Assembly: GCA_012522185.1 (NCBI GenBank)
Contig: JAAYKY010000009.1
Coordinates: 1-64,000, forward strand
DNA: 64,000 bases
Direction: 5' to 3'
DNA from: Flavobacteriaceae bacterium
GTDB taxonomy: Bacteria; Bacteroidota; Bacteroidia; Flavobacteriales; Weeksellaceae
Positions within the stretch are counted from its first letter, which is position 1. Each line of letters begins with the position of its first letter. A program made the translations under genes and the position numbers. This document shows, piece by piece, positions 1 to 64,000 of the stretch. Below the pieces are notes generated by a model. It saw only the letters and a program-made list of their open reading frames with translations, was not told the origin of the DNA and did no database searches.

Positions 1-12
1 GACTATAAAAAC

Positions 13-120
<108 letters not shown>

Positions 121-128
121 CTTTTTTT

Positions 129-166
129 AAATCCTCTATCATTTATTTGGTAGAGGATTTTTTTTT
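129..166 (+). terminator. rho-independent terminator of the rRNA operon
   Basis: A perfect 9-bp stem, AATCCTCTA against TAGAGGATT, with an 11-base loop is followed by a run of T. It directly follows the 5S rRNA. Confidence 0.85.
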
Positions 167-540
167 GGATTATTGTTTGGTGAATTTTTTAGGCGTATAT
201 AGTTTTCATAGTTGCTTGGACAAGCACATAGAAAAGGGTATCAACCGAAAAAACTTTGAATCTGAAATTCTGAATTCTATTTAGCAGTTTTGGCTTAGTA
301 CTTACAATATTCAACAATACAATACACATTATACAATTGGTTCAATGGTGGTCAAACGCGCCAAGGATAGCAGCGGAAACCCCGCAGGAGCGATAGCGAC
401 GAGGAGTTACAGCATTACTGAGATTTTTGCTTTTAGAAAGGAAAAAACGAAAGTAACCAGCGTAGCTGTGCCTGTTTCCGTTGCGCTAAAATCATATTGA
501 ATTCGGAAATATTGAATCGAAACGGGAGGCGCCAAAATAA
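167..540. other. gene-free interval between 5S rRNA and the Omp85-like gene
   Basis: No credible coding region is visible on either strand. The segment 358-410 is GC-richer than its surroundings and reads like the spacer repeats that often follow flavobacterial genes, but only one copy is seen here. Nothing else is recognised. Confidence 0.4.
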
Positions 541-2430
541 TCAGTAAACCACATAAGGATTGTAACGAATCAGTTCGGGTTTACCGAATTCAAAATCCAT
601 CAGTTCATAATCGCGGTTGTCAAAAGTATTGGTCTGAATGATGTTATCACCGCTGTCGGGAATAGTATTGTACCAGGCAATGGAAAGTTGAAAGTTGCTG
701 AAAACCAGGTAATCATTTGTGAATAATACGCCCAAACCAATTTTTGCATAAAGTTTTCCATTAAATAATTTCTCTCCTTTATTGCTTATAATTCCTAACG
801 AGGAATTCAGAAATGGAGAAAACCGAAAGCCAAGAAATTCATAAGGCGAGTAAGACTGAATCTGAATATTGGTCAGCCATTTTTTGGTTCCGATTACGTC
901 GCGACTATAAAAACCCGGGATCCCCGACGGATCATGCTCATTAAGCGTCAGTCGGTCTCCTCTCGAACCCATTCGGTTATTTCCAATGACGAGTTCAGTG
1001 GAAATGAAATTTCTGAATTTCCAACGTCCCCAACTCATCAAACGAGTGAAATAATGCGTATCAAATGAAAAAACAACCTGTTCAGCACGGTCTTCACCAA
1101 AGAATCCTCCGTATTGGGTTTCAAATCCAAAAAAGCCGAGACGATAATAGTTCCCCATTTTAAATCCACCTGAGAGATAGAAACGATTTTTTTTATTTTT
1201 GTTTTGAATTCCTGCCGTCAATCCATAAGACAAACCAATAGGGATGTCTTCCACAATGTCATAATTCTGAATGTAGCGATCTTGTACAAATCCTCGTCGA
1301 GAAATTCCAATACCCATGAGATAAAAATCTTCGTTAGAATAAAATCTGGAAGGGTCGAGTTCGGGAACTGGTTTTTTTACATAGTTGACTTGAAAGTATC
1401 TTGCCGACAAAATGAGATTATTAACACGTTCAGCCATTGAATTTTCCTTTTTAAACAATTGAAAAGAAACAGCTCCCCAATAATCCTGTAAATTAAATTT
1501 GAAATTTTGAGCCAGAATTCCCTCTTGATTAGGAATGGAATCCTGATAAGCCCTTTGTCCGATGTAAACACCACCCGCCCAACGCGCCAAGGGAGAAAAG
1601 AATTTCCTTTCGAGAGAAACGCTCTTGCTAAAGTCGTTTTCTTCGTTGCTGTAATATCCGATATTGAAACCGATAAAGCTCCGCTGAATATTGGGAATAC
1701 TGTATCGGGTCTGGAAAGTGTTTCTTCCGGTTTCGAAATTCTGACGGTATCGATTGTCGAAATCATGCCCAAAGCCTAAAAAATTTCGATCGCGCAATCG
1801 AAAGCCTAATCGACTGCCGGAATAGGTAAGATTGGGGATGGTACTCCAAGAATCCAATGTTTTTACTTCTAAGTCAACGCTATCATTTCCAACTGCGATC
1901 GGTGTGATTTTTACTCTCCGAATGAATTTCTGACTTCGAATCAGTCGTTCTGATTCCAGAATTTTAAGAGAATCGATAGTCTGATTTCTTTCGGGAAGTA
2001 AATAGTTTTTGATCACAAATTCTTTGGTTTTAATATGGAGAAAATTGCCCGCTTTTTCCAAAAAATTATCGGGACGGAGCGTGGAATCCGAGAGCGAATA
2101 TCCAAATGGATCATAGGTTTCGATTTGAATGTCTCGGATAACTTTCCCTTCAAATTCACTAAAATTTTCATGTGTTTCACCAAAACGGTCAGTTGTTGTA
2201 TAGGCTTTTGGTGTTCCGGGCTTCTTCACAAAAAGACGATGAATTAACCGATTGAATTTACTTTTATCACGGTACCTCTCAAGTGATTCTTCAAATTGAC
2301 TATCCTTTTCGGTCGAAATCTTTTCCGTTACCATTGAATCCCTTACTTCATCCACCTGAGAATAGGCCAGAGGAATCAGCAGAATGAAAAAAAACATCGC
2401 CCATAAAGCCCTAAATAGATTGATTTGCAT
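541..2430 (-). CDS. Omp85/BamA-like outer membrane beta-barrel protein
   Basis: 629 residues with an N-terminal signal peptide (hydrophobic MFFFILLIPLAYS, cleavage near residue 24). Residues about 95-200 look like a POTRA-type module (FEGKVIRDIQIETYDPFG; RVKITPI; SVDLEVKTLDSW). The rest is rich in alternating aromatic beta-strands and ends near an aromatic residue, typical of a 16-strand barrel. BamA/TamA-family proteins insert outer-membrane proteins; one POTRA-like module is fewer than true BamA carries, so this is probably a surface-antigen-type relative of unknown substrate rather than BamA itself. It is transcribed divergently from the neighbouring permease gene. Family assignment rests on overall pattern, not on an alignment. 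Confidence 0.7.
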   Translation of the reverse strand: MQINLFRALWAMFFFILLIPLAYSQVDEVRDSMVTEKISTEKDSQFEESLERYRDKSKFNRLIHRLFVKKPGTPKAYTTTDRFGETHENFSEFEGKVIRDIQIETYDPFGYSLSDSTLRPDNFLEKAGNFLHIKTKEFVIKNYLLPERNQTIDSLKILESERLIRSQKFIRRVKITPIAVGNDSVDLEVKTLDSWSTIPNLTYSGSRLGFRLRDRNFLGFGHDFDNRYRQNFETGRNTFQTRYSIPNIQRSFIGFNIGYYSNEENDFSKSVSLERKFFSPLARWAGGVYIGQRAYQDSIPNQEGILAQNFKFNLQDYWGAVSFQLFKKENSMAERVNNLILSARYFQVNYVKKPVPELDPSRFYSNEDFYLMGIGISRRGFVQDRYIQNYDIVEDIPIGLSYGLTAGIQNKNKKNRFYLSGGFKMGNYYRLGFFGFETQYGGFFGEDRAEQVVFSFDTHYFTRLMSWGRWKFRNFISTELVIGNNRMGSRGDRLTLNEHDPSGIPGFYSRDVIGTKKWLTNIQIQSYSPYEFLGFRFSPFLNSSLGIISNKGEKLFNGKLYAKIGLGVLFTNDYLVFSNFQLSIAWYNTIPDSGDNIIQTNTFDNRDYELMDFEFGKPELIRYNPYVVY

Positions 2431-2468
2431 ACACGGTTAAACTAAGTTAAAAATACTTTAATTTTATG

Positions 2469-2490
2469 AATGAATTCATTTGAATGAATT
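2469..2490. promoter_or_regulatory. palindromic repeats in divergent promoter region
   Basis: A perfect 12-bp palindrome, AATGAATTCATT (2469-2480), overlaps a second inverted repeat ATTCATT-TG-AATGAAT (2474-2489). It lies between two divergent genes, a usual place for an operator. No cognate regulator is identified. Confidence 0.35.
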
Positions 2491-2605
2491 GATTTAACAA
2501 ATCAAAAAGCTTATAAGTTAAATTCCATTCATTTTAACTTTGAACAAATTTTAATTTCGTGATTCATTCGATGTATATTTACAATTAAAATCAAATTAAA
2601 GCCTT

Positions 2606-3658
2606 ATGCTGAGAAAATATATTCCCAATAGTGTACTCAGGCAATTGTTCTTTATAACAATCGCATTGGCAATGGGTTTTATTATTATTTCCAATCTCAA
2701 AGCATTTATTCCCGGTTTTTTAGGGGCTTTTTGTTTGTATGTGCTGATGATTCATCCTTTGCGTTGGATGATTTATAAATGGAAAATGAACAAATTGCTG
2801 TCTGTCATACTGCTTATGTTTGCAAGCATCCTAGTAATTGTTACACCTTTGGTTTTCCTGATTGATATGCTCACCCAAAAAGTGAAAGGTGCGATCACTG
2901 GAAAAGATGCCATTCAAAACAAAATAGAAAAAGGATTGACGGAAATCCATCGTGAATTTGGAGTAGATATACTGAATGAAATCAATCTGAGCGATGCTAC
3001 TTCTGTGGTTATCAAAATTGTTCAGGAAATTCTCAATACTTCTATAAATGGTCTTTTACAATTGGGAGTAGCCTATTTGATTTTGTATTTTATGTTGATG
3101 AATTATCGCAAAATGGAAAATTGGTTTTACCAAAACATTCCTTTGAAGACAGAAAATTTGGTCATTCTCAACAAAGATTTGCGTGATTTGGTGATTTCCA
3201 ATGCCGTTGGCGTACCTTTAGTCGCATTTTTACAATCGCTTGTCGCCTATGCCGGATACCTGATGTTTGGACTGGAAGGAGCTTTTGGTTGGTTTGTATT
3301 GACTATTTTTGGAGCGATGCTTCCGGTAGTAGGAGCAGCGATTATTTATGTTCCGGCTTGTATTTATTTACTCGCCACAGGCGAAACAACCAATGCTTAT
3401 CTCTTATTTGCGTATTGTATGATTGTGGTAGGTTTGTCCGACAACCTTTTTCGTCTTTGGATACAGAAAGTCATGGCCGATGTACATCCCTTGATTACCA
3501 TTTTTGGTGTTGTGGTGGGAATTAATATTTTTGGGTTCATCGGGATTATTTTCGGTCCCATTCTTCTTTCGCTTTTCTTTTGGATGTTTAGGATTTATAA
3601 ATTGGAATTTTCCAATCACCATCAAAAAAAATCCACACTTGAAAACGAAAAGCTTTAA
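2606..3658 (+). CDS. AI-2E/PerM family membrane permease
   Basis: 350 residues, with about eight hydrophobic segments spread over the whole length: paired helices near the N terminus (about 14-33, 35-52, 62-85), a soluble stretch around residues 90-150, then helices through residue 330. The C-terminal block, FGAMLPVVGAAIIYVPACIY followed by a HPLITIFGVVVGINIFGFIGIIFGP motif, is the signature of the AI-2E transporter family (TqsA, YdiK, PerM). Members export or exchange varied small molecules or ions; the substrate cannot be told here, and the name does not imply quorum sensing. It is monocistronic, facing the convergent sdaA gene. Confidence 0.88.
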   Translation: MLRKYIPNSVLRQLFFITIALAMGFIIISNLKAFIPGFLGAFCLYVLMIHPLRWMIYKWKMNKLLSVILLMFASILVIVTPLVFLIDMLTQKVKGAITGKDAIQNKIEKGLTEIHREFGVDILNEINLSDATSVVIKIVQEILNTSINGLLQLGVAYLILYFMLMNYRKMENWFYQNIPLKTENLVILNKDLRDLVISNAVGVPLVAFLQSLVAYAGYLMFGLEGAFGWFVLTIFGAMLPVVGAAIIYVPACIYLLATGETTNAYLLFAYCMIVVGLSDNLFRLWIQKVMADVHPLITIFGVVVGINIFGFIGIIFGPILLSLFFWMFRIYKLEFSNHHQKKSTLENEKL

Positions 3659-3704
3659 ATATTTTTAATTGAAAGACTTAGGTTTTTAATTTCCAATTAT
3701 TTTT

Positions 3705-3865
3705 TATATTTGTAGCACTAAGAAATCAGATAATTTTATAATTATTATCTTTTTCGGGGGTCATTTTAGGTCAATTGCTTTTCTGCCACCGAATTTTAAT
3801 TAGCAAATCGCAATTAGAATTCATTTGAAGTGCAAAACTGCCTTTAACTGATCCCCTTTTATTTT
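3705..3865 (+). promoter_or_regulatory. promoter-like element with structured downstream DNA, no ORF
   Basis: A TATATTTG box (3705-3712) matches the Bacteroidota -7 consensus TAnnTTTG, but no plus-strand gene follows. Downstream are an AT hairpin GATAAT/ATTATC (3729-3749) with a T-run, then a GGGG-TCA (from 3756) that can close on TGA-TCCCC (ending 3856), followed by TTTTATTTTA. The -33 element is poor. It may be a small RNA gene or simply the minus-strand terminator zone of sdaA. Confidence 0.25.
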
Positions 3866-5279
3866 AGCACTCCGCCACATTTACAGCAATCGCCAATCCA
3901 CCTTCTGATGTTTCTTTGAAACGATCGCTCATGCTTTGAGCCGTTTCCCACATAGATTGAATGACTTCATCAAGTGTAACTCTCGCTTTTTCTGGGTCGC
4001 TTTCAATCGCAATATTGGCTGCGGTAATGGCTTTCATAGCGCCCATCGAATTTCTTTCAATACAAGGGATCTGAACCAAGCCCGCAATCGGATCACAAGT
4101 CATGCCCAAATGATGTTCCATCGCAATTTCTGCCGCCATCAAAACCTGAGCCGGACTTCCGCCCATGATTTCGGTCAAACCTGCCGCGGCCATGGCAGAA
4201 GAAACGCCAACTTCAGCCTGACAGCCACCCATCGCTGCAGAAATGGTAGCGTTTTTCTTAAACAAAGTTCCAATTTCACCCGCAACCAATAAAAATCGAA
4301 TGATGTTTTCATCGCCCGTAAATTCAGTAAAAGCCTGAGAATACATCAAAACGGCCGGAATGACTCCACTTGCACCGTTGGTGGGAGCTGTAATAATCCG
4401 ACCAAAACTTGCGTTTTCCTCATTGACCGCCAGCGCAAAACAAGAAACCCATTTGTTGATATTCACAAAGTTTTCTTCCGAATCCAATACGAGTTGATAC
4501 CATTCTTCGAGATTTTCATAGGTTTTATCGCCCAATAATTTCCGATTTAGTCCAGCAGCTCTTCGGCTTACTTTCAAACCTCCCGGCAGGTATCCTTCGT
4601 TGTTGACTCCTTTGTAAATGCAATCTTTTATGTGGTGCCAAATCCCCAATGCTTCCACATCGGTCTCTTCTTTGGTTCTCCAACTTTCTTCGTTGATATA
4701 AATTAAATCCGAAAAAGAAATCCCAAGTTTTTCCGTATAATGAAGAACGTCTTTTCCATGATGACAAGGGTACAAAGTTCGAACACATAAACTATCAACG
4801 GTTACTTCGTCCTGAGTAGCAACAAATCCTCCACCTACCGAATAATAATCCTGACTGAGCTCTGTCCCATCTCTGAAAATGGCTTTGTAAATCATCCCAT
4901 TGGGATGAAAAGGCAGGTTTTCTTTTTTGTTTAAAACCAAATGATGACCATAAATGAATGGAATTTCTTTTTCACCACCGAGCATCAGTTTTCCTGAAGT
5001 TTTGATGTTTTCCACTTTTTCATCAATCAAAGTAGTGTCAATGGTTTTGAAGTTTTCACCCGAAAGTCCGAGCATACCAGCGATATCGGTTCCATGGCCA
5101 ATCCCGGTTTTTGCGAGCGAACCAAAAAACTCGACAAAAATTTCCTCTACTTCAGCAATGGATTTTTTGTCCCGAATCCGATTCAAAAACATCTCTGCCG
5201 CATTCCAAGGTCCCATCGTATGCGAACTCGAAGGCCCAATTCCTACTTTTATGATTTCAAAAATACTAATTGATTCCAT
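3864..5279 (-). CDS. sdaA: L-serine ammonia-lyase (iron-sulfur L-serine dehydratase)
   Basis: 471 residues, the single-chain form with an N-terminal beta domain (residues 1-150; [20 protein letters not shown] is its signature) and a C-terminal alpha domain. It deaminates L-serine to pyruvate and ammonia in the cytoplasm using an oxygen-labile [4Fe-4S] cluster. The cysteines expected to bind the cluster are present in GGCQAEVG, in MTCDPIAG and in IPCIERN. The substrate loop [14 protein letters not shown] is intact. Length matches the E. coli SdaA/SdaB family. It stands alone, convergent with the permease gene. Confidence 0.96.
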
Positions 5280-5710
5280 GAATTTTTATGATTTGCTTTT
5301 GCACAGTGAAATTAAGCAATTATTGATGAAGAAAAGAATTTAATTTGGCTTTAACGAAACAAATAGATTTTTAATAATTATTCAGAATCCTCCATTGATT
5401 TTTTCGAATATAAATTCTTGCAAATCTAAGCTTTAAGCTTTAACTTCGCATGAAATTATTTGGTGAAAATGGTCACGACTAAATATTCTAAATTCTTTGG
5501 AACGAGCATTTTGCTGTCGTTGTCTTATTTGCTGGATGATATTTTTCTTCAGGACTCCAAAGAGTTTATTTAATAAACCCTGTCTGCATCACGACAGGGC
5601 ACTCCGATTTAAATTAATAAAATTAAATATTTAAAAACTTAAAGAATTCAATTTCAGTTTATGAAGTCTATTCATTTAAGTAATTCATTAGCTAATCAAA
5701 AAACAAGATT
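5280..5710. other. gene-poor interval with a possible 34-codon ORF and a hairpin
   Basis: No ordinary gene is seen. A 34-codon plus-strand ORF (5469-5573) starts MVTTKYSKFFGTSILLSLSY and is followed at once by a perfect 7-bp hairpin, CCCTGTC/GACAGGG (5578-5599), without a T-run. I could not assign the peptide to a family. The sequence from 5600 to 5710 is AT-rich leader of the GreA/B-like gene. Confidence 0.3.
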
Positions 5711-6085
5711 ATGACAGAAAATATTGTAGTAACAACAGGAATTTATGACTTGATCAAGGATCAAATCAGAAGAAAGCAGGTTTCTCCGGCAGAAGAAGAA
5801 ATCCTAAACAACGAATTGAGAACTGCAAAGCAGGTACTTCGCAAAGAACTTCCAGAAGATGTGGTAACCGTGAACCGAAAAGTGACTTTGAAAGATCACA
5901 CCAACAATACGGAAGAAACTTACATTTTCGTGGATTCTAACAAAGAAAGAAGAAAGAAAGGAAAATACGCCATTACTTCTGATATTGCAATGGCCACTGT
6001 CGGGTACAAAGTAGGGGACACGATTACTTGGCCTTTCCGTGATGGCGAAAGAAAAATCGAAATTCTAAAAGTTGAAAACGTTTAA
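5711..6085 (+). CDS. GreA/GreB C-terminal domain protein
   Basis: 124 residues. The C-terminal two-thirds (VVTVNRKVTLKDHTNNTEETYIFVDSNKERR ... ITSDIAMATVGYKVGDTITWPFRDGERKIEILKVE) is the FKBP-like GreA/GreB C-terminal domain that docks on RNA polymerase. The N-terminal part is a short helical segment (residues 10-45) rather than the full coiled coil of about 75 residues found in GreA, so it resembles Rnk or other Gre-like factors that bind near the secondary channel. Transcript-cleavage activity is therefore uncertain. It is monocistronic with its own terminator. Confidence 0.85.
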   Translation: MTENIVVTTGIYDLIKDQIRRKQVSPAEEEILNNELRTAKQVLRKELPEDVVTVNRKVTLKDHTNNTEETYIFVDSNKERRKKGKYAITSDIAMATVGYKVGDTITWPFRDGERKIEILKVENV

Positions 6086-6105
6086 CTATTCAACCCAAAC
6101 AAATC

Positions 6106-6134
6106 AACCGGAACCCAAAAGTTCCGGTTTTTTT
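6106..6134 (+). terminator. rho-independent terminator
   Basis: Perfect 9-bp stem AACCGGAAC/GTTCCGGTT with a 6-base loop followed by seven T. It ends the GreA/B-like gene; the A-rich left side could also serve the convergent SUI1-like gene. Confidence 0.9.
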
Positions 6135-6147
6135 ATCTCATTAAGAT

Positions 6148-6474
6148 CTAACCACCCACTCGCTTGACTTTAAAACCTTTTTCTGTCAGGAATTTCATGA
6201 TTTTATCTCGATAATCACCCTGAATGATGATTTTATCATCTTTGAAACTTCCGCCCACACTCAGCATTTTTTTGATTTCTTTGGCCAATTGTTTGAAGTC
6301 TTCATCGGCTCCCGTATAGCCTTCCAAAATCGTTTGGGGTTTGCCTTTGCGTTTTTCATATTTGCAAATGATGGGTTCATCCTGCATCCAAATTTTGTTG
6401 GAAGTTTCGGCGGTTTCCTCTTCTTCTTGAATGTGGTCTGGAAATAATTTTTTGAGCTGATCTTGTAAATCCAT
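6148..6474 (-). CDS. SUI1/eIF1-like translation factor (YciH family)
   Basis: 108 residues. Residues about 35-108 form the SUI1 fold: KYEKRKGKPQTILEGYTG, then FKQLAKEIKKMLSVGGSFKDDKIIIQGDYRDKIMKFLTEKGF, which matches the bacterial YciH and archaeal aIF1 pattern (K-GK..T...G, L.K.LK...G.GG..K...I.iQGd). E. coli YciH affects start-site fidelity, so a ribosome-associated role is likely. The N-terminal 35 residues are acidic. It is a stand-alone gene. Confidence 0.9.
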   Translation of the reverse strand: MDLQDQLKKLFPDHIQEEEETAETSNKIWMQDEPIICKYEKRKGKPQTILEGYTGADEDFKQLAKEIKKMLSVGGSFKDDKIIIQGDYRDKIMKFLTEKGFKVKRVGG

Positions 6475-6564
6475 AACCCAAAAATAAAGAATAAATCGAA
6501 ATTTCCTTTGGAATAATCAGTTCTTTTTAATTTACTTTATAGAAATTTATAAAAGGATCGAAGC

Positions 6565-7686
6565 ATGAATTTAAGCTATTGGGAACTGGATACTTACTTC
6601 CGAAATATTGATTTCCTAATCATTGGAAGTGGAATTGTAGGATTGAGCACTGCCTATCATCTGCGATTAAAACATCCCAAAGCCAAAATTATCATTATCG
6701 AAAAAGGAAGGCTTCCGGAAGGCGCAAGTACCAAAAACGCTGGATTTGCTTGTTTTGGAACCCTATCCGAAATTTTGTCTTATTTAGAAACAAATCCCAA
6801 AGAAGAAATTTACCAATTGGTGGAAAGAAGATATCGAGGATTGCAAAATTTGAGAAAGCTTTTGGGCGATGCCGCAATTGAATTCCAAGAATTAGGTGGC
6901 TACGAGGTTTTTAGGAGTGAAGATCAAGTGCTCATGGAGAAATCATTGGATCAGATGGAAGAAATCAACCGATGGCTTTTCCCTATTTTTAATCGTGAAA
7001 CATTCCGAAAGTGCGAACGAAATTTTGGGTTTAAAAATACCATTGGCACCATAGAAACTCCCTTTGAAGGACATATTCATACCGGGAAAATGATGAGGGC
7101 TTATCTCCGACTTTTGAACAGTTCCGAAGTGAGTGTACTAAATAATCTGGAAGTGAAAAATCTGACCGAATTGAACTCAAAAATAGAAGTGGAATTGAAA
7201 AATAAGTTTCGTTTTCAGGCAAGCAAAGTCTTTTTATGCACCAATGCATTTACTTCGAAATTATATGATTTGGATGTGGTGCCTGCGCGGGCACAGGTTT
7301 TAGTGACCAAACCGATTGAAAACCTTAAGGTCAAAGGTTGCTTTCACATGGACGAAGGATTTTATTTCTTCCGAAATACCGGAAACAGAATTTTATTTGG
7401 CGGCGGAAGAAACCTCGACCTCAAAGGAGAAACAACGACCGAATTTGGCACGACTGAATTGATACAAAGACAACTCGAAACCTATTTGCGTGAAATAATT
7501 CTTCCCAATCAGGATTTTGAAATCGAACATCGATGGAGCGGAATCATGGGAATGGGTTCCCAAAGAAATCCTATCGTCCGGCAATTATCCGAAAATCTAT
7601 TTTGTGGCGTACGCCTGACCGGAACCGGAATTGCCATCGGAACGATGGTCGGAGAAGAATTAGCAAATCTTTTAGAGCCTGTTTAA
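6565..7686 (+). CDS. FAD-dependent amino-acid/glycine oxidase-like oxidoreductase (DAO family)
   Basis: 373 residues. The FAD-binding GxGxxG loop is at residues about 20-30 ([17 protein letters not shown]), followed by the acidic ribose-binding IIIEKG and the DAO-type [13 protein letters not shown]. The C-terminal part ([39 protein letters not shown]) completes the DAO fold. These enzymes oxidise secondary or primary amines such as glycine, sarcosine or D-amino acids; the substrate is unknown. The stop codon overlaps the convergent hemL stop by 4 bp. Confidence 0.88.
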
Positions 7687-8963
7687 ATTTCAAATTTCTC
7701 TACTGCATCCAAGGTCTTTTCAATCTCTTCATTCCCAATCGAATCTGAAATAAACCAAGTTTCATATCCGGAAGGTGGTAAATAAATTCCTTCTTTCAGT
7801 AAATGATGGAAAAACTTATTAAATAGCGAATGATCCGCTTTCTGCGCCTCATCGAAATTTCTAACTTTCTGTTCGCCAAAGAAAAATGAAATCATAGATC
7901 CCAAACGATTAACCGAATGCGGAATGCTCTTCTTCGAAAGGATCGTAGAGATTTGCTCATGTAAAACTTTGGTGGTTACATCCAGTTTTCGATACAAATC
8001 TTTCTGCTCTTTGATGATGGAAAGTGTAGTGAGGCCCGCGCGCATCGCAATCGGATTTCCAGATAAAGTTCCAGCTTGATACACAGAGCCTTCTGGCGCC
8101 AATTGACTCATTATTTCGTTTCTTCCGGCGAAAGCACCTACGGGAAATCCACCACCGATGATTTTTCCGAAAGTAACTAAATCGGCATCAATCTTCAATC
8201 GCTCTTGTGCTCCACCAAAGCCAAGTCGAAAACCGGTCATCACTTCGTCAAAGATCAAAACCGAATTATTCTCGGTACAAATTTTTCTTAAATCTTCGAG
8301 GAAATTTTCTTCTGGAACGATGCATCCCATATTTCCGGCAACGGGTTCGATGATGACAGCAGCAATTTCATCCGGATTATTTTTAAATAAGTTCTTTACC
8401 GATTCAAAATCATTGTAGCGCGCCAACAAAGTATCTTGAGCGGTTCCTTGTGTCACGCCTGGACTGTTGGGGTTTCCAAAAGTGGCGGCACCACTTCCGG
8501 CTTTGATCAGAAAAGAATCCGAATGACCATGGTAACAACCTTCGAATTTGATGATTTTGTCGCGTCCGGTAAATCCGCGTGCCAGACGAATTGCACTCAT
8601 ACAAGCTTCTGTGCCGGAATTTACCATTCGGATTTTGTCCACGTTTGGGACGTTTTCCACAATCAATCGGGCAATCTCGGTTTCTAGTTCCGTAGGAGTT
8701 CCAAAGGAAAAACCTTTTTCCAATTGCAATTTTACCGATTCCAAAACTTTGGGATGTGTATGACCCAAAATCATAGGCCCCCAGGAATTAATGTAATCCA
8801 CATAGTTTCTTCCGTCCTCGTCATAAAGATAAGCACCGAGTGCTTTTTTCATGAAAACAGGAACTCCGCCTACGGATTTGAAGGCACGAACTGGCGAATT
8901 CACACCGCCCGGAATATAGTTTTGCGCATCCTGAAACAAAGCGCTGCTTCTTTGGTAAATCAT
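7683..8963 (-). CDS. hemL: glutamate-1-semialdehyde 2,1-aminomutase
   Basis: 426 residues, the usual length. It converts glutamate-1-semialdehyde to 5-aminolevulinate, the C5-pathway entry to haem. Visible marks are the N-terminal [19 protein letters not shown], the [15 protein letters not shown] segment, the YHGHSD loop, [10 protein letters not shown], and the PLP lysine in [16 protein letters not shown]. It is the last gene of a minus-strand operon, overlapping the upstream glucosaminidase gene by 4 bp (ATGA), so the two are probably translationally coupled. Confidence 0.97.
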
Positions 8964-10036
8964 TTTCTTTTTCTTGTTTTTAAATTCAAAACTGTGCCGG
9001 CAACAGCTTGTTCGCCGGGTTGTAAATTATTGAGTCGATACAAACGATTGATCCGAATTCCGACTTTTTGGGCAATCAAATACATCGTATCATCGGGTTG
9101 AACCGTGTAATGTTTCTGAACAGCTTTGTTTTTCTTTTTACCCAAAAATACAAATTGGCCCGGAGTCAGTTTGCTGTTTGAATTCAACTCATTGTACAAT
9201 GCCAATTCTTTCGGATGAAAATCATAAAGTTTAGCCACCGTTTCGATGGTTTCGTTTTCATTGGCAACGATATAATCTACACCGATTTCATGATGCTTGA
9301 TCCTTAACATAGGATTTTCGGGGCGTTTCTCCATTTCTATCCGTTTCGGAGATTCTTCCTTTTGAATTTGCTTGATGGGCTCATCCATAGTAACTGCAAC
9401 AACAGTCGAAACAGGACTTGGAATGGTTGCTTCCATCACATCAGAAGTCGCTTCGGCCATTCCCGAAAGAGCGATGATGTCCGAATGTCCGTACAATTCA
9501 TTGAGTTTATTTTGAACTTCCTCGGGCTTCAAACGGTCAAATTCATCCAATCGATATTTTTCAATTCTTGAAATTAAAATTCCCGCATATTTAGGATTGG
9601 TAGCATAGCCCGCTTTTTTTAAACCATGTGCCCAACTTTTATAATCGTATAAATTTAGTTTAAATAAGTCTTTGTAGTACGGGCGTTCTGCCAGAAATTT
9701 GGAATGATCGCGGTAGCTTTCTTGAACCGAACCATATTTACGGAAGCATTCATTCGGAGCATCGTCTGTATGACTGATCGTTGGACCGCTCCATTCTTTC
9801 TGACTTTTACATTTGATTCCGAAATGATTATTGGCAATTTCCGCCAATCGACTTTGCCCACCACCGGTTTCCAAAATGCCCTGTGAAAGTGTTATACTGG
9901 CCGGAACTTTATAAAGATGCATTTCCTCGACAGCAAGCAATGCGTGTTTTCGGATGTAATCAATGTTTTTTGCGTCCTGAGCAAAAATTTGAGTGGTGAA
10001 TAATAAAATGAGCAGTACAAAATTTCTTTTCATCAT
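8960..10036 (-). CDS. secreted glucosaminidase with LysM repeats
   Basis: 358 residues: signal peptide (residues 1-19, [19 protein letters not shown] in the likely form), a glucosaminidase/FlgJ-type domain (about 25-165; [30 protein letters not shown] holds the catalytic Glu), a linker, and two C-terminal LysM domains (about 250-300 and 308-355). It should cleave beta-1,4 bonds of peptidoglycan in the periplasm while LysM binds the glycan. It lies between the deaminase and hemL with 4-bp overlaps on both sides; no functional tie between these genes is evident. Confidence 0.93.
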
Positions 10037-10944
10037 ATTATCATCTTTTTATTTTTGAAATTTAGTTTTTGATTCATGCCTTGATTTCCCTGAATTCCGC
10101 CGGTGTGAACTGCGAGAACTTTACTTCCTTTGGGAAAATAACCCAAATTAATCATCTGAAAAATCCCAAACATCATTTTTCCCGTATATACAGCGTCCAA
10201 AGTTACATCAAATTGCTGCTTAAATGCGTTAATGAATTCTAATAATTCAGGCTTCACTTTGGCATATCCCCCAAAATGATATTCCGAAATCAATTCAAAA
10301 TCTGAGCCTTGAGCCATTTGATTTATTTCATTGTGAAGAAATTCGCTGTCTTTCAAAGCCGGAAATCCCAAAGTAATCTGATGATTTTCAGCGGAATTAA
10401 TTAATCCGGCTAGGGTTCCTCCCGTGCCGACGGCCGAACAGATATAATCAAAATCCTTTGTCTTTTCGTGTAATATTTCTTTCGTTCCCTTGATGGCAAG
10501 TGCATTGGTTCCGCCTTCGGGTAATAGATAAACATTCCCGAATTCGGATTTCAATTCCTCCAAAAACGCCGGATCGGATTTGTTTCGGTAGGCTGAACGT
10601 GTAACAAATTTGAATTTCATTCCACAACTTTGCGCAAAACTCAAGGTGGGATTTTCATTGATTTTATCGATTAATTCTTCTCCCCGAATGACGCCAATCG
10701 TCGGGATTTTAAAGATCTTTCCCACTGCGGCTGTCGCCGAAATATGATTGGAATAAGCACCGCCAAAAGTTAAAATGGAATCATATTTACCTTTGAAGTA
10801 AGCTTCGAGATTGTATTTTAGCTTTCGAAATTTATTGCCAGAAATTTCAGGATGAATCAAATCTTCACGTAATAGAAACAATTCCACTTCATTGTTTTTT
10901 TGAATGAACTGAATTTCGGATTTTATTTCAGGAAAATTTATCAT
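10033..10944 (-). CDS. PLP-dependent ACC deaminase / D-cysteine desulfhydrase family protein
   Basis: 303 residues of the tryptophan-synthase-beta PLP fold. The lysine in EISGNKFRKLKYNL is the expected Schiff-base residue, TFGGAYSNHISATAAVGK is the substrate-carboxylate loop, and the phosphate-binding CSAVGTGGTLAGLI is present. Family members open the ACC ring or desulfhydrate D-cysteine; in bacteria without plant association the D-cysteine role is more probable, but the sequence does not decide. It is the first gene of the deaminase-glucosaminidase-hemL operon. Confidence 0.9.
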   Translation of the reverse strand: MINFPEIKSEIQFIQKNNEVELFLLREDLIHPEISGNKFRKLKYNLEAYFKGKYDSILTFGGAYSNHISATAAVGKIFKIPTIGVIRGEELIDKINENPTLSFAQSCGMKFKFVTRSAYRNKSDPAFLEELKSEFGNVYLLPEGGTNALAIKGTKEILHEKTKDFDYICSAVGTGGTLAGLINSAENHQITLGFPALKDSEFLHNEINQMAQGSDFELISEYHFGGYAKVKPELLEFINAFKQQFDVTLDAVYTGKMMFGIFQMINLGYFPKGSKVLAVHTGGIQGNQGMNQKLNFKNKKMII

Positions 10945-11142
10945 GGAATCAGGATATGAGACTTAATTTCTTTCCGTTGGCTAATTTATTAATAATTCCA
11001 GAGCTTTCCTTCTTCCAAAAAAAAATGAACTGAGCTGAAAACTGATTTTTTATTCTAAATTTCAAGGTTTTAAATTTCAAAAAGCGCATTGGACTTTGAT
11101 GTTTGGAAAAACCTTGATTACATTTGACAAAAATTTCTGAGT

Positions 11143-11772
11143 TTGTATTTAGAAGAATTAAAAGAAAAGCTGGAAAATTACGAATTTGAACTGCCTGGAA
11201 CGGAAGCGCAACTTCGTTTGTCGCCACCTTATCGGGACCAAATTGATTTGGAAGAAATAAAGAAAACAAATCCGAGAATCGCGGCTGTGATGATTCTTTT
11301 GTATGAAAATGAGGATGGAGAAATCGAATTTCCTGTGACGCTTCGACATACCTATCAGGGAGTTCACTCCAATCAATTTTCATTGCCAGGAGGCGCTTTT
11401 GAACCGGAAGACATCAATTTGTCTTACACGGCTTTGCGCGAAACGGTTGAAGAATTAGGAGTAGAAGAGGAGAATATAGAAGTCGTTCGTCAACTCACCG
11501 AATTATTCATCCCGCCGAGTAATTTTCTGGTCTATCCTTACGTTGCTGTTCATCATGGTTCGCCGGAGTTTTATCCTGACGATCACGAGGTAGCGGACAT
11601 TGTACCGATTAATTTGGAAGCCTTCATGGCGGCTACTCCCGTCACTTTTGAACGTAAATTTTCGGATTATCTGGTCGATATTCCCGGTTATGAATTGGGG
11701 GAGGACTCTTATATCTGGGGAGCAACGGCTATGATTCTAAGCGAATTCGGTGCATTGGTGGAAAAACTTTAA
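11143..11772 (+). CDS. Nudix hydrolase, CoA pyrophosphatase-like
   Basis: 209 residues. The segment VTLRHTYQGVHSNQFSLPGG followed by AFEPEDINLSYTALRETVEELG combines the NudL/PCD1 signature (vhsgQ.sfPGG) with a Nudix box whose REtvEElG core binds metal. Relatives hydrolyse CoA and CoA derivatives to 3',5'-ADP and phosphopantetheine. The first in-frame start after the upstream stop is TTG at 11143; there is no ATG before the catalytic region, so TTG is used or the gene starts at an even weaker codon. The next gene follows after 28 bp. Confidence 0.88.
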   Translation: MYLEELKEKLENYEFELPGTEAQLRLSPPYRDQIDLEEIKKTNPRIAAVMILLYENEDGEIEFPVTLRHTYQGVHSNQFSLPGGAFEPEDINLSYTALRETVEELGVEEENIEVVRQLTELFIPPSNFLVYPYVAVHHGSPEFYPDDHEVADIVPINLEAFMAATPVTFERKFSDYLVDIPGYELGEDSYIWGATAMILSEFGALVEKL

Positions 11773-11800
11773 ATTTGCAATTCTAAATGAGGTAATTCTA

Positions 11801-12616
11801 ATGGCGAAACAAAAAGCAGTTAAGAAAAATGTGTACAGAGATGCTTTCGGCCACTTGTATTTTCTGAAAAGATCTTTGATTTTTCTTTTTGGAGCTTTTA
11901 CTTACAATCGATACAATGGATACAACAAACTAAAAGTATCCGGTACGCAGCATCTGGTGGATTTACCCAATACCAATGTGCTATTCGTCTCCAATCACCA
12001 AACTTATTTCGCAGATGTATTTGCGCTTTATCATGTTTTCTGCAGTGTGAAAAATGGCTTCATTGATACCATCAAAAATCCTGTTTATCTCTTAAATCCC
12101 AAAACCGATTTTTATTATATCGCAGCAGAAGAAACCATGAAAAATAATTTTCTCACCAAACTCTTTGCTTATACAGGTGCAATCATGGTCAAGAGAACAT
12201 GGCGTGAAGCTGGAAAAAATGTGAATCGTAAAGTTGATATTTCAGAAATTACAAATATTGAGAAAGCACTGGAGAATGGCTGGGTAGTTACCTTCCCACA
12301 AGGTACGACTACGGCATTTGCGCCGGGAAGAAGAGGAACCGCTTTGCTTGTGAAAAAAACTCAACCCATTGTAGTTCCGGTTGTCATCGACGGTTTCAGA
12401 AGAGCCTTCGATAAAAAAGGATTGAAGCTCAAAAAAAGAGGAGTAAAAGCTACGATGCGATTCAAAGAGCCGTTGCTATTTGACTTTGAAAATGAAGATT
12501 ATGACTCCATTATGAAAAAAATTATGGACGCCATTGAGCAATCTCCAGAATTTTTGAAAGTGAAACCCATAGAGGAAATCATCGAAGACAGAGAACCAAG
12601 AGATTTCTTTAGTTAA
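11801..12616 (+). CDS. 1-acyl-sn-glycerol-3-phosphate acyltransferase-like protein
   Basis: 271 residues. The acyltransferase motif NHx4D appears as VSNHQTYFADVFALY, and the later block FPQGTTTAFAPGRRGTALL corresponds to motif III (FPeGtr.s). Such enzymes acylate lysophosphatidate at the membrane in phospholipid synthesis. An upstream in-frame ATG at 11750 would overlap the Nudix gene by 23 bp and add a non-conserved tail, so ATG 11801, preceded by a GAGG-like stretch, was chosen. It sits 39 bp ahead of the muropeptide ligase gene. Confidence 0.88.
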   Translation: MAKQKAVKKNVYRDAFGHLYFLKRSLIFLFGAFTYNRYNGYNKLKVSGTQHLVDLPNTNVLFVSNHQTYFADVFALYHVFCSVKNGFIDTIKNPVYLLNPKTDFYYIAAEETMKNNFLTKLFAYTGAIMVKRTWREAGKNVNRKVDISEITNIEKALENGWVVTFPQGTTTAFAPGRRGTALLVKKTQPIVVPVVIDGFRRAFDKKGLKLKKRGVKATMRFKEPLLFDFENEDYDSIMKKIMDAIEQSPEFLKVKPIEEIIEDREPRDFFS

Positions 12617-12655
12617 TCAATGCTCGGAGTTTATTCACTTCGAAAAACAAAAAAA

Positions 12656-14008
12656 ATGCAAAAAGTACATTTTATTGCCATAGGAGGAAGTGCCATGCAC
12701 AACCTTGCCATCGCACTCCATGAAAAAGGTTATCAGGTCACCGGATCCGATGATGCGATTTTTGAACCTTCGGCTACAAGGCTAAAACAAAGAGGACTTC
12801 TGCCGGAAGAAACTGGATGGTTCCCAGAGAAAATTACATCCGATTTGGATGCAGTTATTTTGGGAATGCATGCCCATGCCGATAATCCGGAAATGTTGAA
12901 AGCCAAAGAACTCGGGCTCAAAATCTATTCATATCCAGAATATTTGTACGAACAATCCAAAACCAAAACCCGCGTCGTAATTGCTGGTTCCCATGGGAAA
13001 ACCTCCATCACATCTATGATTCTCCATGTTTTACATTTCCACGGAAAAGACGTGGATTACATGGTGGGAGCACAATTGGATGGCTTTGATGTCATGGTTC
13101 GACTAACGGAAGAAAACGATTTCATGGTGATGGAAGGTGACGAATATCTTTCTTCAACGCTCGATAGAAGACCTAAAATTTTATTGTATCAACCCAATAT
13201 CGCATTGATTAGTGGCATCGCTTGGGATCATGTCAATGTGTTCCCGACTTTTGAAAACTACCTACATCAGTTTGAATTATTCATCGACTCCATTACAGCC
13301 GGAGGCGCTTTGATTTATAACTCAGAAGATGAAAACCTGGTGGAAATCGTTGATAAAAACGAAAAATCACTTAAAAAATTCGCTTATACCACGCCGGAAT
13401 TCCATATTTCAGATGGAGTGAGTTATCTGGAAACCGAAGACGGCCCGATTCCTTTGGAAATCTTTGGACGTCATAATCTGAACAATCTCGAAGGTGCACG
13501 GCTGATTTGCAATCAATTGGGAATTATGGATGAAGATTTCTACGAAGCGATTCAATCCTTTAAAGGAGCTTCCAAACGACTTGAACTTATCAAACGGACG
13601 CCCGAATTCGTTGCTTACAAAGATTTTGCGCATGCACCAAGCAAAGTAATTTCAACCACAAATGCAGTCAAGGAACAGTTCCCAAACAAAAGTTTAACGG
13701 CTTGCCTCGAACTTCATACTTATAGCAGCTTGAATCAGGAATTCTTGTCCGAATACAAAGGCGCACTGGAAAAAGCCGACGAGAAAATCGTCTATTACAA
13801 TCCCGAAGCATTGAAAATCAAACGGATGAAGCCTATTTCTCCTGAGGATATTCGCAAAGCATTTGGTGAAGAAGCCATTCAAGTCTTTACCTCCTCAGAC
13901 GCATTAAAGTCTTATTTGGTCAATCTGCCTAAATCGAACAAAGTATTTTTGATGATGAGTTCGGCGAATTTCGGCGGAATTGATTTGAATGAAATTTTTG
14001 CATCATAA
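12656..14008 (+). CDS. mpl: Mur ligase family protein, Mpl-like muropeptide ligase
   Basis: 450 residues with the three Mur-ligase domains: N-terminal Rossmann UDP-binding (HFIAIGGSAMHNLAIALHEKGYQVTGSDD), central ATPase with P-loop AGSHGKTSITSMI, and C-terminal ligase domain (KDFAHAPSKV ... LELHTYSSLNQEFL). The pattern fits Mpl, which joins recycled L-Ala-D-Glu-Dap peptide to UDP-MurNAc, better than MurC because of the HAPSK and HTYSSL motifs. ATG 12656 was preferred over 12620 because the Rossmann strand starts right after it. It is followed by the GH3 glucosaminidase gene, another recycling-type enzyme. Confidence 0.9.
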   Translation: MQKVHFIAIGGSAMHNLAIALHEKGYQVTGSDDAIFEPSATRLKQRGLLPEETGWFPEKITSDLDAVILGMHAHADNPEMLKAKELGLKIYSYPEYLYEQSKTKTRVVIAGSHGKTSITSMILHVLHFHGKDVDYMVGAQLDGFDVMVRLTEENDFMVMEGDEYLSSTLDRRPKILLYQPNIALISGIAWDHVNVFPTFENYLHQFELFIDSITAGGALIYNSEDENLVEIVDKNEKSLKKFAYTTPEFHISDGVSYLETEDGPIPLEIFGRHNLNNLEGARLICNQLGIMDEDFYEAIQSFKGASKRLELIKRTPEFVAYKDFAHAPSKVISTTNAVKEQFPNKSLTACLELHTYSSLNQEFLSEYKGALEKADEKIVYYNPEALKIKRMKPISPEDIRKAFGEEAIQVFTSSDALKSYLVNLPKSNKVFLMMSSANFGGIDLNEIFAS

Positions 14009-14113
14009 GTGGAAGCGATTTTCGTTCTTATTGAAGTGAATCCTTTATTTTCTTAAATAATTTCACGTTTTTTGGAAAGAAATTTGATTTCGTTCGAACT
14101 AAATTTAAATTTA

Positions 14114-16978
14114 ATGAAGAAGTTTTTTTGCCTTTTTTCGGTATTGATTTTTACTCAAATTCTGAATGCACAACAGGATTCTCCCTTTTATGTGGATTCG
14201 CTCCAAGTCAAATGGGTGGAGGAGAAATATAACTCTATGACATTGGAAGAAAAAGTCGGACAATTATTTGTCGTAGCGGCTTATTCCAACCGAGATGCAG
14301 CACACGAAGCCGAAATTGAAAATTTGGTAAAAACCGAAGCCATCGGCGGACTGATTTTTATGCAAGATTTAGCGGTTAAACAAGCCGAATTGACCAATCG
14401 CTATAACAAAGTGGCAAAAATACCTTTGTTGATAGGAATGGATGCAGAATGGGGATTGGCTATGCGCTTAAAAGAAGTAAAACGTTTTCCTTGGGCAATG
14501 GCCGTAGGTGCTGTGGAGGACAATTATTTAGTGAAACAAATGGGAAATGCCATCGGTGAACAAGCCAATACAATGGGAGTGCATTTTAATTTTGCGCCGG
14601 TCGTGGACGTGAATACCAATCCCAAAAATCCGATCATCGGCAATCGTTCCTTTGGTTCCGATGTGGAAAATGTCGCCCAAAAAGGCATCCATTATATGTT
14701 GGGAATGAAAGAAAAAGGTGTTTTGGCATCGGCCAAACATTTTCCCGGACATGGCGACACAAGTCAAGATTCACACAAAACCCTTCCGCTGGTCAATCAG
14801 GATTTATCCCGATTGAAATCGGTGGAATTGGCACCTTTTCAGAAATTAATCGACGCCGGCGTTCCGGCGATTATGGTGGCGCATCTCAATGTTCCGGCGT
14901 TGGACAATAGCGGATTGCCTTCCACTTTATCCAAAAAAATAATTACCGATTTATTGAAAAATGAAATGAATTTCAAAGGTCTGATTGTGACCGATGCTTT
15001 GAATATGGACGGCGTCGCTAAGGCTTATCCGCCGGGTGAAGTTGATGCGAGAGCTTTTGAGGCCGGGAACGATATTTTGTTGTTTTCACAAGCCGTAAAA
15101 ACCGGAAAACAGAAAATCATAGCGAAAATTAATTCGGGTGAAATTTCAGAAGAAAGATTGGCCGAAAGTGTCAAGAAAATTTTAATGGCGAAATATTTCG
15201 TAGGATTGCATAACAGCAAACCGATTGATACAAAAGATTTGGTTTTAAGACTCAATCCGCCTGCTCATCAGGCTCTGACTTCAAAGCTTTATGAAAACGC
15301 AGCTACTTTGATCAAAAACGAATCGGATTTACTTCCGATTAAAAATTTAGCCGAAACCAAAATCGCTTTTGTGCCTTTGGAAGAAGCTGAATTTGAAACC
15401 TTTCATCAGAATTTGAATTTTCACGTTCAAACAGATTTAGTCCGAATAAAATCGGTTGCGGAAGTTTCGAAATTAAAAGACTACGATTATGTCATCATAG
15501 GATTCCATAAATCCAACGAAACCGCTTATAAAAGTTATAAAATTTCGGCCAATTCCAATGCGATTTTGAAAGCAGCAAGTGCACAAAACAATACGATTGC
15601 GGTGCTTTTCGGAAGTCCTTATGGATTGATGGATTTGGATTTGACTTCCACAAAAGCGGCCTTGGTAATGTACCAGAATTTGGATATGACCCAAAATGCT
15701 GCCGCGGGAATCATTTTTGGTGCAATCGGTGCGAAAGGAAAATTGCCGGTCGATGTCAATGCCGAATGGAAATACGGAAAATCACTAAAAACCGAGTCTT
15801 TACAACGTTTGGGTTTTGCAATTCCCGAGGCTGTGGGCTTGAAACCGGAAATCATTCAACAAATTGACCAATTGGCACAGAAAGCCATTGACGAAGGAAC
15901 CACACCGGGTCTTCAAATCGTCGCAGCCAAAAACGGAAAAGTGATTTACGATAAATCTTTTGGTTACCAAACCATTGAACGAAAAAAAAAAGTAAGCCCT
16001 AAAGATGTTTACGATGTGGCTTCCGTTACCAAAGTAACGGCTACTTTACCCTTGCTGATGCAGGAAGTCAGTAATGGCGAGCTCAACCTGGACCAGAATC
16101 TGGCGAGTATTCTACCCGAATCTGCCCGAACCGACAAAGGAAATCTGAAACTTAGGGAAATTCTGGCGCATCAGTCCGGACTGCCGCCTTGGATTGGGTT
16201 TTACAAAGAGTCGGTAAATGTGCAAAACGCAAGATTGTATTTGGATTATTATTCGAGAAAGCAAGATGAGGAACATCCGATCAAAGTGACCGATAATATT
16301 TACATAATTGGTTCGATTCGCGATACGATTATGACCGATATTATGTATGCGCCATTGGGTTCTAAAAAGTACGAATACAGCGATTTGGGTTATTATTTGT
16401 TTCAGGAATATTTGGAAAAAAAGTATCAAAAACCTTTGAATTTATTGGTGGATGAAAAGATTTATCAGCCGATGCAATTGAGTTCCACCACTTATTTACC
16501 ACGAGAAAAATTTGATTTGGAATTCATTGTTCCGAGTGCAAGAGACCGGATTTACCGAAATCAATTGTTGCACGGATTTGTGCAGGACGAAGGTGCAGCG
16601 ATGATGGGAGGTGTTGCCGGACACGCCGGCTTGTTTTCCAATGCGCAGGATATGGCCAAAATGATGCAGATGTATCTCAACGGTGGAAGTTATGGCGGTG
16701 TGAATTTTTTCAGTCCTCAGGCTCTACAGGAGTTTACGAAAGACCAGTATTCGGGCAATCGGAGAGGAGCAGGTTTTGATAAACTTTCGGACCGAACCAA
16801 TAATAGTTATGGGCATTTTGGCTATACAGGAACGATGGTTTGGAACGATCCCGATCATCAGTTGGTTTTGGTTTTCCTGTCCAATCGGGTAAATGTGAGT
16901 ACCGAAAGCAATGATTTATCCCGAAAGAAAGTCCGCGAAAATATACGGCAGGCGCTGTATGATGCGGTGGTGAGGTGA
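14114..16978 (+). CDS. GH3 beta-N-acetylglucosaminidase fused to beta-lactamase-like serine hydrolase
   Basis: 954 residues. A signal peptide (about 1-20) is followed by a glycoside hydrolase family 3 domain: KHFPGHGDTSQDSHKTLPLV carries the His/Asp general-acid dyad of NagZ-type enzymes and VTDALNMDGVAKAY the nucleophile Asp. A C-terminal class C/PBP-like serine hydrolase domain begins near residue 580, with the SxxK motif in DVASVTKVTATLPLL and a late HFGYTGT motif. The fusion is a known Bacteroidota arrangement and should act on peptidoglycan fragments in the periplasm. ATG 14114 (MKKFFCLFSVL) is the signal-peptide start. The last 114 bp recur at 17759-17872. Confidence 0.93.
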   Translation: MKKFFCLFSVLIFTQILNAQQDSPFYVDSLQVKWVEEKYNSMTLEEKVGQLFVVAAYSNRDAAHEAEIENLVKTEAIGGLIFMQDLAVKQAELTNRYNKVAKIPLLIGMDAEWGLAMRLKEVKRFPWAMAVGAVEDNYLVKQMGNAIGEQANTMGVHFNFAPVVDVNTNPKNPIIGNRSFGSDVENVAQKGIHYMLGMKEKGVLASAKHFPGHGDTSQDSHKTLPLVNQDLSRLKSVELAPFQKLIDAGVPAIMVAHLNVPALDNSGLPSTLSKKIITDLLKNEMNFKGLIVTDALNMDGVAKAYPPGEVDARAFEAGNDILLFSQAVKTGKQKIIAKINSGEISEERLAESVKKILMAKYFVGLHNSKPIDTKDLVLRLNPPAHQALTSKLYENAATLIKNESDLLPIKNLAETKIAFVPLEEAEFETFHQNLNFHVQTDLVRIKSVAEVSKLKDYDYVIIGFHKSNETAYKSYKISANSNAILKAASAQNNTIAVLFGSPYGLMDLDLTSTKAALVMYQNLDMTQNAAAGIIFGAIGAKGKLPVDVNAEWKYGKSLKTESLQRLGFAIPEAVGLKPEIIQQIDQLAQKAIDEGTTPGLQIVAAKNGKVIYDKSFGYQTIERKKKVSPKDVYDVASVTKVTATLPLLMQEVSNGELNLDQNLASILPESARTDKGNLKLREILAHQSGLPPWIGFYKESVNVQNARLYLDYYSRKQDEEHPIKVTDNIYIIGSIRDTIMTDIMYAPLGSKKYEYSDLGYYLFQEYLEKKYQKPLNLLVDEKIYQPMQLSSTTYLPREKFDLEFIVPSARDRIYRNQLLHGFVQDEGAAMMGGVAGHAGLFSNAQDMAKMMQMYLNGGSYGGVNFFSPQALQEFTKDQYSGNRRGAGFDKLSDRTNNSYGHFGYTGTMVWNDPDHQLVLVFLSNRVNVSTESNDLSRKKVRENIRQALYDAVVR
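16865..16978 (+). repeat. direct repeat copy A (3' end of GH3 gene)
   Basis: These 114 bp, ending at the GH3 stop codon, match 17759-17872 at about 104 of 114 positions. Nearly all differences are synonymous; only the final codon changes (Arg here, Asn in copy B). The repeat brackets the zeta-like kinase and its small partner. Confidence 0.9.
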
Positions 16979-16979
16979 A

Positions 16980-17570
16980 ATGGAAGTTATGGATAAAATT
17001 CTATACATAATTGGAGGTTGTAACGGTGCAGGGAAAACGACGGCATCTTTTACAATTTTACCAGAAATTCTGGATTGTAAAGAATTTGTGAATGCTGATG
17101 AAATTGCAAAAGGTATTTCTCCTTTTCAGCCGGAAAAGGTTTCTTTTGAAGCCGGAAGAATTATGCTGACTCGCATTCAAGAATTATTAAGTGAGGATGA
17201 GAATTTTTCTTTTGAAACAACTTTAGCAACCAAAAGTTATAGAAATACTGTCTTAGAAGCAAAGAAATTAGGCTATAAAGTTGTTCTTCTTTTCTTTTGG
17301 TTACAAACGATTGAATTAGCAAAAGAAAGAGTGAAAATTAGAGTAAAAGAAGGCGGGCATAACATTCCTGAAAATGTTATTGAGAAAAGATTTTTAAAGG
17401 GAATAAACAATTTGTTTCAAATATATCTTCCCATCGTAGATTTGTGTCTTATTTTTGATAATTCGGAAGGTCAACACGAGCTTATCGCTCAAAAAACCTT
17501 ATCAGAAAAGTTAGAGATAATAAATTTCCGTAAATTTGAAAAACTAAAAAGTTATCATGACGACCATTGA
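16980..17570 (+). CDS. zeta-toxin-like P-loop kinase
   Basis: 196 residues. The Walker A loop IIGGCNGAGKTTASF lies at residues 11-25, followed by VNADEIAKGISPF and FSFETTLATKSY, the arrangement of zeta-toxin and COG4185 'predicted ABC-type ATPase' proteins. Zeta toxins phosphorylate UDP-N-acetylglucosamine and so block peptidoglycan synthesis; chromosomal relatives may instead be small-molecule kinases. An in-frame ATG at 16989 is an equally good start. The gene begins 2 bp after the GH3 stop and overlaps the next small ORF by 14 bp. Lower GC than the GH3 gene and the duplicated flank point to insertion. Confidence 0.85.
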   Translation: MEVMDKILYIIGGCNGAGKTTASFTILPEILDCKEFVNADEIAKGISPFQPEKVSFEAGRIMLTRIQELLSEDENFSFETTLATKSYRNTVLEAKKLGYKVVLLFFWLQTIELAKERVKIRVKEGGHNIPENVIEKRFLKGINNLFQIYLPIVDLCLIFDNSEGQHELIAQKTLSEKLEIINFRKFEKLKSYHDDH

Positions 17571-17718
17571 GAAACAAATTGAACAAAAAAATAAAATCCT
17601 GAAAGGTTTGGAAAAAGCCTATGAAAATTTGATTCAGTTTAAAATCAAAAATAACAGCGTTTTAGTTATTCAAAAGGATGATGAAATTATCAAGGTTGAT
17701 CCCAAAACACTGAAATAA
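17557..17718 (+). CDS. small partner protein of the zeta-like kinase (53 residues)
   Basis: ATG 17557 to TAA 17718, starting inside the kinase gene's last codons. The peptide begins MTTIEKQIEQKNKILKGLEK and ends in DDEIIKVDPKTLK: a charged helical N-terminal half (coiled-coil-like, about residues 4-25) and a beta-type C-terminal half. The overlap and the tight bracket by the repeats suggest the pair moves and acts together. It might be an antitoxin or accessory factor, but epsilon antitoxins are larger and usually precede zeta; no family was recognised. Confidence 0.6.
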   Translation: MTTIEKQIEQKNKILKGLEKAYENLIQFKIKNNSVLVIQKDDEIIKVDPKTLK

Positions 17719-17758
17719 TTAATCCCCTTTGTCTTAATTCTCAATCATCCACTGTAAA

Positions 17759-17872
17759 GTTTTGGTTTTCCTCTCCAATCGGGTAAATGTGAGTACCGAA
17801 AGCAATGATTTGTCCCGAAAGAAAGTCCGCGAAAATATCAGACAAGCTTTGTATGATGCGGTGGTGAACTGA
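17759..17872 (+). pseudogene. duplicated 3' end of the GH3-serine hydrolase gene (copy B)
   Basis: This fragment encodes the last 37 residues of the GH3 fusion (VLVFLSNRVNVSTESNDLSR onward) and a stop codon, without any start. Codon differences from copy A (CTC/CTG, TTG/TTA, ATC/ATA, AGA/CGG, CAA/CAG, GCT/GCG, TTG/CTG) are all silent. It is probably the original gene end, displaced when the kinase cassette came in with a second allele's 3' end. Confidence 0.8.
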
Positions 17873-18216
17873 GGTTTTTAGAATTCCCAATCAATTTTAT
17901 CAATCTCTTTCATCAATCTATCCGTTTCGGTAATGCAACGATGATTTTTGATAACGGTTCTCAGCTAGGGATCTTTACCACTGAACTTCCTTCGAAAAAC
18001 TGAACTTTAATTTTTAACACTTTCCTGTCCTACGAAGCACGAAACCCCTGCTTGGGTATAGGTGATGTTATGCCTTCGCCCTTCTTTTTCAGTCGTCTGT
18101 TTGTAGTCATATCGTGTCTGTTTGGGTGCGTTGGCTTGGTGGCTCTTTTGTAAAACTCGGCTTGTGTGTTGGCTTGAGCGGTTTTGCAAATGTGTATGGC
18201 TTTATGCGTTGGCATT
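17873..18216. other. island spacer with gene remnant and GTTGGCTTG motifs
   Basis: No intact gene. On the minus strand a short open stretch ending at 17878 reads HRCITETDRLMKEIDKIDWEF and a stop, the look of a decayed C terminus. GATAACGGTT occurs at 17950-17959 and again at 22457-22466. GTTGGCTTG occurs at 18130 and 18168 and GTTGGCA at 18208; related copies lie beyond the restriction gene at 22394 and 22436. Confidence 0.45.
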
Positions 18217-21200
18217 TTATTCTAAATACTTTTTCAAAATTTTCTCCTTGTGTTTCGGAATATCTGCAATTTGCTTTTCCAATTCAGCTATTTTGGTTTC
18301 AATCTTTTCTATTTCTGCAACTACCTTTTTTTGTTCTTCGATAGGTGGCAAAGGGATTTTGATACTATTGAGATTTTTTTGATTGAGTTTTGGTTGAGCT
18401 TGTCCTGTTATGTATTCCGAAATATCAGTTTGGTTAATATATAGTTCTACGAGCTTATGTGTCGCATTGTCTTCAAATTTTAAGACGTGGGCGTGATTGT
18501 TGACCCAAATTTTACCTGTTGCGGTAAAAGCAATTGGATAAACTCTTGATTTTAAATTAGCACCATCTTCAGAAATTAGCAAAACTGTATCATCAATCAG
18601 GTAATCAGCTACAAAATCAACAACTCCTGAGGCACCATAATAAGGATAAACACCATTCTCTCTATCACTTTTAGTGACTGGCTTTCGAAGATTATCAAGA
18701 TTTTCAGATATGCTTTCTAAAGTAAACTTTTCGTATCTGTTTAAATCATTAATAATTTCTTTTATTTCATTTTGATATGAATGTATTTCCTCAACCGCTT
18801 TTTGCTCTTGCTTTTCCATTGCTTCAATTTCAGAAACTATTTTTTTCTGAATATCGAGTGGAGGGAGAGGGATTCGAATATCTAATAAATTACCTCTGTT
18901 CAAACCTCCTTGAGCTTGCCCTGTAATATTAGCTTTCAATAATTCTTGTCCTTTTTTTGAAAGTAGCAAATTGAATAAATATCCTTGAATGGAATTTTCA
19001 TTCGCTCTCAAAAGAAATACGTGTTCATTTATCATTGAACTTTCATAGCCCAAATCATTAGTTCTGAATAATGCAACCTTTCCTGTTAAAGCGCCATCCT
19101 TGCAAATCAAAATATCTAAATCTTTTAAGATGCCTTGCTTTGAAGAATTGAAAAAATCAATCGGCACAAATTTCAAGTTATTCTTGTTTATTGATATTCG
19201 ACCATCTAAGCCAATATGTTCACCTCCCAAGCTTGGGATTCCTTCTAAATATTCACCAACGCCACCTTTGGGCCTATTACCACTTTCTAATACTTCTAAA
19301 ACTTGAGATAATTTAATTTGCTCAAACTTACTTTCAATTACGACTTTTTTTTTAGCGGAGAGCGAAATATTTTTTTCAAAGTCCACTCGGTCAAAAGTGA
19401 ACATATCCACCAAGTTATGGTAGCTCACATTTTGCTGTAAATTTTCTGGTACGTCTACATCAAACTCACCATTAAAAGCTTTGTAAATGTAGGTACTGGC
19501 TTTTTCGGGGTTGGTAAAACTATCGGCATCATACAATTGAGTACACTCGTCTATACTTTTGCTGCGTTGTATAGGGTGTATGCCTTCACTACCTCTACGG
19601 TTGCTAAACTCATAGCCTAAAAAGCGTTTTTCTTCGTTCTTTTCGCCTGTTTTTACCAATACCAACTTTTGAGGATAAGCCAAGATGAAATACAGTAATT
19701 TATCTTGTTCAAGGGCTAGTATGTTAGTCCAAAGTTCTGCTTCATTTTTGGCTTTTATTTTCTTGGTGTATTCTTTATAAATCTCGTGTTGCTCAATGTT
19801 TTTGTTAGGTGTTTTTTGCAAGAGTGTTTTATAATCATCAAAAGAAATCGTGTCCCAAACGTGAGCTACATATTTTGCAATTGGTTTTTCAATGCCGTTT
19901 ATGGTTACATCTTGCAGACTTACAAAGCATTTTTTGATAGCTTCTTCAACATTGTAAGCATCTGCATTATTTCTGCGTCTTAGGAACAATGTAACGGTAT
20001 TTGTTCCCGTTGCCATAAAGGTATTAGAACCTAATTCTGCTATTCCTAAAATTTCAAAGTGCTTAAATAGAATTTCTCTTGTTTGCGAATAAATGCCTGT
20101 GTTGCTCAAAATACTACTCGGTAAAATGATACCTGCCACACCGCCATCTTTGAGTAGTTGCTTTGTTCTTTCAATAAACAAACATTCTATTTCAGAACTT
20201 TGGTCGGTGAGTCGGTTGTATAATTCAAAACCTAATTTTGCTTTTTCCTCATCCATTAAACCTTTAAAAGCTGAAACGGAATATGGCGGATTTGAAATGA
20301 TAATATCAAATTGCTTGTTGTCTTGAGGATAGGTTTTGTCGGTTTCTTTCAATAAGTCTTTGAACTCCTTTGAAGTGGCAAAATCTCCCAAACCATCACC
20401 GTGTATCACTTTTGCCAAACCATCACCGTGTAAATAACAACTTACTTTGGCTGTTTTAACTAATCGGTAATCCTTTTCAATTCCATAAACGTAATCTTCA
20501 GCCCAATCAAATTGGTCTTCTTTCCACTTTTTGATTGCTCTTTGGGTAGTGGGGTTAAATTTACTTTCGTCTAAATTATCAATGTACGTTTGAACTTCCT
20601 CCATTGATTCTGTGAGGAAATGTCCGCTTCCTGCTGCATAATCAATTATTGTTGGTAACAAGTCATTTTTATTTCCTTGCTCAATTTTCTGTGCTGTTAT
20701 TTCTTGAAATGGTAAACTCTTAATAATGAAACGAGCAATAGGAACAGGAGTAAAAAACTGTCCTGATTCTTGTTTTAAACCTGTGGTTAAAAGCAATTCA
20801 AAGAAATCACTTAAGAACTGTTGACGGTAATTGTAGCGGATTTGATAAACTTGAAGTAGTTCAACGACTTCCTTTACCACTTTTGCATTTTCTTCAAAAG
20901 ATGCATCATCATACACCTCTTTTATGGCAAATTCGTTATTCTTTTTAAGTCGGATTTCCGTTAATATTTCTTTGAACTTGTCTTTGTATTGTGTTTCTAC
21001 TTGTAAAAACTGTTTGTCAAATTCACTGTCGCTTACATCTGTAACTTTCTTTTCTAAAAGTTCAAGCATTCCTCTGTTGTAAAGGTCTGTCAATCTTTTT
21101 TGAAATGAAATATGATTGTCTTCTCCTTCAAGCCATTGGAAATGCAATTGCTCGTCAGGGTTTCTGTTTTCGTCAACAATTTTGCAAAGGAAAAGAGTAA

Positions 21201-21948
21201 ATATTTTATTGAATGCGTTTGGCTTATCAGAAACTACGTTATGTCTTAATATTTCCAAGAAACGATTGAAAATAAAACTACTGTCCTCTTGTTTTAAAAC
21301 CTTTAAATCATTTTTGGTAAGAGCTTTACTTTGGAATTCATAAGGCGTTACCCAATTTTCAAAAATACCGTTGGTTTTAGGTAGTTTGTTCCAACGCTCA
21401 AAAAAGTCCTTTACATTTCCTGCTTGTCGGTAATCGTCTTCAATTTTTACAATTATGTTTTTGAACTCAATGTTGTTCCCTTGAAGTTGCGAAGCATAAA
21501 GCATAAGAATATCAGCATCCTTATCTTGTTGGAAGTAAGTAAATAGCTGACCACCGTTTCGTTCCAAGTTTTTAAATTCTTTCTCAAACTCTGCTCCCCA
21601 AGTCTTGCATTCAATCATCAAATAAGCCGAACCATCATCACGAGTTACCAAAATATCCAATCGTCCACTTGTGCCGTGTCCTGTTCTCCAAGTTTTTTCT
21701 AAAACAACATTTTGAGGAGGATAACCTTTTTCTAAAAGTCTGTCAATACACTCAAGTACAACCCAATTTTCAGCCTGTGAAAAATTTTGAGTGGTTTTAC
21801 TTTCGCCTTTAATCTTGTTGCCGAAATTGAAAATTGAATTTTCAAAATCAATTTCAATGGCGTAGCCATTGTATTTTTTATGAAAAATTCCAGATGTATT
21901 TTCTTTAGGTGTAAATCCTAATGTTTGTATGAAGTTTTTGTAGTTCAT
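18217..21948 (-). CDS. single-chain restriction-modification-specificity protein (type IIG/RMS-like)
   Basis: 1243 residues. N-terminal PD-(D/E)XK nuclease: D98 in GRLDILV, then E113 and K115 in MIECKTW. Central gamma-class N6-adenine methylase: GQFFTP (about 396), motif I DYAAGSGHF (about 437) and motif IV NPPY (553). C-terminal half, from about residue 890, carries two HsdS-like target-recognition domains separated by long helices (IPLPPLDIQKKIVSEIEAME and IPLPPIEEQKKVVAEIEKIE), so the target is probably bipartite. One chain thus holds cleavage, methylation and specificity. It starts at the TAATG overlap with the XRE controller gene. AT-rich composition and repeats at both sides suggest recent acquisition. 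Confidence 0.92.
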   Translation of the reverse strand: MNYKNFIQTLGFTPKENTSGIFHKKYNGYAIEIDFENSIFNFGNKIKGESKTTQNFSQAENWVVLECIDRLLEKGYPPQNVVLEKTWRTGHGTSGRLDILVTRDDGSAYLMIECKTWGAEFEKEFKNLERNGGQLFTYFQQDKDADILMLYASQLQGNNIEFKNIIVKIEDDYRQAGNVKDFFERWNKLPKTNGIFENWVTPYEFQSKALTKNDLKVLKQEDSSFIFNRFLEILRHNVVSDKPNAFNKIFTLFLCKIVDENRNPDEQLHFQWLEGEDNHISFQKRLTDLYNRGMLELLEKKVTDVSDSEFDKQFLQVETQYKDKFKEILTEIRLKKNNEFAIKEVYDDASFEENAKVVKEVVELLQVYQIRYNYRQQFLSDFFELLLTTGLKQESGQFFTPVPIARFIIKSLPFQEITAQKIEQGNKNDLLPTIIDYAAGSGHFLTESMEEVQTYIDNLDESKFNPTTQRAIKKWKEDQFDWAEDYVYGIEKDYRLVKTAKVSCYLHGDGLAKVIHGDGLGDFATSKEFKDLLKETDKTYPQDNKQFDIIISNPPYSVSAFKGLMDEEKAKLGFELYNRLTDQSSEIECLFIERTKQLLKDGGVAGIILPSSILSNTGIYSQTREILFKHFEILGIAELGSNTFMATGTNTVTLFLRRRNNADAYNVEEAIKKCFVSLQDVTINGIEKPIAKYVAHVWDTISFDDYKTLLQKTPNKNIEQHEIYKEYTKKIKAKNEAELWTNILALEQDKLLYFILAYPQKLVLVKTGEKNEEKRFLGYEFSNRRGSEGIHPIQRSKSIDECTQLYDADSFTNPEKASTYIYKAFNGEFDVDVPENLQQNVSYHNLVDMFTFDRVDFEKNISLSAKKKVVIESKFEQIKLSQVLEVLESGNRPKGGVGEYLEGIPSLGGEHIGLDGRISINKNNLKFVPIDFFNSSKQGILKDLDILICKDGALTGKVALFRTNDLGYESSMINEHVFLLRANENSIQGYLFNLLLSKKGQELLKANITGQAQGGLNRGNLLDIRIPLPPLDIQKKIVSEIEAMEKQEQKAVEEIHSYQNEIKEIINDLNRYEKFTLESISENLDNLRKPVTKSDRENGVYPYYGASGVVDFVADYLIDDTVLLISEDGANLKSRVYPIAFTATGKIWVNNHAHVLKFEDNATHKLVELYINQTDISEYITGQAQPKLNQKNLNSIKIPLPPIEEQKKVVAEIEKIETKIAELEKQIADIPKHKEKILKKYLE

Positions 21949-22271
21949 TAGAATTTAATTTTTCCTTGTTTTACATTCTTATTTCTCAAATATTTTGACT
22001 GGCTTTCAGCTACCGTGAAAACAGCATCTGAGCATTCGTATTTATGAGCTTCTTCAACCAATTTGTCAGCAACATACAGGTCTTTTAGCTCCGAGTAGTC
22101 CATTTCTAAAAAACTGGCAAGAGCCTCTAAGCTAGCAAAGGGAAATTTTTTTTTCCCTGTTTCTATTTTAGAAATCTCTGTCATAATGATGCCGAAAGGT
22201 TATCCAAATTCACTTTGGTTTAATCCTCTTTTATTTCTTTCAGCTCTTAAAAACTCTCGAAATGTTGCCAT
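21948..22271 (-). pseudogene. XRE-family controller protein of the R-M system, interrupted by an in-frame TAA
   Basis: Reading from ATG 22271, codons 1-23 give MATFREFLRAERNKRGLNQS then EFG; codon 24 (22202-22200) is TAA; the same frame then continues PFGIIMTEISKIETGKKKFPF to the stop at 21948. Together this is a complete 107-residue HTH protein with the stop inside the DNA-binding motif. Either it is a broken gene, translation restarts at ATG 22184 giving 78 residues, or the base is an error. The stop overlaps the start of the R-M gene (TAATG), so translational coupling is expected. Such controllers delay nuclease expression until methylation is established. Confidence 0.75.
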
Positions 22272-22295
22272 TATAGATACTTGCTAATTTTATAC

Positions 22296-22340
22296 TTGCC
22301 AATTTATGGCAAATATAGTCAAGTTTTTGAGCATAGCAAA
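22296..22340 (-). promoter_or_regulatory. R-M operon promoter with overlapping operator
   Basis: On the minus strand a TTTG (22340-22337), 19 bp, and TATATTTG (22317-22310) form a textbook Bacteroidota promoter. An inverted repeat TTGCCA-TAAAT-TGGCAA (22312-22296) overlaps the -7 box and the expected start, and GCAAGTAT occurs twice just downstream. The controller's ATG is at 22271. This layout fits autorepression by the XRE protein. Confidence 0.65.
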
Positions 22341-22439
22341 TTTTTTCGTCCTTAAGTGGGTCGGCAAAAAATGACTCTTTTGGTTTTTAGAGCGTTGGCT
22401 TGTATGTCGGAAAAACCAAATGTGCCATTTGTGCGGTTG

Positions 22440-22700
22440 GCTTTTTTACACTGACCGATAACGGTTTCGGCTATACGTAGTGCGGGATTTGAAAGCTGAA
22501 AGTTTCAAATCGGCACGAAGTAGAGCGAAGACGTTTTTATATTTTAAATTTTCACTAAATTTACAAAAGGCGAAGCGGGGTCGCCCTTATGGTAGGTACC
22601 AAACTTTCCAAAAGTTGCTGCAAGTCTCCACGAAAAGTATGTTCGGTTGCGTAACCAAGTTTATAACGATTATTTATGTTGTCAATGTATTGTTCTAAAG
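22440..22700. repeat. hairpin-rich non-coding repeat-like element
   Basis: Contains a perfect 9-bp stem GATTTGAAA/TTTCAAATC (22486-22511) and a second stem GGCGA/TCGCC (22569-22585). The layout AACGGTTTCGGCTATACG, GTGCGGGATTTGAAAG, AAAAGGCGAAGCG is, from memory, like a sequence found next to many R-M and toxin genes in Flavobacteriia. The ORFs crossing it are not credible. Only one full copy is present in this window. Confidence 0.5.
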
Positions 22701-22800
22701 TCATTGGATGTGCATTTTCTTGCTCGTGTTCAGCGGTTATTTTTGCTCTTTTTTATAAAAAGTTCCTCAGTTTTTTCCCTCTCGGTCGATTAAAGCGAAT

Positions 22801-22983
22801 CTACACAAACCGTAGGAATTTAACAAATGGTGCATTTTTTGTCGATCCATTCAATTGAAACCGTAGCGGAGAATTTTCATCAATTTCAGATTTTTCCAAA
22901 AAAGCATTCAGTCCGTCCACCAGTTTCAAAATTTCCATTGCCTTTTTCATAATCGGCCTATCAAAAACTTCTTTTCGGTTCAT
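22801..22983 (-). pseudogene. truncated conserved flavobacterial protein (N-terminal fragment)
   Basis: 60 codons from ATG 22983. The first 40 residues (MNRKEVFDRPIMKKAMEILK, then LVDGLNAFLEKSEIDENSPL) have the composition of a genuine conserved protein; I recall longer flavobacterial proteins starting MNRKEIFNRPIMKKAMEI. The last 20 residues look random and run into island DNA. The gene was probably cut when the island arrived, with a junction near 22860. The family match is from memory. Confidence 0.45.
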
Positions 22984-23046
22984 TTTTTGTTGATTTAACT
23001 AACCGAAAATAAGAATTTCCGACGAATTAATCCTTAATTTTCACTT

Positions 23047-25110
23047 ATGAAGAAAAATCTATTTTTTCTGAGTTTTTGGCTCATACCGTTTAGTTTATTT
23101 TCCCAAATCTCTGACTCCGCCGTTACAGAACTTCAAACGGCGACCATCACACATTTTATGGTCAACGATAGCCTTCTCAACGTTCCGGTTTCAATTTCCA
23201 TTCTCGACGAAAAAACCATTCAATCCAATAATTCCACTGAAATTTCTTGGGTTTTGAACAAAGCACCGGGCGTTTTTATGCAGTCGGGGAGCATCAATAC
23301 CAACCGGATTTCCATTCGGGGTTTGGGCGCACGAACGCCTTATGGGACGAACCGTATCCGTGGATTTTACGGCAATATTCCACTGACTTCGGGCGACAGC
23401 GAAACCACGATTGAAGATTTGGATTTGGAACAGATTTCTCAAATCGAAATCATCAAAGGGCCGATGTCGAGTATTTACGGGGCAGGTCTTGGCGGCGCGA
23501 TTTTATTGCATCCCAAAAAATCAAATTTCAAAGGAAGTGAATTCCGGTTTTCGACCACCGTCGGTTCATTTGAATTATTGAAAAACAACGCCGGATACAG
23601 TTGGAACGGCGATCATTCCTCTATTCATTATGGTTATTCCCGAATTCAGTCCGATGGATTTCGGGAGAATTCAGATTATTTCCGGGAAGGCCATACGATT
23701 TCGGGCGATGCTTATCGGAACGAAAAACACCGTTTGTCTTATTTGTTCAACCAAACCTATCTGAAATCCTATATTGCGAGTTCCATCAACGAAACTGATT
23801 TCGAAGAAAATCCTTCTTCGGCGGCAGCCAATTGGCGAGTAGCACAAGGTTATGAGCAATATACCAACTGGATGGGCGGACTGGATTATGCCTATCAAAT
23901 CAGTCCGAAAACGGAATTGGCCGCAGCAGTTTATTTCGCAACCAAAGAAGGGTATGAACCGCGTCCGTTTGACATTCTCACACAAAATACCCAAACTTAT
24001 GGCGGAAGAATTCAGCTGAGTGGAAGTTCTATTTTTAATCTGCCGTTTCAATATGTTTTGGGCGGAGAATTATTTCAGGACGAATACGACGGAAAAACCT
24101 TTGAAAATCTCTACGAAACCAATGATGGAAATGGAAGTTTGCAAGGAAATCAATTGACCCAAACGCTTCAGGATCGGTTCTTTTATAACCTTTTCGCTCA
24201 AATCCGAATTCCGATTTATAAAAAATGGGAAATTCAAGCCGGATTGAATTTTAATCAAACGCAATTTGATTTAACAAATGCATTTCCGCAGGAAGATTTT
24301 GATCAGTCTAAACATGCCTACGACCCGATTTTCTCGCCGCAAGTTTCGCTTTTGTTTCATCCGAATAAAAACCAAACTTTTTTTGCTTCTTACAGTCGAG
24401 GTTATTCCTATCCGTCCATCGATGAAATGCTGAACGAAGAAGGGCGCGTAAATACTTCCATCCGACCCGAAACGGGAAATAATCTGGAAATCGGTTATAA
24501 ATTATTTTCGCCCAAATTCCATCTGGAAATTTCGGCTTATCGGATGAATGTAAAAGATTTATTGGTTTCGGAAAGAGTGGCGGAAGATCAATACATTGGT
24601 GTAAATGCCGGGAAAACTTTGCATCAGGGAATTGAAATTTCCTCGCATTATAAATTTGTGCTGCATCGGAACTGGATTTTTACGCCATCTGTTTCGGCTT
24701 CGATTGGGCAATATGAATTCGAAGAATTTAAGCATAATGGCAATGATTATTCGGGCAATGAACTTACGGGCGTTCCGGCCAATTTGGTCACGGCTGGATT
24801 TGAACTGCGGATGCCGTATGGTTTTCGCTGGATGGCCGATTATTATTTCGTTGATGAATTCCCGATCAATGATGCAAATTCGGTTTATAACCAATCCTAT
24901 CAACTCGTCAACACCAAACTGGATTGGGAAAAAGAATTCTGGAATCAACTCAAAGTAGGACTCTCAATTGGGGTCAATAATCTGACCGATACGCATTATG
25001 CTTCAATGGTTTTGGTAAATGCCACCGCTTTTGGAAATGCCTTGCCGAGGTATTATTATCCGGGAAATCCGGTAAATTTCTATGGACAGTTGAGGTTGAG
25101 TGTGAAATGA
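23047..25110 (+). CDS. TonB-dependent outer membrane receptor
   Basis: 687 residues. Signal peptide (about 1-19), then a plug domain (residues 40-150; NRISIRGLGARTPYGTNRIRGFYGNIPLTSGDSETTIEDLDLEQISQIEIIKGPMSSIYGAGLGG is the classical plug core), then a beta-barrel ending in YYYPGNPVNFYGQLRLSVK with the alternating terminal strand. It should import a bulky substrate such as a siderophore, haem or vitamin using the proton gradient through TonB. No carboxypeptidase-like N-terminal domain and no SusD partner is present, which argues against a SusC-type glycan importer. Confidence 0.93.
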   Translation: MKKNLFFLSFWLIPFSLFSQISDSAVTELQTATITHFMVNDSLLNVPVSISILDEKTIQSNNSTEISWVLNKAPGVFMQSGSINTNRISIRGLGARTPYGTNRIRGFYGNIPLTSGDSETTIEDLDLEQISQIEIIKGPMSSIYGAGLGGAILLHPKKSNFKGSEFRFSTTVGSFELLKNNAGYSWNGDHSSIHYGYSRIQSDGFRENSDYFREGHTISGDAYRNEKHRLSYLFNQTYLKSYIASSINETDFEENPSSAAANWRVAQGYEQYTNWMGGLDYAYQISPKTELAAAVYFATKEGYEPRPFDILTQNTQTYGGRIQLSGSSIFNLPFQYVLGGELFQDEYDGKTFENLYETNDGNGSLQGNQLTQTLQDRFFYNLFAQIRIPIYKKWEIQAGLNFNQTQFDLTNAFPQEDFDQSKHAYDPIFSPQVSLLFHPNKNQTFFASYSRGYSYPSIDEMLNEEGRVNTSIRPETGNNLEIGYKLFSPKFHLEISAYRMNVKDLLVSERVAEDQYIGVNAGKTLHQGIEISSHYKFVLHRNWIFTPSVSASIGQYEFEEFKHNGNDYSGNELTGVPANLVTAGFELRMPYGFRWMADYYFVDEFPINDANSVYNQSYQLVNTKLDWEKEFWNQLKVGLSIGVNNLTDTHYASMVLVNATAFGNALPRYYYPGNPVNFYGQLRLSVK

Positions 25111-25242
25111 TAAGGCGTCGAAATGAGGAATGCATTTTATTTGTATTTTGAATCTAATTGATCCCAATGATAAAAATCTTCCCAGCTTCAAAGTATATCT
25201 TTAAATTCGCAAAATCATTTTTCTGATTTTAAATTTAAATTT

Positions 25243-25824
25243 ATGAAATCCATTTGTGTGTTTTGTGCTTCGAGTTTGGGCAATCATCCGGTGTATGCGG
25301 AAACAGCTTTTGAACTGGGTGAAATTCTTGCCGAAAACGGAATTGAACTGATTTACGGTGGCGCTCAAGTCGGTTTGATGGGGAAAGTTGCCGACGGAGC
25401 TTTGTTCAAAAACGGCAAAGTAACGGGCATCATCCCGGGATTTCTTCAGACTAAGGAAATTGCACACCATTCGCTCAACGAATTGATCACCGTGCAAACT
25501 ATGCACGAAAGAAAAGCACTGATGCACGACCGTTCCGATGCGTTTATTGCACTTCCCGGCGGATTTGGAACGATGGAAGAATTATTTGAAATCCTCACTT
25601 GGGCGCAGTTGAGTTTGCATCAGAAACCGATTGGCGTTTTGAATATCAATGGATATTACGATCCGCTGATTCAATTGGTCGATAAAATGATTGAAGAAGA
25701 ACTTTTGCGAAACGAATACAAAGGAATGCTGCTCATCAGCGACTCGATCGAAGATTTATTGAGCCAAATGAATTTGTATGAAGTCCCGACCGTTAAAAAA
25801 TGGATCGGAACGGAAATAATGTGA
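25243..25824 (+). CDS. LOG family nucleotide phosphoribohydrolase (TIGR00730)
   Basis: 193 residues. The signature loops GGAQVGLMG (about 39-47) and LPGGFGTMEELFEILTWAQL (about 104-123) are complete. Family members hydrolyse nucleoside 5'-monophosphates to base and ribose-5-phosphate, including cytokinin nucleotides, and are often mis-named lysine decarboxylases. It lies downstream of the TonB receptor after a 132-bp gap and upstream of bshA by 70 bp. Confidence 0.93.
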   Translation: MKSICVFCASSLGNHPVYAETAFELGEILAENGIELIYGGAQVGLMGKVADGALFKNGKVTGIIPGFLQTKEIAHHSLNELITVQTMHERKALMHDRSDAFIALPGGFGTMEELFEILTWAQLSLHQKPIGVLNINGYYDPLIQLVDKMIEEELLRNEYKGMLLISDSIEDLLSQMNLYEVPTVKKWIGTEIM

Positions 25825-25894
25825 TTTATTTAATAATTCAAATAAGGCTTGATCGCTTTAAATAAATTAACTTAGTGCCCAAATTCATTTGGAT

Positions 25895-27028
25895 ATGAAA
25901 ATAGGAATTGTCTGTTATCCGACCTACGGTGGAAGTGGAATTGTAGCGACAGAATTAGGGATGGATCTTGCGGGAAGAGGTCACGAAGTTCATTTTATTA
26001 GCACCAGTCTTCCGGCACGTTTGGATATTACACTTTCCAATGTCTTTTTTCATAAAGTCACGGTGGAAACCTATCCGCTTTTTCATCAATACCAACCTTA
26101 CTCGCTTGCACTGAGCACGATTATCGTCAATATTGCTCAATCCCAAGGGCTCGATTTATTGCATGTGCATTATGCAATTCCGCATGCGTATGCTGCTTAT
26201 TTTGCCAAACAAATGCTGAAAGAAAAAGGGATCAATCTGCCTGTAATCACAACGCTTCACGGCACCGACATCACTTTGGTGGGAAATCATCCGGCCTATA
26301 AACCGGCGGTTGAGTTTTCCATCAATCATTCCGATAAAGTTACTTCCGTTTCCGAGAGTTTGAAAAAAGAAACCTATGAATTCTTTACGATAGACAAGGA
26401 AATCGAAGTGATTCCCAACTTCATCGACAATCAACAATTCATCAAAGATGAAAACTGCGGTTGTCGTAGGCAAATGGCGCCGGACGAAGAAAAAATCATC
26501 ATCCATGTGTCCAATCTGCGCAAAGTGAAACGAGTGGAAGACGTCATTCAGGTATTTTATAGGATTCAAAAAGAAGTTTCTTCGCGATTAATAATTGTAG
26601 GCGAAGGCCCCGAATGGGAAAATGCCAACCGGCTGATCGACGAATTAGGGATAACACACAAAGTGAAAAATCTAGGTAAAATCAGTGACTTGCAAAATGT
26701 GCTTTGTTCATCGGATTTGTTTTTACTTCCTTCGGAAAAAGAAAGTTTTGGGTTGGCGGCTCTGGAAGCGATGGCAGCGAGTGTTCCGGTGATTTCTTCC
26801 AATGCAGGCGGAATCCCTGAAGTAAACATCGACGGCGAAACCGGATTTGTATTGCCGGTAGGCGATGTGGAAGGAATGGCCGAAAAAGCAATAATGCTTT
26901 TAAAAGACCCTCAGAAATTTCAGGAATTTCGAAGAAATGCTAAACAGCAAGCTATGAAATTTGATGAAAAAAACATCATTCCCATGTACGAAGAACTTTA
27001 CTATTCCGTACTTGAAAAAGTGAAATAA
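25895..27028 (+). CDS. bshA: N-acetyl-alpha-D-glucosaminyl L-malate synthase
   Basis: 377 residues, a GT-B family 4 glycosyltransferase. The start MKIGIVCYPTYGGSGIVATELGMDLAGRGHEVHFI and the middle HVHYAIPHAYAAYFAK and TTLHGTDITLVGNHPAY are characteristic of BshA, which joins GlcNAc and L-malate as the first step of bacillithiol synthesis. The donor-site motif SEKESFGLAALEAMA is intact. TTG 25889 would be an alternative start two codons earlier; ATG 25895 matches the family. Its presence predicts bshB and bshC elsewhere in the genome. Confidence 0.92.
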   Translation: MKIGIVCYPTYGGSGIVATELGMDLAGRGHEVHFISTSLPARLDITLSNVFFHKVTVETYPLFHQYQPYSLALSTIIVNIAQSQGLDLLHVHYAIPHAYAAYFAKQMLKEKGINLPVITTLHGTDITLVGNHPAYKPAVEFSINHSDKVTSVSESLKKETYEFFTIDKEIEVIPNFIDNQQFIKDENCGCRRQMAPDEEKIIIHVSNLRKVKRVEDVIQVFYRIQKEVSSRLIIVGEGPEWENANRLIDELGITHKVKNLGKISDLQNVLCSSDLFLLPSEKESFGLAALEAMAASVPVISSNAGGIPEVNIDGETGFVLPVGDVEGMAEKAIMLLKDPQKFQEFRRNAKQQAMKFDEKNIIPMYEELYYSVLEKVK

Positions 27029-27116
27029 ATCTTAAAATTTCAGAGGCTTACGACCATTAAATTTATTAAGAATTAATCTAAACTACTCTCAGAGCGGAAT
27101 TGAATGACATTTTTCA

Positions 27117-27147
27117 TTGTTAAGAGATTTTAACTTTTCTAAATTTG
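27117..27147 (+). promoter_or_regulatory. promoter of the sdh operon
   Basis: TTG (27117-27119) and TAAATTTG (27140-27147) with a 20-bp spacer match the Bacteroidota -33/-7 promoter. Transcription would start near 27154, about 20 bp before the sdhC ATG at 27174, which rules out the longer in-frame reading that begins at 27117. Confidence 0.65.
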
Positions 27148-27173
27148 TTTTTCTTTCATCAATAATCTGCTCT

Positions 27174-27857
27174 ATGGCAAAAGAATCTTTACTCCGATCA
27201 TCCATCGGAAAGAAATTTACAATGGCATTATCAGCTTTGTTTTTGCTGATATTTTTATTGCAGCACTTTATCATCAACTCCCTTGCTGTGATTTCACCTT
27301 CCTTGTTCAATGAGGCTTCTCATTTTATGGGATATCAACCCATCGTACAATATGTGGTACAGCCCATTTTGATTTTTGCGGTGTTGTATCACTTCATCAT
27401 GGGATTTGTTTTGGAAATGCAAAACCGAAAGGCGCGAGGGCCGGTTAATTATGCGATGAACAAACCACAGGAAAACTCCACTTGGGCATCGCGAAACATG
27501 ATTTGGAGCGGACTTGCAATTCTTGCTTTCCTGATTCTTCATTTGATCGATTTCTGGGTTCCGGAAATGAATTACAAATACATCGCAGCAGATCTTCCCG
27601 ATGCAGAACGTTACCACGAAGAATTAATGCACAGATTTGCAAATCCATGGAGAGTTTTAGCCTATGTAATTGCTTTCTTCCTTTTGATGATGCACTTATT
27701 GCATGGATTCCAATCTGCATTCCAATCCATTGGAGCAAGACATAGAAAATATACACCTTTTATAAAATCTTTTGGTAAAGTATTCGCGATCGTAATTCCC
27801 GTTGGATTTATGCTGATTGCAATTATCTGTTACCTTATAAATATTGAAGTTTTATGA
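27174..27857 (+). CDS. sdhC: succinate dehydrogenase cytochrome b subunit
   Basis: 227 residues with five transmembrane helices (about 20-40, 65-87, 110-130, 163-183, 203-225), the fused cytochrome b type typical of Bacteroidota and epsilonproteobacteria. Histidines suited to bind two haem b groups occur in [25 protein letters not shown] and MMHLLHGF. It anchors SdhAB to the inner membrane and exchanges electrons with (mena)quinone. The start [15 protein letters not shown] was chosen from the promoter position. It overlaps sdhA by 4 bp (ATGA). Confidence 0.93.
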
Positions 27858-29866
27858 GCAAATTAGATTCAAAAGTACCTGCAGGAGATATTTCGCAGAA
27901 ATGGAGTAATCACAAAGCAAATTTGAATTTGGTTGCTCCCAATAACCGTGACCGTATTGAAATCATCGTTGTGGGAACGGGGCTTGCCGGAGGTTCAGCA
28001 GCAGCGACACTTGCCGAGCAAGGTTATAAAGTAAAAGCATTTTGCTATCAGGACTCCCCAAGACGTGCGCACTCGATTGCAGCACAAGGAGGAATCAACG
28101 CAGCGAAAAATTACAAAGGAGACAACGACTCCGTTTATCGTTTGTTTTATGATACGATCAAAGGAGGTGATTACCGAGCCAGAGAAGCCAACGTTCACCG
28201 TTTGGCGGAAGAATCAGCAAATATCATCGACCAATGTGTAGCCCAAGGCGTTCCCTTTGCACGAGATTACGGTGGATATCTTGACAACCGCTCATTTGGT
28301 GGGGTACAAGTGAGCCGAACTTTTTATGCAAAAGGCCAAACCGGACAACAATTATTGCTCGGAGCTTATTCCGCAATGAACCATCAAATCGGATTGGGAA
28401 GAATCCAAATGTATAACCGACACGAAATGTTGGACTTGGTTATTGTAGATGGAAAAGCCCGTGGGATCATCGCAAGAAACCTTGTGACCGGGGAAATCGA
28501 AAGACATTCGGCACACGCAGTCGTGATTGCTTCGGGCGGATATGGAAATGTGTATTTCCTTTCGACCAATGCAATGGGATCCAATGCCACAGCAGCATGG
28601 AAAATTCACAAAAAAGGAGCATTCTTTGCCAATCCTTGTTATGTGCAAATCCACCCGACTTGTATTCCGGTTCACGGAGCCAATCAATCCAAACTGACCC
28701 TGATGTCAGAATCACTTCGTAACTCAGGAAGAATTTGGGTTCCCAAAAGAATTGAAGACGCTATCGCAATCCGTGAAGGAAAGAAAAAACCTACCGAAAT
28801 AGCAGAAGAAGACCGCGATTATTATCTGGAAAGAAGATATCCGGCTTTCGGAAACTTAGTGCCACGTGACGTAGCTTCAAGAGCAGCGAAAGAACGTTGT
28901 GATGCAGGTTTTGGAATCGAAAACAACGATACAAAAGAAGGAGTATTCCTTGATTTCTCAACGGAAATCAAGAAAAAAGGACGTGAAGTTGCTTACGCAG
29001 GCGGTAATCACAATCCAACCGATCAAGAAATTGAAAAGCTTGGAAAAGAATGGATTGAAGATAAATACGGAAACCTTTTCCAGATGTATCAGAAAATTAC
29101 TGACGACAATCCCTATGAAACCCCAATGAAAATTTACCCGGCAGTTCACTATACGATGGGAGGCGTTTGGGTGGATTATAACCTGATGAGTACCATTCCA
29201 GGCTGTTATGTATTAGGAGAAGCCAATTTCTCTGACCACGGAGCCAACCGACTGGGAGCTTCAGCTTTGATGCAAGGATTGGCAGACGGATATTTCGTAT
29301 TACCTTACACCATTGCAGATTATCTTTCAGCAGACATCCGAACTGGAAAAATCCCTACAGATTCACCGGAATTCGATCAAGCAGAAAATGCGGTTAAAGA
29401 ACAAATCAACCGGTTTATAAACAATAAAGGAAATCGTTCTGTGGATAGTTTCCACAAAGCTTTGGGACATATCATGTGGAACAAAGTGGGAATGGCTCGA
29501 AATGAAAAAGGTCTGACAGAAGCCATTAAAGAAATTGCCGAATTAAGAGAAGAATTCCATAAAAATGTCTTCGTTCCGGGAACAGCCGATGAACTAAATC
29601 CAGAATTAGAAAAAGCTCTAAGAGTCGCGGATTTTATGGAGCTTGGACAATTGATGGCTATGGACGCTTTGCAAAGAAAAGAATCCTGTGGAGGTCACTT
29701 CCGAGAGGAATACCAAACCGAAGAAGGAGAAACTTTGCGTGACGACGAGAACTTCAGATTTGTAGCTGCTTGGGAATACCAAGGAGAAGACATCAACAAA
29801 GAAGTTATGCACAAAGAAGAATTGGAATATGAATTCATTGAAATAAAAGCTCGAAGCTATAAATAA
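27854..29866 (+). CDS. sdhA: succinate dehydrogenase/fumarate reductase flavoprotein subunit
   Basis: 670 residues. FAD dinucleotide loop [20 protein letters not shown] (about residues 37-56) and the region [19 protein letters not shown], which contacts covalently held FAD. Later HPTCIP, GGVWVDY, and the C-terminal [18 protein letters not shown] complete the family pattern. It oxidises succinate to fumarate, or the reverse. It is coupled to sdhC by ATGA and separated from sdhB by 57 bp holding a hairpin. Confidence 0.97.
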
Positions 29867-29903
29867 ACGAAACTCGTCCCGATATTTAGGGATCGAATTT
29901 CGT
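29867..29903 (+). promoter_or_regulatory. intercistronic hairpin between sdhA and sdhB
   Basis: ACGAAACTCGTCCC pairs with GGGATCGAATTTCGT around an 8-base loop, with one mismatch and one bulge. No T-run follows, so it is not a classical terminator; it may protect or process the mRNA, or be a dispersed palindrome of the TCCCGA...GGGA kind. Confidence 0.5.
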
Positions 29904-29923
29904 ATATCGTAAATAAACAGATT

Positions 29924-30691
29924 ATGGCATCAAAAAATATAAATATCACTTTGAAAATCTGGAGACAAAAAAACTCCAAAGCCAAAGGACAAATCGAAAC
30001 ATACAAACTAAATGATGTTTCAACCGACAGCTCATTTCTGGAAATGTTGGACCAGTTAAACGAACAATTGATTTCAGAAAGCAAAGAACCTGTAGCATTT
30101 GACCACGATTGCCGTGAAGGAATTTGCGGGATGTGTTCGCTGTATATCAATGGTCGTGCACATGGACCCGATACCGGAATCACAACCTGTCAATTGCATA
30201 TGCGCTCCTTCAAAGATGGAGACACCATCTACGTAGAGCCTTGGAGATCCGTAGCATTTCCGGTAATCAAAGACTTGGTAGTGGACAGAACTTCTTTTGA
30301 AAGAATTCAACAAGCAGGAGGTTTCGTTTCCATCAATACTTCAGGAAATACCATCGACGCAAACAGTTTACCGGTGCCTAAATTCGACGCCGACCGCTCA
30401 TTCGATGCGGCTGCATGCATCGGTTGCGGTGCCTGCGTAGCTACTTGTAAAAATGGTTCGGCTATGCTATTTGTAGGAGCCAAAATCTCACAATATGCAC
30501 TTTTACCCCAGGGTAGAGTAGAAGCAGCAAGAAGAGCCAAAAATATGGTCGCTCAAATGGATATCGAAGGCTTCGGAAATTGTACCAATACCGGTGCATG
30601 TGAAGTAGAATGCCCGAAAGGAATTTCTTTGGAAAATATCGCAAGAATGAACCGCGAATTCCTAAGTGCAAAAATAGGATCAGAAGAATAA
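29924..30691 (+). CDS. sdhB: succinate dehydrogenase iron-sulfur subunit
   Basis: 255 residues. The N-terminal ferredoxin domain binds [2Fe-2S] through CREGICGMC and a downstream Cys in GITTC. The C-terminal domain has [11 protein letters not shown] and [15 protein letters not shown] for the [4Fe-4S] and [3Fe-4S] clusters. It passes electrons from SdhA to the cytochrome b subunit. It is the last gene of sdhCAB, ending at a strong terminator. Confidence 0.97.
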
Positions 30692-30718
30692 TTGGTTTTT
30701 ATAAATTAATCTATAACT

Positions 30719-30752
30719 AAGCCGACGGAAACTTCCATCGGCTTTGTTTTTT
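30719..30752 (+). terminator. rho-independent terminator of sdhCAB
   Basis: Stem AAGCCGA/TCGGCTT with an inner GG/CC pair after one mismatch, followed by TGTTTTTT. Confidence 0.85.
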
Positions 30753-30864
30753 GTAGTAAATTCGTTTTAGGAAAGATTTCAAAAATTTAAATTCTTATGA
30801 ATATAAAAGGAATTTGTCTCATTTCATTTCCAATTCGCTTTCCTATATTAAATTTCAAACCAAT

Positions 30865-31494
30865 ATGGATTTAAAAAAAATATTTGAAAATAACAAAAAT
30901 TGGATCGCTGAACGATTGGCAACCGATCCCGATTACTTCAAAAAACTTTCCAACGGACAAAATCCAGAAGTCCTCTACATTGGTTGTTCCGATAGCCGTG
31001 TGAGTGCTGAGGAATTAATGGGCGCCTGCCCGGGCGATATTTTTGTTCACCGAAATATAGCCAATATGGTCATTAGCATCGACCTCAATATGATGTCAGT
31101 GGTGAATTATGCCGTTAATTCACTTAAAGTTAAACATATAGTTGTTTGTGGGCACTATTTGTGCGGAGGTGTAAAAGCAGCCATGGAAGCCAAAGATTTG
31201 GGTATTTTGAATCCTTGGCTGAGAAACATACGTGATGTGTATCGAATGCACAAAGAGGAACTAAATGCAATCCCAAACGAAACCGAACGATACAATCGAT
31301 TGGTCGAATTAAACGTAGAAGAACAATCCTATAATTTACTGAAAACCGCTGCCGTCCAAAAAGCACACCTAGAAAGAGGTTTGAGGGTTCATGCCTGGGT
31401 ATTCGATATGCAAAACGGAGAACTCATCGACCTGAAAGTGGATTTCAAATCCAAATTAAAAGAAATCATGGAAATTTATAATCTGAACGAATGA
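30865..31494 (+). CDS. can: beta-class carbonic anhydrase
   Basis: 209 residues from MDLKKIFENNKNWIAERLA. Zinc ligands and catalytic dyad are visible: IGCSDSRVSAEELMG (Cys, Asp, Arg) and VVCGHYLCGGVKAA (His, Cys). It interconverts CO2 and bicarbonate in the cytoplasm. An in-frame ATG at 30814 would add 17 residues of non-family sequence, so 30865 was preferred. It overlaps the DinB-like gene by 4 bp, so the two share a transcript. Confidence 0.94.
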   Translation: MDLKKIFENNKNWIAERLATDPDYFKKLSNGQNPEVLYIGCSDSRVSAEELMGACPGDIFVHRNIANMVISIDLNMMSVVNYAVNSLKVKHIVVCGHYLCGGVKAAMEAKDLGILNPWLRNIRDVYRMHKEELNAIPNETERYNRLVELNVEEQSYNLLKTAAVQKAHLERGLRVHAWVFDMQNGELIDLKVDFKSKLKEIMEIYNLNE

Positions 31495-32045
31495 GAAAAT
31501 CAGAAATCCATCTCGAATTAGGTTATTACACCGACTATTTGAAGCTGATTGAAGATTTGCCAATTCTGGAAGCACTTGAAAAATATACCGAAGAAATACG
31601 AAATCTAAACAAAGAAGCACTGAATGCACTCGATGAAAAAGTCTATGCGCCCGGGAAATGGACGGTCAAAGAAATTTTGCAGCATCTGATTGACTGGGAA
31701 AGGATTTTTTCTTACCGAGCTTTGGTGTATGCCCGTAACGATGGTGGAATCACACCCGGACACGACCAAGAAATCATGACCAATAATTCAAATGCAAATA
31801 AGAAAAATCTTGAGAATCTTCTGCAAGATTTTCTACAGCTAAGAACTTCCACAATTTCACTTTTTCAAAGTTTTGATCAAGTGGATTTGTTACGCGAAGG
31901 CGAAAATTACAATATGAAAATGAATCCGCTCGGAATGGGATTTATCATTCTTGGGCATCAAATCCATCATTTCCATGTAATCCAAGAAAGGTATTTGCCT
32001 TTGTTGGGAAGAGAAGTGGAATTGGTAAAAGGCATGAGGTGCTAA
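31491..32045 (+). CDS. DinB-like four-helix metalloprotein
   Basis: 184 residues. Three histidines expected to bind a divalent metal occur in KWTVKEILQHLIDWERIF and LGHQIHHFHVIQERYLP, the DinB/YfiT fold. Relatives include bacillithiol S-transferases (BstA); with bshA nearby a thiol-transferase role is possible but unproven. It is coupled to the carbonic anhydrase gene by ATGA. Confidence 0.88.
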   Translation: MRKSEIHLELGYYTDYLKLIEDLPILEALEKYTEEIRNLNKEALNALDEKVYAPGKWTVKEILQHLIDWERIFSYRALVYARNDGGITPGHDQEIMTNNSNANKKNLENLLQDFLQLRTSTISLFQSFDQVDLLREGENYNMKMNPLGMGFIILGHQIHHFHVIQERYLPLLGREVELVKGMRC

Positions 32046-32062
32046 TTCATTTATAAATGAAT
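32045..32062. promoter_or_regulatory. 18-bp perfect palindrome upstream of ecotin
   Basis: ATTCATTTATAAATGAAT reads the same on both strands. It starts at the last base of the DinB-like stop codon and lies 48 bp before the ecotin ATG. It lacks a T-run, so an operator is as likely as a weak terminator. Confidence 0.4.
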
Positions 32063-32110
32063 AATTTCTTTACGGCATAAGATTTGAAAAACAGTGGGAA
32101 ATTTAAATCG

Positions 32111-32614
32111 ATGAAAAAAGTATTTTTTGTAAGCTTATTGTTTTTATTTACCGGAATTCAATTTATGCAAGCACAGAACATCCACTCAAAAGTAGATACC
32201 AAAATATTCCCGGAACCCAAAAAAGGATTCACACAATTCGTGATTGAAGTTCCTTTTAGTTCTATGGAAGAAGATGCCAACAAAAAAATCGAAATTTTTG
32301 TAGGAAAATATCAAGAGGTAGATACTTGTAACCGTCATTCTTTAATGGGTGAACTTCAAACCAAAGATCTACAAGGATGGGGATACAATTACTATGAATT
32401 TCAATCAAAAGGAGATGTAGTAGGTACTTTGATGGGCTGTGGAGATAATCAAAAAGTCTCCAAATTTATTAGCTCACAAGGATTACTATTAAATTACAAT
32501 GGTCGTATGCCAATCGTTATCTATGTTCCAGAAGGTATGGTGGTTCATTATAAAATTTACAAAGCAGAACCCGACACCTATCAGGCACTTCAGGTTCTCC
32601 CAACGAAAAAATAA
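32111..32614 (+). CDS. eco: ecotin, periplasmic serine protease inhibitor
   Basis: 167 residues with a signal peptide (1-22). The ecotin core is clear: VIEVPFSSMEEDANKKIEIFVGK, EVDTCNRHSLMGELQTKDLQ, GWGYNYYEF, and LNYNGRMPIVIYVPEGMVVHYKIYKAE. Cys73 and Cys110 match the disulfide that holds the reactive loop. Aligning on that Cys puts Leu107 at P1, where E. coli has Met84. Ecotin dimers block trypsin-fold proteases such as elastase and chymotrypsin. ATG 32111 begins the signal peptide; 32084 is a longer in-frame start. Confidence 0.92.
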   Translation: MKKVFFVSLLFLFTGIQFMQAQNIHSKVDTKIFPEPKKGFTQFVIEVPFSSMEEDANKKIEIFVGKYQEVDTCNRHSLMGELQTKDLQGWGYNYYEFQSKGDVVGTLMGCGDNQKVSKFISSQGLLLNYNGRMPIVIYVPEGMVVHYKIYKAEPDTYQALQVLPTKK

Positions 32615-32625
32615 ATTGACTTATA

Positions 32626-32652
32626 GTTCATCTCACCCGATGAACTTTTTTG
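32626..32652 (+). terminator. rho-independent terminator after ecotin
   Basis: Stem GTTCATC/GATGAAC with a 6-base loop and a T-run. Its right arm and tail recur without mismatch at the terminator at 36807-36834. Confidence 0.85.
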
Positions 32653-32750
32653 TTTTTATGGGATTTTTAATTTCATGAAACTCTTTTTGAAACAAGGTAT
32701 TTTACCTATTTAGAAGATTAAATTACAACAAATAAATTTTTTTTATCAAA

Positions 32751-32803
32751 ATAGTTGTTTAATCAACTATTGTTTGTTTAACTTTGCAGTTGTTTAAACA
32801 ACT
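32751..32803 (+). promoter_or_regulatory. MarR promoter with two operator-like palindromes
   Basis: A TTG (32755-32757) and TAACTTTG (32779-32786) with 21-bp spacing form the promoter. ATAGTTG-6-CAACTAT (32751-32770) covers the -33 region and the perfect 16-bp palindrome AGTTGTTTAAACAACT (32788-32803) covers the start region. Both share AGTTGTTTAA, so a single regulator, the MarR protein encoded 9 bp downstream, is the natural candidate. Confidence 0.75.
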
Positions 32804-32811
32804 ATATTTTT

Positions 32812-33267
32812 ATGGATAAATTAGATTTAGTTTCAAGCGAAAATAAATACAACCTTTTATCGGGCCGAGTAGCCTTATTGTTGAATCGGTTTTTATCGCA
32901 ACAATTTAAAAATAAAGGAATAAGCCTAACGCGTGAGCAATGGTCAGTTTTGGCAGTTCTATGGAAAACAGACGGCTGTTCTCAACAAATGATTGCAAAT
33001 AGCACCAGCAGAGATAAACCAAGTGTTACACGGTTAATTGATAATTTAGTTAAAGAAGGATATGTGAAAAGAAAAAGCCATGAAAACGACCGCCGTTTGA
33101 ATTTAATCTTCCTTACCGAAAAAGGAAAAAAAGTTGAGAAATCTGTAATGGAAATTGTGGATGATACGATTGAAAAGGCTACCAATGGATTGAGTGAGGA
33201 ACAAATTATAGCCATTCGTGACGCATTTCAAGTTGTATATGATAACCTAAATACCAATATAAAATGA
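32812..33267 (+). CDS. MarR family transcriptional regulator
   Basis: 151 residues. The winged helix spans about 35-105: LTREQWSVLAVLWKTDGCSQQMIANSTSRDKPSVTRLIDNLVKEGYVKRKSHENDRRLNLIFLTEKGKK, with the typical DxR wing (NDRR). It probably represses its own operon by binding the two palindromes upstream, and responds to a small molecule exported by the pump. It is the first gene of a four-gene operon and overlaps the TolC-like gene by 4 bp. Confidence 0.93.
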   Translation: MDKLDLVSSENKYNLLSGRVALLLNRFLSQQFKNKGISLTREQWSVLAVLWKTDGCSQQMIANSTSRDKPSVTRLIDNLVKEGYVKRKSHENDRRLNLIFLTEKGKKVEKSVMEIVDDTIEKATNGLSEEQIIAIRDAFQVVYDNLNTNIK

Positions 33268-34640
33268 AAAAGTATTTCATAGTTTGTTTGGGGGTACTTT
33301 CGATTTCGACTTCTGCTCAAATACTTTTAAATGAAGATGTCCACAGGGCTATCAATTTTGCTTTGGAAAACGATATCGAATTGGAAAACCAAAAAATTGA
33401 TCATGAAAAATTGGAATTAGAACGCCAAAGTATTTTGTCGAAATACATTCCCAGATTGGAAGCTACGGCTTTGTATGGCTATTTGAAAAGCAATGGAAAT
33501 TTAGATATTCCGACTTTCAATGTTCCCATGACCGACTTTAACCTTTTTGAAGGTTCAACTGATTTTAAAACAAAAGGTCAAGCTTTTCATGGTGGAATTA
33601 TGGCAAAAGCCGTATTGTTTAGTGGTGGTCAAATTCATTACGGAGCCAAAGCCTTGGAATATCAAAACAAAGGTAATGCGTTGATGATGGATTTAAAAGC
33701 TGACGAAGTTATCAAAGATATCATTTTAAGTTACGACCAATTGCAATTACTAAATTCCGCTGAAAGTTTAATCGACGAAAGTGAAAAACGTTTAAACAAG
33801 GAAACAGAACGTGTCGAAAAGGCGATTTCAGTTGGTTTGGCAATTCCTTATGACCGTGATAAAATTAAATTGGCGACTTTGGAGTTGGAAACCAATCGTA
33901 CAGAGGTTCAAAACAAAAAGCAATTACTGGCTTTGAAAATCAGTCAAGCAACAGGTTTATCAATTGAAGAAATTTTACAGACTTCCTACGAAGTAGAACC
34001 AATTGTCATTTTGGAAGATTTATCCAGCCAAAACCGTAATGAAATCAAAGCTTTGGAAGCTTACCAACAAGCTACTCAATATGCGGTTAAGAAAGAAAAA
34101 GGTTCCTTATTGCCAACCGTGGGTGCATTTGGGGGATATAGTTATTCCACTCTTTTCAATTCCGAATTGAGCACCAATTCACCACTTACACAAACTCCCA
34201 TTGATTTAAATGTAAACCATTTAACCTTCCATCCGACTTGGATGGTTGGTGTAGCGATGAAATGGGAAATTTTTGCCGGATTTGAGCGTAAACATAAAAT
34301 TGAAGAAGCCAACTTAAGTTTGAAACAAATCGAAAATAAATTGAAAGATGCTCAAGAAAAAACGGCTTTGCAATTGGAAAAAAATAAATTGGAATACCAG
34401 ACAGCCATTCAACAAATTGAAATTGCAAAACAACGGGAATTGATTGCTCAACACAATAATTCAATGGCTGAAAAACAATACAAAGCCGGATTAATCGGTG
34501 TGACCGAACGATTGACTGCTGAAAATGATATTTATAAAGAATCTTTAAATAAAATTCAAACCATCATTAAACAACGCCAAATTGCCATTGAAACCTATCA
34601 ATCAGCTGGTGTTTTATCAACCTATCTAATTTCGAAATAA
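33264..34640 (+). CDS. TolC family outer membrane efflux protein
   Basis: 458 residues: signal peptide (about 1-18, ending STSAQ), then long amphipathic helical repeats and short strand segments in the two-fold TolC pattern (ALENDIELENQKIDHEKLELERQS ... EKTALQLEKNKLEYQTAIQQIEIAKQRELIAQHNNSMAEKQYKAGLIG). It forms the outer-membrane channel of the export system encoded with it. Spacing to the adaptor gene is 2 bp. Confidence 0.92.
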   Translation: MKKYFIVCLGVLSISTSAQILLNEDVHRAINFALENDIELENQKIDHEKLELERQSILSKYIPRLEATALYGYLKSNGNLDIPTFNVPMTDFNLFEGSTDFKTKGQAFHGGIMAKAVLFSGGQIHYGAKALEYQNKGNALMMDLKADEVIKDIILSYDQLQLLNSAESLIDESEKRLNKETERVEKAISVGLAIPYDRDKIKLATLELETNRTEVQNKKQLLALKISQATGLSIEEILQTSYEVEPIVILEDLSSQNRNEIKALEAYQQATQYAVKKEKGSLLPTVGAFGGYSYSTLFNSELSTNSPLTQTPIDLNVNHLTFHPTWMVGVAMKWEIFAGFERKHKIEEANLSLKQIENKLKDAQEKTALQLEKNKLEYQTAIQQIEIAKQRELIAQHNNSMAEKQYKAGLIGVTERLTAENDIYKESLNKIQTIIKQRQIAIETYQSAGVLSTYLISK

Positions 34641-34642
34641 TC

Positions 34643-35599
34643 ATGAAAAAAATAGTTTTTGTAACCGGAGTTTTATTGAGTTTGACAGCTTGTAAAAAAG
34701 AAGCTAAAATGGATCAACTAATTCAAGGAAAAGTGGAAAGGGAGGAAATTGCAGTTGTGGGCAAAATTGCGGGTCGTATCGACCAGATTTTGGTTCAAGA
34801 AGGCGATTTTGTACAAAATGGCGATACGTTGGCTATTTTGAATATTCCCGAAGTAGATGCCAAAAAAGCCCAGGCTCAAGGTGCCGTAAAATCGGCAGAA
34901 GCCCAATACGTTATGTCGGTGAATGGTGCTACCAGAAACCAATTGCAACAATTGAATGCGAAAAGAACTGGGTTAATGGAACAATATAATTATGCTAAAA
35001 AATCATTGGATCGTTTGAGCGTGATGGTAAAAGATTCCTTGATTCCACAACAGCAATACGATGAAGTTTATGCCAAATACCAAGGTGCTCATGCGCAACT
35101 TGTAGCAGTTGATGCAGAAATAGCCGATGTGAAAAATGGCGCACGAATCGAACAACAAATCATGGCTCAAGGTCAACAAGATCGTGCATTGGGTGCTTTG
35201 GAAGAAGTGCGAGTGGCCGAAAAAGAACGCTATATTACGGCTCCACAAGATATGCAGGTCGATTTGATTACCTTAAAATTGGGTGAATTGGCTATGCCCG
35301 GATATACCTTGTTCAAAGGAACTTTAAAAGAGACAACTTTTTTCCGCTTCACAGTTCCGGAAACTGAATTGAAAAATTACCCCAAAGGTGGCCAAATCGA
35401 TATTCATATTCCTTATTTGAATAAAGATATCAAAGGAGAAATCAAAAACATCAAACCCATAGGAGCCTATGCCAATATCGCAACCGCCTATCCGGATTAT
35501 GATGCCCAAGATCCTTTGTATGAATTGACGGTTCGCCCGGTGAATCAATCGGAGGCTGATGAAATTTTGTCCAAAACTACCGTAACCTTAAAAAAATAA
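34643..35599 (+). CDS. HlyD-family periplasmic adaptor lipoprotein
   Basis: 318 residues. Lipobox SLTAC near residue 14, so the mature protein is membrane-anchored by lipid. Residues 25-60 (VEREEIAVVGKIAGRIDQILVQEGDFVQNGDTLAIL) and about 180-210 form the biotinyl-lipoyl-like halves around an alpha-hairpin; the C-terminal part is the beta-barrel. It links the inner-membrane permease to the TolC channel. It lies 2 bp from both neighbours. Confidence 0.92.
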   Translation: MKKIVFVTGVLLSLTACKKEAKMDQLIQGKVEREEIAVVGKIAGRIDQILVQEGDFVQNGDTLAILNIPEVDAKKAQAQGAVKSAEAQYVMSVNGATRNQLQQLNAKRTGLMEQYNYAKKSLDRLSVMVKDSLIPQQQYDEVYAKYQGAHAQLVAVDAEIADVKNGARIEQQIMAQGQQDRALGALEEVRVAEKERYITAPQDMQVDLITLKLGELAMPGYTLFKGTLKETTFFRFTVPETELKNYPKGGQIDIHIPYLNKDIKGEIKNIKPIGAYANIATAYPDYDAQDPLYELTVRPVNQSEADEILSKTTVTLKK

Positions 35600-35601
35600 G
35601 A

Positions 35602-36783
35602 ATGAAGGTTTTCTTTGAATTATTAATGCGGGAGTTTAAACTTTTCTGGGGCAATAAAGTCTTGCGTTTATTGTTTTTCGGAGCTCCTTTATTGTACGGA
35701 ATCTTAATTGGTTATGTGTATTCCAAAGGAAAAGTAACCGATTTACCCATTATTGTGGTGGACGAAGACCGTTCAGAAATGAGCGCTAAAACAATTGAAA
35801 TGATGCAAGACAATGAAGTTTTGAGCATTGCTTCCTTGCAATTTAGTACGGTAAATTTAGACCGATTGATGGTGGAGAAATCTGCAGCTTGTGTGGTGTT
35901 GATTCCCAAAGGATTTGAAAAAGATATTTTGACCAAACAATATCCGGAAATCACTACAATAGTCAATACATCCAATGTGTTGACCGCCAATTATGCGTCG
36001 GGGGCTTTGCAATTGGTTTTGGGGACTTTAAAGGCAGGTGTGCAAATAGAAACTTTACGTAAACAAGGAGTTCCCGAAAATTTGGTGATGAGCCAATACG
36101 AACCTTTCAAAACAACTTTTGTTAAGAAAAATAACCGTGCGACCAATTATATGTACTTTTTATGGCCAGGCGTTTTAGCCACTGTTTTACAACAAGTATT
36201 ATTATTGGGTTTGGCTTTGTCGTTTGCGTCCGAATTTGAATCGGGAAGTTTTAAAGAGTTGGTTTTAAAAACGCGATCGACTTTTTCTTTGATTATGGTC
36301 AAATTAATCCCTTATTTAATCATGAGCTTTCTGGTTTGGTTGATGTATTGGGGATTTACCTTCTGGTTTAGAATTCCGTTTTTTGAAAACTTAGGTAATC
36401 TTACGCTCGTGGCAGGGATTTTTGTTTTGGCCGTGAGTTTTATAGGAATTTTGGTGAGTATTTTGATTCCCAATCAATTAAAAGCAACCGAGGTTTTGAT
36501 GGTTGTTGCAACCCCAAGTTTTATGATTTCTGGATTTACTTGGCCTTTGAGTCAGATGCCGGAATTTGTTCAAGTCATCGCTCAAATCATTCCTTTAACC
36601 CATTTTTTACCGGCTTTTCGAATCCTTATTATTGAAAAAGGAAGTTTTGATTTGACTTATCCGTATATTCTGAATTTAACAATTATTTCCATCATCGGAT
36701 TTGTGTTAAGCTTCATAGCGCTACACATTAAAAAAAGAAAAGTTTTGAAAGAAATAAAATTAGCGGAAGAAATTGGAGAATAA
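35602..36783 (+). CDS. ABC-2 type transporter permease
   Basis: 393 residues of the ABC2_membrane_3 / YhhJ-YbhR type: one N-terminal helix (about 20-40), a periplasmic domain (about 45-190, with IIVVDEDRSEMSAKTIEMM), then five helices from residue 195 to the end (including MISGFTWPLSQMPEFVQVIAQIIPLTHFL). The operon has no ATP-binding subunit, so the ATPase must come from elsewhere or the protein works differently. It is the last gene of the marR operon. Confidence 0.9.
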   Translation: MKVFFELLMREFKLFWGNKVLRLLFFGAPLLYGILIGYVYSKGKVTDLPIIVVDEDRSEMSAKTIEMMQDNEVLSIASLQFSTVNLDRLMVEKSAACVVLIPKGFEKDILTKQYPEITTIVNTSNVLTANYASGALQLVLGTLKAGVQIETLRKQGVPENLVMSQYEPFKTTFVKKNNRATNYMYFLWPGVLATVLQQVLLLGLALSFASEFESGSFKELVLKTRSTFSLIMVKLIPYLIMSFLVWLMYWGFTFWFRIPFFENLGNLTLVAGIFVLAVSFIGILVSILIPNQLKATEVLMVVATPSFMISGFTWPLSQMPEFVQVIAQIIPLTHFLPAFRILIIEKGSFDLTYPYILNLTIISIIGFVLSFIALHIKKRKVLKEIKLAEEIGE

Positions 36784-36806
36784 TAATTTAATAGAGCTTA
36801 AAAAAA

Positions 36807-36834
36807 GTTCATCCGGTGAAAGATGAACTTTTTT
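36807..36834 (+). terminator. rho-independent terminator of the efflux operon
   Basis: Stem GTTCATC/GATGAAC with an 8-base loop, then TTTTTT. Twenty-one bases from the right arm through the T tract are identical to the terminator that follows ecotin. Confidence 0.88.
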
Positions 36835-36852
36835 GTTTTTATTTCATTTGAA

Positions 36853-38088
36853 TTATTTTGCTTTGATTCGATAAAGATTTCCTTGATCGGTAACGGCAAA
36901 TAGTTTCCCATCTACGTAGGCAATATCGCGGAATCTTTGTTTTTCATCGACCAATAAACGTTCTTCTCCGACTACTTTATTATTTTCAATTACAATTCGC
37001 GCGATGTGTTGGCTGCTTAGACCACCAATGAATAAATTATTTTTCCATTCAGGAATTGCATCCCCGGCGTAGAAAGCCATACCACTTGGCGATAAAACGG
37101 GATCCCAATAGTAAACCGGTTGTTCCATACCTTCTTTTTGCTGCATAGGTGGCGTCCCGATTTCTTGTCCGCCGTATTCAATTCCATACGTAATCGTCGG
37201 CCAACCATAATCTTTCCCCGCTTTGATGAGATTCAACTCGTCACCACCACGTGGCCCCATTTCTGTTTCCCAAAGTTCACCGGTTTCAGGATGCAAATCC
37301 ATACCTTGAGCATTTCGAATTCCATACGCATAAATTTCAGGCATCGCATCAGGATTGTTTAAGAAAGGATTTCCCAGTGCAGGTTTTCCTTCTTTGGTAA
37401 TTTTAAATATTTTTCCAAGCCCCGATTTCAAATCCTGAGCCTGAACGCGACCTTCGATAATCGAACGCTCGCCCGTACTCACAAACAAATGCCCGTCTTT
37501 GTCAAAAATCATTCTCGAACCATAATGTTTATCACTGTCCAAGGCAGGTGTCGCACGAAATATAACAGTTACGTTTTCAACTTTTCCGGCTGCTTCGTTC
37601 AGTTTTCCTTTGGCCACTGCCATCAGATTTTTACCATCAGCTTGTTTTTCAGAAAATGACCAATAAATCATTTGATTGGCATTGAAATCCGGATCAAATA
37701 CTACATCCAGAAGTCCACCTTGTCCGCGATCGTCCACTTCAGGAAAACCTTCGATGGTTTTAATTTTTTCTCCTTCTGCACTATAAATCAGCATATGCCC
37801 CGATTTTTCCGTAATCAACAAACGCCCATCAGAAAAAGGAACCACGGCCCAAGGACGCTTCAAATCCGTCGCAACTTTGTCCACTTGATATTCAGTTGTA
37901 GTTTTCATACCAGCCACACGGGTTTGCCCTTCAAAAGCAGATTTGTAATCGGTATTGGCCGCTCTGGTTTCTACCGGTGGAAGATTTTCCGTTTCCTCTG
38001 GCTGGGTTTGAGCCGTCGAATTTTTGGGATTACAGCTTACCAAAAAAGCAAATGCAAGTCCCAGCGATAAATAATTGTAGATTTTCAT
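36853..38088 (-). CDS. PQQ-dependent sugar (sorbosone-type) dehydrogenase lipoprotein
   Basis: 411 residues. Lipobox LVSC (Cys near residue 19) predicts a periplasmic lipoprotein. The beta-propeller region carries RPWAVVPFSDGRLLITEKSGHMLIY, GQGGLLDVVFDPDF, HYGSRMIFDKDGHLFVSTGE, AYGIRNAQGMDLHPETGELWETEMGPRGGDELN and SPSGMAFYAGD, the soluble aldose sugar dehydrogenase (YliI/Asd) pattern. It would oxidise sugar aldehydes with PQQ; no PQQ synthesis genes are in the window, so the cofactor may be taken up. The longer in-frame start at 38124 would hide the lipoprotein signal. Confidence 0.9.
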   Translation of the reverse strand: MKIYNYLSLGLAFAFLVSCNPKNSTAQTQPEETENLPPVETRAANTDYKSAFEGQTRVAGMKTTTEYQVDKVATDLKRPWAVVPFSDGRLLITEKSGHMLIYSAEGEKIKTIEGFPEVDDRGQGGLLDVVFDPDFNANQMIYWSFSEKQADGKNLMAVAKGKLNEAAGKVENVTVIFRATPALDSDKHYGSRMIFDKDGHLFVSTGERSIIEGRVQAQDLKSGLGKIFKITKEGKPALGNPFLNNPDAMPEIYAYGIRNAQGMDLHPETGELWETEMGPRGGDELNLIKAGKDYGWPTITYGIEYGGQEIGTPPMQQKEGMEQPVYYWDPVLSPSGMAFYAGDAIPEWKNNLFIGGLSSQHIARIVIENNKVVGEERLLVDEKQRFRDIAYVDGKLFAVTDQGNLYRIKAK

Positions 38089-38174
38089 GATGAATGATTT
38101 AGCGGAATTTTTCACAAAAACCATTCCATCAAATATTTACAACTCTAAAAGCTTTCAAACCCTGTTAGGGTTCC

Positions 38175-40157
38175 TCAATATTTCCAAAGTTTCAATAATT
38201 TCTCTTCAAACTCCGCATCAGGCATAAATTGCTTTTCCAGTTCCGCATCAAAAGGAACCGGCGTATTCATACTTCCCACACGGAATACCGGAGCATCCAA
38301 TTCCTCGAAAATTTCTTCTGAAATCACGGCTACAATTTCACCACCAAATCCATTGATCAAAGTGTCTTCATGCAAAACAATTGCTTTTCCGGTTTTACGA
38401 ATTGAATCCAAAACGCTTTCTTTGTCCCAAGGAATCAAAGTCCGTAAATCGATGACTTCTGCGTCGATTTCAGGGTGTTTTTTCAAAGTTTCCATGGCCA
38501 GATGAACACCCATTCCATAGGTAATGATGCTCAAATCTTTACCTTTTCTGTGAATTCTCGCCTTCCCAAACGGAACGGTATAAAATCCTTCGGGAACCAT
38601 CGCTTTCAGACTTCTGTATAATTTTTTATGTTCGAAAAACATCACCGGATTGGGGTCAGCAAAGGATTGTAATAACAAACCTTTGGCGTCTTCGGGTGTA
38701 GCCGGATAAACCACTTTCAGTCCCGGAACTTTTGTAAACCAGGCTTCGGTGGATTGGGAATGATAAGGCCCGGCAGCTACTCCGCCGCCCGTCGGCATCC
38801 GCACCACAACATCGGCATTTTGCGACCAGCGATAATGGGATTTGGCCAAATTATTTACAATTTGATTGAATCCTTCGGTCACGAAATCCGAAAACTGCAT
38901 TTCCACCATGGATTTCTGACCACGAATCGAAAGCCCTAATCCGGCACCCACAATGGCAGCTTCGCAAAGTGGCGTATTTCGGACACGATCGGCTCCATAT
39001 TTGTCTAAAAATCCTTCGGTAACTTTGAAAGCACCGCCGTATTGGGCAATGTCCTGTCCCATCAGAATTAATTCCGGATATTGTTGCATGGCTTCGTGCA
39101 AGCCTTCTGAAATCGCATCGATGAACCTTATTTCACGCTGAGTTTCTATTTTCTTGGGAAGAATTTCTGTATTTGAAAAAGGAGCATAGACATCCTTCAA
39201 TTCGGTTTCTTTGTTGGGAATAATCTTAGGTAAATTATCAGCATATTCCAATTCGCTTAAAACAAATTCACTTAATTCCTTTCGTAAACCCTGAATCGAC
39301 TCATCAGTCAAAATTCCTTTTTCTTTCAATAAATTTTCAAATCTTAAAATCGGATCTTTGGCTTCCCAGGACTCGATCAATCCTTCCGGATAATAAGCGG
39401 TTCCCGATGCTTCTTCGTGTCCGCGCATACGGAAAGTCATACATTCAATCAAAACCGGACGTGGATTTTCACGGATTTCTTCGGCCCAATGTTTTACAGT
39501 TTCATAGACTTCCAAAAAGTCATTTCCATCGATAGAAACCGCATCAATTCCATAGCCAATACCTTTGTCGGCAAATGATTTCATCCGAAATTGTTCAGAA
39601 GAAGGCGTGGAAAGTCCCCATTGATTATTTTCCACAATGATAATCACCGGCAATTGCCAAACGGCAGCCACATTCACTGCTTCATGGAAATCGCCTTCAC
39701 TCGCACCGCCATCTCCTGTGAAAACCAAAACGGCTTCATTATTTTTCTGAAGCTGATTGGCTAATGCAATTCCGTCAGCAACGCCCATCTGGGAGCCGAG
39801 GTGCGAAATCATTCCCACGATTTTATATTCGTTCGCTCCAAAATGAAAAGACCGATCACGTCCTTTGGTAAAGCCTTCTTCTTTTCCTTGAAATTGAGCA
39901 AAGAGTCGGCGCAAAGGAATTTCACGTGCCGTAAATACTCCGAGATTTCGGTGCATAGTCAGCATATATTCATCGGGATTCATCGCCAAAGTAGTTCCCA
40001 CAGAAATTCCTTCTTGTCCCCAGGAAGAAAACCATTTGGAAATTTTTCCCTGGCGCAGTCCGATGAGCATTCGCTCTTCAATCATGCGGGGAAGGAGGAG
40101 TTTTTTATAGAATTCTAAATATTCTTGATCCGTATAGGAATGCGGTTTCATTTTCAT
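38175..40157 (-). CDS. 2-oxoacid dehydrogenase E1, alpha and beta fused
   Basis: 660 residues. The N-terminal half is the alpha subunit with the thiamine-diphosphate motif GDGGASEGDFHEAVNVAAVWQLPVIIIVENN; the C-terminal half, from about residue 335, is the beta subunit (QEIRFIDAISEGLHEAMQQYPELILMGQDIAQYGGAFKVTEGF, MVEMQFSDFVTEGFNQIVNNLAK). Such fused E1 proteins belong to branched-chain 2-oxoacid dehydrogenase complexes, decarboxylating the ketoacids of Val, Leu and Ile. E2 and E3 are not adjacent. The alternative start two codons later (MKPHSY) is equally plausible. Confidence 0.92.
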   Translation of the reverse strand: MKMKPHSYTDQEYLEFYKKLLLPRMIEERMLIGLRQGKISKWFSSWGQEGISVGTTLAMNPDEYMLTMHRNLGVFTAREIPLRRLFAQFQGKEEGFTKGRDRSFHFGANEYKIVGMISHLGSQMGVADGIALANQLQKNNEAVLVFTGDGGASEGDFHEAVNVAAVWQLPVIIIVENNQWGLSTPSSEQFRMKSFADKGIGYGIDAVSIDGNDFLEVYETVKHWAEEIRENPRPVLIECMTFRMRGHEEASGTAYYPEGLIESWEAKDPILRFENLLKEKGILTDESIQGLRKELSEFVLSELEYADNLPKIIPNKETELKDVYAPFSNTEILPKKIETQREIRFIDAISEGLHEAMQQYPELILMGQDIAQYGGAFKVTEGFLDKYGADRVRNTPLCEAAIVGAGLGLSIRGQKSMVEMQFSDFVTEGFNQIVNNLAKSHYRWSQNADVVVRMPTGGGVAAGPYHSQSTEAWFTKVPGLKVVYPATPEDAKGLLLQSFADPNPVMFFEHKKLYRSLKAMVPEGFYTVPFGKARIHRKGKDLSIITYGMGVHLAMETLKKHPEIDAEVIDLRTLIPWDKESVLDSIRKTGKAIVLHEDTLINGFGGEIVAVISEEIFEELDAPVFRVGSMNTPVPFDAELEKQFMPDAEFEEKLLKLWKY

Positions 40158-40191
40158 TAATTTGGGTTCAAAATTAGGCTATTTAGGAATT

Positions 40192-40230
40192 CGGAAAAAA
40201 TAAAAAACCCGTTAAAATGAATTAACGGGT
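40192..40230 (-). terminator. rho-independent terminator of the TPR gene
   Basis: On the minus strand, ACCCGTTAA pairs with TTAACGGGT and is followed by TTTTTTATTTTTT. It lies 21 bp after the TPR-protein stop. Confidence 0.88.
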
Positions 40231-40251
40231 GGAAACTATTTAAGAATAAAA

Positions 40252-41631
40252 TTAATTCTGTAGGCTTCTTTCAATCGCTCTCATTTCGTCTTCTTTGTCA
40301 AACATTTCAGCTGCTTGATAAGCTTGACGTAATGTTTTGGCGGCTTCATAATCAGTCTTGTCCAGATTAAAAGCTTTTTCCAAATAAGGAATTACATCCC
40401 GATAAAGATTTTTTCTCTTTTCGCTGTATTCTTTAAAGGTCTGTTTTTCTTTGCTTGTATTTCCTAAATTCGAATTGATGATTTCTACATATTCTACTTC
40501 AGGCTTGATTTTTACCAAAGCTAAATTGGTATATGCATTTTTGAAATCCGGATTCAAACGGATGGCTTGCTCAAAGGCTTCGATCGCTTCAACATCATTG
40601 CCGGCATTCATTTGAATAACTCCAATGTTGTAATAGTTCGAAGGATTCTTGGGATCAATCTTCGTGTTTTGTACTAATTTTTCCAAAAATTTATCCGTAT
40701 TTCCTGAATTATGCAAAATATTTCCAACCAAGGTTTGAATTTCTGCGTCTTGGGGGTATTTATCAGAAATTTGATCGACCAAATCGTCGTATTTTTTCAA
40801 TTCCATCAAAGTACTCAAAGCATAGGAGGCAAGGTCTTTCTCTACAGATGGAGTTTTGACTTCACGTATGCCTGATACCAATCCAAGTTTTTGTTGGGTT
40901 TCAGCGTCATCTTTGGAAGCAAGGGTTACCTCCTCACCAGTTTCATTGTTTTTTCCAACCCATGAACTGCTAACTCCGGTATAGCCTTCCTGAATTAACT
41001 CTTTGTAAGTATTGAAAGCTTCTTGATAATGTTGTCCTTGATGGTAGCTCAAAGCTGCATTGTATTTGAAAATACCGGAATCTCCTCCAATGGCATTTAC
41101 CAAATAAGAGGCTTCCAAAAATTTATCACCGGCTTTTTTCATGTCTTTGGCCTGATAAGCTGTATTGCCCTGCTGAAGTACGTTTTCAGCTTTTTTACGC
41201 AATTCATTATCTACTTTTGTGATCAGATTAGGTGACAATACTTCTTCTTTAGCTCTTGTATAATCACCCTTTGCAATGGCAGCATCTGCCTCTGCTTTGG
41301 TCTGAAAATATTCGGTTTGTTTTGTGGATTTATTTCGAGCCGAATAAACCACACCATTTTCATATTTGCTCATTTCGCCAAACAATCGGGCGGCTTCAAT
41401 CGAATTGCCTTCTCGCAATGCAACTTGGCCGGAAGTATAATAATATTTGGCCTTGGAATCGGGGCTGATGGTATTGGAATCTATTTGTGAACTAACCTTT
41501 GCCAATTCAGACTTGGCAGTGGAAACATCATTGGACTCAATAGCTGAAAAAGCAGCTTCGATTTCTTTTTCCTGAGCAAACAAACCAAATGAAAGTGCCA
41601 ATGTAGCGAGTGATAAAACTATTTTTTTCAT
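40252..41631 (-). CDS. secreted tetratricopeptide-repeat protein
   Basis: 459 residues with a signal peptide (MKKIVLSLATLALSFGLFAQ, cleaved at about 19). Helical repeats cover most of the chain; the clearest TPR unit is PSNYYNIGVIQMNAGNDVEAIEAFEQAIRLNPDFKNAYTNLA (about 330-370). It probably acts as a periplasmic or outer-membrane-associated scaffold. It lies 73 bp downstream of gyrA with a hairpin between, so some read-through is possible. No precise function can be assigned. Confidence 0.88.
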   Translation of the reverse strand: MKKIVLSLATLALSFGLFAQEKEIEAAFSAIESNDVSTAKSELAKVSSQIDSNTISPDSKAKYYYTSGQVALREGNSIEAARLFGEMSKYENGVVYSARNKSTKQTEYFQTKAEADAAIAKGDYTRAKEEVLSPNLITKVDNELRKKAENVLQQGNTAYQAKDMKKAGDKFLEASYLVNAIGGDSGIFKYNAALSYHQGQHYQEAFNTYKELIQEGYTGVSSSWVGKNNETGEEVTLASKDDAETQQKLGLVSGIREVKTPSVEKDLASYALSTLMELKKYDDLVDQISDKYPQDAEIQTLVGNILHNSGNTDKFLEKLVQNTKIDPKNPSNYYNIGVIQMNAGNDVEAIEAFEQAIRLNPDFKNAYTNLALVKIKPEVEYVEIINSNLGNTSKEKQTFKEYSEKRKNLYRDVIPYLEKAFNLDKTDYEAAKTLRQAYQAAEMFDKEDEMRAIERSLQN

Positions 41632-41661
41632 TTTTTAATATTTTATTATAATTTGAAATGA

Positions 41662-41700
41662 GAAAATCCGCCGGAATCAATAGTTAAAACCGGCGAATTT
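41662..41700 (-). terminator. hairpin after gyrA, probable terminator
   Basis: CGCCGG (41690-41695 read on the minus strand) pairs with CCGGCG (41669-41674); the following minus-strand tail is ATTTTCTC, so the T-run is short. It may only partly stop transcription into the TPR gene. Confidence 0.55.
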
Positions 41701-41704
41701 TATC

Positions 41705-44287
41705 TTATTCTTCGTTATTGGAATCTAAATTAAGATTTTCATCCGAACTATTATCAACATCTGAACCATTTGTTTCTGAGTTAACATTATTTAACATCGG
41801 ATTTTCCATTTCGTTCTCATCCATATCAACTTCTTCTTCCATCGCAACTTTGGCTACAGCAGCGATTTCATCGTTCTTCTTCAGATTAATCAAACGTACT
41901 CCCTGAGTAGCGCGACCCATCACACGCATTTCTTTAACACCCGTTCGGATGGTTACGCCCGATTTGTTGATAATCATCAAATCATCATTGTCGGTAACCG
42001 ATTGAATGGCAATCAGCTTTCCGGTTTTTTCGGTGATGTTCAAAGTTGTAACTCCTTTTCCGCCACGGTTGGTAATTCGGTAATCCTCAATTGAACTTCG
42101 TTTTCCATAACCTTTTTCAGATACAACCAAAACCGTTTCATTCTCCTTGTCGCGGATGACGATCATTCCAATTACTTCGTTGTCCTCCGAACCTAAATTG
42201 ATCCCACGAACTCCAGAAGCCGTTCTTCCCATTGGGCGTACTTTTGCATCTTCAAATCGAATGGCTTTTCCACTCAAAGAAGCAATCATGATTTCGCTTT
42301 TACCATCGGTCAGTTTCGCTTCCAATAATTGGTCGCCCTCACGTATGGTAATCGCATTGATCCCGTTTACGCGTGGTCGTGAATAAGCTTCCAAAGAAGT
42401 TTTCTTTACGACTCCTTTTTTGGTAACCATGATGACGTAATTATTATTTACGTATTCCTCGTCCATCAAATCATGCGTTCGGATGTAGGCGCGAACCTTG
42501 TCATCTGGTTCGATGTTGATCAAATTCTGAATGGCTCTACCTTTGGATGTTTTGGATCCTTCCGGAATTTCAAACACACGCATCCAGAAACATTTTCCTT
42601 TTTCGGTAAAGAAAAGCATATATTGATGGTTGGTGGCTACAACCATATATTCAAGGAAGTCCTCATCACGCGTAGTAGCACCTCGGTTTCCAACACCTCC
42701 ACGCGATTGTTTGCGGTATTCAGAAAGCGGCGTACGCTTGATATATCCCAAATGAGAAATCGTCAGTACCATTTCTTCGTCCGGAATCAAATCCTCGATG
42801 TTCATGTCACCTCCGGCATAATCGATTTCGGAACGTCTTTCGTCGCCGTATTTTTCTTTGATTTCGAGCAATTCCTTTTTGATGATTTCCATCCGAAGTT
42901 CTTTGCTGGCCAAAACTTCTTTTAAATAATCGATGGTTTTCATCAACTCTTCATATTCAGCTTTGATCTTGTCGATTTCAAGTCCAGTCAGCGTTCTCAA
43001 ACGAAGTTCAAGAATGGCTCTGGCTTGGATTTCGGATAAATCGAAAGCTTCCATCAAACCGGTTCTCGCATCGTCCGGCGTGGCGCTTTCTCGAATGATT
43101 TTAATGGCACGATCCAGATCATCTTGCGTGCCGATTACTTTCATGTAACCTTCCAAGATGTGAGCACGTTCTTCCGCTTTTCTTAATTCGTACTCGGTTC
43201 GTCTCACCACCACATCATGACGGTGATCCACAAAATGGCTGATTAATTGTTTCAGGTTTAATTGTTCTGGACGACCGTTTACCAAAGCGATATTATTGAC
43301 GCTGAAGGAAGATTGCAGTGCTGTATGTTTGAACAATAAGTTCAAAACAATATTTGGAACCGCATCCGTTTTTAAAACATAAACGATACGCATTCCATTT
43401 CGGTCGGACTCATCGCGAATCTCTGAAATCCCTTCCATTTTTCCTTCTTTTACAAGATCCGCCGTTTTGGAAATCATATCGGCTTTGTTGACCTGATAAG
43501 GAATTTCTGAAACGATGATACAATCCCGTCCGTTTACCACTTCGAAATTGGTTTTGGCGCGCATCACAATTCGTCCACGCCCCGTTTCAAAAGCATCTTT
43601 CACGCCGCTGTATCCGTAGATAACACCCCCGGTCGGGAAATCAGGCGCTTTGATGTGTTGAATCAATTCTTCAATGGAAATCTCATGATTGTCAACGTAA
43701 GCAATCGTCCCATCAATTACTTCCGATAGGTTATGAGGCGCCATATTAGTCGCCATTCCCACAGCAATTCCCGCCGCTCCATTGACCAAAAGGTTGGGAA
43801 CTCGGGTAGGAAGTACCTTGGGCTCTTGAAGTGTATCGTCAAAGTTAAATTGAAAATCAACGGTTTCTTTGTCGATGTCCGAAAGCATTTCTTCCGAAAT
43901 TTTCTGAAGCCTCGCTTCGGTATATCGCATCGCAGCCGGTGGGTCTCCGTCCACGGAACCAAAGTTCCCTTGACCGTCAACCATCATATAGCGAAGCGAC
44001 CAAGGTTGTGCCATACGTACCATGGTATCATAAACAGAAGAATCCCCGTGTGGGTGATACTTTCCTAATACTTCTCCCACGATACGAGCCGATTTTTTAT
44101 AACCGCGGTTCGCCATAACTCCCAGTTCATACATACCGAAAAGAACTCTTCGGTGAACAGGCTTCATCCCGTCACGAACATCAGGCAAGGCACGCGATAC
44201 GATCACAGACATCGAATAATCGATGTAAGCAGATTTCATTTCATCCTCGATGTTAATCGGGATTAATTTTTCTCCGTCACTATTCAT
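41705..44287 (-). CDS. gyrA: DNA gyrase subunit A
   Basis: 860 residues. The breakage-reunion domain holds the catalytic tyrosine in [10 protein letters not shown] and the quinolone region [22 protein letters not shown]; the positions equal to E. coli Ser83 and Asp87 are Ser and Asp, so no classical resistance change is seen. The C-terminal beta-pinwheel contains the Q-[SR]-R-G-G box ([11 protein letters not shown]) and repeats such as [11 protein letters not shown]. The tail is acidic and Asn-rich (about 40 residues), likely disordered. It introduces negative supercoils together with GyrB. Confidence 0.97.
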
Positions 44288-44506
44288 TTAATCTATAATT
44301 TACGAATCAATAATAAAATTCAAATTTACTTGGTTCAAAGCTTAATAATAAATTAAACTTTGAATTAAAATAACGTGCTAAAATACGATTTTTAACTCGG
44401 ACAGACTATGATACTTATAGGGAGTTTTCAACATTTTTTGGAGGTTTTGTGTATAAATCAAAGGAATCCGAAAAATACATCAAAATCCATCTAAATTCAT
44501 TCGAAT

Positions 44507-45109
44507 TCAATCTTCATCCCTAAATTGAATCGGTATTTTAAATCCATCTTTGATGTTGAGCTTTTGTTTGATGTTTTTACGATGCGTCTTAACCGTCCAA
44601 ATACTCAAATTCAACTGTTCTGCAATCTGTGGATTTGTGAAACCTTTTTTGATGAATTCGTAAATCTCAATCTCACGTTTCGTCAAATTAAAACTTTCAC
44701 TCAAAACATTGCTCGTAGGAAGACTAGGAGTGGAGGGATGAAAAACCTTGCCCGAATAAACCGAACGAATGGTCTCCAAAAGTTGCTCGGTCTCAATCTC
44801 TTTGGAAATATAAGCTTCAACGCCCAAATCTTCAAGTTCATGGATGTAACTAAAATCTACTTCCATCGAAAGCAATATGATTTTTATATGAGGGTATTTC
44901 GATTTGAATTCTTTGGCCAATTGAATCCCGGATTTTCCAGGCAAATGAACGTCTAACAACAAAATATCAGGATTTCCTTCGGCAACTTCAATCACATCAA
45001 TTGACTTGTCAAACCCATTGATTATAGATAAATCCCCTTCCTTTTCGATGATGGCTTTCAGGCCTTCAAAAAATAAACGATGATCGTCGATAGATATAAT
45101 TTTAATCAT
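44507..45109 (-). CDS. NarL/LuxR-type response regulator
   Basis: 200 residues. Receiver domain (1-120): acidic pair IDDHR, phospho-acceptor Asp in LLLDVHLPG (about 54), and conserved Lys in AYISKE. LuxR HTH (about 135-195): LTKREIEIYEFIKKGFTNPQIAEQLNLSIWTVKTHRKNIKQKL. It overlaps the upstream kinase gene by 4 bp and is thus its likely partner. Targets are unknown. Confidence 0.95.
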   Translation of the reverse strand: MIKIISIDDHRLFFEGLKAIIEKEGDLSIINGFDKSIDVIEVAEGNPDILLLDVHLPGKSGIQLAKEFKSKYPHIKIILLSMEVDFSYIHELEDLGVEAYISKEIETEQLLETIRSVYSGKVFHPSTPSLPTSNVLSESFNLTKREIEIYEFIKKGFTNPQIAEQLNLSIWTVKTHRKNIKQKLNIKDGFKIPIQFRDED

Positions 45110-46995
45110 AAGTTTTGGGTTTTAAGTGGTAAGTTAATAATAATAGAAGTGCCTTTGGGAGTGTTTTCAATGTGCATTTTTCCGTTGTAGTAAGCAACGC
45201 GTGTCCGAATATTGCCAATGCCAAATCCATGAGTTTTCTCAAACTCTTCAATCCCAACCCCCATCTTGCCGTCGTCTTCCACCATCAAGCGAATTTCATC
45301 CACATCAATCGCAATCGAAATATTCAAACAACTTAAATCCTTGGCATGCTTCAAGGCATTGGTGGTCAATTCCTGATAAATCCGATACACATTTATTTTC
45401 ATTTCCCAAGGAAGCAAAGACTCATCGCCAATCAAGTTCAATTCTACAGTGGGAGAATCGCCCCAACGAGACATCTCATTTTCAATCGTAACAAAAAGTC
45501 CAAGCAACTTTAGATTCTTAGGAGAAAGCTGATGAATCAAATGCCGGAAATCTGAATTAATGGTTTTTAAAATACCGATTAAGTTTTCTTCATTCTGAAG
45601 CTTCTCTTGACCCAATAACATCCGAAATGCCTGCAATGAACCACCAATCCCATCGTGAATGTCCTGAGCCACGCGCATCCTTTCCTTTTCTTGCGTAGAA
45701 ATCAATTCAGAAGTCAACTGAATCCTTTGACGTTCCGCAAGAATTAAATCTTCTGAAAATTGATCCAAATCATTTTTATATTTTACCGAAAAAACAATCA
45801 TTAGATAAAAGACTTCAAAAGCAAAAGAAAAAATCAAATTCCCAGGTTGAACCAATTGAGCATGGTGCATATTCTCAAACGTATTATTGAAAATGTAGAG
45901 AATTAATGAAATGAATATCAAACTATTGCCGCCCAGATAATGCCAAACATAAGGAACTTTCCTGCGAAGTGAAATCAAAATTCCAATCAGAAATAAAAAC
46001 AATTGAAAAAGCAAAAAAGCATTGTAATAAATTTTGATTTGATGAAAAATATTTGGAGAATAAAGAGGAGATAAATAGAAAACCAAAAAAATGATTGCAA
46101 TTCCTAAGGACAAATAACCAAGCCTGTTGAAAAAACGATCCAACCACGCCAAATGCAATTTCAACTGAACGAAATGTTGAAAAACACGAATGTTGAAATA
46201 CAAAGCCAAACCCAGAAAAAATATCCTCGGAATCATCGACCAATAAGGATAAACTGCCTTAGGGATCAAATACAAATCATGCAGGTATTCCACTAAGATA
46301 AATGCAAGTAAACTCAATACATACCCCAGCATTTCACCAAAAAAACGCTTGCGTAAAATTAGAAATAAGGAAAGATTGAACAAGGCTGCAAAAAAGAAAA
46401 AACCATAATAACGACCCAGTAAAAACGAAAAATCAAGCTCCCACCAAAGGATGTCCGCCTCCGTACTAATGTCCGTAGGGAAGTAGAGGTTTTTCCGATC
46501 AACCAATTCCGTGCGTACCAATAAATTTTTGGTCTCACCTGCTTGAATCGGAATTTTAAAAGAAATCGAACGAAGAGGAACCGAGCGCTCATCCCGAGAA
46601 ATATGATGCGATAAAACTTCCTGTCGCAAAACAATTCCCGTTTCTACATCAAATTCATAAAGCGTAAAACGAATTCCTTCGTTGTAAAAATTCCATAAAT
46701 AATATTCCAAACGCTCCGAATCATTGGTCAAAATCAAAGAAAACCAATAATCACAAGAGGTGACACCCCGATTGATTACATTCGAAACATTTCCTTTCTC
46801 AACCGATTGGAATTGATGGGATTTGTACTTTTCAATGATGCGCTCTATCGGTTCACGGTTGTCACAATCCGCATATTCCCAAAGGTATTCGGGAATCGCA
46901 ATGTCATTCGGACCCGGTAAACGAAGCGTATCGGAGGCCAAATTCATTCCGCCCATCAGGCAGGAAAGAAAGCTGAATATAAAAAGCCTTTTCAA
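45106..46995 (-). CDS. 7TMR-DISM sensor histidine kinase (NarX/DesK-type)
   Basis: 629 residues: signal peptide, a periplasmic 7TMR-DISM extracellular domain (about 30-175), seven transmembrane helices (about 185-400), a cytoplasmic coiled region, then HisKA_3 dimerisation (KERMRVAQDIHDGIGGSLQAFRMLLG with the phospho-His) and a HATPase_c domain (YQELTTNALKHAKD, HGFGIGNIRTRVAYYNG). It probably senses a carbohydrate-like or envelope signal and phosphorylates the adjacent regulator. Confidence 0.92.
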   Translation of the reverse strand: MKRLFIFSFLSCLMGGMNLASDTLRLPGPNDIAIPEYLWEYADCDNREPIERIIEKYKSHQFQSVEKGNVSNVINRGVTSCDYWFSLILTNDSERLEYYLWNFYNEGIRFTLYEFDVETGIVLRQEVLSHHISRDERSVPLRSISFKIPIQAGETKNLLVRTELVDRKNLYFPTDISTEADILWWELDFSFLLGRYYGFFFFAALFNLSLFLILRKRFFGEMLGYVLSLLAFILVEYLHDLYLIPKAVYPYWSMIPRIFFLGLALYFNIRVFQHFVQLKLHLAWLDRFFNRLGYLSLGIAIIFLVFYLSPLYSPNIFHQIKIYYNAFLLFQLFLFLIGILISLRRKVPYVWHYLGGNSLIFISLILYIFNNTFENMHHAQLVQPGNLIFSFAFEVFYLMIVFSVKYKNDLDQFSEDLILAERQRIQLTSELISTQEKERMRVAQDIHDGIGGSLQAFRMLLGQEKLQNEENLIGILKTINSDFRHLIHQLSPKNLKLLGLFVTIENEMSRWGDSPTVELNLIGDESLLPWEMKINVYRIYQELTTNALKHAKDLSCLNISIAIDVDEIRLMVEDDGKMGVGIEEFEKTHGFGIGNIRTRVAYYNGKMHIENTPKGTSIIINLPLKTQNL

Positions 46996-47108
46996 TTAAG
47001 TATTAGAAGATAGATTCAAATATAAAACAATGAATTCTCTCTTCCTATACCTATCTCAAAAATACCTATTTGTAGGGATTGAAAACCCGATTCCAATTTC
47101 ACAGAAAT

Positions 47109-47864
47109 TCAAACCCATCCTTCACGAATGGATTTCGAAATCAATTCCGTCAAATTCGAACAACCGGACTTTTTCAAAATGTTCTTTCGATGCGTCTGAA
47201 TCGTATAGATACTCAGATTCAATTTCTGGGCAATCTCAGAACTACTATGTCCTTGAATGACTTCCGATAGGACTTTCCTTTCGCGACGGCTCAGCAAAGC
47301 CTCCGCTTTTTTGAAACCATTGCGCTCGTGGTAATTGTAAAATGAAGGTGCGCCGTTCATACCGATGAAAGATAATTTTGGAATTCCCTGAATGCCAAGA
47401 TGTGAAATATCCGTGAAAATACCCAAAGTCCTTGCGCCACCGTCAGGGAAATAAAACAATGGAATTACTTGTTGCATGACTCTTTTGTATTCACCCGAAG
47501 AAGTGGAAATCCGATAATCATAAGAAAACTTATAATTGAAAAAATCAGAAGGATCCAATTGAGTGAAAAACTCAACTGCCGTGCGTTCGTAATTTAAATA
47601 ATAAGGCGAATCCTCCGGATGCACATTCTCCATCATATGCTGCAAAGTGAAATCCTCCGGCTTACAGCCTATCAGATGAAAAGACTGAGGAGAAACATAT
47701 TCCATTTCCGCTTTTTGGGTGTTGAAAATCACATAAAAATATTCGCCAATGTGAAAAGCATCCAAAAACTTTTCAAGGATTTCTTTTTCAGAAATATTCA
47801 ATTCTTCATTAACAGTCGTGGGAATCTTTTGCCAGATCTCAACCAATTTCTTAATTTTTTCCAT
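47109..47864 (-). CDS. PAS-LuxR transcriptional regulator
   Basis: 251 residues. The N-terminal PAS-like region (about 45-160; FYVIFNTQKAEMEYVSPQSFHLIGCKPEDFTLQHMMENVHPED) matches a PAS fold, and the C-terminal LuxR HTH (about 187-245; LSRRERKVLSEVIQGHSSSEIAQKLNLSIYTIQTHRKNILKKSGCSN) closely resembles the HTH of the nearby response regulator. It lacks a receiver domain, so it probably binds a ligand directly. It lies 113 bp upstream of the kinase gene on the same strand. Confidence 0.9.
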   Translation of the reverse strand: MEKIKKLVEIWQKIPTTVNEELNISEKEILEKFLDAFHIGEYFYVIFNTQKAEMEYVSPQSFHLIGCKPEDFTLQHMMENVHPEDSPYYLNYERTAVEFFTQLDPSDFFNYKFSYDYRISTSSGEYKRVMQQVIPLFYFPDGGARTLGIFTDISHLGIQGIPKLSFIGMNGAPSFYNYHERNGFKKAEALLSRRERKVLSEVIQGHSSSEIAQKLNLSIYTIQTHRKNILKKSGCSNLTELISKSIREGWV

Positions 47865-48068
47865 GGAAAGGGGCGGTTAAATTAAATTAAAAAAAGGTCG
47901 AAGTGGTCAGGCCTATGCAAGGTAGGGAAAAAATCACCTGTTTTTTTGAAAACTAAAAAAAAATCCTATGAAAAATGCAGATAAATTGCAAAAGCTGATT
48001 TAATTTTGCACTGAATTACAGACCGTAAAATATTTCCAAAAACATTCCGAAAAATAATTCTGAATAAT

Positions 48069-48098
48069 TTTGGAAAATGAAAAATAGCTGTATATTTG
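48069..48098 (+). promoter_or_regulatory. rpmH promoter
   Basis: TTTG (48069-48072) and TATATTTG (48091-48098), 18 bp apart, are an almost ideal Bacteroidota promoter. The start would be near 48105, about 30 bp before the rpmH ATG. Confidence 0.75.
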
Positions 48099-48134
48099 CA
48101 CACCATTTGAGAAAATGTAGAAAAGCTTAGAAAA

Positions 48135-48290
48135 ATGAAAAGAACATTTCAACCCAGCAACAGAAGAAAAAGAAATAAACACGGATTCCGTGAAAGAATG
48201 GCTACTAAAAACGGTCGTAAAGTTTTGGCAGCACGCAGAAAAAGGGGCAGAAAGCAATTGACGATTAGCGAAGTTAGGGCTAAACGATAA
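48135..48290 (+). CDS. rpmH: 50S ribosomal protein L34
   Basis: 51 codons, beginning [20 protein letters not shown] and ending TISEVRAKR; the RTFQPSxRKRxxxHGFRxRM core is the L34 signature and the chain is very basic, as expected for a protein buried in 23S rRNA. It is monocistronic with a strong promoter and terminator. In many bacteria rpmH sits beside rnpA and dnaA; here neither neighbour is present. Confidence 0.97.
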
Positions 48291-48316
48291 TCGCTAATAT
48301 TATATTAAAAAGACCA

Positions 48317-48348
48317 AAGTCCGGAAGTAACTTCCGGGCTTTTTTTTA
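48317..48348 (+). terminator. rho-independent terminator of rpmH
   Basis: Stem AAGTCCGGAAG/CTTCCGGGCTT (one G-T pair) with a 3-base loop and a run of eight T. The T-run merges into TATATTTG (48347-48354), a probable -7 box for the FtsE-like gene. Confidence 0.92.
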
Positions 48349-48375
48349 TATTTGTTCCAAACTAATGTATTCGCA

Positions 48376-49071
48376 ATGTCAGAGAAAGTAATCCAATTGG
48401 AAAAAGCATTCATCTACCAAAGAAATTATTTGGTGTTGAATCAAGTTGATTTTGAATTGAATGAAGGAGAATTTGCATACTTAATTGGAAAAACAGGAAG
48501 TGGAAAATCAAGTCTGCTCAAAGTTCTCTACGGCGATCTACCACTGACAGAAGGATATGGAAAAGTAGTGGACATCGAACTCAACGGAATGCGCACAAGT
48601 AAAATCCCCGTGCTTCGACGACACATTGGAATTGTATTCCAAGACTTCCAACTTTTACTCGACCGAAACGTCGAAAAAAACCTTTCCTTTGTACTCAAAG
48701 CCACCGGATGGAAAGACAAAAACCTGATCAATGAAAGAATTGACGAGGTCTTGGAAAGCGTAGGGATGATTTCCAAAAAGAAAATGATGCCCTTCCGACT
48801 TTCCGGTGGGGAACAACAAAGGGTATCCATCGCAAGAGCACTTCTCAATCATCCCCGATTGATCCTTGCCGATGAGCCGACCGGAAACCTCGATCCCGAA
48901 ACTTCTTTTGAAATCATGAACCTGATTCGAAACCTTTCCAAAGAAAAAAATGTAGCGGTCTTGATGGCAACTCACGATTACAACATCATTCAGAAATTCC
49001 CGGCCAAAACTTTCCGATGCGAAGACGGAAAAGTACACGTCGCAGAGTCTGAATCTTTATTCTTAGGATAA
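48376..49071 (+). CDS. ftsE: FtsE-like ABC transporter ATP-binding protein
   Basis: 231 residues from MSEKVIQLEKAFIYQ. Walker A YLIGKTGSGKSSLLK, Q-loop FQDFQLL, signature LSGGEQQRVSIARAL, Walker B LILADEPTGNLDP and the H-loop ATHDYN are all intact. The DEPTGNLDP-type sequence and length match FtsE, which with FtsX controls septal peptidoglycan hydrolases; ftsX is not next to it here. A TTG at 48352 is an in-frame alternative but lies inside the probable promoter. It abuts the glycosyltransferase gene. Confidence 0.88.
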   Translation: MSEKVIQLEKAFIYQRNYLVLNQVDFELNEGEFAYLIGKTGSGKSSLLKVLYGDLPLTEGYGKVVDIELNGMRTSKIPVLRRHIGIVFQDFQLLLDRNVEKNLSFVLKATGWKDKNLINERIDEVLESVGMISKKKMMPFRLSGGEQQRVSIARALLNHPRLILADEPTGNLDPETSFEIMNLIRNLSKEKNVAVLMATHDYNIIQKFPAKTFRCEDGKVHVAESESLFLG

Positions 49072-49953
49072 ATGCTCTCCGTTTTAGTTCCGGTTTTTAA
49101 TTGGGATATACGAAATTTGATTCTAAAATTGCATCAGCAATGCCTGGAAACGGGAATCGAATTCGAACTAATGGCCGTGGACGATTTTTCGACCGATCCA
49201 GAAATTCAATCCAAAAACAGAGAAATCCAACTTCCCCATTTTCGATTGATTGAACTCGAAAAAAACGTCGGCAATGCCGAAGCAAGAAACATCCTCGCAA
49301 GAACTGCAAAGTTTAATTGGCTTTTGTTTCTCGATGCCGATATGATCCCAGCTCAAAAAAATTTCATACAAGTTTACCTCGAGGAAATTCAAAAAAACAA
49401 TTTCGATATCATGAGCGGAGGAATTCTTTACGAAGACCAAGTCGCAAAAGAGTTTCAATTGAAATGGCTGCACGGAAAGAAAACCGAAGAACAAATTCCC
49501 GGAAAAGATCCTTATTTGGAAATACGAGGCAATAATTTTTTGGTACGAAAAGAAATTTTTCTCCAAAATCCATTCGGAGGATTACCCGAAAATTACGGAT
49601 ACGTCGATACCCATTTTGGACTCAAATTAAAAGTATCCAAAGCAACTGTGAAAATCATCGATAATCCCTGCATCCATCTCGGCTTGGAAACCAATCCCAA
49701 ATTTGTAGAAAAACATAAAAAAGCCGTCCGAAATGCATTCTGGATGATGAATAACCAAGCCGAAATGGCAGAAAACCTGAAAATAATTCGAACTTATAAG
49801 AAGCTTAAAAGCCTGGGATTGAGAAAAATTTTTGGGTGGATTTTTAGAAAGTTTGAAAAGAAAATGCTTGCGAATTTGCATTCCGAAAAACCATCCCTTT
49901 TTCTATTTCAATTGTACAAATTAGGCTATATCTGCACTTTGAAAGAAGAATAA
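49072..49953 (+). CDS. family 2 glycosyltransferase
   Basis: 293 residues, GT-A fold: LSVLVPVFNWDIRNLILKLHQQC, VDDFSTDPEIQ, and the DxD-type LFLDADMIPAQKNF. A middle RGNNFLVRKEIFL region binds acceptor. It is likely to act at the inner leaflet on a polysaccharide or lipid. The start codon directly follows the FtsE-like stop, and the 3' end overlaps the convergent family 4 glycosyltransferase by 28 bp. Confidence 0.9.
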   Translation: MLSVLVPVFNWDIRNLILKLHQQCLETGIEFELMAVDDFSTDPEIQSKNREIQLPHFRLIELEKNVGNAEARNILARTAKFNWLLFLDADMIPAQKNFIQVYLEEIQKNNFDIMSGGILYEDQVAKEFQLKWLHGKKTEEQIPGKDPYLEIRGNNFLVRKEIFLQNPFGGLPENYGYVDTHFGLKLKVSKATVKIIDNPCIHLGLETNPKFVEKHKKAVRNAFWMMNNQAEMAENLKIIRTYKKLKSLGLRKIFGWIFRKFEKKMLANLHSEKPSLFLFQLYKLGYICTLKEE

Positions 49954-51050
49954 ATTTTCTCTAATTTTTGCTCTTCATTTTCCCAATTGAAAACTTCAGC
50001 CGCCTTTTTTAAATTCTCCACATACGGCGATTTTCCTTCCTCCAACATTTCATGAATTAATTCTGCAATATGTTGAGGTGTATGATTTTGAATGGTTTTT
50101 CCGATGCCGAATTTTTCAATCGTATTTTTAATTTCAGGCAAATTCGTACCCAAAACCGGAATGCCCGCATGAGTATAGTCAAAAATTTTATTGGGCAAAG
50201 CATAGCGATAACTGATGCCGAAATCTTCTTCCAAACTCAAACCCAAATCCGCGCGTGGCGTGATGGATTTTAGTTGGGAAGGCGAAACTTGCCCGATGAA
50301 TTTTACTGTATCTTCTAAATTCAATTCCGAAGTCAAAGCCTCAAATTCGGATTTTTTCGGGCCGACTCCCACAATCCATAATTGCGCATTTTCTACGAAC
50401 TGCATGGCTTCAATCATCTTATCGATCCCACGGCTGAAATTCAAAACGCCCTGATAAATCAAAACCTTTTCCCCTGGTTTTAATTCGGGCAAAGAAAGAT
50501 TTAATTCTTCCTTTATAGGTTGAACCATAGGGACATTCATAATTACTTCCGGACGTATTTTATAGGTCTTTTCAAACCAGTCCGCATAGCCTTCGCTCAC
50601 CGTATAGAAAACTTTGATTTTCGGAACGATGAAACCTTCCAAAGCCTTCCAGATTTTCTTGCGAAACGGACGATTGTACAAAGTCGGAACTTCCGAAAAA
50701 ATTTCATGGCTGTCAAAAACCAATTCGCATCCTTTGATTTTACTCACCAAGTAATTCGGCAAAAGCGCATCCAAATCATTGGCCAATAAAACATCTTCTT
50801 TATTAGTGATTTTCAGTAGTTTACGAAATAATTTCCAATTAAAATTCAGGTACATTTTCATTCCACTTTGCGCCGAAAGGGACAGAACATGAACCGGGTA
50901 GGGGAATTTCAATTCAGGATTTCCACGCAAATTGGTCGCCACCACTTCCACATCAAAACCAAATTTCATCAGAGAATTACAGACTTTCTGCACACGCTGA
51001 TCGCCCTGATAATTATTGATGACCGAAGTGATGATTTTGCGTTTTTTCAT
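49926..51050 (-). CDS. family 4 (GT-B) glycosyltransferase
   Basis: 374 residues. N-terminal Rossmann part (VINNYQGDQRVQKVCNSLMKFGFDVEVVATN; DVLLANDLDALLPNYL; FDSHEIFSEVPTLYNRPFR) and C-terminal part (EKVLIYQGVLNFSRGIDKMIEAM, LWIVGVGPKKSEFEAL, LGLSLEEDFGISYRYALPNKIFDYTHAGIPVLGTNLPE) follow the GT-B pattern; the acidic EEDFGISYR replaces the usual E-x7-E. Acceptor and sugar are unknown. It is convergent with the family 2 gene. Confidence 0.9.
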   Translation of the reverse strand: MKKRKIITSVINNYQGDQRVQKVCNSLMKFGFDVEVVATNLRGNPELKFPYPVHVLSLSAQSGMKMYLNFNWKLFRKLLKITNKEDVLLANDLDALLPNYLVSKIKGCELVFDSHEIFSEVPTLYNRPFRKKIWKALEGFIVPKIKVFYTVSEGYADWFEKTYKIRPEVIMNVPMVQPIKEELNLSLPELKPGEKVLIYQGVLNFSRGIDKMIEAMQFVENAQLWIVGVGPKKSEFEALTSELNLEDTVKFIGQVSPSQLKSITPRADLGLSLEEDFGISYRYALPNKIFDYTHAGIPVLGTNLPEIKNTIEKFGIGKTIQNHTPQHIAELIHEMLEEGKSPYVENLKKAAEVFNWENEEQKLEKIYSSFKVQI

Positions 51051-51119
51051 ACCTGTTGTCTGTTATGCGCTTTGAGTTGAGTGTTCAGTTTTACCTAATT
51101 AATACATAACTCCAAACTT

Positions 51120-51350
51120 TTAACCCTTCACTTTATTGTCCTTGAAAACTAAGAAATATAATTGGATGAAAACCAAAATCGCATTGGGGATAACCACCGG
51201 CCAGAATTGAAAATAAGTTCCATAAACAACAAAACACAAACAACCGATCATATTGATGATACGGATGAATTTAATTTTGTTGACAAGGAAAGAAGAAACG
51301 ATAAAAACCGAGGCTGCATAGCCGATCCATTCAAATATATCGGGATTCAT
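51120..51350 (-). CDS. small YgjV-like inner membrane protein
   Basis: 76 residues from MNPDIFEWIGYAASVFIVSS with three hydrophobic helices (about 8-26, 30-48, 50-68). The pattern WIGYAASVFIVSSFLVNKIKFIRIINMIGCLCFVVYG matches the short YgjV-type membrane proteins common in Flavobacteriia; function unknown. A longer in-frame reading from 51452 adds residues unlike the family, so the inner ATG was used. Confidence 0.75.
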   Translation of the reverse strand: MNPDIFEWIGYAASVFIVSSFLVNKIKFIRIINMIGCLCFVVYGTYFQFWPVVIPNAILVFIQLYFLVFKDNKVKG

Positions 51351-51463
51351 AAAGTCAAAATTTGAGCAAAAGTAGGGAATTTTCAGCTTTCGAACTCCGA
51401 GAAAAATTAGTTGTGCTGTATAATGTATTCTTGTAGAATGTGTTTTTGTCACCCGAAGCTCCT

Positions 51464-51539
51464 TGTCATCCAGACGATAGGAAGGATCTAAGGAGCGTAT
51501 AGAGATTCATCACACTCATTCTTCGTGTTCTGAATGACA
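51464..51539. repeat. palindromic element R1
   Basis: 76 bp with imperfect terminal inverted repeats TGTCATCCAGA ... TTCTGAATGACA, inner blocks CGATAGGAAGGATCTAAGG and CACTCATTCTTCGTG. It is one of seven related copies in 51-62 kb. Confidence 0.9.
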
Positions 51540-51590
51540 GCTAACCTCTTTCTTCTTGTCTGCCAAAGCTCCTTGTCACCCGAAGCTCCT

Positions 51591-51787
51591 TGTCATCCAG
51601 ACGATAGGAAGGATCTAAGGAGCTTCTAGAGATTCATCACACTCATTCTTCGTGTTCTGAATGACAGCTAGCTCCTTGTCACTCAGAGCTGAGTTTACGA
51701 AGCGAAGAGTCTCAGGTTTTCTTGCTGTAAAATGTATATTGTATTCTTGTATATTGTACTTCGAACTTCGCCCTCCTATGTTCTACG
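51591..51787. repeat. composite repeat block, left copy (R2 plus tail)
   Basis: Palindromic element R2 (51591-51666) is followed by a TGTCACTCAGAGCTGAG segment (51677-51716), a CTCAGGTTTTCTTGCTGTA segment and a 21-bp tail ending CCTCCTATGTTCTACG. The same order recurs at 57592-57844 in the same direction. Confidence 0.85.
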
Positions 51788-51984
51788 CAAGTAGCTATGA
51801 ACACTATACCACGCTCACTAAAAAAACTACTGTAACTATGTGGTTTAAAAATCAGTCAACGTCAATTAGGCATACACAAACCTTGAACCTTAAACCTTGA
51901 ACCTTAAACTTTAAACCTTAAACCTTAAACCTCCACGCACTAGGATGAAAAGAAAAACCCGCCAATTTCGACGGGTTTCATGAA
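51788..51984. other. intergenic DNA with AAACCTT-type tandem repeat and terminator
   Basis: A degenerate seven-base repeat (AAACCTT and AACCTTA variants) fills 51878-51932, about eight units. It is followed by a hairpin AAACCCG/CGGGTTT (51955-51978) that, read on the minus strand, has a T-rich tail and ends the small anchored-protein gene. No gene is seen. Confidence 0.6.
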
Positions 51985-52254
51985 TTATACACTAAATTTT
52001 CTTTTCCTCAAATAATAAGCCCCTACCGCTATGCCCGCCAAAGGCAATAAAAACAACCAATCGTCGAGTGGGACGGGTTGAGGGTCGTCATCAGCTGGAG
52101 GTGGGTTTATAGTTCCATCCTCGAGAGCCATGGCTTTATGACTAAAAACAGTGTTTTGAGAATTTTCTTCGTCATAATTTAATTCATTACTTTCAAAAAA
52201 TTGTCCTAATGAAATTGTAGAGATTAAAACTGCTAAAATTGCAAACTTTTTCAT
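51985..52254 (-). CDS. small secreted protein with C-terminal sorting/anchor segment
   Basis: 89 residues: signal peptide (MKKFAILAVLISTISLGQ), an acidic middle, a proline-rich stretch (NPPPADDDPQPVPLDDW), then one hydrophobic helix (LFLLPLAGIAVGAYYL) and a basic end RKRKFSV. The tripartite motif, Pro/Asp signature, membrane helix and basic tail, is that of protein-sorting tails such as PEP-CTERM or the flavobacterial PID-like forms; the exact family is not certain. It lies 47 bp downstream of the large type IX-secreted protein gene on the same strand. Confidence 0.7.
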   Translation of the reverse strand: MKKFAILAVLISTISLGQFFESNELNYDEENSQNTVFSHKAMALEDGTINPPPADDDPQPVPLDDWLFLLPLAGIAVGAYYLRKRKFSV

Positions 52255-52301
52255 GTTGTAATTTTTATGCTAAAAAAACCTTCGACTTTATATCTTTGGT
52301 T

Positions 52302-55300
52302 TTATTGATTAATAATTTTTTTGCTTCGAATTTCTCCGTTTTCCGTTAAGACTTTTACAATCAGAACTTGAGTAGCAAGACTCATTCTGTGTATCTGATA
52401 AATATGTGCATTAACTTTTTCATTTCTATGAACTGACTTTCCATTTAAATCATATAATTCAACAGAAAGAATTCTTTCATTCTTTGACTCGATGACCAGG
52501 TTTTCTCCGCTATGATACACAAGTAGATTGTTTAATAATTCCGATTCGATGGTTTCCATCACCTCCTCAGGTTTGAAAACGATTTCAAAACGATCATGGA
52601 ACTCCCCAACTTCAGCTTCGAATTCGTAACCTCCATCAAGGCTAAGGTTATGTAATGTCTGTAAATAATTATCCTTTAGATAGATTTCCTGTCCTTCATC
52701 AAAAAGTCCATCCACGCGGTCGATTTCTATTTTGTATTTACCAAAAACAATCGGAGAAATTCCCAACGGAATGATGTCTTCTTCTGAGAAGGGAAGGGCT
52801 CTTGCCTGAACCGTATACTTCTCTTCATCAATTAAGCTGTACAAAGGAGCGGAACCCATTCTTCTGCCATCAAGCTGATGGTCATAATCATTTGTTGCTC
52901 CCGTCATATAACCCAGAAGTACTTGTGCAATGCTAAGGTCAGTTGTGATATCATATACATTTAACCAGAAACGATGTTTTTCTGTCGTTTCTATATTTCT
53001 TTGGAATATCCCTCTGTCGGCAACACGCATTCCATTATTGAAGTTTATAGTCCAGAGGGTATCTGTTGTTTCGGGACGTGAGGAATCTTCTACTACAAAA
53101 CCTTGTCCGATAGCAATATTATCATTCATTGGAGATGAACCTGGTACCGTATTTCCTCCTCCCCCCAATCGGGTTATAGTGGAATAATTGCTATTATAAT
53201 TTTCACTGTCCGAAGTAGGATAAACATGTGTCCATACATGAATGGCATCTACATCTGTATTTCCAGTGAAAAATTTATCTATTTCAATTGCTGATGGATA
53301 AGGATTTCCTACCATTGTATATTTTCCATAAGCTGGAACAGTATAAGAGCCATTATGAGGTGTACCGGTAAATATTCCGGTAACAGATTCTCCGGGCTCT
53401 GTAGAAGTATGATTGTTTTTTACACGTATTGAATAACCCCAACCGGGTTTAAAAGTATAGGTTGCAGGATTAAACTGATTTCCATTGATAAGTCCGTCAT
53501 GAGGCCAATCTTCCTCCGGAATTGTTGGCGGCATAGGATAATTCTCAGTATCTTCAAAAATACCTTTAAAATGACTTCCATTTGCACCCACATTGTAGCC
53601 ATTGTAAATATAAAAACGATTGATAAGAGTGCCGGGAGAGAAGTTTCTTACATTTTGTCCTGAAACCGGAGAAGACCAACCGGTTGCATCTTGTCTAACC
53701 ATAGGTTTGCTTTCTCGGTGAACAATGATGTTTCCTGTGTTATCAGCGTCAACGTCTTGTAATAAAGTAGCGTTGTTTTCAAAAGTCAATTGACCGCCTT
53801 CTTCTACCTGAACTCCTTTCTGTGCCGTAACTACATACGGAGTTTCAGTGTCCGGAGTAGAAGGGATATTGATATCACCCGATGGGGTTACCGATAAAAC
53901 ATTTTTGATTGTAAACCCTTTGCCACCCGGCGTTATATTTTGACCGGAAATAATCACATCATGGTATTCAGGGCTAACTTTTATACTTGTAATGGAATTG
54001 CCTGTAAACTCGATGGCACCGGCTGTGATATTATAAATTCCACCGGGACGAGGTTGTGTGCCGCCGGTACCGATGATTAGCTTTCCGCCGTCCATTGTAA
54101 AATCAGTGCTGTTTCCGTCAGGAGAACCTAAATTACGAGTTGTATAATCTACCGTTGGATTGCCTGTGATGAGGATAGATCCATTTGTATTTACATTTGT
54201 GACATTCTGTGGATTTTTTGTACCATTACCTGAAAAAATTAGGTGATAATATTCTTTTCCGGAACTGATGGCTTGTGCTACATCAGCATAATACTCAACT
54301 GTACTTCCCGTTTCCATGGTAAAATTGGTATCATTCACGATGGCTGAACCGCCACCGAATAAGCCGCCTGTATGTCGGGTTCTTAAAGTACCCCCATCCT
54401 TAACGAAAACGCCGCCCGGTGCCGTATTAGTGATTCGCATATTGGTAATATCCAAAGTTCCGTGGATGTTGAAATCTTCTTGTCTTTCAAAAGCAATATT
54501 TTGTGTGTTTTCACTGTTTTCTATTGTAAAAACTGAACCTGCAGTAACATTGGCACCATTAGGAAAACGAAGACGGTCATCTGTAATGTTGGTTACTATA
54601 GTAGCAGTTCCACCTAATTCGGGTACTACTTCTGAATTACCGATAATAACTGGACCACTATTACTTTTCATAATCAGTTTTCCTGAACCTCTTACACCAC
54701 CTACAAATGTTTTTTGCCCACTATTTTCAACACTAAAAGAAGTGGTTTCACCGACTATTTCAAGGATACTATAAAAGATATTGTTGTTGTTGTTAGTACC
54801 AAAAGCAAAAGTAGGAGTAGAGGTTACTCTGAATATTGGCATATCGTCCTCTTCATACGGGAAAAAGAAATCGTAATCATCTGGTGAAGAAGATCCCAAA
54901 GTGGTAGTTGAATTTGCCCATTCGCAAATTGCTGCATCTCCAAAATAAAAGATACCATTCCAGTACCCAATATAGGCATCCACAAAATCAGTTCCGCTAC
55001 CCATATCTGGACCTGCAATAATTTTCCCTCCGGTTTCTACCAGACCAAATGCGTTTCCATCCGGAATTACAAAATTACCCGGTGAATTAACCAAGAAAAC
55101 ACCTCCGTCTTTTATAAATAACTCAACACCATCCTGTTCTCCGCTTACAGAATAAGCATCGGGAGTAGTGACTTCTAACGTTCCATAAACTTGTGTATTT
55201 GTAATTGTTACAGCAGAGCTATTAATATTTACAGTATGCTCGGCTTGAATTACAACACTTTCAGCAGTAGCACCCGGATACGTACTTGCATCCCACCATT

Positions 55301-57071
55301 CCGTGCCATCTACAGAAGACTCCCAAGTGGCAGTGCTTGTCCAATCTCCGTTGGCTTTACTTCGGAACAAAGAACTGACGGGAGCAGTTACTTCTCCATA
55401 AACACTTACTTCTGCATCTGTACCATAACCACCTATCAAAATAATACCGGAATAAGTGTCGACAGGTAATCCCGATTTTAGTCTTACGTAGATATCAGTT
55501 GCCGTTCCATCATAAGCTGAAAGAGTTTCTTCTTCAAAGTAATCAACATCATTCAATGAAATCTCAAAATCTGTATCTGCCAAAAGCGTTACATCTGCTG
55601 AACCGTCAAGGTTCTCTCCGCTCAACACAAAATTTTGTGAAGCCGAAGGACCGCTGTCTAAACCATAAATAAAATCTGACAATTCAGTTACTGAAGTTGT
55701 AAGAGTAGGAGTGGTTGGTTGAGTTCCTGAATAACAAGTCCAAGTGATGTTGTCAATAACTGTTTGTCTGTTTGAAGTTGTTGAACCAACATTCTTAATT
55801 CTTATAGTTACTGTTTCTGTTGTATTGATATCATAAATGAAGTTATATATCGTAGCATCTGCTCCTGAAGAATCTCCAAATACAGCTGTAGTAGCGACTG
55901 GTACTCCATCAATAAGTAATTCTAACTGTCTATCATTATCTCCTGTAAAAGCTTTACGATAGTCAAATGAAAAAGTACCTATACTTCCTGAAATTGTAGC
56001 CTCTAAATAAGAATCCGAAGCTCTTCTCAACATAAGTCCATTGTCATTAATAGGAAAAGTATCTTCATTTCTTGAATGTCCATAAGTCCATGTAATTCCA
56101 TTATTACCTACAAAACTTCCGTCTGCATAACTTGATGTTAAAGTTGCACTATTAAAATCTTCAAAACCACATTCCGTTGAAAACGCCGTTACCATCCCTT
56201 CAACACTTACTGTTGCATCAGATGCTCCGCCACCGGAAATTGTAATATTTCCGGTGTAAGTATTAATTGCCAAACTTTCATTCAAACGCACATATACATC
56301 TGTAGATGCTAAAGTTCCGCCTGAATAAGAAATGTTCAAACTGTTGCTAAAGTTTACATCATCTGTTGAAACCTGAAAGTTTGCCGGTGCAGTTACTGTG
56401 ATGTTTCCGCTTGTAGGTTCTAAGTTCATTCCACTTAAAGAAAAACTTTGAGAAACCGAAGAATTGCCTTCCATATAGCCCAAACCGGTAAGTTCTGTTT
56501 CAGAAGTGTTAAGTATTGGGTCTGTTGAAGCAACTCCTTTTTTGTATAAATAAACAGGGGCTTGACTGGCACTTCCATAACAAGCGAATAAATCTTGATC
56601 ATTAGCGTTATTTAATTGCATCACTTTTCGTGAATTAGTACCTTGAGCAACTACACTTGCTATATTGTCATTTTCTATATTTATTTCCCATCTGCTGTTT
56701 CCATCACTATCATTAGCTCGGGTTCTTAAATGATTCGAACTACTACTTGCTGCATATAAGAATCCTTCATTTTCAGCATCGTAAAAAGTCCAATGACCAT
56801 CAGAAAGCCCTAATTCAAAAACAGCATAATTTGCTTCTGCTTCTAAAGTAGTAGGAAGAGTGGTTCCTGAAATAACAACACCACCTCTGTTATTATTATT
56901 TTGAGTAGTAGTCATCACTAAAATAGTGTTATTACTCCTTTTCCCTAAAATAAGATATTCAGCTCCTTCTTCTAATTGGGTATCTGAAGTCACAAGTTCA
57001 TACGTCTGCCCCCAGATTTGTCCAATTCCGAGGAATACTACACTTAAAAAGAGTAAAAATTTATTTTTCAT
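52302..57071 (-). CDS. large type IX-secreted multidomain surface protein
   Basis: 1589 residues from MKNKFLLFLSVVFLGIGQIWGQ (signal peptide). Residues about 25-180 form a compact N-terminal domain. Two Ig-like units follow, each with a shared pattern (LSGMNLEPTSGNITVTAPANFQVSTDDVNF ... ASTDVYVRLN; LSGENLDGSADVTLLADTDFEISLNDVDY ... ATDIYVRLK), separated by a DNITW-containing jelly-roll-like domain. The middle is rich in G/N/T beta-helix-like strands. The last 75 residues (NLLVYHSGENLVIESKNERI to SKKIINQ) are a Por-type sorting domain, so it should cross the outer membrane by the type IX system. Adhesion is a guess. Confidence 0.9.
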   Translation of the reverse strand: MKNKFLLFLSVVFLGIGQIWGQTYELVTSDTQLEEGAEYLILGKRSNNTILVMTTTQNNNNRGGVVISGTTLPTTLEAEANYAVFELGLSDGHWTFYDAENEGFLYAASSSSNHLRTRANDSDGNSRWEINIENDNIASVVAQGTNSRKVMQLNNANDQDLFACYGSASQAPVYLYKKGVASTDPILNTSETELTGLGYMEGNSSVSQSFSLSGMNLEPTSGNITVTAPANFQVSTDDVNFSNSLNISYSGGTLASTDVYVRLNESLAINTYTGNITISGGGASDATVSVEGMVTAFSTECGFEDFNSATLTSSYADGSFVGNNGITWTYGHSRNEDTFPINDNGLMLRRASDSYLEATISGSIGTFSFDYRKAFTGDNDRQLELLIDGVPVATTAVFGDSSGADATIYNFIYDINTTETVTIRIKNVGSTTSNRQTVIDNITWTCYSGTQPTTPTLTTSVTELSDFIYGLDSGPSASQNFVLSGENLDGSADVTLLADTDFEISLNDVDYFEEETLSAYDGTATDIYVRLKSGLPVDTYSGIILIGGYGTDAEVSVYGEVTAPVSSLFRSKANGDWTSTATWESSVDGTEWWDASTYPGATAESVVIQAEHTVNINSSAVTITNTQVYGTLEVTTPDAYSVSGEQDGVELFIKDGGVFLVNSPGNFVIPDGNAFGLVETGGKIIAGPDMGSGTDFVDAYIGYWNGIFYFGDAAICEWANSTTTLGSSSPDDYDFFFPYEEDDMPIFRVTSTPTFAFGTNNNNNIFYSILEIVGETTSFSVENSGQKTFVGGVRGSGKLIMKSNSGPVIIGNSEVVPELGGTATIVTNITDDRLRFPNGANVTAGSVFTIENSENTQNIAFERQEDFNIHGTLDITNMRITNTAPGGVFVKDGGTLRTRHTGGLFGGGSAIVNDTNFTMETGSTVEYYADVAQAISSGKEYYHLIFSGNGTKNPQNVTNVNTNGSILITGNPTVDYTTRNLGSPDGNSTDFTMDGGKLIIGTGGTQPRPGGIYNITAGAIEFTGNSITSIKVSPEYHDVIISGQNITPGGKGFTIKNVLSVTPSGDINIPSTPDTETPYVVTAQKGVQVEEGGQLTFENNATLLQDVDADNTGNIIVHRESKPMVRQDATGWSSPVSGQNVRNFSPGTLINRFYIYNGYNVGANGSHFKGIFEDTENYPMPPTIPEEDWPHDGLINGNQFNPATYTFKPGWGYSIRVKNNHTSTEPGESVTGIFTGTPHNGSYTVPAYGKYTMVGNPYPSAIEIDKFFTGNTDVDAIHVWTHVYPTSDSENYNSNYSTITRLGGGGNTVPGSSPMNDNIAIGQGFVVEDSSRPETTDTLWTINFNNGMRVADRGIFQRNIETTEKHRFWLNVYDITTDLSIAQVLLGYMTGATNDYDHQLDGRRMGSAPLYSLIDEEKYTVQARALPFSEEDIIPLGISPIVFGKYKIEIDRVDGLFDEGQEIYLKDNYLQTLHNLSLDGGYEFEAEVGEFHDRFEIVFKPEEVMETIESELLNNLLVYHSGENLVIESKNERILSVELYDLNGKSVHRNEKVNAHIYQIHRMSLATQVLIVKVLTENGEIRSKKIINQ

Positions 57072-57591
57072 ATTCGATAAGATTAGTTTGGAATGGATCA
57101 ACGGCTCGGTGAGCAACTCATCGGGTCAGGAGATCCATAATATTCATTTAAATTCTGCCCCAAAGGTAGATAGACCGAGGCAGGAAAGTGTTAGGATAGC
57201 GTTAAGCTTATGTTCATTTAATTTTAGGGTTATTAGGACTGCAAATTTAAGGATTTTATAAAACCACTCAAAATCAAAGCCTTAAATGTAAACCACAAAC
57301 CCTCCTCCCAATCCATTGGCTATCCCCAATCCTTTAGGACAACATAGCTCCTTGTCACCCGAAGCTCCTTTTCATCCAGACGATAGGAGGGGTCTAAGGA
57401 GCTTGTGTAGATTCATGACACTCATTCTTCGTGTTCTGAATGACAGCGTCCTTCTGTCTACGGTTGTAGTGTGTCACTCAGAGCTGAGTTTACGAAGCGA
57501 AGAGTCTCAGGAGCTTGTATAGATTCATGACACTCATTCTTCGTGTTCTGAATGACAACGAACCTCTTTCTTCTTGTCTGCCAAAGCTCCT
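57072..57591. other. intergenic region with palindromic elements R3 and R4
   Basis: R3 (57370-57445) and R4 (57472-57557) belong to the TGTCATCCAGA family; R4 has the left half of the CTCAGAGCTGAG type joined to the common right half. The region 57072-57369 upstream of the large gene holds no recognisable gene. ORFs here are read through the repeats and are not real. Confidence 0.75.
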
Positions 57592-57844
57592 TGTCATCCA
57601 GACGATAGGATGGATCTAAGGAGCCTGTATAGATTCATCACACTCATTCTTCGTGTTCGGTCCCGAGGCTTCGGGAGACAACGTCTTTTTTTTACAGTTG
57701 TATTATGTCACTCAGAGCATTTGATATTAAGAGGAAAATCTTCCAGTGGAAGATTGGAAAAGCGAGGCGAAGAGTCTCAGGTTTTCTTACTGTAGATTGT
57801 ATTTCGAGCTTCGAACTTCGAGTTTCGCCCTCCTATGTTCTACG
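57592..57844. repeat. composite repeat block, right copy (R5 plus tail)
   Basis: R5 (57592-57680) has a variant right end containing TCCCGAGGCTTCGGGA. It is followed by a TGTCACTCAGAG segment (57706-57780), CTCAGGTTTTCTTACTGTA and the 21-bp tail (57824-57844), in the same order and orientation as the left copy at 51591-51787. Confidence 0.85.
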
Positions 57845-57893
57845 TAATGCCTCTCTAGAACTCAGACCATTAGGAACTAAAAAGCATTTTTTG

Positions 57894-57901
57894 TAAATTT
57901 G
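57894..57901 (+). promoter_or_regulatory. -7 promoter box of the toxin-antitoxin pair
   Basis: TAAATTTG matches TAnnTTTG and lies 18 bp before the antitoxin ATG. A good -33 element is not obvious. Confidence 0.45.
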
Positions 57902-57919
57902 TAATTAAAACCTAAAACA

Positions 57920-58159
57920 ATGACGCATGCAGAAAGACATATAGTTGAAGCTTACTCAAATATTTTTGAAGGTTTGAGTTCAATCAGTAAACTTGAATTA
58001 CTTGAAAAACTTGCTCAATCGATAAGGAAGGATTCAAAATCTAAGGAAAAGGAGTTTTTCAAATCTTTTGGAGCATTTGCATCTGATAAATCAGCTGAAG
58101 ATATTGCCAAAGAAATCAAAGAAAGTAGAAAGTTTAGAGAAAAGGATTTAAAACTCTAA
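57920..58159 (+). CDS. VapB-like antitoxin
   Basis: 79 residues, strongly charged and helical (LSSISKLELLEKLAQSIRKDSKSKEKEFFKSFGAF ... EDIAKEIKESRKFREKDLKL). The pattern 'sKlELLekL..Si' with a C-terminal ESRxFRxKDLKL resembles antitoxins that precede PIN toxins in Bacteroidota. The C-terminal tail would wrap around the toxin's active site. It ends 4 bp before the toxin gene; the pair shares one promoter. Confidence 0.8.
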   Translation: MTHAERHIVEAYSNIFEGLSSISKLELLEKLAQSIRKDSKSKEKEFFKSFGAFASDKSAEDIAKEIKESRKFREKDLKL

Positions 58160-58163
58160 GGGT

Positions 58164-58568
58164 ATGCAATATTTATTAGACACAAATATTTGCATATTTT
58201 TCCTACGAGGAAAACTCAACCTTGATAAAATAATTAGAGAAAAGGGAATTGAAAATTGTTTCATTTCTGAATTAACCATTTTTGAATTGAGATATGGTGC
58301 AGAAAATAGTGATAATCCAAAAAAATCTCACGAAGCTGTTGATAAATTCATAAGAGGACTGACTGCAATTCCAATTATTAGCTCGGTTAAAAAATACGCT
58401 GAAACTAAAGTAGCATTGAGAAATAAAGGAACTCCAATGCATGATGAATTTGATTTAATAATTGGGGTAACAGCTCTTACAAACGAACTTGTGTTAGTAA
58501 CTGACAACCTAAAGGATTTCAAATTCATCAAAAACCTAAAAATAGAAAACTGGTTAGAAAGAAAATAA
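58164..58568 (+). CDS. vapC: PIN-domain ribonuclease toxin (VapC family)
   Basis: 134 residues. The four acidic residues of the PIN active site are in place: Asp6 (LLDTNIC), Glu41 (FELRYGAE), Asp97 (DEFDLIIG) and Asp114 (LVTDNLKDF). VapC toxins cut tRNA or rRNA and are held inactive by the cognate antitoxin just upstream. The final residues FKFIKNLKIENWL are typical of the family. It is flanked on both sides by palindromic repeats. Confidence 0.93.
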   Translation: MQYLLDTNICIFFLRGKLNLDKIIREKGIENCFISELTIFELRYGAENSDNPKKSHEAVDKFIRGLTAIPIISSVKKYAETKVALRNKGTPMHDEFDLIIGVTALTNELVLVTDNLKDFKFIKNLKIENWLERK

Positions 58569-58681
58569 ATTTCACACCCCACAGAAATCTACGAACATCC
58601 GCGCTTTCAGCGTTTTTTTTCTTTGCTGTAGAATGTAGATTGTATTCTTGTAGAATGTGTTTTTACGAGTTTCGAGCTCCT

Positions 58682-58770
58682 TATCATCCAGACGATAGGA
58701 AGGATCTAAGGGGCCTGTATAGATTCATCACACTCATTCTTCGTGTTCGGTCCCGAGCCTTCGGGAGACA
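58682..58770. repeat. palindromic element R6
   Basis: 89 bp, TATCATCCAGA left end and the variant right end with TCCCGAGCCTTCGGGA, closely similar to R5. The sequence before it (58624-58670) repeats the GCTGTAGAATGTA...ATTCTTGTAGAATGTG segment also seen at 51417-51448. Confidence 0.88.
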
Positions 58771-58807
58771 ATTAACCCCTTAAAAGCCTTAACCCCTCCG
58801 CGTTAGC

Positions 58808-58844
58808 AAAAAAAAAGCAGAGACCGAAATACATCCGCCTCTGC
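58808..58844 (-). terminator. rho-independent terminator of the type IX-sorted protein gene
   Basis: On the minus strand GCAGAG pairs with CTCTGC, followed by a run of nine T. It lies 24 bp after the stop codon at 58868. Confidence 0.8.
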
Positions 58845-58867
58845 CATTTTTAAAAATTAGTACTTAT

Positions 58868-59797
58868 TTAGTTTTTAATTACTTTTCTTGTAAAGGATTT
58901 TCCGTTCTCCGTTGTACCTCTAATTAAATAAGAACCATTAGGAAGATTGGAAAGATCCAATTTAGTAGATGCTTTGTTTTGAGATTTTACAAGTTTTCCA
59001 GACATATCAAAAGCCGTGATATTCATCACTTTCTCTGAAAATTCAAAAACACCTTTACTTGGGTTAGGATAAACCGTAAAATCCGATAGCGTATTTACGA
59101 AAGAAGTATCCAAAGTTTCCTCACAAGTTGTTTCACAAGTGCCTTCACAAGGAACAGTACTGATAGCGAAGCTCAAAGTATTTTCCAAGTTATCTCCAAT
59201 CGACCAACAACCTGTGTCTCCGTCAGCAGTTCCTCTCATCATAAAAGTACGAGTGTTATCTGTCAAAGTACTGTTGCAGACATTCAAATCAAATTGTACA
59301 GTAACGGGCTCACCACAATCCATATCCATGTCGCCATAGTTGTTACTTGGGTCTCCGTCGTTGACTGTCGCGCCACTACAGCAGGAATTTCCGGAAGAGG
59401 CGTCAAAATAAAAACCTTGCCCACCTGTTACACCAGCTGAACATGAAGCACCTGTACAAGTTGGGAAATCGCTCCATCCGGCCGGCATTATGATTCCGGT
59501 AACGGAAACACCTTCTCCCTCAGGGAAAAACAATCCATGGAACCAGTTCGCTCCAGGGCTTTGATCCCAACGGATGTTAGAAACCGTAACACGAAGTTTA
59601 GTAACACCACAAGGATCTGTACATACAATATTTCCATCGATGATTTCAGAACCCGTACTTTCAGGCAAGAATTCGATGGAAACTTCGGGTGTGATACCAC
59701 AAGTACTGAAACGACCAGTGGTGGTCACGTCAACAACAGTTTGTGCGGCTACGAATTGAAAACCAGCCAATATAAGGAATAGAATTTTTTTATACAT
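58868..59797 (-). CDS. type IX-secreted cysteine-rich protein
   Basis: 309 residues: signal peptide (MYKKILFLILAGFQFVAAQ), a Cys-rich middle of about 200 residues with several CxxxC pairs (CTDPCGVT, CTGASCSAG, SGNSCCSGA, CEGTCETTCEET), and a C-terminal Por sorting domain (FTVYPNPSKGVFEFSEKVMNITAFDMSGKLVKS ... SYLIRGTTENGKSFTRKVIKN). It is thus predicted to be exported and surface-attached. The middle domain was not recognised; disulfide-stabilised beta structure is likely. Confidence 0.88.
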   Translation of the reverse strand: MYKKILFLILAGFQFVAAQTVVDVTTTGRFSTCGITPEVSIEFLPESTGSEIIDGNIVCTDPCGVTKLRVTVSNIRWDQSPGANWFHGLFFPEGEGVSVTGIIMPAGWSDFPTCTGASCSAGVTGGQGFYFDASSGNSCCSGATVNDGDPSNNYGDMDMDCGEPVTVQFDLNVCNSTLTDNTRTFMMRGTADGDTGCWSIGDNLENTLSFAISTVPCEGTCETTCEETLDTSFVNTLSDFTVYPNPSKGVFEFSEKVMNITAFDMSGKLVKSQNKASTKLDLSNLPNGSYLIRGTTENGKSFTRKVIKN

Positions 59798-59842
59798 TTT
59801 AAATAGTTTAATGTTTGTTTAATTATGAAATTTAATTTCCAA

Positions 59843-60220
59843 TTAATTGGAATTCAGATCCAAATGTTGCTGTAAAAGTGCACGAATGGGTCTGATGGCA
59901 TCGTTGTCACGGTTTCCATAATGTTCACAGATAAATACCTTGTCCGCTTTGCTTATCGCCGGATTGTAAAGCGCCTTCAAAATCGAACTGCGATAATAAA
60001 ACATCTTGGATGCTACTTCATCTGAATCATTGATGGATTCAAGAAAATCAACAGTTTCGGCAGGTAAAACTGTACTTTTACTATCCTGTAACAAATAAAA
60101 TAATTTGTCGTGGGTTTCGTTTCCAGGCAAACTTTGCCGATTATCAGATGTGTTCTGAGCAAATGCAAAAGCCGAAAAAAGCATCACCGCATTTAGTAAA
60201 ATAAATCGTTTAAAAGTCAT
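59843..60220 (-). CDS. secreted hypothetical protein
   Basis: 125 residues with a signal peptide (MTFKRFILLNAVMLFSAFAFAQ). The mature part is helical and ends QQHLDLNSN; no known domain was recognised. It is 45 bp upstream of the Cys-rich type IX protein gene on the same strand and may share its transcript. Confidence 0.65.
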   Translation of the reverse strand: MTFKRFILLNAVMLFSAFAFAQNTSDNRQSLPGNETHDKLFYLLQDSKSTVLPAETVDFLESINDSDEVASKMFYYRSSILKALYNPAISKADKVFICEHYGNRDNDAIRPIRALLQQHLDLNSN

Positions 60221-60561
60221 GTGTTAAATAAATTAATTGTTAATAAATAAGACTAATTCCCACAAATTTAATTTTTTATTAACATCAAAACAAATGAATA
60301 TTGACTAATTCATGGATTTTTAAACGAAATCAAAATCCCTGTTCTTAAATTCATTTAGGGATTTAGCAGAGGGTGGATAAGCTAAATCAAATACAGATTA
60401 AAAAAATAGGCTTCAAATTACACCAGAATTCCATTTTTAACTATTTGACCACCAGAACTTCATCGAAGAATTAGTTTCTTAAAGCTTAATTTAGATTTGT
60501 AATAAATTTGAGGTTTTCTATGGGTATTCCGAATAAACTTCAAAGAAATTTTTAAACGAAA
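60221..60561. other. gene-free interval
   Basis: AT-rich DNA between two minus-strand genes. No ORF, hairpin with T-run or repeat family member was seen. Confidence 0.5.
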
Positions 60562-61149
60562 TTATTCTTCTGCAAAAAACTGACGGCTTTTCTTCCAGAT
60601 CCGGTACGCAAAGTAAAGCGTGATCAAAACCAAAACAAAGGCAAGTGGCGCCCAGATAAATGAGGTCAAACTCAAAACCGATGCCGCCGCCGTTTCACCC
60701 GTATTGACCACGAAATTACCCGTTCCACCCGTCGTTCCGGTGGAAACCGCTCTTGTGGCAGCCGTCGTTCCGCTGACCGCCGCTGCGGTTCCTCCTCCCG
60801 CAATAATCGCAAGCGCCCATGTAGCTACCTCGCCCATGTCCATCAATGTGGAAGCCATCAGCAAAGTTCCCGCAATCGCCGCCAAAGGAACCGCAATCGT
60901 ATCAAGTAGGTTGTCCACAATCGGGATGTAATAAGCCACGACTTCTACCAAAGTCGCAACGCCCAGCGTAATGATCGCCGGCCAACTGCCCACCCATTGC
61001 CAACTCTCATTGAGATGAATCAAATCCGCCCCAAAATGAGCTCCCAAGCTCAAAGCAAAAAGAGGCAAGAAAATTCGGAATCCAGCCGAAGCCGCTAAAC
61101 CAATCCCAAGGAAAAACGACATAAGGGTAGTAGTATCAAAGAAATCCAT
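60562..61149 (-). CDS. DUF4126 family membrane protein
   Basis: 195 residues with about five membrane segments (FFLGIGLAASAGFRIFLPLFALSLGAHFG; IITLGVATLVEVVAYYIP; IAGTLLMAS; WALAIIAGGGTAAAVSG; FVLVLITLYFAYRIW). The start and the Gly/Ala/Thr-rich loop ATRAVSTGTTGGTGNFVVNTGE are typical of DUF4126. Function unknown. It is monocistronic with palindromic repeats 115 bp upstream. Confidence 0.88.
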   Translation of the reverse strand: MDFFDTTTLMSFFLGIGLAASAGFRIFLPLFALSLGAHFGADLIHLNESWQWVGSWPAIITLGVATLVEVVAYYIPIVDNLLDTIAVPLAAIAGTLLMASTLMDMGEVATWALAIIAGGGTAAAVSGTTAATRAVSTGTTGGTGNFVVNTGETAAASVLSLTSFIWAPLAFVLVLITLYFAYRIWKKSRQFFAEE

Positions 61150-61201
61150 ATGGCAATTTGTTAAAATTAAAATAAAGATACAGTTTTTTGATGTAAAATC
61201 T

Positions 61202-61339
61202 TGTCATTCAGAATATTTGATATGAAGAGGGAAATCTTCCAGTAGAAGATTGGAAAAGCTCCTTGTCATCCAGACGATAGGAAGGATCTAAGGAGCCTGT
61301 ATAGATTCATCACACTCATTCTTCGTGTTCGGAATGACA
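61202..61339. repeat. palindromic element R7 with upstream half-element
   Basis: R7 (61264-61339, TGTCATCCAGA ... GGAATGACA) is preceded by a TGTCATTCAGAATATTTGAT segment (61202-61263) related to that at 57706-57758, including a CTTCCAGTAGAAGATTGG stem. No gene is seen here. Confidence 0.85.
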
Positions 61340-61904
61340 ACGAACCCCTTAAAAAAACCTACCCAGTAGATATTGCCCCCTTAGTGAAAAATCTTCGTGT
61401 TCTTTGTGGTAAAAAACACACAACTCTTCCTTCTAACTTCTAATTTCTAACCTCTAATTTCCAGCCTGAAAATCCATCAAAAAACACCCATCCCAAAAAT
61501 AAAAATACCCCTAAACGGCGAAAAAAATCCCCTTATTCCATAGATACTCCATAGATACTCCCAGTATACTCCCAGTCAACCCTCAGTATACTCCCAGTCA
61601 GAAAACCCCAAAAAACCATGACATACATGCGTTTAAACGCCATAATAGGACAAAAACGCCATAAATTCCAAAAAGCCGATACCCCAAAACGGCGAAATTT
61701 AGACTTCGATTTTTTAGCCTCAAAAACAACCAAAATACAGGCCTCATTTTAACTTAAAATACGGAGATTTACTTTCTCATTTCATATAGGAATGAAAAAA
61801 TTATACAACCCAACTTTAAGCCTCAAAACTCAAACTTTAAACCTTGAATTTTCCCCGACATAAAAATTTTTCCGACCTTCGGTAATCGAAACGGAAATGT
61901 ACAA
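61340..61904. other. gene-free interval with 11-bp tandem repeat
   Basis: 61538-61601 holds six units of an 11-bp repeat (two CCATAGATACT, then CCCAGTATACT and near copies). Elsewhere AACGGCGAAA occurs at 61514 and 61688 and AACGCCATAA at 61636 and 61655. The minus-strand ORF through this DNA (66 codons) shows no protein-like composition. Confidence 0.6.
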
Positions 61905-62561
61905 ATGAAAACCCTATTCAAAAGATTTATAAAACTACTACTAATTACACTATTCCTACTTGCAGCCGTAATTTTTATTTCCGATTATTGGGTGATAAGA
62001 CAATCCAAAGACCATACTTTTCATTCGATCGATGAACTACCCGAAAACCCCACCGGATTGGTGTTGGGCACAAGCAAAAGAGTCAGAGGAGGAGGTGAGA
62101 ACCTTTATTTTAAATACCGAATGCAAGCCGCTGTCGAACTCTTTCAGGCAGGCAAAATTCAGTTCATCATCGTGAGTGGAGATAATTCCATTAGAGAATA
62201 CAACGAAACCCGTGACATGAAAAATTCACTCATCGAAATGGGAATTCCCGAAGATAAAATCGTAGAGGATTTTGCCGGTTTCAGCACACTCGACTCCGTA
62301 CTTAGAGCCAAAGAAGTATTTGGACAAGACTCAATTACAATTATCTCACAGGAATTTCACAATCAACGCGCCATTTTTATCGGTAAAAATCACGATATTT
62401 ACGCCCTGGGATTCAATGCAAGCGATGTGCCCAAAGGATATGGGAAATTTATAACCATTCGCGAATATTTTGCTCGGGTAAAAGCCATGCTCGACGTATA
62501 TGTGTTGAATACAATGCCCAAGTTTTATAAAGATAAAGAACCATTTCCAAACGTAGAATGA
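61905..62561 (+). CDS. SanA/YdcF-like DUF218 membrane protein
   Basis: 218 residues. One N-terminal membrane helix (about 8-30) and a DUF218 domain: GLVLGTSKRVRGGGENLYFKYRMQAAVELFQAGKIQFIIVSGDN, then YNETRDMKNSLIEMGIPEDKIVEDFAGFSTLDSVLRAKEVF and FHNQRAIFIGKNHDI. E. coli SanA affects envelope permeability to vancomycin. It is followed 1 bp later by the uridine kinase gene, beginning a compact four-gene run. Confidence 0.9.
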   Translation: MKTLFKRFIKLLLITLFLLAAVIFISDYWVIRQSKDHTFHSIDELPENPTGLVLGTSKRVRGGGENLYFKYRMQAAVELFQAGKIQFIIVSGDNSIREYNETRDMKNSLIEMGIPEDKIVEDFAGFSTLDSVLRAKEVFGQDSITIISQEFHNQRAIFIGKNHDIYALGFNASDVPKGYGKFITIREYFARVKAMLDVYVLNTMPKFYKDKEPFPNVE

Positions 62562-62562
62562 T

Positions 62563-63189
62563 ATGCTGATAATCGGAATCGCAGGAGGGACAGGATCGGG
62601 GAAAACAACCGTAGTCCGAAATATTTTGAAACATCTGAATACCGAAAATGTACTCGTCGTTTCACAAGATAATTATTACAAAGACCACAACGAACTTTCA
62701 CTCGAAGAAAGACAAAAAATCAATTTCGACCATCCCCGTTCCATCGATTTCGAACTCCTCACCGAACATGTGATGAAACTCAAAAACGGCGAAATCATCC
62801 AACAACCTGTTTATTCCTTCATAACACATAGTCGTACCGATGAAACTTTGGTGACACATCCCAAAAATGTAATCATCGTCGAAGGAATTCTCGTATTGAC
62901 CAACCCCGAACTTCGGGAATTATTTGACGTGAAAATATTTGTGCATGCCGATTCCGACGAACGTCTAATCCGAAGAATCCAACGCGATATCACCGAAAGA
63001 GGACGAGATCTCGAAGAAGTTTTGAACCGATACCGAACCACACTCAAACCCATGCACGAACAATTCATAGAACCGTCAAAAATTCATGCTGACATCATTG
63101 TCCCCAACATGAAAAAGAAAAACGAAGCCGCTATACAGCTGCTCTCAACCTTGATCAAAGACAAATTAAGTACAACCGTGGAACCATGA
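62563..63189 (+). CDS. udk: uridine kinase
   Basis: 208 residues. P-loop IGIAGGTGSGKTTVVRNIL (about 4-22), VVSQDNYYKDHNELSLEERQKINFDHPRSIDFELL and PVYSFITHSRTDETLVTHP with VIIVEGILVL are the uridine/cytidine kinase signature; RLIRRIQRDITERGRDLEEVLNRY forms the lid. It phosphorylates uridine and cytidine in pyrimidine salvage. It overlaps the next gene by 4 bp. Confidence 0.96.
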   Translation: MLIIGIAGGTGSGKTTVVRNILKHLNTENVLVVSQDNYYKDHNELSLEERQKINFDHPRSIDFELLTEHVMKLKNGEIIQQPVYSFITHSRTDETLVTHPKNVIIVEGILVLTNPELRELFDVKIFVHADSDERLIRRIQRDITERGRDLEEVLNRYRTTLKPMHEQFIEPSKIHADIIVPNMKKKNEAAIQLLSTLIKDKLSTTVEP

Positions 63190-63545
63190 ACCCTAAAACC
63201 GACAAAATAAAAAAAGAGAAGCCAAAAAAATGGTACCGGATTTTATTGAATAAATATTTAATTGTCACGGTATTGTTCATCGTATGGATGATTTTCTTTG
63301 ACCAAAACTCCTATTTCATTCACAAAGAACTCGATGAGGAAGTCAAAGCTCTGACCAAAGACAAAAGACTTTATGAGCAAAAACTGGAAAAAGAAACCAT
63401 TCAAATTCAGAGAATGAAAACCGATGCCTCCGAAATTGAAAGAGTAGCAAGAGAAAGACATTTCCTGAAAAAAGAAAACGAAGATGTATTCATCATCGAA
63501 AAACAAAAAGTAAAAAAGCCCGAAACAAATGAACCCGAAAACTGA
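63186..63545 (+). CDS. septum formation initiator (DivIC/FtsB-like)
   Basis: 119 residues: one membrane helix (about 19-37, NKYLIVTVLFIVWMIFFD) followed by a periplasmic coiled coil (LDEEVKALTKDKRLYEQKLEKETIQIQRMKTDASEIERVARERHFLKKENEDVFII). The 'E.iEr.ARe...kk..E.vf.i' end is typical of FtsB/DivIC, a divisome scaffold that binds FtsL and FtsQ. It overlaps udk by 4 bp and the mutase gene by 17 bp. Confidence 0.9.
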   Translation: MNPKTDKIKKEKPKKWYRILLNKYLIVTVLFIVWMIFFDQNSYFIHKELDEEVKALTKDKRLYEQKLEKETIQIQRMKTDASEIERVARERHFLKKENEDVFIIEKQKVKKPETNEPEN

Positions 63546-64000
63546 GGAATTTAAACAATTGACACCACAGGAATGGAAACTCAAAGTCCAAGCAGAACTC
63601 GCTGGACTCGATTACAATGAAGTCCTGGTCTGGGATACAGCCGAAGGAATTCAAGTAAAACCCCTTTATACAAGCCAAGACCTTCCCGAAGAAATCTCAA
63701 CCATCCAATCCACAAAAGACTGGAAAATCATCGGAAACTTCCGAAACGATTCCCTTCAGGATTTCTCATACCTATACGGTTTCAAAGTAGAGGAAAATCA
63801 ATTCAATCAAGTTGCAAAACTTCCCGAATTCCTAGATTTGTTTTTTGAAATCAAAACTTCAACGGACTCAATCGGGAAATTGAATTTCTCCGAAATCAAA
63901 AACCTGAAATACTTAAGCCTCGACGTCTTGGGGAACTTCGCAGAAACCGGAAACTGGTTCCATTCGCAAGAAAAAGATTTAGCTTTAACCCAAAAAATCC
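63529..64000 (+). CDS. mutA: methylmalonyl-CoA mutase small subunit, N-terminal part
   Basis: Partial: ATG 63529 and an open frame to the window end (157 codons). The start MNPKTEEFKQLTPQEWKLKV, then LDYNEVLVWDTAEGIQVKPLYT, is the small-subunit pattern (W...v..dL.G.dye.l.w.t.eGi.v.P.Y). The small subunit pairs with the B12-binding large subunit to interconvert methylmalonyl-CoA and succinyl-CoA. The start overlaps the DivIC-like gene, so the four genes from 61905 are probably co-transcribed. Confidence 0.85.
   Translation, partial: MNPKTEEFKQLTPQEWKLKVQAELAGLDYNEVLVWDTAEGIQVKPLYTSQDLPEEISTIQSTKDWKIIGNFRNDSLQDFSYLYGFKVEENQFNQVAKLPEFLDLFFEIKTSTDSIGKLNFSEIKNLKYLSLDVLGNFAETGNWFHSQEKDLALTQKI

What the first reader, a model, noticed from the sequence alone, without database searches (positions are those of the whole stretch)
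16865..17872. Zeta-like kinase cassette inserted at a gene end, with the 3' end of the target gene duplicated
A 114-bp direct repeat ends the GH3 gene (16865-16978) and recurs as an orphan at 17759-17872; between them lie only the P-loop kinase and a 53-codon ORF. About ten bases differ, and all but those in the final codon are silent. Silent-only divergence means both copies evolved as coding sequence, so copy A probably came in with the cassette from another lineage's allele and restored the stop end. That suggests cassette spread by homologous recombination in the conserved flank, or an element that carries a gene-restoring tail, rather than a simple target-site duplication.
Basis: partly seen in the sequence, partly recalled or inferred. 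Interest (0 to 1): 0.72.

Follow-up and report, generated by a model that had tools for sequence, protein, structure and literature searches.

The report
Toxin-like gene pair inserted behind gene
A small mobile gene pair (a zeta-toxin-like kinase and its partner) sits behind a host gene whose last 114 bases are present twice, and the same pair is framed by doubled gene ends behind several other, unrelated genes in Bacteroidota, which suggests that it spreads by ordinary DNA recombination while leaving the host gene whole.

Summary
A 114-bp direct repeat ends the GH3/beta-lactamase-domain gene (16865-16978) and recurs as an orphan (17759-17872): 10 mismatches, 7 silent codons, last codon Arg/Asn. 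Only a zeta-like kinase and an overlapping 53-codon ORF lie between. All five same-genus genomes have one GH3 end; the two nearest go straight from GH3 to the LOG gene. The kinase+ORF53 bicistron is a sporadic Bacteroidota module, framed by a duplicated 3' end of a neighbouring gene at seven unrelated targets (GH3, hutU, carB, pyrH, three others; an eighth is weaker): 6/80 kinases versus 0/310 other ORFs in the same loci (p=6e-5). At carB, empty-site Flavobacterium show that the orphan is the junction with the native downstream gene, and two species share a payload 97% identical between flanks about 90% identical, with breakpoints in the repeats. Orphan/genic copies are biased to silent changes; in the window, duplication followed by decay is disfavoured (P=0.002). 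Best reading: insertion with long target duplication, by homologous recombination anchored in the gene's 3' end, with a tail from a diverged allele. It is a new variant of a process known for restriction-modification genes. Which copy was imported in the window could not be settled.

The parts
14114..16978 (+). Target gene: glycoside hydrolase family 3 (PF00933, PF01915) with C-terminal beta-lactamase/esterase domain (PF00144); the ORF extends to a TTG at 14072
   Evidence: matches in 56 of 59 relatives
16865..16978 (+). Copy A of the 114-bp repeat: last 37 codons and stop of the intact GH3 gene
16980..17570 (+). Zeta-like P-loop kinase (start more likely 16989 by homologues); PF06414 37.1 bits, over its cut-off of 22.3; predicted fold nearest to AvrRxo1, PezT and zeta
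17557..17718 (+). 53-aa partner ORF overlapping the kinase by 14 nt; conserved next to the kinase in most loci; no known family
17719..17758 (.). Spacer between payload genes and orphan tail; distal edge of the inserted unit
17759..17872 (+). Copy B: orphan 3' end of a GH3 allele, open to its stop, silent-only differences except the last codon

Best explanation
The 894-bp unit (114-bp gene tail plus 780-bp payload) is a small mobile bicistron, a zeta-like kinase with a 53-aa partner that is probably an addiction or toxin-antitoxin-like pair, inserted at the 3' end of a host gene with a long target duplication. The most likely step is homologous (RecA-type) recombination: incoming DNA carrying the payload next to a GH3 3' end from a diverged lineage recombined by a single crossover, or by one homologous and one illegitimate end, within the resident GH3 3' end. 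The gene keeps a complete end and the second end is left as an orphan beyond the payload. Shown: the repeat; a single GH3 end and no kinase at this site in congeners where the site could be read; recurrence of the bicistron with duplicated gene ends at unrelated targets; the empty-site structure at carB; interspecies exchange of a carB payload with breakpoints in the tails; silent-biased divergence of the copies. Inferred: RecA, the single crossover, the form of the incoming DNA, and toxin-antitoxin function. Not known: which GH3 copy was imported.
For: Repeat and silent divergence; simulation P=0.002 against duplication followed by decay. Nearest congeners G001 and G002 have GH3 followed directly by the LOG gene; G004 has other genes in that gap; all five congeners have one GH3 3' end each. 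The bicistron is sporadic in the family (about 28 of 296 genomes have close matches). Duplicated neighbour 3' ends frame it at hutU (G152), a 240-aa gene (G159), a 365-aa gene, pyrH, a 228-aa gene and carB, plus a shorter, mostly post-stop repeat behind a 409-aa gene. Enrichment 6/80 kinases versus 0/310 other ORFs, p=6.4e-5; carB counted once, p=0.0015. Pooled over 12 orphan/genic pairs: 50 synonymous and 28 non-synonymous codons. At carB, relatives without the kinase run from carB straight into ORF132 or YkgJ; in G052 the orphan continues into ORF132 as in the empty sites while the genic copy continues into the kinase. L163/L164 payload 22/789 mismatches against 66/662 in the flanks, p=1.4e-8; four-fold sites 91.7% against 67.3%. 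Repeat lengths at carB vary from 119 to 639 bp, as expected of homologous recombination rather than a fixed att core. In E. coli, single crossovers with incoming circular DNA gave lacZ duplications of 109-950 bp (PMC3240628).
Against: No relative close enough exists in the held set to show which GH3 copy is native; differing sites match relatives both ways. For a first arrival at a new gene, homologous recombination alone does not explain how the payload acquired that gene's tail, so an illegitimate step is needed. Many kinase loci have no detectable flanking duplication (57 of 80 lack any tight direct repeat of 40 bp or more), so other routes exist. Silent divergence could also arise if the genic end was overwritten by an allele from another strain after an ordinary duplication. 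Several orphans do show decay (stop codons, gaps).
Confidence: 0.6

Rival explanations
1. Insertion with long target duplication in the strict sense: an unknown or replicative event copied 114 bp of the resident gene at insertion, so the copies were identical at birth; later allele exchange or drift made them differ.
For: Same anatomy as the long target duplications described for restriction-modification genes (PMC3031569 and PMC1643837). In G159 the two copies are 98% identical over 52 bp.
Against: Silent-only differences in the window (P=0.002) and the pooled silent bias are hard to get from a neutral orphan; they need a second step, import of a foreign allele into the genic end.
Confidence: 0.2
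2. Site-specific integration: a tyrosine recombinase acting in trans uses gene 3' ends as att sites, and the element carries a gene-restoring att tail, as islands in tRNA gene ends do.
For: The gene-restoring 3' tail is the typical anatomy. All ten genomes tested hold integrase-like proteins with partial matches to the integron integrase model, but so do all 14 control genomes.
Against: No integrase in the 780-bp payload. At one target, carB, repeat lengths vary from 119 to 639 bp. Targets are unrelated genes, and the orientation to the target varies. No integron integrase match over the cut-off.
Confidence: 0.1
3. Integron-like cassette capture: the bicistron is a gene cassette moved by attC-like hairpins, and the GH3 site is a secondary target.
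For: In some relatives the same bicistron lies in arrays of repeats with long inverted arms and GTTAGGC/GCCTAAC-type ends (L042; hairpin z-scores -2.1 to -3.5).
Against: The window copies do not fold unusually (z -1.0 and -1.5) and are host coding sequence; cassette capture does not duplicate 114 bp of target.
Confidence: 0.07
4. Assembly or chance artefact.
For: The window comes from a draft assembly of 63 contigs.
Against: The two copies differ at 10 sites, the payload has different composition, and the same anatomy recurs in independently sequenced genomes.
Confidence: 0.03

Closest known systems
Insertion with long target duplication of restriction-modification genes (Nobusato et al. 2000, as cited in PMC1643837 and PMC3031569; the original was not held)
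   Same: A small addiction-type module with no transposase, flanked by a long and variable direct duplication of the target, absent from relatives.
   Different: Payload is a zeta-like kinase pair in Bacteroidota. Wherever recognised, the duplicated segment includes the 3' end of the target gene. The copies differ like alleles of separate lineages. Exchange between species with breakpoints in the repeats is seen.
Single-crossover insertion and homology-facilitated illegitimate recombination (PMC3240628)
   Same: Homologous recombination at one side gives insertions with duplications of 109-950 bp of the target end.
   Different: There selected plasmid insertions in E. coli; here natural insertions inferred from sequence.
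Epsilon/zeta and PezAT toxin-antitoxin systems
   Same: Kinase fold and Pfam Zeta_toxin match.
   Different: The partner is a 53-aa ORF downstream with no match to a known antitoxin family; toxicity untested.
Integrative elements in tRNA or protein gene 3' ends
   Same: The gene end is restored by a tail and a second end is left as an orphan.
   Different: No integrase, payload under 0.8 kb, repeat length not fixed.
Integron gene cassettes
   Same: Small payload; the same bicistron occurs in attC-like arrays elsewhere (L042).
   Different: No attC at this site.

Membership tests
Insertion with long target duplication | Payload absent at the homologous site of relatives | tested here: met
   G001 and G002 have GH3 followed directly by LOG; no kinase match in G002-G005, and G001's copy is at another site
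Insertion with long target duplication | Direct repeat of target sequence, tens to hundreds of bp, on both sides of the payload | tested here: met
   114 bp, 91%
Insertion with long target duplication | Only one copy of the repeated segment in relatives without the payload | tested here: met
   one match in each of five congeners
Insertion with long target duplication | No transposase, integrase or terminal inverted repeats in the payload | tested here: met
   two ORFs only; the only listed inverted pair near the edges is 21 nt at 81% complementarity, like many other listed pairs
Insertion with long target duplication | Copies identical at birth | tested here: inconclusive
   silent-only divergence argues for different alleles, but later allele import cannot be excluded
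Epsilon/zeta toxin-antitoxin | Zeta/PezT kinase fold | tested here: met
   PF06414 37.1 bits, over the cut-off; top 12 fold matches are zeta-type proteins
Epsilon/zeta toxin-antitoxin | Upstream epsilon or PezA antitoxin gene | tested here: not met
   GH3 is upstream; the partner is downstream and without family match
Epsilon/zeta toxin-antitoxin | Kinase toxic, partner neutralises | not testable with these tools
   needs expression tests
Integron cassette | attC site at the cassette end | tested here: not met
   window repeats fold little better than shuffles (z -1.0 and -1.5)
Integron cassette | Integron integrase in the genome | tested here: not met
   no TIGR02249 match over the cut-off in ten genomes including G000; partial matches only
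Gene-end integrative element | Integrase gene in the element | tested here: not met
Gene-end integrative element | Fixed att core length at a given target | tested here: not met
   119-639 bp at carB

The most novel reading that the evidence does not exclude
A class of minimal mobile units without any enzyme of their own: a toxin-antitoxin-like pair joined to the 3' tail of a host gene. Host recombination excises and inserts it as a circle or fragment at that gene's end in other strains. The gene is always restored, copies stack up behind hot-spot genes such as carB, and the unit occasionally gains the tail of a new gene.
Probability: 0.3. Interest if true: 0.75.

Novelty: new variant of a known kind. 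Interest (0 to 1): 0.56.

Why it matters
How small addiction modules without transposases move has been an open question since long target duplications were noticed in Helicobacter. Because the duplicated segment here is coding sequence, silent versus non-silent changes tell whether the copies were born identical or came from different lineages. That turns the mechanism into a testable sequence question, with many natural replicates in Bacteroidota and a hot spot (carB 3' end) where empty, single and stacked states can be compared.

Tried and rejected
Polarising copy A against B with congeners failed: the nearest GH3 is about 79% identical in DNA, its tail aligns poorly, and the differing sites match relatives both ways. 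attC-like structure at the window repeats: not found. Kinase on phages: no match; on plasmids: only distant relatives, below 60%. The key paper on mobile restriction-modification forms was not held, so the comparison rests on papers citing it and the 2000 paper. Terminator-sized repeats behind a 272-aa gene (L101, L102; 30-49 bp) and a 409-aa gene (L148, L151, L152; 43-46 bp) lie almost wholly past the stop and may be plain terminators, so they are not counted in the control test. Some carB-site neighbours (L231, L232, L158) show no orphan within reach: either decayed or inserted otherwise.
Full report
OBSERVATION. The repeat exists exactly as described: 114 bp, start-to-start 894 bp, 10 mismatches. 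Copy A is the end of an intact GH3/beta-lactamase-domain gene. Copy B is open to its own stop. Seven codons differ silently and the last codon is Arg in A and Asn in B. Eight of the ten differences lie in the last 35 bp (P=0.001). The payload between them has 30.6% G+C against 41.6% for the gene and holds only the kinase and a 53-aa ORF that overlaps it by 14 nt. Homologues begin at M-x-[DE]-K-x-LYII, so the kinase start is probably 16989 rather than 16980.

SITE IN RELATIVES. The genome (G000) lies in a Flavobacteriales family that includes Chryseobacterium: family member G252's contig and the named Chryseobacterium polytrichastri contig have the same length, 57,372 bases, and carry identical kinases. 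In the two nearest congeners, G001 and G002, GH3 is followed directly by the LOG-family gene, which in the window lies at 25243. G004 has two other genes in that gap. All five congeners carry a single GH3 3' end. So the window holds at least two inserts between GH3 and LOG: the kinase unit, and beyond the orphan a stretch with a type IIG restriction enzyme and a TonB receptor. G001 carries the same bicistron elsewhere, 36 bp behind a 931-aa UvrA-like gene, without a repeat.

THE BICISTRON IS A MOBILE MODULE. Close kinase relatives occur in about 28 of 296 family genomes, scattered over genera, nearly all with the small ORF behind. A scan of named genomes gave 80 loci, mostly Bacteroidota. The predicted structure (pLDDT 82) matches AvrRxo1, PezT and zeta best, and Pfam Zeta_toxin is over its cut-off. 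It is therefore zeta-like, but no epsilon-type antitoxin lies upstream.

DUPLICATED GENE ENDS RECUR. Besides GH3, the bicistron is framed by a second copy of a neighbouring gene's 3' end at hutU in G152 (two orphans), a 240-aa gene in G159 (52 bp, 98%), a 365-aa gene (183 bp, 91%), pyrH (187 bp, 96%), a 228-aa gene (69 bp, 88%) and carB in several Flavobacterium. With GH3 that makes seven targets. An eighth, a 409-aa gene (43-46 bp, mostly past the stop), is weaker and may be a plain terminator repeat. In the 80 loci found without regard to repeats, 6 kinases but none of 310 other ORFs of 100 aa or more are framed in this way (p=6.4e-5; carB counted once, p=0.0015). The gene names hutU, pyrH and carB rest on reading the translated sequences, not on a family search. 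The orientation of the bicistron relative to the target gene varies.

carB AS A NATURAL EXPERIMENT. The five kinases at carB form one clade (99/96). Relatives without the kinase run from carB straight into ORF132 or YkgJ. In G052 the orphan copy continues into ORF132 just as the empty sites do (matched to +318 past the stop), while the genic copy follows carB to about +100 to +150 and then gives way to the kinase. So the orphan marks the native downstream junction and the payload plus one tail is what was added. In G578 and G428 other cargo lies behind carB with orphan ends of 639, 163 and 178 bp, so the process is not confined to the kinase. L164 holds the order carB, kinase, orphan, ORF132, orphan, YkgJ: stacked insertions. 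L166 has a truncated second kinase next to its distal orphan.

EXCHANGE BETWEEN SPECIES. Between F. weaverense (L163) and F. flabelliforme (L164) the payload has 22 mismatches in 789 bp, while the orphan tail and the genic tail with the carB end have 66 in 662 (p=1.4e-8). Four-fold sites agree at 91.7% in the kinase and 67.3% in carB (p=5e-5). The change from high to low identity falls in the repeats. This is what recombination inside the tails would give.

BORN IDENTICAL OR NOT. Over 12 orphan/genic pairs, 50 codons differ silently and 28 not; several pairs share a locus and are not independent. In the window, with a neutral orphan and a purified gene, 10 differences would give 5.6 amino-acid changes on average and 1 or fewer with P=0.002. 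At carB, orphan-to-genic divergence within a genome (about 8-10% in L163 and L166) is of the size seen between species, and one orphan of L166 is closer to other species' ends than to its own. This favours copies from different lineages. An ordinary duplication followed by import of a foreign allele into the genic end remains possible.

MECHANISM. A single crossover with DNA carrying payload plus gene tail gives exactly this anatomy. In E. coli such events produced lacZ duplications of 109-950 bp (PMC3240628). Natural competence is reported in Riemerella, a relative, though not in F. johnsoniae under the same conditions (PMC7965970). A site-specific integrase is less likely, because repeat length varies at one target and none is encoded. 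How a payload first gains the tail of a new gene is not explained and needs an illegitimate step.

KNOWN OR NEW. Insertion with long target duplication is described for restriction-modification genes in H. pylori (cited in PMC3031569 and PMC1643837). The present case meets its anatomical features and adds a different payload, another phylum, repeated use of gene 3' ends, allele-like divergence of the copies and a traced exchange between species: a new variant of a known kind. LIMITS: no close relative to polarise A and B; no genome-wide survey of G000; the carB evidence comes from another genus.

Noticed in passing
window 18217-22184 (-): Fused 1243-aa type IIG restriction-modification enzyme (PADLOC REase_MTase_IIG, 798 bits) with a small 78-aa upstream ORF, lying between the orphan GH3 end and the LOG gene: a second insert at the same hot spot.
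   Followed up: partly
window 22390-22570: Stretch with ends resembling attC-like repeats of Bacteroidota (GATAACGGTTTCGGCTATACGTAGTGCGGG...), single copy; the similar-looking stretch at 17936-18084 does not fold.
   Followed up: no
window 51446-51670, 57363-57681, 58675-58771, 61256-61350: Family of about 90-bp intergenic repeats (AGCTCCTTGTCATCCAGACGATAGG...) that fold into hairpins; two of them frame a putative VapBC-like pair at 57920-58568.
   Followed up: partly
L229 (G578 contig 16): Behind carB, several kb of cargo including a PIN-type pair, then a 639-bp orphan of the carB end, then another small gene and a third carB end.
   Followed up: partly
L042 (G091), also L040, L045, L048, L056: The same bicistron lies between attC-like hairpin repeats, although no integron integrase passes its cut-off in these genomes.
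   Followed up: partly
G000:C62:85238-86053 and similar places in other genomes: A 360-400-aa integrase-like protein matches the integron integrase model in two parts with a gap at positions 180-240, below cut-off; it might be the enzyme of those arrays.
   Followed up: no
L107 (G200), 6288-6368 and 7291-7371 of the reversed locus: A 267-aa gene next to the kinase is itself framed by an 81-bp repeat of the region behind a 689-aa gene.
   Followed up: no
L100 (G008:C100): Two copies of the small partner ORF, one behind a remnant of the kinase start, with 134- and 229-bp repeats between them.
   Followed up: no
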